This document shows positions 1-16,683 of a stretch of 16,683 bases of DNA, piece by piece. The notes under the pieces are model-generated. The model worked only from the letters and a program-made list of their open reading frames with translations. It was not told the DNA's origin and searched no databases. The stretch is taken from assembly GCA_016209865.1 (NCBI GenBank), contig JACQVL010000057.1:1-16683 (forward strand), given 5' to 3'. The position numbers and the translations under genes are program-made. The DNA comes from Candidatus Latescibacterota bacterium. Its GTDB lineage: Bacteria; JAAXHH01; JACQVL01. Position 1 is the first letter of the stretch. Each line of letters begins with the position of its first letter.

Positions 1-2
1 CC

Positions 3-53
3 CAACGCTCGAGCCCACTAATGTTGAGCCAATTACTCAGGGAGAGTTCTTGA
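3..53 (+). CDS. Possible 3' end of an upstream gene
   Basis: Frame 3 is open from the window edge to a TGA at 51-53, ending in QRSSPLMLSQLLRESS. The stop overlaps the ATG of lpdA in a TGATG arrangement, which is typical of translationally coupled operon genes. In many bacteria the gene before lpdA encodes an E1 or E2 subunit of a 2-oxoacid dehydrogenase, so this could be the C-terminus of such a subunit. Only 16 residues are visible and none is diagnostic. The call rests on the stop/start overlap alone and could be chance. Confidence 0.22.
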   Translation, partial: QRSSPLMLSQLLRESS

Positions 54-1444
54 TGCCGAAGTACGACGTCGCGATTATTGGCGGCGGGCCGGGCGGCTAC
101 GTCGCTGCCATCCGCGCCGCCCAGCTCGGCCTGAAGCCGGTCGTCATCGAACGGGAACGCGTCGGCGGAGTGTGTCTCAACTGGGGGTGCATCCCGACCA
201 AAGCGCTCCTCCGGAACGCGGAACTCGCCCTGTTGATGCAGCGGCGGGAAGAATTCGGCATCTCCTGCGACAACCTCCGGTTCGACCTGAAGAAAGCCGT
301 CGCCCGTAGCCGCAAGGCGGCCGATCAACTCTCCAAAGGCATTGAATTTCTCCTGAAGAAGCACACCATCCCCGTCATCCCCGGCTCCGGCCGGCTGCGC
401 TCCGCCTCGATCGTCGAGGTGACGGATGCGAACGGCAAAGCGGTGAATGAAATTCACGCCAAATCGATCATCATCGCCACCGGTTCCCAGTCGAAGCGCA
501 TCCCTCCCGTCCCGGTCGATGGGACTCGCATCATCACCAGCACGGAAGCGATGCTCTTGGAGCGCGTCCCGGCGTCTCTGACGATCATCGGCGGGGGCGC
601 GATTGGGGTGGAGTTCGCCTATTTCTACGCGGCGTATGGGACGAAGGTGACGATCGTCGAGATGCTGCCCGCCCTCCTGCCGCTCGAAGACGCGGACATC
701 AGCCAGGCGCTCGCCCGCGCGTTCGGCAAGATAGGCATCACGGTGATGACCGGGGCGCGGGTCGAACGGGCGGAAGCGAGCAAAGACGGGACGGCGGTCA
801 CCGTGTCGGTCAACGGGAAGTCGGAGACGATCCGGGGGGAAATCATCCTCTTGGCCATCGGCCGCGACCCCAACAGCCAGGACCTCGGTTTAGAAGCGCT
901 CGGTGTCGCCACCGAACGGGGGTTCATCACCGTCGATGACGGATATCAGACGACCGTGCCCGGCGTCTACGCCATCGGGGACGTGACCGGCCCGCCCCTG
1001 CTCGCCCATGTCGCGTCCGCCGAGGGCATCGTTCTCGTCGAACGCTTGGCCGGCCTCGACCCGGCGCCCATCGACTACGACAACATCCCCAACTGCGTGT
1101 ACTGCCAGCCGCAGGTGGCGAGCGTCGGGCTGACGGAAGCGGACGCGGCGAAGCGGGGGGCGATCAAGGTCTTCAAGATGCCGTTCCGGGCGAGCGGCAA
1201 AGCGGTGGCGCTGGGCGAGACGGAGGGCATGGTCAAGCTGATCGCGGACGCGAAGTACGGGGAGATTCTGGGCGCGCACCTCATCGGCCCGGAAGCGACG
1301 GAGCTGATCGCGGAAATCTGCACCGCGCGGACGTTAGAGACGACGGTCGCCGAGATCCGCCGGACCGTCCACGCCCATCCGACGCTCTCCGAGATGATCA
1401 TGGAAGCGGCCGCCGGGATCGACGGAGAGGCGATTCATATTTAG
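53..1444 (+). CDS. lpdA: Dihydrolipoyl dehydrogenase (E3)
   Basis: This flavoprotein reoxidises the dihydrolipoyl groups of pyruvate, 2-oxoglutarate or branched-chain dehydrogenase complexes (or the glycine cleavage system) and passes the electrons to NAD+. The 463-residue length is normal for the family. Numbered from the ATG, an N-terminal FAD-binding GGGPGG lies at residues 10-15. The redox disulfide is Cys41/Cys46 in VCLNWGCIPTK. The second Rossmann fold has IIGGGAIGVEF for NAD binding, and AIGDV is the second FAD contact. The C-terminal dimerisation domain ends with HAHPTLSE, which carries the catalytic His. ATG at 53 is preferred over TTG at 50 because AGGGAGAG lies at 39-46 and proteins of this family usually begin MPKYDV or similar. 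The frame is open to the window edge, so a longer upstream form cannot be excluded. The complex it serves is not visible. Confidence 0.96.
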   Translation: MPKYDVAIIGGGPGGYVAAIRAAQLGLKPVVIERERVGGVCLNWGCIPTKALLRNAELALLMQRREEFGISCDNLRFDLKKAVARSRKAADQLSKGIEFLLKKHTIPVIPGSGRLRSASIVEVTDANGKAVNEIHAKSIIIATGSQSKRIPPVPVDGTRIITSTEAMLLERVPASLTIIGGGAIGVEFAYFYAAYGTKVTIVEMLPALLPLEDADISQALARAFGKIGITVMTGARVERAEASKDGTAVTVSVNGKSETIRGEIILLAIGRDPNSQDLGLEALGVATERGFITVDDGYQTTVPGVYAIGDVTGPPLLAHVASAEGIVLVERLAGLDPAPIDYDNIPNCVYCQPQVASVGLTEADAAKRGAIKVFKMPFRASGKAVALGETEGMVKLIADAKYGEILGAHLIGPEATELIAEICTARTLETTVAEIRRTVHAHPTLSEMIMEAAAGIDGEAIHI

Positions 1445-1450
1445 ACCGCA

Positions 1451-1492
1451 GTGACGAGTGACGGGTAGCGCCCCATTCAACATTGAATGGGG
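1451..1492. repeat. Heptamer remnant plus perfect hairpin between convergent genes
   Basis: Two GTGACGA-like heptamers (1451-1464) are followed by a perfect inverted repeat. CCCCATTCA (1471-1479) pairs with TGAATGGGG (1484-1492) around a four-base loop. The hairpin sits between the stop of lpdA and the stop of the minus-strand membrane gene, so it is well placed as a bidirectional terminator. No T-run follows it on either strand, so it is not a canonical intrinsic terminator. The 'heptamers, short spacer, hairpin' order recurs at 8624-8690. Confidence 0.6.
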
Positions 1493-1494
1493 TG

Positions 1495-3471
1495 TTACCA
1501 CACTTCGAAAACATGCGGGTTATCCGGGAACCAGATGAAATCGACGAGGAAGGACAGTCCCTGCCCCAATACGTACCCCACGAGGATCCCCACGAACAGT
1601 GGCTGTGCCTTTCGGTAGAGTCGTCCCCCGCCGAAGCGCCGTAGGGCAACCTGGATCAGCCAGGCCAGAAAAAGCGGGAACACGGCGGTGACAGTATTGG
1701 ATGATGCCACGACCAGTAATCCGATCGGATGGAGTGGCCACCAGTAGAAGAGGTAGCGGCCAGCGGTCATCAGCAGCAGTAACACGACCCCTGACAACAG
1801 GAATATCATCTCTAACTGACTGACTCGGGTGGCATTGTTGATCCACTGAATGATGAGGTCATAGAACCCAATGCCCAGGCTCCCCGGCCCGGTTCGCAAA
1901 TTTTGCGCCCCGAATCTATAGCCTGCACTGATGATGTAGAGGAGGGAAGTCAGCGTGCTCACTCCGAATGCCAGGCAGATCCATCGGAACAGATGACGCC
2001 GATCCGGCCAGATGTGGTCGCGCAGCCAGGCCACATGCGCGAGACCAGTCATCGTAAACGTTCGCCAATTCCGCGCAAACGCACTCGTCAAACCGAGAGC
2101 AGTCAGGTCGGATTGAGACAGACTGGCGGACCCGACGATCCCCACGGTAAACTGGTGAGCATTGATGGGGAGGTCGAGCATGACCAGACCCGCTTCGGCC
2201 ATCACCCGTGCGTGAGCAAGATAGAAGACGAAAAGAAAGAAGAGAAACAACGCGGTGATTGAAAAAGAAAGACCGGCATGATGCAGCCAGAAAACGGTGT
2301 AGAGAAGCCCCAGGATCAGTCCAAGCACAGCGGTGCGATAGGAGAAGAACTCATTGTGATCTTGGAGGTCAGAGGGGCGGCCAAGCGCCTTGAGCCACAC
2401 CTCACGAAGGTGCCTCCGGGCCATCCAGAGGCCCAGAAGCACAAAAGCGATCATGCCTCCGATCGACTGAATAGAGACCAACCCTCCGGGGATAATCGTG
2501 CTCGATGTGGAGACAAAACCGAGCCGGTTCAGAATCCCATTCTGGAGGATACCGATCAGGATAAACAACCAGACACTGAACAGGATTTCCGCGTTGATAA
2601 AGAATGACAGGCACAAGATAGACAGGTTCAGCCTGATCGGAATTGCCGGGAACGATCGCTCGATTGTCAGGTTAATGCTATCGGGACCCATAATAGGAAA
2701 ATGCGGCCAGAGCTCCCAGTAAGACAGGCAGTTCCAGACCATCACGCACAGTGTGAGGCCCAACCCGATCCGGAACATGCGCGTGCGAAAAAACGCGGGT
2801 TCACCCGGACGATGGGGGTCTTGGTCGGTTCCCATCAGATGGAGCGAAACCTTCCCCAACGGAAATTGCAGTCGTTCGTGTTCGACCCATTGTTTGCGGA
2901 GCATGATAACCAAGCACGCCCCCGCGAACATCAGGGCCGCGATGAGGGAGCCCCACCAGAAGAGCGGGGTCATCCAGTCGGCCCATGGGATTGACTGATG
3001 GGCGGGCAATCCTTCAAAGAACCCTCGTGCGGCTCCTTTCTTATTACTGAGCACGACCCAGTCAGGCAGATACGCGAAGAACTTCTCCGCCCATTGATTT
3101 TCCGGGCTGGCGAAGTAATAGGGAGCTGTGATCACGGCGATCAAATATCTGGTCATCCCCCGATCGGGCACCATAGAAGCGATCAGCCCCATCGAGAAGA
3201 TGACGAGGAGTTCGGATCGGGTGAGGGCTCGACGTTGCGCGAAGGATTGCAGGATGAGGTTCGGTCCCAAGACCAGCAGGAAGAAGGGGAGCAGCAAACA
3301 GGAAGGCAGTTGAGCAAAGGTGGGATCGTATCCCAACTGATCGGCCGCATACTGGCCCCAGAAGCTGACGACGGCAGAGAGCAGGAGACCGATGACAGCC
3401 GCGCGCAGAGAGATCGGCGCAGCATGGTTTGGGAGCGGTTGAGAATCGGCTGAGGAATTTCCTTCAGGCAT
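1495..3471 (-). CDS. Polytopic membrane protein, DUF6785/DUF6784 (OPT-like) family
   Basis: The 658-residue protein is very hydrophobic, with about 12-14 likely membrane segments. The first spans roughly residues 23-45, and the chain ends with a hydrophobic segment before HVFEVW. Features that recall the DUF6785/DUF6784 membrane family, distantly like oligopeptide transporters, are the early RSELLVIFSMG stretch after the second helix, the HERLQFPLG loop and the mid-protein ARVMAEAGL motif. That assignment is from memory of the family and no substrate is known. The N-terminus is cytoplasmic-looking (MPEGNSSADSQPLPNHAA), with no cleavable signal. The start is the ATG at 3471, with only a weak AAGAAG upstream. 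The gene stands alone and converges on lpdA. Its base composition is clearly lower in G+C than its neighbours (hand-counted lines at 2221-2340 give about 40-55%), which suggests a different origin. Confidence 0.75.
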   Translation of the reverse strand: MPEGNSSADSQPLPNHAAPISLRAAVIGLLLSAVVSFWGQYAADQLGYDPTFAQLPSCLLLPFFLLVLGPNLILQSFAQRRALTRSELLVIFSMGLIASMVPDRGMTRYLIAVITAPYYFASPENQWAEKFFAYLPDWVVLSNKKGAARGFFEGLPAHQSIPWADWMTPLFWWGSLIAALMFAGACLVIMLRKQWVEHERLQFPLGKVSLHLMGTDQDPHRPGEPAFFRTRMFRIGLGLTLCVMVWNCLSYWELWPHFPIMGPDSINLTIERSFPAIPIRLNLSILCLSFFINAEILFSVWLFILIGILQNGILNRLGFVSTSSTIIPGGLVSIQSIGGMIAFVLLGLWMARRHLREVWLKALGRPSDLQDHNEFFSYRTAVLGLILGLLYTVFWLHHAGLSFSITALFLFFLFVFYLAHARVMAEAGLVMLDLPINAHQFTVGIVGSASLSQSDLTALGLTSAFARNWRTFTMTGLAHVAWLRDHIWPDRRHLFRWICLAFGVSTLTSLLYIISAGYRFGAQNLRTGPGSLGIGFYDLIIQWINNATRVSQLEMIFLLSGVVLLLLMTAGRYLFYWWPLHPIGLLVVASSNTVTAVFPLFLAWLIQVALRRFGGGRLYRKAQPLFVGILVGYVLGQGLSFLVDFIWFPDNPHVFEVW

Positions 3472-3705
3472 AGGACTTCTTGGTCAGATCAAAAATGGGA
3501 TGACGTCCCCAATCCCACGATCCGCGCTCGTTCAGTTCCTCACACGCGGCAAACCGTGCTCGGCCTGATCTGCACCTTATCACGCATATAGATTTAGTAT
3601 GATCTTTTCAGCATGTTGTCCAGGTTTTCTGCGAAGACCGAGAAACTTGGAGGTCGCAAGGCCCCTCGAAGTTGAAGGGGAGGGCATCGCTCACGGAGGC
3701 TTCCA
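3472..3705. other. Divergent intergenic region, possible promoters
   Basis: This gap separates the divergent starts of the membrane protein and the first PLP enzyme. It contains an AT-richer stretch around 3581-3610, with TATGAT at 3598-3603 as a possible -10 for the plus-strand gene, but no convincing -35 lies 16-18 bases upstream. An imperfect CCCCT...AGGGG hairpin lies at 3662-3680, just ahead of the ribosome site. I see no small gene or repeat array. Confidence 0.35.
3695..3699 (+). promoter_or_regulatory. Ribosome binding site that sets a TTG start
   Basis: GGAGG lies six bases before the TTG at 3706. It supports TTG initiation for the first PLP enzyme, giving MTETPQTFDEY, which aligns end to end with the N-terminus of the paralogue (MSNAPQTFDEY) started at GTG 12808. 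Confidence 0.8.
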
Positions 3706-5064
3706 TTGACTGAGACACCACAGACCTTCGACGAGTACCTCGCACGGATGAAAACCACACATGGCCCGTTCATGGACGAGCGGGAGTGGGACACGGTCAT
3801 CGCCCCCAACCTAGAGGCGATCCGGCAGTCTGTCGCACGAGGCGGCGGCGGCCCGGATGATGAGGTCCACTGGGCGCTCGTCCGGCAACAGTTCTCGTTC
3901 GATCACGAGACGGGATACTTGAACACCGGAACGCTGGGAGCTTCGCCGTTGGCCGTCCGGCGGAAGGCGGCCGAACTGCGCGAGGTCTGCGAGCATGACC
4001 CCTGGGTCGGCCAGGGCTGGTTGTACCGGCACGCCCAGCAGGCCGTGGAGAAAGTCGCCGCCCTCCTGAACGCAGAGCCGAGTGAGATTTCGTTCACCCA
4101 GAACACCACACAATCCTTGCTCCATGTGTCGAGCGGACTCGACCTGCGGCGCGGCGACCTCATCGTCACGACCAACCGGGAGCATCACGGGGGACGGATC
4201 GCCTGGGACCTGGTGCAAAGCTGGCGCGGCGTACACGTCGAGAACGTGCCCATTCCCGACGTCGTGGAGGACGCCGACAGCCTGAACGCGGAGATCATCC
4301 AGCGATTTCGCGACACGTTCGAACGGTACAATACCCCCAAGTATGCTCGGAAGAAAAAACTCCTGAGCGTCGCGCATATCTTCTCCCCCATCGCCCGGCG
4401 GATGCCCGTCAAAGCCCTGTGCGCCTTAGCCCGGGACTATGGCTACGTGTCCTTCGTCGACGGCGCGCATGCGGTCGGCATGATCCGCGTGGATCTGCAC
4501 GACATCGGCTGCGATTTTTATGGCACGAGCACGCACAAATGGCTGCTCGCCACGAAGGGCACGGGGATTCTCTACGTGCGGAACGCCTCCAGCGATCGGA
4601 TGAAGCGGTTCGTCACGAAAGCGCAGTGGAACGCGTGGCAGGTGAACAAGACCATGCCATCGACTGGACCGTTTGGCACGATGGGCACGTACGATCCGGC
4701 GGCGTGCTGCGGCATCGGGGCGGCCGTGGATTTCCTCAACCTGATCGGGAGCATCGACCGGGTGGAGGCGCGGGGATGGGCGCTGGCCTGCCGGCTCCGG
4801 AACGGAATCGATGGACTGCCCGGTCTGGGGTTCATCACGCCGAATCAGCCCCTTAGCACGCCCGTCGAACGCCGGTTATCCGGGTCGATGACCGCGTTCA
4901 TCCTCGACGGTGCCGGGAATATGGGCGAGCAGCTCCGGGATCGGTACGCCATCAATTTCCCGTCGAGCGATCGATGGGGGCGGGTCTCCACGCATTATTA
5001 CAACACGCCGGCTCAGGTTGACCGGATCATCCAGGCGCTCCGGGATCTGGCGGGACGTGGGTAA
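3706..5064 (+). CDS. Class V aminotransferase-fold PLP enzyme, copy 1
   Basis: The 452-residue protein belongs to the fold-type I, class V PLP family (isopenicillin N epimerase / cysteine desulfurase-like). A substrate pocket motif NTGTLGASP lies at about residues 73-81. Asp252 in FVDGAHAVGM should pair with the PLP ring nitrogen, with His255 stacking on the ring. The Schiff-base lysine is Lys278 in STHKWLLATKGTG. An RRLSG motif and the C-terminal small domain (STHYYNTPAQVDRI) close the protein. No cysteine-bearing desulfurase loop is evident, so an epimerase, lyase or aminotransferase is likelier than IscS activity, but the substrate is unknown. There is no signal peptide. The TTG start is supported by a strong GGAGG. 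Its paralogue at 12808-14163 has the same length and register, and the two genes bracket sdhCAB and two transport-related genes. It precedes sdhC by about 200 bases of repeats and is probably a separate transcript. Confidence 0.88.
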   Translation: MTETPQTFDEYLARMKTTHGPFMDEREWDTVIAPNLEAIRQSVARGGGGPDDEVHWALVRQQFSFDHETGYLNTGTLGASPLAVRRKAAELREVCEHDPWVGQGWLYRHAQQAVEKVAALLNAEPSEISFTQNTTQSLLHVSSGLDLRRGDLIVTTNREHHGGRIAWDLVQSWRGVHVENVPIPDVVEDADSLNAEIIQRFRDTFERYNTPKYARKKKLLSVAHIFSPIARRMPVKALCALARDYGYVSFVDGAHAVGMIRVDLHDIGCDFYGTSTHKWLLATKGTGILYVRNASSDRMKRFVTKAQWNAWQVNKTMPSTGPFGTMGTYDPAACCGIGAAVDFLNLIGSIDRVEARGWALACRLRNGIDGLPGLGFITPNQPLSTPVERRLSGSMTAFILDGAGNMGEQLRDRYAINFPSSDRWGRVSTHYYNTPAQVDRIIQALRDLAGRG

Positions 5065-5102
5065 GCCGACCATGACGATTCACCTTACCACGGTACTTCC
5101 GC

Positions 5103-5131
5103 TTGACGGGCCGGGAGTCCTTGTGTACTTT
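5103..5131 (+). promoter_or_regulatory. Candidate sigma70-type promoter for sdhCAB
   Basis: TTGACG (5103-5108) is followed after 17 bases by TACTTT (5126-5131). The -35 matches five of six consensus bases, and the -10 only three of six. Transcription would begin near 5138, which puts the nested hairpin at 5145-5251 inside the leader of the sdh mRNA. It is the best-spaced pair I see in the gap, but it is only a pattern match. Confidence 0.35.
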
Positions 5132-5144
5132 ACGCAGCATCAGG

Positions 5145-5251
5145 CCAGTGGTCAGTGACGAGTAAAACAGCATGGATTCCCGCTTGCGCGGGAATGACAA
5201 CCTGACTGACCATCTCACTTTCTTAACTCGTCACTGGTCACTCGTCACTGC
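5145..5251. repeat. Nested inverted repeat: heptamer-type arms around an ATTCCC-N8-GGGAAT palindrome
   Basis: The outer arms at 5147-5166 and 5223-5242 are inverted copies matching at about 17 of 20 bases. They are built of the GTGACGA / CAGTGAC word family, and the right side continues with another TCGTCAC unit to 5249. Inside the loop, at 5176-5195, sits a palindrome ATTCCC-GCTTGCGC-GGGAAT. Its orientation, judged from the flanking GGA/GAC bases, is opposite to the copies at 8667 and 15484. The 20-base ATTCCC-N8-GGGAAT form is the same as that described for neisserial dRS3 elements. The composite lies directly upstream of the sdhC ribosome site. Confidence 0.82.
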
Positions 5252-5261
5252 TTTCAGGCAT

Positions 5262-5265
5262 GGAG
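5262..5265 (+). promoter_or_regulatory. Ribosome binding site for sdhC
   Basis: GGAG lies five bases before ATG 5271. It fixes the sdhC start at MSRLFLFYRSS and rules out an in-frame ATG at 5172, which would translate the repeat. Confidence 0.7.
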
Positions 5266-5270
5266 CATCG

Positions 5271-5948
5271 ATGAGTCGGCTGTTCCTCTTCTACCGCTCC
5301 TCCATCGGCAAGAAAGTCGTCATGGCCGTGACGGGCTTGGTTCTGTTCGGGTTCGTCGTGGTGCACATGGCAGGCAACCTCAAGGTTTACCAGGGCGCTG
5401 AAAAAATCAACGCGTACGGCGAGTTTCTCCGGGCAATGGGGAGTCCCGTCTTCAGCCACGGCCAGGTGCTGTGGATCGCGCGAATCGTGCTGCTGGCGTC
5501 CGTTGCCCTGCACATCATGGCGGCGGTGCAGCTCATCTTGATGAACCGACGCGCCCGGCCGGTCGGGTACACCCACCAGGACCCCATCCAGGCGACGTAC
5601 GCCTCCCGCACGATGATCTGGAGCGGGCCGGTCATCGCTCTGTTCGTGATCTACCATCTCCTGCATTTTACGGCGGGGACGGTTCATCCGAGCTTCCGAG
5701 CCGGGGATATCTACCATAACGTCATCGCGGGCTTCCGGGTGTGGTACGTCTCGGCGTTCTATATCGTGGCGATGGTGGGACTGGGGTTTCATCTGTACCA
5801 TGGCGTCTGGAGCCTTTTCCAGACGCTGGGGATCAACGACGTCCGGGTCGACCGGTTTTTCCGCCGCTTAGCCGCGGTTGCCACGGTCGCGGTCGTCGCC
5901 GGGAACATCTCCATCCCCGTCACCGTGCTCCTCGGTCTGATCTCGTAA
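5271..5948 (+). CDS. sdhC: Succinate dehydrogenase cytochrome b558-type membrane anchor
   Basis: The 225-residue protein anchors complex II and carries the haem and quinone sites. It has the single-subunit, five-helix architecture of the b558 family typical of menaquinone-linked succinate dehydrogenases and fumarate reductases (Bacillus, Bacteroidetes, epsilon-proteobacteria), so no sdhD is expected. Helix 1 begins after FYRSSIGKK. Candidate haem-ligand histidines occur in VVVHMAGNLKVYQG, VALHIMAAVQ, YHLLHF and FHLYHGVWS, one per helix in the expected pattern. The C-terminal helix ends in VTVLLGLIS. It is the first gene of sdhC-sdhA-sdhB, with 19 bases before sdhA. The start is chosen by GGAG at 5262. 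The longer in-frame start at 5172 would give an extension translated from the ATTCCC palindrome and is not credible. Confidence 0.94.
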   Translation: MSRLFLFYRSSIGKKVVMAVTGLVLFGFVVVHMAGNLKVYQGAEKINAYGEFLRAMGSPVFSHGQVLWIARIVLLASVALHIMAAVQLILMNRRARPVGYTHQDPIQATYASRTMIWSGPVIALFVIYHLLHFTAGTVHPSFRAGDIYHNVIAGFRVWYVSAFYIVAMVGLGFHLYHGVWSLFQTLGINDVRVDRFFRRLAAVATVAVVAGNISIPVTVLLGLIS

Positions 5949-5967
5949 TCGCGGGGGTTGACGGACT

Positions 5968-7881
5968 ATGGAACTGCGCGCCAGCGTCCCGTCCGGGCCG
6001 GTCGAGCAGAAGTGGGACAATCATCGCTTCGAGATGAAGCTGGTCAGCCCGGCCAATAAACGGAAGTACACCATCCTCGTCGTCGGGTCGGGACTGGCCG
6101 GGGCGTCGGCCGCCGCGTCGCTCGCCGAGCTGGGGTACAACGTCACGTGCTTCTGCTACCAGGACAGCCCCCGCCGCGCCCACAGCATCGCGGCGCAGGG
6201 GGGGATTAACGCGGCGAAGAACTACCGGAACGACGGAGACAGCGTTTTCCGGCTGTTCTACGACACGATTAAAGGGGGCGACTACCGGGCGCGTGAGGCG
6301 AACGTTTACCGTCTGGCTCAGCTCAGCGTGAACATCATCGACCAGTGCGTCGCCCAGGGGGTGCCGTTCGCGCGGGAATACGGCGGCCTGCTGGACAACC
6401 GTTCGTTCGGCGGGGCCCAGGTCTCGCGGACGTTCTACGCCCGCGGGCAGACCGGTCAGCAGCTCCTGCTGGGCGCGTACTCCGCCCTCTCCCGTCAGGT
6501 CGGCCTCGGCCGGGTGGCGATGTACCCGCGCCACGAGATGCTCGACCTGGTCGTCATCGACGGCAAGACGCGGGGGGTCGTCGTGCGCGACATGGTCACC
6601 GGCCAGATCGAATCCCACGCCGGGGATGCGGTCGTGCTCGGCACGGGCGGGTACAGCAACGTCTTCTACCTGTCCACGAACGCCAAAGGGTGCAACGCCA
6701 CGGCCATCTGGCGCGCTTACAAACGCGGCGCGGCGATGGCCAACCCGTCGTTCACGCAGATCCATCCCACCTGCATCCCCGTCTCCGGCGATCACCAGTC
6801 GAAACTCACCCTGATGAGCGAGTCGCTCCGGAACGACGGGCGGATTTGGGTTCCTCAGCAGAAGGGAGATACGCGTCCTCCCGACCGGATTCCGGAGGCG
6901 GAACGGGATTATTACCTTGAGCGCCGGTACCCGGCCTTCGGCAACCTGGTGCCCCGCGACGTCGCCTCCCGCGCCGCCAAGGCGGTGTGCGATGAAGGCT
7001 TCGGCGTCGGGCCGGGCGGGTTGGGCGTCTACCTCGACCTGACCGACGCCATCAAACGGCTGGGCGAGCAGGTCATCCGGGAGCGGTACGGCAACCTGTT
7101 CGAGATGTACGAACGGATCACCGGGGAGAACCCGTACGAACGGCCGATGCGGATTTATCCCGCCGTCCATTACACGATGGGCGGGCTGTGGGTCGACTAC
7201 AACCTGATGAGCACGATCGACGGGCTGTACGTCATCGGCGAGGCGAACTTCTCCGACCACGGGGCGAACCGGTTGGGCGCGAGCGCGCTGATGCAGGGGT
7301 TAGCGGACGGGTACTTCATCCTGCCCGCGACGATCGGGGATTATTTAGCGCGGACGAAGCAGGAGAAGCTTGATCCTTCCCACTCCGCGTTCCGGCGGGT
7401 GGAGGCCGAAGTCACCGAGCGGACGAAACGGTTGTTAGCGATCCGAGGAAAGCGGACGGTCGACTCGTTTCACCGGGAGTTCGGCCGGCTGATGTGGGAG
7501 TATTGCGGGATGTCCCGCAACGTGCAGGGATTGCAAGTCGCCTTAGAGAAGATTCCCGCCCTGCGGGCCGAATTCTGGGAGAACGTGAACGTGCTCGGCG
7601 CGAACGAGGAGTTGAATCAATCGTTGGAGAAGGCGGGCCGGGTGGCGGACTTCTTCGAGTTCGCGGAGCTGATGTGTCACGATGCCTTAGAGCGGGCGGA
7701 GTCGTGTGGGTGCCATTTCCGGGAGGAATACCAGACCCCGGACGGGGAGGCGTTGCGGGACGACGCTGATTTTGCCCATGTCGCCGCCTGGGAATTCGCG
7801 GGGGTTGACAACCCGCCGATTCTGCACAAGGAATCCCTGGCGTTCCAGTATGTGTCGTTGACGCAGCGGAGCTATAAGTAA
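5968..7881 (+). CDS. sdhA: Succinate dehydrogenase / fumarate reductase flavoprotein subunit
   Basis: This 637-residue catalytic subunit oxidises succinate to fumarate on the cytoplasmic face. A dinucleotide fold [12 protein letters not shown] lies at residues 38-49. His72 in [15 protein letters not shown] is the residue expected to carry covalent 8-alpha FAD. Active-site residues follow the family: FTQIHPT with His266, SESLRNDGR, Arg335 in PRDVASRA (proton shuttle) and His401 in [11 protein letters not shown] final FAD contact lies near [18 protein letters not shown]. The C-terminal helical and cap regions are full length. The overall pattern (long form, [13 protein letters not shown]) resembles the menaquinone-linked group that goes with a b558 SdhC. 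The ribosome site is weak (GCGGGGG upstream). Its TAA shares one base with the ATG of sdhB, implying coupled translation. Confidence 0.96.
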
Positions 7882-8624
7882 TGGACGTGACTCTCCACGT
7901 GTGGCGACAGAAGAGCGCCGCCGACCGGGGACGCTTCGTGCGGTACGAGGCCCGGAACATCAGCCCGGATATGTCGTTCTTAGAGATGTTCGATGTCGTC
8001 AACGAAGGGCTGATCGCCCGAGGGGAAGACCCGATCGCGTTCGACCACGACTGCCGGGAGGGGATCTGCGGGACGTGCGGGATGGTGATCAACGGCGTCG
8101 CCCACGGGCCGCGGCGCGGCACGACCGTCTGCCAGCTCCATCTGCGGAGCTTCAGGGACGGGGACACGATCACCGTCGAGCCCTGGCGCGCCCGGCCGTT
8201 CCCGGTCATCAAGGACCTCGTCGTCGACCGGGGCGCGTTCGACCGGATCATCCAGGCGGGCGGGTTCATCTCCGTGCCCACCGGCAGCGCGCCCGACGCC
8301 AACGCCATCCCCATCCCCAAGCCGGACGCCGATTTGGCGATGGATGCGGCGTCCTGCATCGGCTGCGGCGCGTGCGTGGCCGCGTGCCCGAACGGGGCGG
8401 CGATGCTGTTCACGGCGGCCAAAGTCTCCCATCTCGGCCTCCTCCCGCAGGGACAGCCTGAACGCCGCCAGCGAGTCAGGCAGATGGTGGTCGCGATGGA
8501 CCGGGAAGGGTTCGGGAGCTGCACCAATTACGCGGAATGCGAAGCGGTCTGCCCGAAGGCCATCAGCATCCGGTTCATCGCCCGGATGAACCGGGACTAT
8601 CTGAAGGCCAGTCTGATGGAATAG
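7881..8624 (+). CDS. sdhB: Succinate dehydrogenase / fumarate reductase iron-sulfur subunit
   Basis: This 247-residue subunit wires electrons from the FAD of SdhA to the quinone site of SdhC. The plant-ferredoxin-like N-domain binds [2Fe-2S] with Cys58, Cys63, Cys66 and Cys84 ([10 protein letters not shown] ... TTVCQ). The C-domain binds [4Fe-4S] through [12 protein letters not shown] (Cys159, 162, 165) and [3Fe-4S] through Cys169, Cys214 and Cys220, with Cys224 returning to the [4Fe-4S] cluster ([16 protein letters not shown]). All eleven expected ligands are present. The ATG overlaps the last base of the sdhA stop. The gene ends directly against a GTGACGA heptamer array, and the TAG stop shares its G with the first heptamer. 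Confidence 0.96.
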
Positions 8625-8690
8625 TGACGAGTGACAAGTGACGAGTGACGAGCAAAACCTGGTGTCATTCCCGCGAAAGCGGGAATCCAT
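8624..8690. repeat. GTGACGA heptamer array followed by an ATTCCC-N8-GGGAAT palindrome
   Basis: Four tandem heptamers (8624-8651; the second reads GTGACAA) begin on the last base of the sdhB stop. After GCAAAACC and a few bases comes the perfect palindrome ATTCCC-GCGAAAGC-GGGAAT at 8667-8686. The heptamer, then G(C/T)AAAAC, then palindrome order repeats that at 5154-5195, so the pair behaves as one composite unit. The palindrome could form an mRNA 3' hairpin protecting sdhCAB, but it has no T-tract. Confidence 0.82.
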
Positions 8691-8729
8691 TCATTTGCCG
8701 TTTACGCACCATTTTAGAAAGGACGAGTC

Positions 8730-8981
8730 TTACCCGGCTTCATCCGGCAGGAACTCATACGTCTCGATCCCGGATGACTCCAGTCGATGCTTCAAGTTCT
8801 CGATACACCCCCGATCGCCCCACGCCAGGATTGTTTTCCCCTGGTGGGCCTCACGGAGCACACGACCAAGGCATTTGGTCAGCATCGGCGGAGCCGGAAA
8901 CAGCACCGTCACCCGGTCTTCATGGCCGCGCGCCCATGTGAACACCTTGTCCGCCTGGAATTCTGGGTAGACCAGGACCAT
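8730..8981 (-). CDS. Small hypothetical protein (83 aa)
   Basis: I do not recognise this protein. It starts MVLVYPEFQADKVFTW and ends LPDEAG. It is a mixed hydrophilic sequence with predicted alternating strand and helix, and has no signal peptide, membrane segment or metal motif. A helix-like stretch CLGRVLREAHQGK is followed by TILAWGDRGCIENLKHRLESSG and a final strand, so a small alpha/beta domain is plausible. The start at 8981 is chosen because GGGAGAGAG lies six bases upstream and a good promoter lies before that. The longer in-frame form (to 9149) would translate the AT-rich promoter region. The gene is a single minus-strand unit between sdhB and the divergent export gene. Its own promoter and ribosome site argue that it is real. 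Confidence 0.68.
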   Translation of the reverse strand: MVLVYPEFQADKVFTWARGHEDRVTVLFPAPPMLTKCLGRVLREAHQGKTILAWGDRGCIENLKHRLESSGIETYEFLPDEAG

Positions 8982-8987
8982 CGTATG

Positions 8988-8996
8988 CTCTCTCCC
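8988..8996 (-). promoter_or_regulatory. Ribosome binding site of the 83-aa gene
   Basis: On the minus strand this reads GGGAGAGAG, six bases ahead of the ATG at 8981. It sets the start and argues against the upstream in-frame ATG. Confidence 0.65.
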
Positions 8997-9023
8997 GGCA
9001 ACGAGTTGAACAGATATAATTGA

Positions 9024-9051
9024 AATATATGTAGAATAGACATAATGTCCA
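9024..9051 (-). promoter_or_regulatory. Candidate sigma70 promoter for the 83-aa gene
   Basis: Reading the minus strand, TGGACA (9051-9046) and TATATT (9029-9024) are separated by 16 bases, and each matches five of six consensus positions. The predicted transcript begins near 9017, with a leader of about 36 bases. The block 9010-9060 is strongly AT-rich. On the plus strand a weaker pair, TTGAAA (9020-9025) and CATAAT (9041-9046), is only 15 bases apart and might serve the divergent export gene. Confidence 0.5.
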
Positions 9052-9141
9052 GAAAATAAATGAGGATAACGGCGTCGTTTTACTAACGAAAACGCTCTGA
9101 GCGGGTGAGAAGTTCCAGATCTCCTAAAATTGCAGGGCTTT

Positions 9142-10896
9142 ATGAGCATTTATTCTTTCAAAGTCATTCCTGCAAAAGCAGGCCTCCATCGGACGCTCGT
9201 CCTCATCATCTGCGCCTGCAGCCTGGCCACGGTCAGCCCGGCGTTCGCCCAGCAAGACATGTTTTTGCGCGACACCGAACGGGAGCAAGGACGACGGACG
9301 TTGTCGGCGAGCCGGGCGCTCATCCCCAACCTCTTTAACCAGGAGAACCTGCTGAAGGGCGTGGTGGACGTCCGGCTGATCCTGCCGCCGCTGGAACAAC
9401 CCATCTCGCCCGCCACCTACACCGTCGGCCCCGGCGATAATATCCTGGTGCACATCGGCGGAGAGGTCAACCAGTCGTATGCGCTGACGATCAACCCGGA
9501 ATGCCTGTTGGTCATCCCCACGATCGGCGCGATCGACGCGAACGGATTGACGCTCAGCCAGGTCAAAGAACGTGTCCGGCAACGCGCCCGCGTGCAGTAC
9601 CTCAAAGCGGATATCACCACCGCCCTGCTCTACCCCCGGCAGTTCCGGGTCACCGTCTCCGGGGCGGTGAACAACCCGGGCTCGTTCGTCGCCACCCCGG
9701 TCGATCGTGTCTCTGAGGTGCTGTACCAGGCCAACCGGCCGACCGAAGTCCAGGCCCGACTCGCCGCCGACCGGGCGTTCGTCCTCCCTTCGACCCGCGC
9801 CTCGGACCGGAACATCGAGATCCGGCGGCGGGATGGGACGGTCATCGCCTCAGACTTGCTCCGGTATCTCGCCACCGGTCTCCTCGATCACAACCCGCGG
9901 CTGCTCGACGGGGACGTAATCTTCGTGCCGGTCCGGAACCTCGGCGGTGGGAATATCACCGTAGCCGGGGCGGTCAACTCGCCCGGCCAGTATGAGTACG
10001 CCGAGGGCGATCGCCTGGGGACCCTCCTCGACCTGGCGGGCGGACTGACCTTCGGGGCGGACCGGACACGGGTCGAGGTTTCACGGTTTCACGTGAACTC
10101 AGACTCCGTCCAGACCGTGGAGACGATCCCGATCGACCTGACTCAGGGCCAGACGGCGCTCAATACTCCGCTCCACCCGCGGGACCGCATCTTCGTCCGG
10201 ACCGCCCTCAAGTCGGTCGCGGAATACCAGGTCACCGTCAAGGGGGAAGTCCGGTATCCGGGCACCTACCCGATTTCGTCCGACGGGATGGCGCTGTCTC
10301 AGATCATCAACGCCGCCGGGGGGGTGACGCCGTCCGCGTTCCTCAAAGGGGCGAGCGTCATCCGGGCCTCGAAGACGGAGCCGGCGCCCGCCAACGCGGA
10401 CGCGGATCGCGTAGCGAAGATGCGCCTGGGCAAGCTCAGCCAGCAGGAACGGGCGGACTTCGAGGTGCAGACGACCTACCGGCGTGAGGTCGTCGTCGTC
10501 GATTTTAAGCGGCTGTTCAACGACCACGACCCGTCCGTGGACATCGTCCTCCAGGACGGGGACACCGTGGTCATCCCGTCGAAGAACGAGACGGTCAGCG
10601 TGATCGGGCAGGTAGTCAGTCCGGGCCAGGTCCCGTACGAAGCGGGCCAGTCCTACCAGCACTACATCCAGCAGGCGGGCGGGTTCGGGACGCACGCCCA
10701 GCGGCGGGGCGTCCGGGTGATCAAAGCCCAGACGTACGAATGGCTCCCTCCCGACCGCACGCCAGTCGATGTCGGGGACACCATCTGGGTTCCCCGCCCC
10801 CCTCAGCGGAACTACTTCGCGATTTTCAAAGAGACCCTCCAGGTGATGGCCACCCTGACGACCCTCTACCTGGTCATCCAGCAGATCGCACGGTGA
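9142..10896 (+). CDS. Polysaccharide export protein with SLBB repeats (Wza-like)
   Basis: The 584-residue periplasmic/outer-membrane protein is of the capsule and exopolysaccharide export family. An N-terminal signal peptide has Lys/Arg in the n-region, a hydrophobic LVLIICACSLATV core and an AFA|QQ signal peptidase I-like site near residue 36. There is no clear lipobox, unlike Wza. The Poly_export domain is at about 90-165 (YTVGPGDNILVHIGGEV ... LTLSQVKERV). SLBB-type repeats follow, each with a GxVxxPGxY signature: TVSGAVNNPGSF (about 171), TVAGAVNSPGQY (about 272), TVKGEVRYPGTY (about 367) and SVIGQVVSPGQV near 500. A hydrophobic segment close to the C-terminus (about 558-580) could be the outer-membrane helix of Wza-like channels. 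ATG 9142 is preferred to TTG 9130, although its ribosome site is poor. No glycosyltransferase, polymerase or tyrosine kinase gene lies nearby. Confidence 0.87.
   Translation: MSIYSFKVIPAKAGLHRTLVLIICACSLATVSPAFAQQDMFLRDTEREQGRRTLSASRALIPNLFNQENLLKGVVDVRLILPPLEQPISPATYTVGPGDNILVHIGGEVNQSYALTINPECLLVIPTIGAIDANGLTLSQVKERVRQRARVQYLKADITTALLYPRQFRVTVSGAVNNPGSFVATPVDRVSEVLYQANRPTEVQARLAADRAFVLPSTRASDRNIEIRRRDGTVIASDLLRYLATGLLDHNPRLLDGDVIFVPVRNLGGGNITVAGAVNSPGQYEYAEGDRLGTLLDLAGGLTFGADRTRVEVSRFHVNSDSVQTVETIPIDLTQGQTALNTPLHPRDRIFVRTALKSVAEYQVTVKGEVRYPGTYPISSDGMALSQIINAAGGVTPSAFLKGASVIRASKTEPAPANADADRVAKMRLGKLSQQERADFEVQTTYRREVVVVDFKRLFNDHDPSVDIVLQDGDTVVIPSKNETVSVIGQVVSPGQVPYEAGQSYQHYIQQAGGFGTHAQRRGVRVIKAQTYEWLPPDRTPVDVGDTIWVPRPPQRNYFAIFKETLQVMATLTTLYLVIQQIAR
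9163..9187. repeat. Degenerate copy of the palindromic repeat inside the signal-peptide codons
   Basis: Over 25-26 bases this matches the 8664 and 15481 repeats at all but about five positions (ATTCCT-GCAAAAGC-AGGCCT core). The CCTGC-AAAA-GCAGG stem is kept through paired changes. It is in frame with the export gene and encodes VIPAKAGLH of the signal-peptide n-region. Confidence 0.6.
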
Positions 10897-10898
10897 AT

Positions 10899-12698
10899 AT
10901 GGTCCCGCACCCCCAACCCCGCTCCCAGAGCGGGCGAAAAGGCGAAACGGGGAAACGGCGAAACGGGAACACCTCACCCCTTTGTGTTTTGTCTCGTCAC
11001 TCGTCACTCGTCACTCGTCACTGCTTTTTCCCCCTTTCGCCTCTTCGTCTCTTCGCCGTTTCCCCCCTTCTTTGCCTTGTGATGTGCGCCTGCAGCGCCC
11101 TTGACGCCGTCCCCGCCAACGTAAACACCATGGGCGTGACGCTTCCACCTGACGCCGCTCCTCCGGTCAAACAAACCCTGCGCCTCATGGGCGGAGAGCC
11201 GAAGACGCTCGACGCGACGCTCGACAATTACGGCACCGGCGCGTCCCAGTACATCTTCGAACGGCTCGCCCTGCTCAACGAGGAAGACCAGCTCATCCCC
11301 GGCGCGGCGGAACGGTGGGAGTCGTCGAAGGACGGCCGCGTCTGGACGTTCCACCTCCGCAAGGGCGCGCGATGGAGCGACGGCCATCCGGTGACCGCCC
11401 ATGATTTCGAGTGGACGTACAAACTCCTGCTCGACCCGGCCCAGGCAAACGTCTACGCGTTCCTCTTCTACGAGATCAAGGGGGCGCGGGATTTCAACCA
11501 GCGCCGGGTGACGAACCGCGACGCGGTCGGCGTCCGGGCGCGAGACGACCTGACGCTCGTCATCGAAGCCGCCAGGCCGTGTCCCTACCTGCCGTACCTG
11601 ACGTCGTTCATCTCCGCATCCCCCATTCCCCGGTGGCAGTTCGAGAAGTACGGCCGGAAATGGACGGAATCCGGCCACTGTGTCAGCAACTTTACGTTTA
11701 AACTCATCGAATGGACGCCGGGACGCCGCCAGGTCTTTGTCCTCGATCCCACCTACAACGGCCAGTACAAGGCCCGGCTCGAACGGGTCGTCATCCAGTT
11801 CATCACCGGGACAAGCGTCGGCATCTTCCCGTACGAGAACAACGAAGCCGATCTCGCCGCCGTGACTCCGGCTGACCTGCCCCGCGTGCAGGCCGACCCG
11901 AAACTGCGGCGGGAGCTGTTCATCTGGCCGCATCAGAGCACTGGATACCTGCTCTTCCAGACGAAAAGGCCGCCGTTCAACAACGTGAAACTCCGGCAGG
12001 CGATCGCCCATGCGATCGATCGGGATGTCCTCTGTAAAGTGGTCATGCAGGGCCTGGCTGCACCGGCGTACACGATGCTCCCGCCGAACTTTCCCGGCTA
12101 CGTCGGCGATCGGTTCCGGAGCTTGCAGGCGTTCAACCCGGCGCTCGCCCGGAAGCTCCTCGCCGAAGCCGGCTACCCGGCCGGGAAAGGGTTGCCGCGA
12201 GTGGAGTTCTGGATGGGGGGGAGCGCGCAAGCCACCCGTGGCCTTGTCCAGGCCATCCAGGGGATGCTCAAAACGCATCTCAACCTCACGATTCAGGTGG
12301 TGACACACGAAGGAGTTGATTATATCAATAGCCTCTACCAGCACCGGATTCCATTCGGGCTGACGGGTTTTCAGTCGGATTACCCCGACCCGCACAACAT
12401 GCTGTCGATGGTTTGGCACTCCCAGCCGGCCGGCTACGGCCGGCATGACTGGGCCAACCCGACGTTCGACGACCTGCTCGACCGGGCGGATTCGGAGATC
12501 GATCCGGTCAAACGGTTCCAGCTCTACGCCCGTGCGGAGCAGGTCCTGGCGGAAGACGTGGGCGGGGTCTTCCTCTACCACGGCGTCAACGCAGAGCTGC
12601 GCAAGCCGTGGGTGAAGGGCATCCCCAGGACGAAATCGGGGCATTATCCGTTCTGGGGGAATTATATCACACATACGCGAGTGTATATCGGGAAATGA
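10899..12698 (+). CDS. ABC transporter substrate-binding lipoprotein, family 5 (peptide/nickel/opine type)
   Basis: This periplasmic binding protein has the OppA/DppA fold (SBP_bac_5). The mature region begins LRLMGGEPKTLDATLDNYGTG and contains the family signature stretch LIPGAAERWESSKDGRVWTFHLRKGARWSDGHPVTAHDF, then RQAIAHAIDR and a C-terminal FGLTGFQSDYPDP region. It is about 600 residues with the chosen start. The start is uncertain. ATG 10899 lies two bases after the preceding stop, and TTG 10989 would give a cleaner lipoprotein signal. Neither has a good ribosome site. The hydrophobic stretch before CLVMCAC looks like a lipobox region, although Met or Ala before Cys is not ideal. The n-region codons fall in the repeat block 10932-11079. 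No permease or ATPase genes are adjacent, so the transporter partners are elsewhere or the protein has another sensing role. Confidence 0.82.
   Translation: MVPHPQPRSQSGRKGETGKRRNGNTSPLCVLSRHSSLVTRHCFFPLSPLRLFAVSPLLCLVMCACSALDAVPANVNTMGVTLPPDAAPPVKQTLRLMGGEPKTLDATLDNYGTGASQYIFERLALLNEEDQLIPGAAERWESSKDGRVWTFHLRKGARWSDGHPVTAHDFEWTYKLLLDPAQANVYAFLFYEIKGARDFNQRRVTNRDAVGVRARDDLTLVIEAARPCPYLPYLTSFISASPIPRWQFEKYGRKWTESGHCVSNFTFKLIEWTPGRRQVFVLDPTYNGQYKARLERVVIQFITGTSVGIFPYENNEADLAAVTPADLPRVQADPKLRRELFIWPHQSTGYLLFQTKRPPFNNVKLRQAIAHAIDRDVLCKVVMQGLAAPAYTMLPPNFPGYVGDRFRSLQAFNPALARKLLAEAGYPAGKGLPRVEFWMGGSAQATRGLVQAIQGMLKTHLNLTIQVVTHEGVDYINSLYQHRIPFGLTGFQSDYPDPHNMLSMVWHSQPAGYGRHDWANPTFDDLLDRADSEIDPVKRFQLYARAEQVLAEDVGGVFLYHGVNAELRKPWVKGIPRTKSGHYPFWGNYITHTRVYIGK
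10932..11079. repeat. Octamer inverted repeat enclosing a TCGTCAC heptamer array
   Basis: The left arm is octamers of the GGCGAAAC type (10933-10964: GGCGAAAA, GGCGAAAC, GGGGAAAC, GGCGAAAC). The right arm (about 11031-11068) is the inverse, with units reading GGCGAAGA, GACGAAGA and GGCGAAAG on the minus strand. A 14-base perfect inverted match pairs 10949-10962 with 11052-11065. In the loop lie four tandem TCGTCAC heptamers (10994-11021), the inverse of the arrays at 8624. The whole block lies between the end of the export gene and the mature part of the solute-binding protein, and is open in the latter's frame. Confidence 0.75.
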
Positions 12699-12788
12699 AC
12701 GTTTGCACGTTCACACGTTAGCACGTTAGCACGTTCGAATATCCTGGCTTTCAACGTTCCAACGTTCTAACGTTCTAACGTGCCAACG
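12699..12788. repeat. Hairpin of CACGTTAG octamers
   Basis: The left arm (12700-12737) is tandem octamers (CACGTTCA, CACGTTAG, CACGTTAG, CACGTTCG). The right arm (12751-12788) is its inverse, matching at about 30 of 38 positions, around an 11-13 base loop. It starts at the stop of the solute-binding protein gene and ends about ten bases before the GGAGG of the second PLP enzyme, filling the gap. It may act as a terminator, mRNA stabiliser or leader structure. Confidence 0.8.
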
Positions 12789-12797
12789 CTCTTTTAC

Positions 12798-12802
12798 GGA
12801 GG
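12798..12802 (+). promoter_or_regulatory. Ribosome binding site that sets a GTG start
   Basis: GGAGG lies five bases before the GTG at 12808, matching the arrangement used by the paralogue at 3706. Confidence 0.8.
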
Positions 12803-12807
12803 TCATC

Positions 12808-14163
12808 GTGTCCAACGCACCACAGACGTTTGACGAGTATGTCGAACAGATGAAACGGACGAGCGGGCCGCTGATGGACGAACGCGAATGGGAGACCGTC
12901 ATCGCGCCCAACCTGGAGGAGATCCGGCAGTCGCTCGAACGAGGCGGCGGAGGCCCAGATGATGAGGCGCACTGGGCGCTCGTCCGGAAGCAGTTCACGT
13001 TCGATCACGAGAAAGGCCATCTGAACACCGGAACGCTTGGGGCTTCACCGTTGTACGTCCGCCGGAAGACCGTTGAACTCCGGGAAGTGTCCGAGCGTGA
13101 ACCCTGGCACCACCAGGGATGGGTGCACCGCTGTGAACAGGAGGCGATCCAGAAAGTCGCGGCACTCCTGAACGCACAGCCGGGCGAGATCACGTTCACG
13201 CGCAACATCACCGAATCGATGATCCAGGTGGCGACCGGCCTCGACCTGCGGCGGGGCGATGTGGTCGTGACGACCAACCGGGAGCACGGCGGTGGGCGGG
13301 TTTCCTGGGACATGGCGCACGACTGGCACGGGGTGCACGTCGAGAACGTGCCCATCCCGGATGTCGTGGAGGACGCAGACGGACTGGATGAGGCGACGAT
13401 CGAGCTGTTCCGTCACACGTTCGAGCGGTACAACACGCCGAAGTATGCGAAAAAGAAAAAACTCTTGAGCGTCAGTCATATCTTCTCCCCGCTCGCCCGC
13501 CGGATGCCCGTCAAGGCGCTCTGCGCGCTGGCGCGCGAATACGGCTACCTGTCGTACGTTGATGGCGCGCAGACGGTCGGGATGATCCGCTTCGACCTGC
13601 ACGACATCGGGTGTGATTTCTACGGGAACAGTCCGCACAAATGGCTGCTCGCCCCGAAGGGGACGGGCATCCTGTATGCGCGGAACGAATCAATCGCCCA
13701 CCTGAAGGGGATGCACACGAAAGCGACGTGGAAGTCCTGGAAGACGAACAACGCAGCCCTCTCTGCCCGGCCATTCGGAGCCAGGGGGACTCACGATGTG
13801 GCGGCGTGCGGGGGGATTGGGTTTGCCGTTGACTTCCTCAACCTGATCGGCGGGATCGACCGGGTGGAGGCGCGCGGGTGGGGGCTGGCCTGCCGGCTCC
13901 GGGACGGGATTGAACGACTGCCCGGCCTGAAGTTCATCACCCCGAATCAGCCGAAGCACACGCCCATCGAGCGCCGGTTGTCCGGGGCGATGACCGCGTT
14001 CGTCCTCGACGGCGCCGGGAATATGGGGGAACAGCTCAGGAATCGGTACGGCATCGACTTCCCGGCGAGCGACCGGTGGGCGCGGGTGTCCACCCACTAC
14101 TACAACACCCCGGCGCAGGTCGACCGGATCGTTCAGGCGCTCCGGGCGATCGCGGGAAGATAG
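12808..14163 (+). CDS. Class V aminotransferase-fold PLP enzyme, copy 2
   Basis: The 451-residue paralogue of the 3706-5064 protein aligns without gaps through at least residue 300. PLP residues are kept: Asp252 in YVDGAQTVGM and the Schiff-base Lys278 in SPHKWLLAPKGTG. Position 255, where the ring-stacking His of copy 1 sits, is Gln here. Both residues occur in this superfamily. Other pocket differences are NTTQSLL to NITESMI (about 133-139), STHK to SPHK, and a divergent stretch at about 293-330 (NASSDRMKRFVTK against NESIAHLKGMHTK). This pattern suggests duplication followed by a change in substrate or partner rather than a redundant copy. The substrate is unknown. GTG start with GGAGG. 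It lies 80 bases before lysA, separated by a hairpin, and could be co-transcribed with it. Confidence 0.88.
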   Translation: MSNAPQTFDEYVEQMKRTSGPLMDEREWETVIAPNLEEIRQSLERGGGGPDDEAHWALVRKQFTFDHEKGHLNTGTLGASPLYVRRKTVELREVSEREPWHHQGWVHRCEQEAIQKVAALLNAQPGEITFTRNITESMIQVATGLDLRRGDVVVTTNREHGGGRVSWDMAHDWHGVHVENVPIPDVVEDADGLDEATIELFRHTFERYNTPKYAKKKKLLSVSHIFSPLARRMPVKALCALAREYGYLSYVDGAQTVGMIRFDLHDIGCDFYGNSPHKWLLAPKGTGILYARNESIAHLKGMHTKATWKSWKTNNAALSARPFGARGTHDVAACGGIGFAVDFLNLIGGIDRVEARGWGLACRLRDGIERLPGLKFITPNQPKHTPIERRLSGAMTAFVLDGAGNMGEQLRNRYGIDFPASDRWARVSTHYYNTPAQVDRIVQALRAIAGR

Positions 14164-14170
14164 AGGAAAA

Positions 14171-14237
14171 AAAGAATGGGGGAATGGGAGAAAGGGTGAA
14201 ACAGCTTTACCCCCACTCTCCCACTCTCCCACTCATT
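14171..14237. repeat. Hairpin of GARTGGGR octamers before lysA
   Basis: The left arm is octamers GAATGGGG, GAATGGGA, GAAAGGGT (14174-14197). The right arm (14206-14237), read on the minus strand, has GAGTGGGA, GAGTGGGA, GAGTGGGG. The loop is about AACAGC, and the stem is imperfect but purine/pyrimidine matched. It occupies most of the space between the second PLP enzyme and lysA and ends about seven bases from the lysA ATG, so it could limit ribosome access. Confidence 0.7.
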
Positions 14238-14243
14238 GGAAAG

Positions 14244-15470
14244 ATGGACATCCAGCACAACATCCTCCTCATCGGCGGCCGGCGGGCGGAAGACCTCGTC
14301 GCCGAATTCGGCAGCCCGCTCTACGTCTACGACGCGGCCGTCATTCGCGCCCGGTTCCGCGAGTTGCGAGAGGCGATCACCTATCCGAACGTTGATCTCC
14401 ATTACGCCTGTAAAGCGAACACCAACCTGGCCATCCTCCGGCTGCTCCACGCCGAGGGGGCGTACATCGACGCCGTCTCCCCCGGAGAAGTGTTCCTCGC
14501 CCTCACCGCCGGGTTCTCGCCTGAGCACGTCCTGTTCACCGGCAACAACGTGACGGATGAGGAGATGGAGTACGTGCTCGACCGCGGCATCCTGGTCAAC
14601 GTCGATTCCCTCTCACAGCTCGACCGGTACGGCCGACTGGCGCCCGACTCGCGCGTCTCCCTGCGGATCAACCCGGACGTGGGGTCCGGCCACCACGATC
14701 ACTGCATCACCGGCGGGCCGGACAGCAAGTTCGGCATCGTGATCGAGGACGTCGATCAGGCGCGTCAGATCATCGCCGGCCACCGGCTTCAGGTCGTCGG
14801 TCTCCACGCGCACGTCGGCTCCGGCATCTTAGAGGCGGAGCCGTTTCTCCAGGCCGCCGACGCGCTGCTCGACGTCGTCCGCCGGTTCGAGGGGCTGGAG
14901 TTCGTCGATTTCGGCGGCGGCCTGGGCGTGCCCTACAGGCCGGACGAGCCACGGCTCGCCGTCCGCGCGTTAGGGGCGAGGGTCTCCGAACGGTTCCACG
15001 CGTTCTGCCACGACTACGGCCGGCCGCTCACGTTGAAACTCGAGCCGGGACGGTACGTCGTGTGCGAGGCGGGCATGTTGCTCACCCGGTGCAACTCCAT
15101 CAAGGCGACACGGACGCACACGTTCGTCGGGACGGACTCCGGGTTCAACCACCTGATCCGTCACCCGCTCTACCTGTCGTATCATGAGATCATCAACGCG
15201 AGCAACGTGGAGGACGAGCGGTTCGTGTACGACGTGTGCGGGAACATCTGCGAGAGCGCGGACTTCTTCGCCCGGGGCCGGCTGATGTCGCGCGTTCGTG
15301 AAGGCGATGTGCTGGCCATCCTCAACGCGGGGGCGTACGGGTTCTGCATGAGCTCGAACTACAACTCCCGTCCCCGGCCTGCCGAAGTGCTCGTGGACGG
15401 CGGGACGGCGCGGGTCATCCGGGCGCGGGAGACGCTGGAGGATTTGCTGCGGGGGCAGGGGGAATTCTGA
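14244..15470 (+). CDS. lysA: Diaminopimelate decarboxylase
   Basis: This enzyme decarboxylates meso-diaminopimelate to L-lysine, the last step of the lysine pathway, and competes with peptidoglycan for that precursor. The 408-residue fold-type III PLP enzyme has an alanine racemase-like barrel followed by a beta domain. The PLP lysine is Lys57 in HYACKANTN. LRINPDVGSGHHDHCITGG ... SKFGI is a LysA-type barrel motif (about 140-164). HAHVGSG (about 188-194), GGGLG (224-228) and EPGR (267-270) bind phosphate and ring. Cys336-Glu337 in CGNICESADFF and Tyr373 in MSSNYNSRPRPAEVLV come from the partner subunit of the dimer and favour diaminopimelate over ornithine. The start is ATG 14244. The in-frame extension back to 14076 overlaps the previous gene and the hairpin and is rejected. 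The ribosome site (GGAAAG) is very close and weak. Confidence 0.93.
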   Translation: MDIQHNILLIGGRRAEDLVAEFGSPLYVYDAAVIRARFRELREAITYPNVDLHYACKANTNLAILRLLHAEGAYIDAVSPGEVFLALTAGFSPEHVLFTGNNVTDEEMEYVLDRGILVNVDSLSQLDRYGRLAPDSRVSLRINPDVGSGHHDHCITGGPDSKFGIVIEDVDQARQIIAGHRLQVVGLHAHVGSGILEAEPFLQAADALLDVVRRFEGLEFVDFGGGLGVPYRPDEPRLAVRALGARVSERFHAFCHDYGRPLTLKLEPGRYVVCEAGMLLTRCNSIKATRTHTFVGTDSGFNHLIRHPLYLSYHEIINASNVEDERFVYDVCGNICESADFFARGRLMSRVREGDVLAILNAGAYGFCMSSNYNSRPRPAEVLVDGGTARVIRARETLEDLLRGQGEF

Positions 15471-15480
15471 TTGAAGGATT

Positions 15481-15505
15481 GTCATTCCCGCGAAAGCGGG
15501 AATCC
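15481..15505. repeat. ATTCCC-N8-GGGAAT palindrome between convergent genes
   Basis: A perfect ATTCCC-GCGAAAGC-GGGAAT (15484-15503) has the same flanks as the copy at 8664-8690 (GTC before, CCA after). The gap between the lysA stop and the methyltransferase stop is 39 bases and this element fills most of it. A bidirectional transcript end is plausible; there is no T-run. Confidence 0.85.
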
Positions 15506-15509
15506 AGCA

Positions 15510-16683
15510 TTATCGCCAGATGTAGACGCATTTTCGCAATTCTTCCCGACCATGCTCTCCCATCTGTTGACTACTGTTCCCTTTGCCGACTGGAAGCACC
15601 CAAATCGTCTCGACATCAAAACCGGCTGCCTGAGCGATATCAGAGAGGATCAAGTCAACCGGGATGTTCATGCCCTCATAACGCACATTGTCATTGACCA
15701 TGATCAGAGGAGCGCCTGGTTTAAGGATGCGAGCGCATTCAAAGATGACCAGTGACATCTCAAAGAAATAGTTGCGAACCATCCGTGGGATGCCAGAATT
15801 ATTGAGCGCTTTCGAGGCTTTCCGTTGTTCCAAATACTCAAGAATCGTCTGCAAGTCTTTCTGAGAGTCAAACACTGTCGATGCCCGCGAATAGGCATTT
15901 GCCGAAAACATCGACCGTAGTGCAGGCTTCTCTCGATTCTCGACGGTACACGAAACCATCGCCTGGCGAAGATTCCGAATCCCTTCTTCATCGACACCGA
16001 GCATCGCCAATTCGAGCGCGTAAGTTCGAGTATAGTCGTAGCGATTGCAATAGGGCGGGGACGTAATCAAACCATCAAACGAGGCTGTCTCTAATTGAGG
16101 CAGGACTGTCAGGCACGACCCGTGAATGACGTCGATAGTCCCTCGCTTCGTTGACAGAGAGAGATCAAAAAGCTCGCCATCATTCCCGATATCTGCGCAC
16201 ATCTCGTCCAATTTTTGTGAAATGGCGACATCAAACGGCTTGATGGGACCTTTATCGAATGGCTTGCTGCCTTGATTCCGTCCCGAACGGTGATCCCACC
16301 GGAGATATTGACCATCTTTGCGGGTATAACCAATTTCTTCAAGGATACAGAGTGCGGCAAAGCGCAAGATACGCCGTATGGACGCCGAGGAGACTTGCTC
16401 CACGGTCGCCAAGTACTGGCCCAATGCGCTCTCAGTCTCCATCGGAAATGCGCCCCGCGTGATGCGTAGATGCGGGAAAGACTTCCCATCGTGTTGATTC
16501 ATCCAGGGTCGCCCTGTACGCCATCTTTGAAGGATCGTTCGGATCTGTTCCGTTTCTCCGTTGAGAATCTGTTTTCGGACCTCTATCAGCTCATAACCAA
16601 TCGGTAAGAGCTCAATGCCCACCGCATCCAGACCAAGCTGACTCGCCACAAACAAGGTCGTGCCGGAGCCTGCGAACGGATCA
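15510..16683 (-). CDS. DNA methyltransferase (N4-cytosine/N6-adenine type), N-terminus beyond the window
   Basis: The frame stays open through the right edge, so the true start lies outside the window. The visible 391 residues begin DPFAGSGTTLFVASQLGLDAVGIE, which is SAM-binding motif I followed by motif II. Motif IV, SPPY, follows about 200 residues later in FDGLITSPPYCNRYDYTRTYALE (near 16050-16061). A motif I, long insert, motif IV order points to an alpha- or gamma-like amino-methyltransferase. SPPY is most common in N4-cytosine enzymes, but specificity cannot be read. The C-terminal half has IMVNDNVRYEG and VLPVGKGNSSQQMG. No endonuclease gene is visible, so it may be an orphan or the partner may be to the right. 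Hand-counted lines give about 47-53% G+C against about 65% in sdhA, consistent with transfer. A TTG-initiated version at 16655 would cut off motif I and is unlikely. Confidence 0.85.
   Translation of the reverse strand, partial: DPFAGSGTTLFVASQLGLDAVGIELLPIGYELIEVRKQILNGETEQIRTILQRWRTGRPWMNQHDGKSFPHLRITRGAFPMETESALGQYLATVEQVSSASIRRILRFAALCILEEIGYTRKDGQYLRWDHRSGRNQGSKPFDKGPIKPFDVAISQKLDEMCADIGNDGELFDLSLSTKRGTIDVIHGSCLTVLPQLETASFDGLITSPPYCNRYDYTRTYALELAMLGVDEEGIRNLRQAMVSCTVENREKPALRSMFSANAYSRASTVFDSQKDLQTILEYLEQRKASKALNNSGIPRMVRNYFFEMSLVIFECARILKPGAPLIMVNDNVRYEGMNIPVDLILSDIAQAAGFDVETIWVLPVGKGNSSQQMGEHGREELRKCVYIWR

Follow-up and report, generated by a model that had tools for sequence, protein, structure and literature searches.

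The genome of this Candidatus Latescibacterota bacterium carries numerous arrays of tandem 7- and 8-nt words between its genes, either single or as the two inverted arms of a hairpin. We lean towards the view that these arrays are small non-coding dispersed elements, of which the unit is an arm of ~31 nt, and that they were inserted at gene junctions and spread by a trans-acting factor. The window under study is a stretch of 16,683 nt (contig 343 of the host genome, G000, a 3.75-Mb draft that is 83% complete). The initial annotation had named four gaps, at positions 5145, 10932, 12699 and 14171, as each holding an inverted repeat with tandem 7- or 8-mer arms, and such repeats are indeed present in all of them. 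A repeat finder reported inverted arms at 5147-5166/5223-5242, 10944-10962/11052-11070 and 12716-12739/12765-12788. Tandem Repeats Finder identified period 7 at 5226-5249, 8623-8652 and 10993-11022, and period 8 at 10933-10966, 11036-11057, 12699-12735, 12752-12788, 14173-14200 and 14212-14234. RNA folding of the four gaps compared to dinucleotide shuffles gave z values of -3.75, -3.68, -6.22 and -4.37, respectively. No Rfam 15 match was found in the window. The features of the window are listed below with position, strand and the basis of the assignment.

1450-1466, plus strand: two-unit remnant AGTGACGAGTGACGGGT, shortly past the stop at 1444 (sequence).
5145-5166, plus strand: 5' arm of GTGACGA-type heptamers (AGTGGTCAGTGACGAGTAAA) (repeat finder, folding).
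5173-5199, no strand: short palindrome TGGATTCCCGC..GCGGGAATGACA within the loop, a separate dispersed repeat of many loops (sequence, loop BLAST).
5223-5250, minus strand: 3' arm of TCGTCAC heptamers, ending ~20 nt upstream of the start codon at 5271 (repeat finders).
8623-8652, plus strand: lone unpaired GTGACGA/GTGACAA array, beginning within the stop codon at 8622-8624 (Tandem Repeats Finder).
10932-10966, plus strand: 5' arm of GGCGAAAC octamers, 36 nt past the stop at 10896 (repeat finders).
10993-11022, minus strand: nested TCGTCAC heptamer array inside the loop of the octamer hairpin (Tandem Repeats Finder).
11036-11070, minus strand: 3' arm of the octamer hairpin (TTCGCCTC/TTCGCCGTTT) (repeat finders).
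12699-12739, plus strand: 5' arm of CACGTTAG-type octamers, beginning at the first base past the stop codon (repeat finders).
12752-12788, minus strand: 3' arm of CAACGTTC/CTAACGTT octamers, ending 19 nt upstream of the start codon at 12808 (repeat finders).
14173-14200, plus strand: 5' arm of GAATGGGA/GGGAGAAA octamers, 9 nt past the stop at 14163 (Tandem Repeats Finder, folding).
14212-14234, minus strand: 3' arm of CCCACTCT octamers, ending 9 nt upstream of the start at 14244 (Tandem Repeats Finder, folding).

The initial assignment of one word to each named gap held except for the gap at 10932, where an outer octamer hairpin encloses a GTGACGA-type array in its loop; the single array at 8623-8652 and the two-unit GTGACGA remnant at 1450-1466 had been missed. 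A plain hairpin (1464-1499) adjoins this remnant between two convergent genes; its 17-nt arms are 88% complementary, and it is probably an ordinary terminator. Two paralogous class-V-aminotransferase-like genes (3706-5064 and 12808-14163), located 7.7 kb apart, are each followed by a hairpin, and the words of these two hairpins differ. Arrays with one strand free of stops create false ORFs or false upstream starts, as observed at 10099-11007 on the minus strand and at 5172-5948 on the plus strand, with peptides such as MTSDE and RHSSLVTRH.

Across the host genome, we sampled 612 kb, including 315 kb of contigs that were chosen by number only, regardless of matches. The enrichment test was confined to these 315 kb and excluded the contigs picked from the match list (half of those sampled). 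We found 72 intergenic arrays (64 of period 7 and 8 of period 8) compared to ~0 in Markov shuffles, and at a stricter setting the numbers were 45 and 4, again compared to ~0. The sole enriched base periods were 7 and 8, with 14 and 16 as their multiples. Intergenic DNA makes up 10.7% of this sequence and contains 64 of its 73 period-7 arrays. Extrapolation leads to a total of roughly 850 arrays in the host genome. The catalogue from the 612-kb sample comprises 209 arrays with ~50 words and ~63 hairpins; the most frequent words are GTGACGA (66 arrays), GGATTTT (25), GGTGGTC (23) and GGACGAA (13). In the host genome, the GTGACGA-type heptamer query GTGACGAGTGACGAGTGACG had 248+241 matches with at most 2 mismatches, compared to 3+0 for the reversed control, and arrays of the AAAATCC type had 112+118 matches, compared to 1+1 for the control. 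The genome scan, word clustering and shuffle test for intergenic enrichment that had been proposed at the outset was hence positive in the sampled sequence, and the class is set by its architecture, as originally claimed: a period of 7-8, arms of ~31 nt, an intergenic position and ~50 words in the sample. The accompanying claim of a different word at each site has to be given up, since the main words are dispersed families with fixed arm polarity. Nor are all words unrelated, as GTGGTCG, GTGATCA, GTGACCA and GTGACGA are joined by small steps.

The arrays follow rules of position and polarity. They occupy 86 of the 170 co-directional gaps of at least 80 nt in the sampled part of the host genome, i.e. 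about half. For the three main words in the sample, the assignment of the word to the arm is constant (32/32, 17/17 and 12/12), and G outnumbers C in the 5' arm of 58 of the 63 hairpins. Where the flanking genes are co-directional, the 5' arm usually begins at most ~12 nt from the preceding stop codon and frequently overlaps it; the end of the 3' arm lies ~20 nt upstream of the next start, so that just the ribosome-binding site is left in between. At stops in the host genome, the G-rich strand is directed away from the nearest gene in 95 cases and toward it in 13 (108 in total), and at starts in 59 and 10 cases, respectively (69 in total). The same edge rule was found at 80 loci of many phyla for words that had not been used for their selection (40 away and 6 toward at stops, 24 and 9 at starts). 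Half of the arrays are single, in that a complementary partner in their own gap is not above the null expectation, and these single arrays obey the same gene-edge position and orientation as paired ones. CAT on the G-rich strand of the words from the host genome and other phyla was observed once compared to 7.4 expected occurrences, meaning that ATG is depleted in the start-proximal strand. This depletion suggests selection against false starts, and the polarity as a whole may be caused by selection against SD-like or ATG-bearing sequence upstream of starts.

The arrays are specific to their lineage. The GTGACGA-type word is absent from 15 same-order relatives, and same-order genomes are mostly devoid of the words of the host genome. 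The rpoN-hpf gap measures 173 nt with its hairpin in the host genome compared to 32-63 nt in relatives, zwf-pgl 147 compared to 9 nt, metG-tatD 125 compared to 6 nt in G011 (from match coordinates), and lepA-lepB 88 compared to 18-23 nt in G011 and G001. Since the orthologous gaps are mostly compact in the relatives, the hairpins appear to be lineage-specific insertions at compact junctions; insertion at the species level is deduced here from relatives more distant than sisters, and no gap was isolated that clearly differs between sister species by a complete hairpin and is identical otherwise. The relative G013 possesses hairpins of its own, mostly of octamers. Four orthologous gaps were compared in this genome, and three of them hold other words: AGAGTTA/AGAGTAC at lepA-lepB and, as read by eye, GGCGAAA-like words at gnd-zwf and AAAGTAC-like words at metG-tatD. 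The comparison of orthologous gaps that had been suggested thus revealed that words differ between relatives, and they also differ between sister genomes, as described below. In some hairpin-free relatives (loci L338 and L340), the metG-tatD gap contains different, longer tandem repeats past the metG stop (GGCCAGGTCA-like, with a period of about 9-10).

Array lengths peak at ~31 nt, which corresponds to about four copies of a 7- or 8-mer per arm. Arms of the main family have A-rich borders, AAAAgCA on the outside and TAAAAc on the inside, and the loop is not conserved. The hairpins are predicted to fold with a median of -49 kcal/mol (z about -7). According to BLAST analysis of loops of at least 30 nt, about half share short stretches, mostly a separate palindrome ATTCCCGC..GCGGGAAT. 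The loops in the host genome are mostly unrelated, which implies that the mobile unit there would be the arm rather than the hairpin. A palindrome of ~27 nt (TGTCATTCCCGCGAAAGCGGGAATCCA and its reverse) is located at 5173-5199, 8663-8689 and 15481-15506; it recurs in the loops of hairpins with different words and also alone past genes, and it resembles the dRS3-type ATTCCC...GGGAAT repeats of Neisseria. A diverged copy at 9161-9187 falls within the start region of a gene (9130/9142-10896), where it codes for VIPAKAG close to the N-terminus.

Changes in resident arrays became visible in two sister genomes of Acidobacteriota (G029 and G030), which share 92-93% identity over about 20 kb. Twelve of 18 arrays are identical in the sister. 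Gains and losses within arrays amount to exactly two units (14 nt), and in-register concerted word change was observed between GTGTTGA and GTGACGA (GTGTTGAGTGTTGA compared to GTGACGAGTGACGA). Furthermore, units of one arm were altered with the other arm unaltered, and loop content was wholly swapped for a hairpin with another word, the outer arms being conserved. These genomes also contain a composite of ~155 bp, with a GTGACRA pair on the outside and a GTGAATC pair on the inside, together with A-rich linkers and a small loop. It has sharp ends and occurs at no fewer than 20 further sites, most of these 20 with unrelated flanks; such sharp ends and dispersed copies are the behaviour of a mobile element. 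Beyond these lineages, the GTGACGA word is present in at least 12 phyla, counted as raw occurrence without a control word. Apart from the word used for selection, four words are common to several phyla compared to a composition-matched expectation of 2.4, and a universal word list across phyla was rejected on these numbers.

Several of these observations could also be accommodated by selected mRNA boundary structures, an explanation that we regard as possible though rather improbable. Such structures would insulate neighbouring genes, in that the upstream 3' end is protected, RNase III cuts, or the next ribosome-binding site is freed, and since pairing alone would matter, words would be free to vary. 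The strict placement between stop and ribosome-binding site, the stability of the folds (median -49 kcal/mol, z about -7), the other-word hairpins at three of four gaps compared in G013 and the depletion of ATG in the start-proximal strand (CAT once compared to 7.4 expected) agree with this explanation. However, 12 genomes that belong to another genus of the order lack hairpins, as do most orthologous gaps, and every second array is without a partner in its own gap. Moreover, the arms of a hairpin are matched only at the family level, and in the sister genomes the units of one arm change alone. A general terminator function had been considered as well. Intrinsic terminators, i.e. a GC hairpin followed by a T-run, were dismissed: a T-run (at least 4 T in 5 nt) past the 3' arm is present in only 19% of hairpins, with T at 30% compared to 23% in intergenic DNA.

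The first inference of the initial annotation was that slippage and template switching generate the hairpins de novo at each site; we regard this as unlikely. Period 7-8 in unrelated words would be expected from it, as would the two-unit indels and the concerted unit change between the sisters; cross-phylum sharing of words that, the selection word apart, does not exceed what composition predicts (4 compared to 2.4) points in the same direction. Yet the words form dispersed families with fixed polarity, common borders extend past the array, and array lengths peak at ~31 nt, whereas free slippage would spread them. In addition, the similarity between the paired arms of a hairpin does not exceed that between arms taken from different hairpins of the same word (permutation p of 0.75, 0.98 and 0.26), which argues against local inverted copying, unless heavy turnover followed, and gives no support to a template-switch origin of each hairpin at its site. 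Slippage retains a role as later change only, visible in two-unit indels and concerted word change. Overall, the data count against de novo generation as the sole source, and it stands for the origin and turnover of words.

A mobilising process, likewise raised in the initial annotation, remains plausible in the light of the lineage-specific insertions and the ~155-bp composite, even though no Y1 transposase or reverse transcriptase was found in the main hairpin-rich genomes and no target-site duplications were found. We consider it doubtful that the elements are classical MITEs of a DDE transposase, the ends of which would be tandem binding sites. The inverted tandem arms and the dispersed composite with sharp ends resemble such elements; on the other hand, the flanks contain no excess of shared k-mers as a sign of target-site duplication for k=5-8 (with a weak excess at k=4 only, 0.45 compared to 0.30), and arms occur singly as often as in pairs. 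Dispersed copies that are homologous over their full length and have sharp ends were found in G029/G030 but not in G000, where loops are mostly unrelated.

REP families travel with RAYTs. That the arrays are REP/REPIN elements which depend on such a Y1 transposase, or that they stem from a retroelement or telomerase-like addition via reverse transcriptase, is highly improbable and mostly refuted already, since despite REP-like position and abundance and despite head-to-head G-rich/C-rich arms that resemble fused telomere ends, no Y1_Tnp domain was found in G000 (83% complete), G013, G029, G030 and G032 and no RVT_1 in these genomes and G011 (all drafts, in which absence is not final), while hairpin-free relatives do have RVT_1. 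In E. coli, SbcD removes hairpins. We found SbcD in G000, G001, G011 and G013, and it was missing or below the family cut-off in 12 hairpin-free genomes of one genus (G002-G010, G012, G014 and G015). Loss of SbcD as the cause of hairpins was rejected, given its presence in G000, G011 and G013 and the lack of a hit above the cut-off in the 12 hairpin-free genomes.

According to the dispersed-element explanation that we favour, the unit would be the ~31-nt arm with about four 7- or 8-mer copies, in the main family with the borders AAAAgCA-[array]-TAAAAc. Arms would enter compact junctions, downstream of the stop codon and upstream of the ribosome-binding site, as the comparison of several gaps with relatives indicates, and would occur singly or as two inverted arms that are predicted to form a stable hairpin in RNA or single-stranded DNA. 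Resident arrays would change by two-unit slippage and homogenisation, as seen in the two sister genomes, and as a consequence words would drift and radiate. New arms may settle within old loops, for which the sister genomes provide an example. Natural selection would confine arms to gene edges in one polarity, consistent with the edge rule, and the polarity kept would be G-rich past stops and C-rich with few ATGs before starts. The putative trans-acting factor responsible for the spread would be neither a Y1 transposase nor a reverse transcriptase. The probable role of the arms in mRNA would be that of a passive barrier or a processing point separating neighbouring genes.

The nearest described kind of repeat is the Xanthomonas-type heptamer. 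Rehm and colleagues described GGGAATC in Xanthomonas and GGGGA(C/T)T in Nostoc and interpreted them as G-quadruplexes (PMC4692102). These heptamers are mostly intergenic and overlap stop codons; those on the coding strand lie at most 50 bp from a stop, and those on the non-coding strand at most 50 bp from a start; Xanthomonas has 70-75 inverted pairs of heptamer repeats, and their length varies among close relatives (PMC4692102). Both systems have 7-nt intergenic units, the edge rule and inverted pairs in common. In contrast to the Xanthomonas type with one word per genome, we found ~50 words in the sample, some of them free of G-runs, as well as octamers, nesting, and orthologous gaps at which the word has changed. 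By sequence, the G-runs of a G-quadruplex are lacking in GTGACGA, the commonest word, and GGATTTT and GGACGAA have only GG. MacGregor described TAACTGA direct repeats in marine Beggiatoaceae, and also in Cyanobacteria and Bacteroidetes, and the literature cited there links heptamer abundance to polymerase slippage (PMC4679880). These are similar to our arrays in being intergenic heptamer arrays scattered over distant phyla, but differ in that there is one word, mostly upstream of starts, with one indirect repeat only and no hairpin (PMC4679880). REP/REPIN sequences are short palindromic dispersed repeats between genes with high copy number, and each REP family has one sequence (PMC3116915, PMC3733652), whereas the arms here consist of tandem words and no Y1 transposase was found. 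A REP/REPIN family has a common palindrome that carries a GTAG or CGTC tag; the words here differ from one another and, judged from the letters, CGTC occurs inside the 3' arm of the GTGACGA family.

Cyanobacterial STRR are tandem heptamers of several words, and heptanucleotide-repeat hairpin stems occur in a tRNA-Leu intron. Our arrays resemble them in the tandem heptamers and in the several words, some of which lie on both sides of a stem. To our knowledge, STRR heptamers have not been described as gene-edge elements with fixed polarity. None of the papers searched contains the hairpin words themselves. While heptamer arrays and the edge rule are known, the multi-word, multi-period, nested form with fast, measured word turnover was not found in the literature searched.

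Earlier reports treated one heptamer each and explained the arrays by slippage, G-quadruplexes or regulation. In the present genome, many words follow common rules of position, arm length, polarity, nesting and fast word turnover. The occurrence of the same hairpin format with other words in other bacteria, together with the word differences between sisters, implies a general process at work. We tentatively propose, as a conjecture that may well fail, that bacteria of many phyla harbour a dispersed-repeat system which has gone unrecognised and which needs neither RAYTs nor reverse transcriptases. It would place tandem-word arms of ~31 nt at gene edges, join them into hairpins and constantly swap their words, and it would be defined by format rather than by sequence. 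Sister genomes of the Acidobacteriota type make gain, loss and word change countable. As the arrays fill about half of the co-directional gaps of at least 80 nt, overlap stops and create false ORFs, they matter for gene calling and the reading of operons, and automatic annotation of array-rich genomes will be affected by such ORFs. The extension of the position and polarity rules to other phyla turns scattered reports into one question, namely what lays the arms down.
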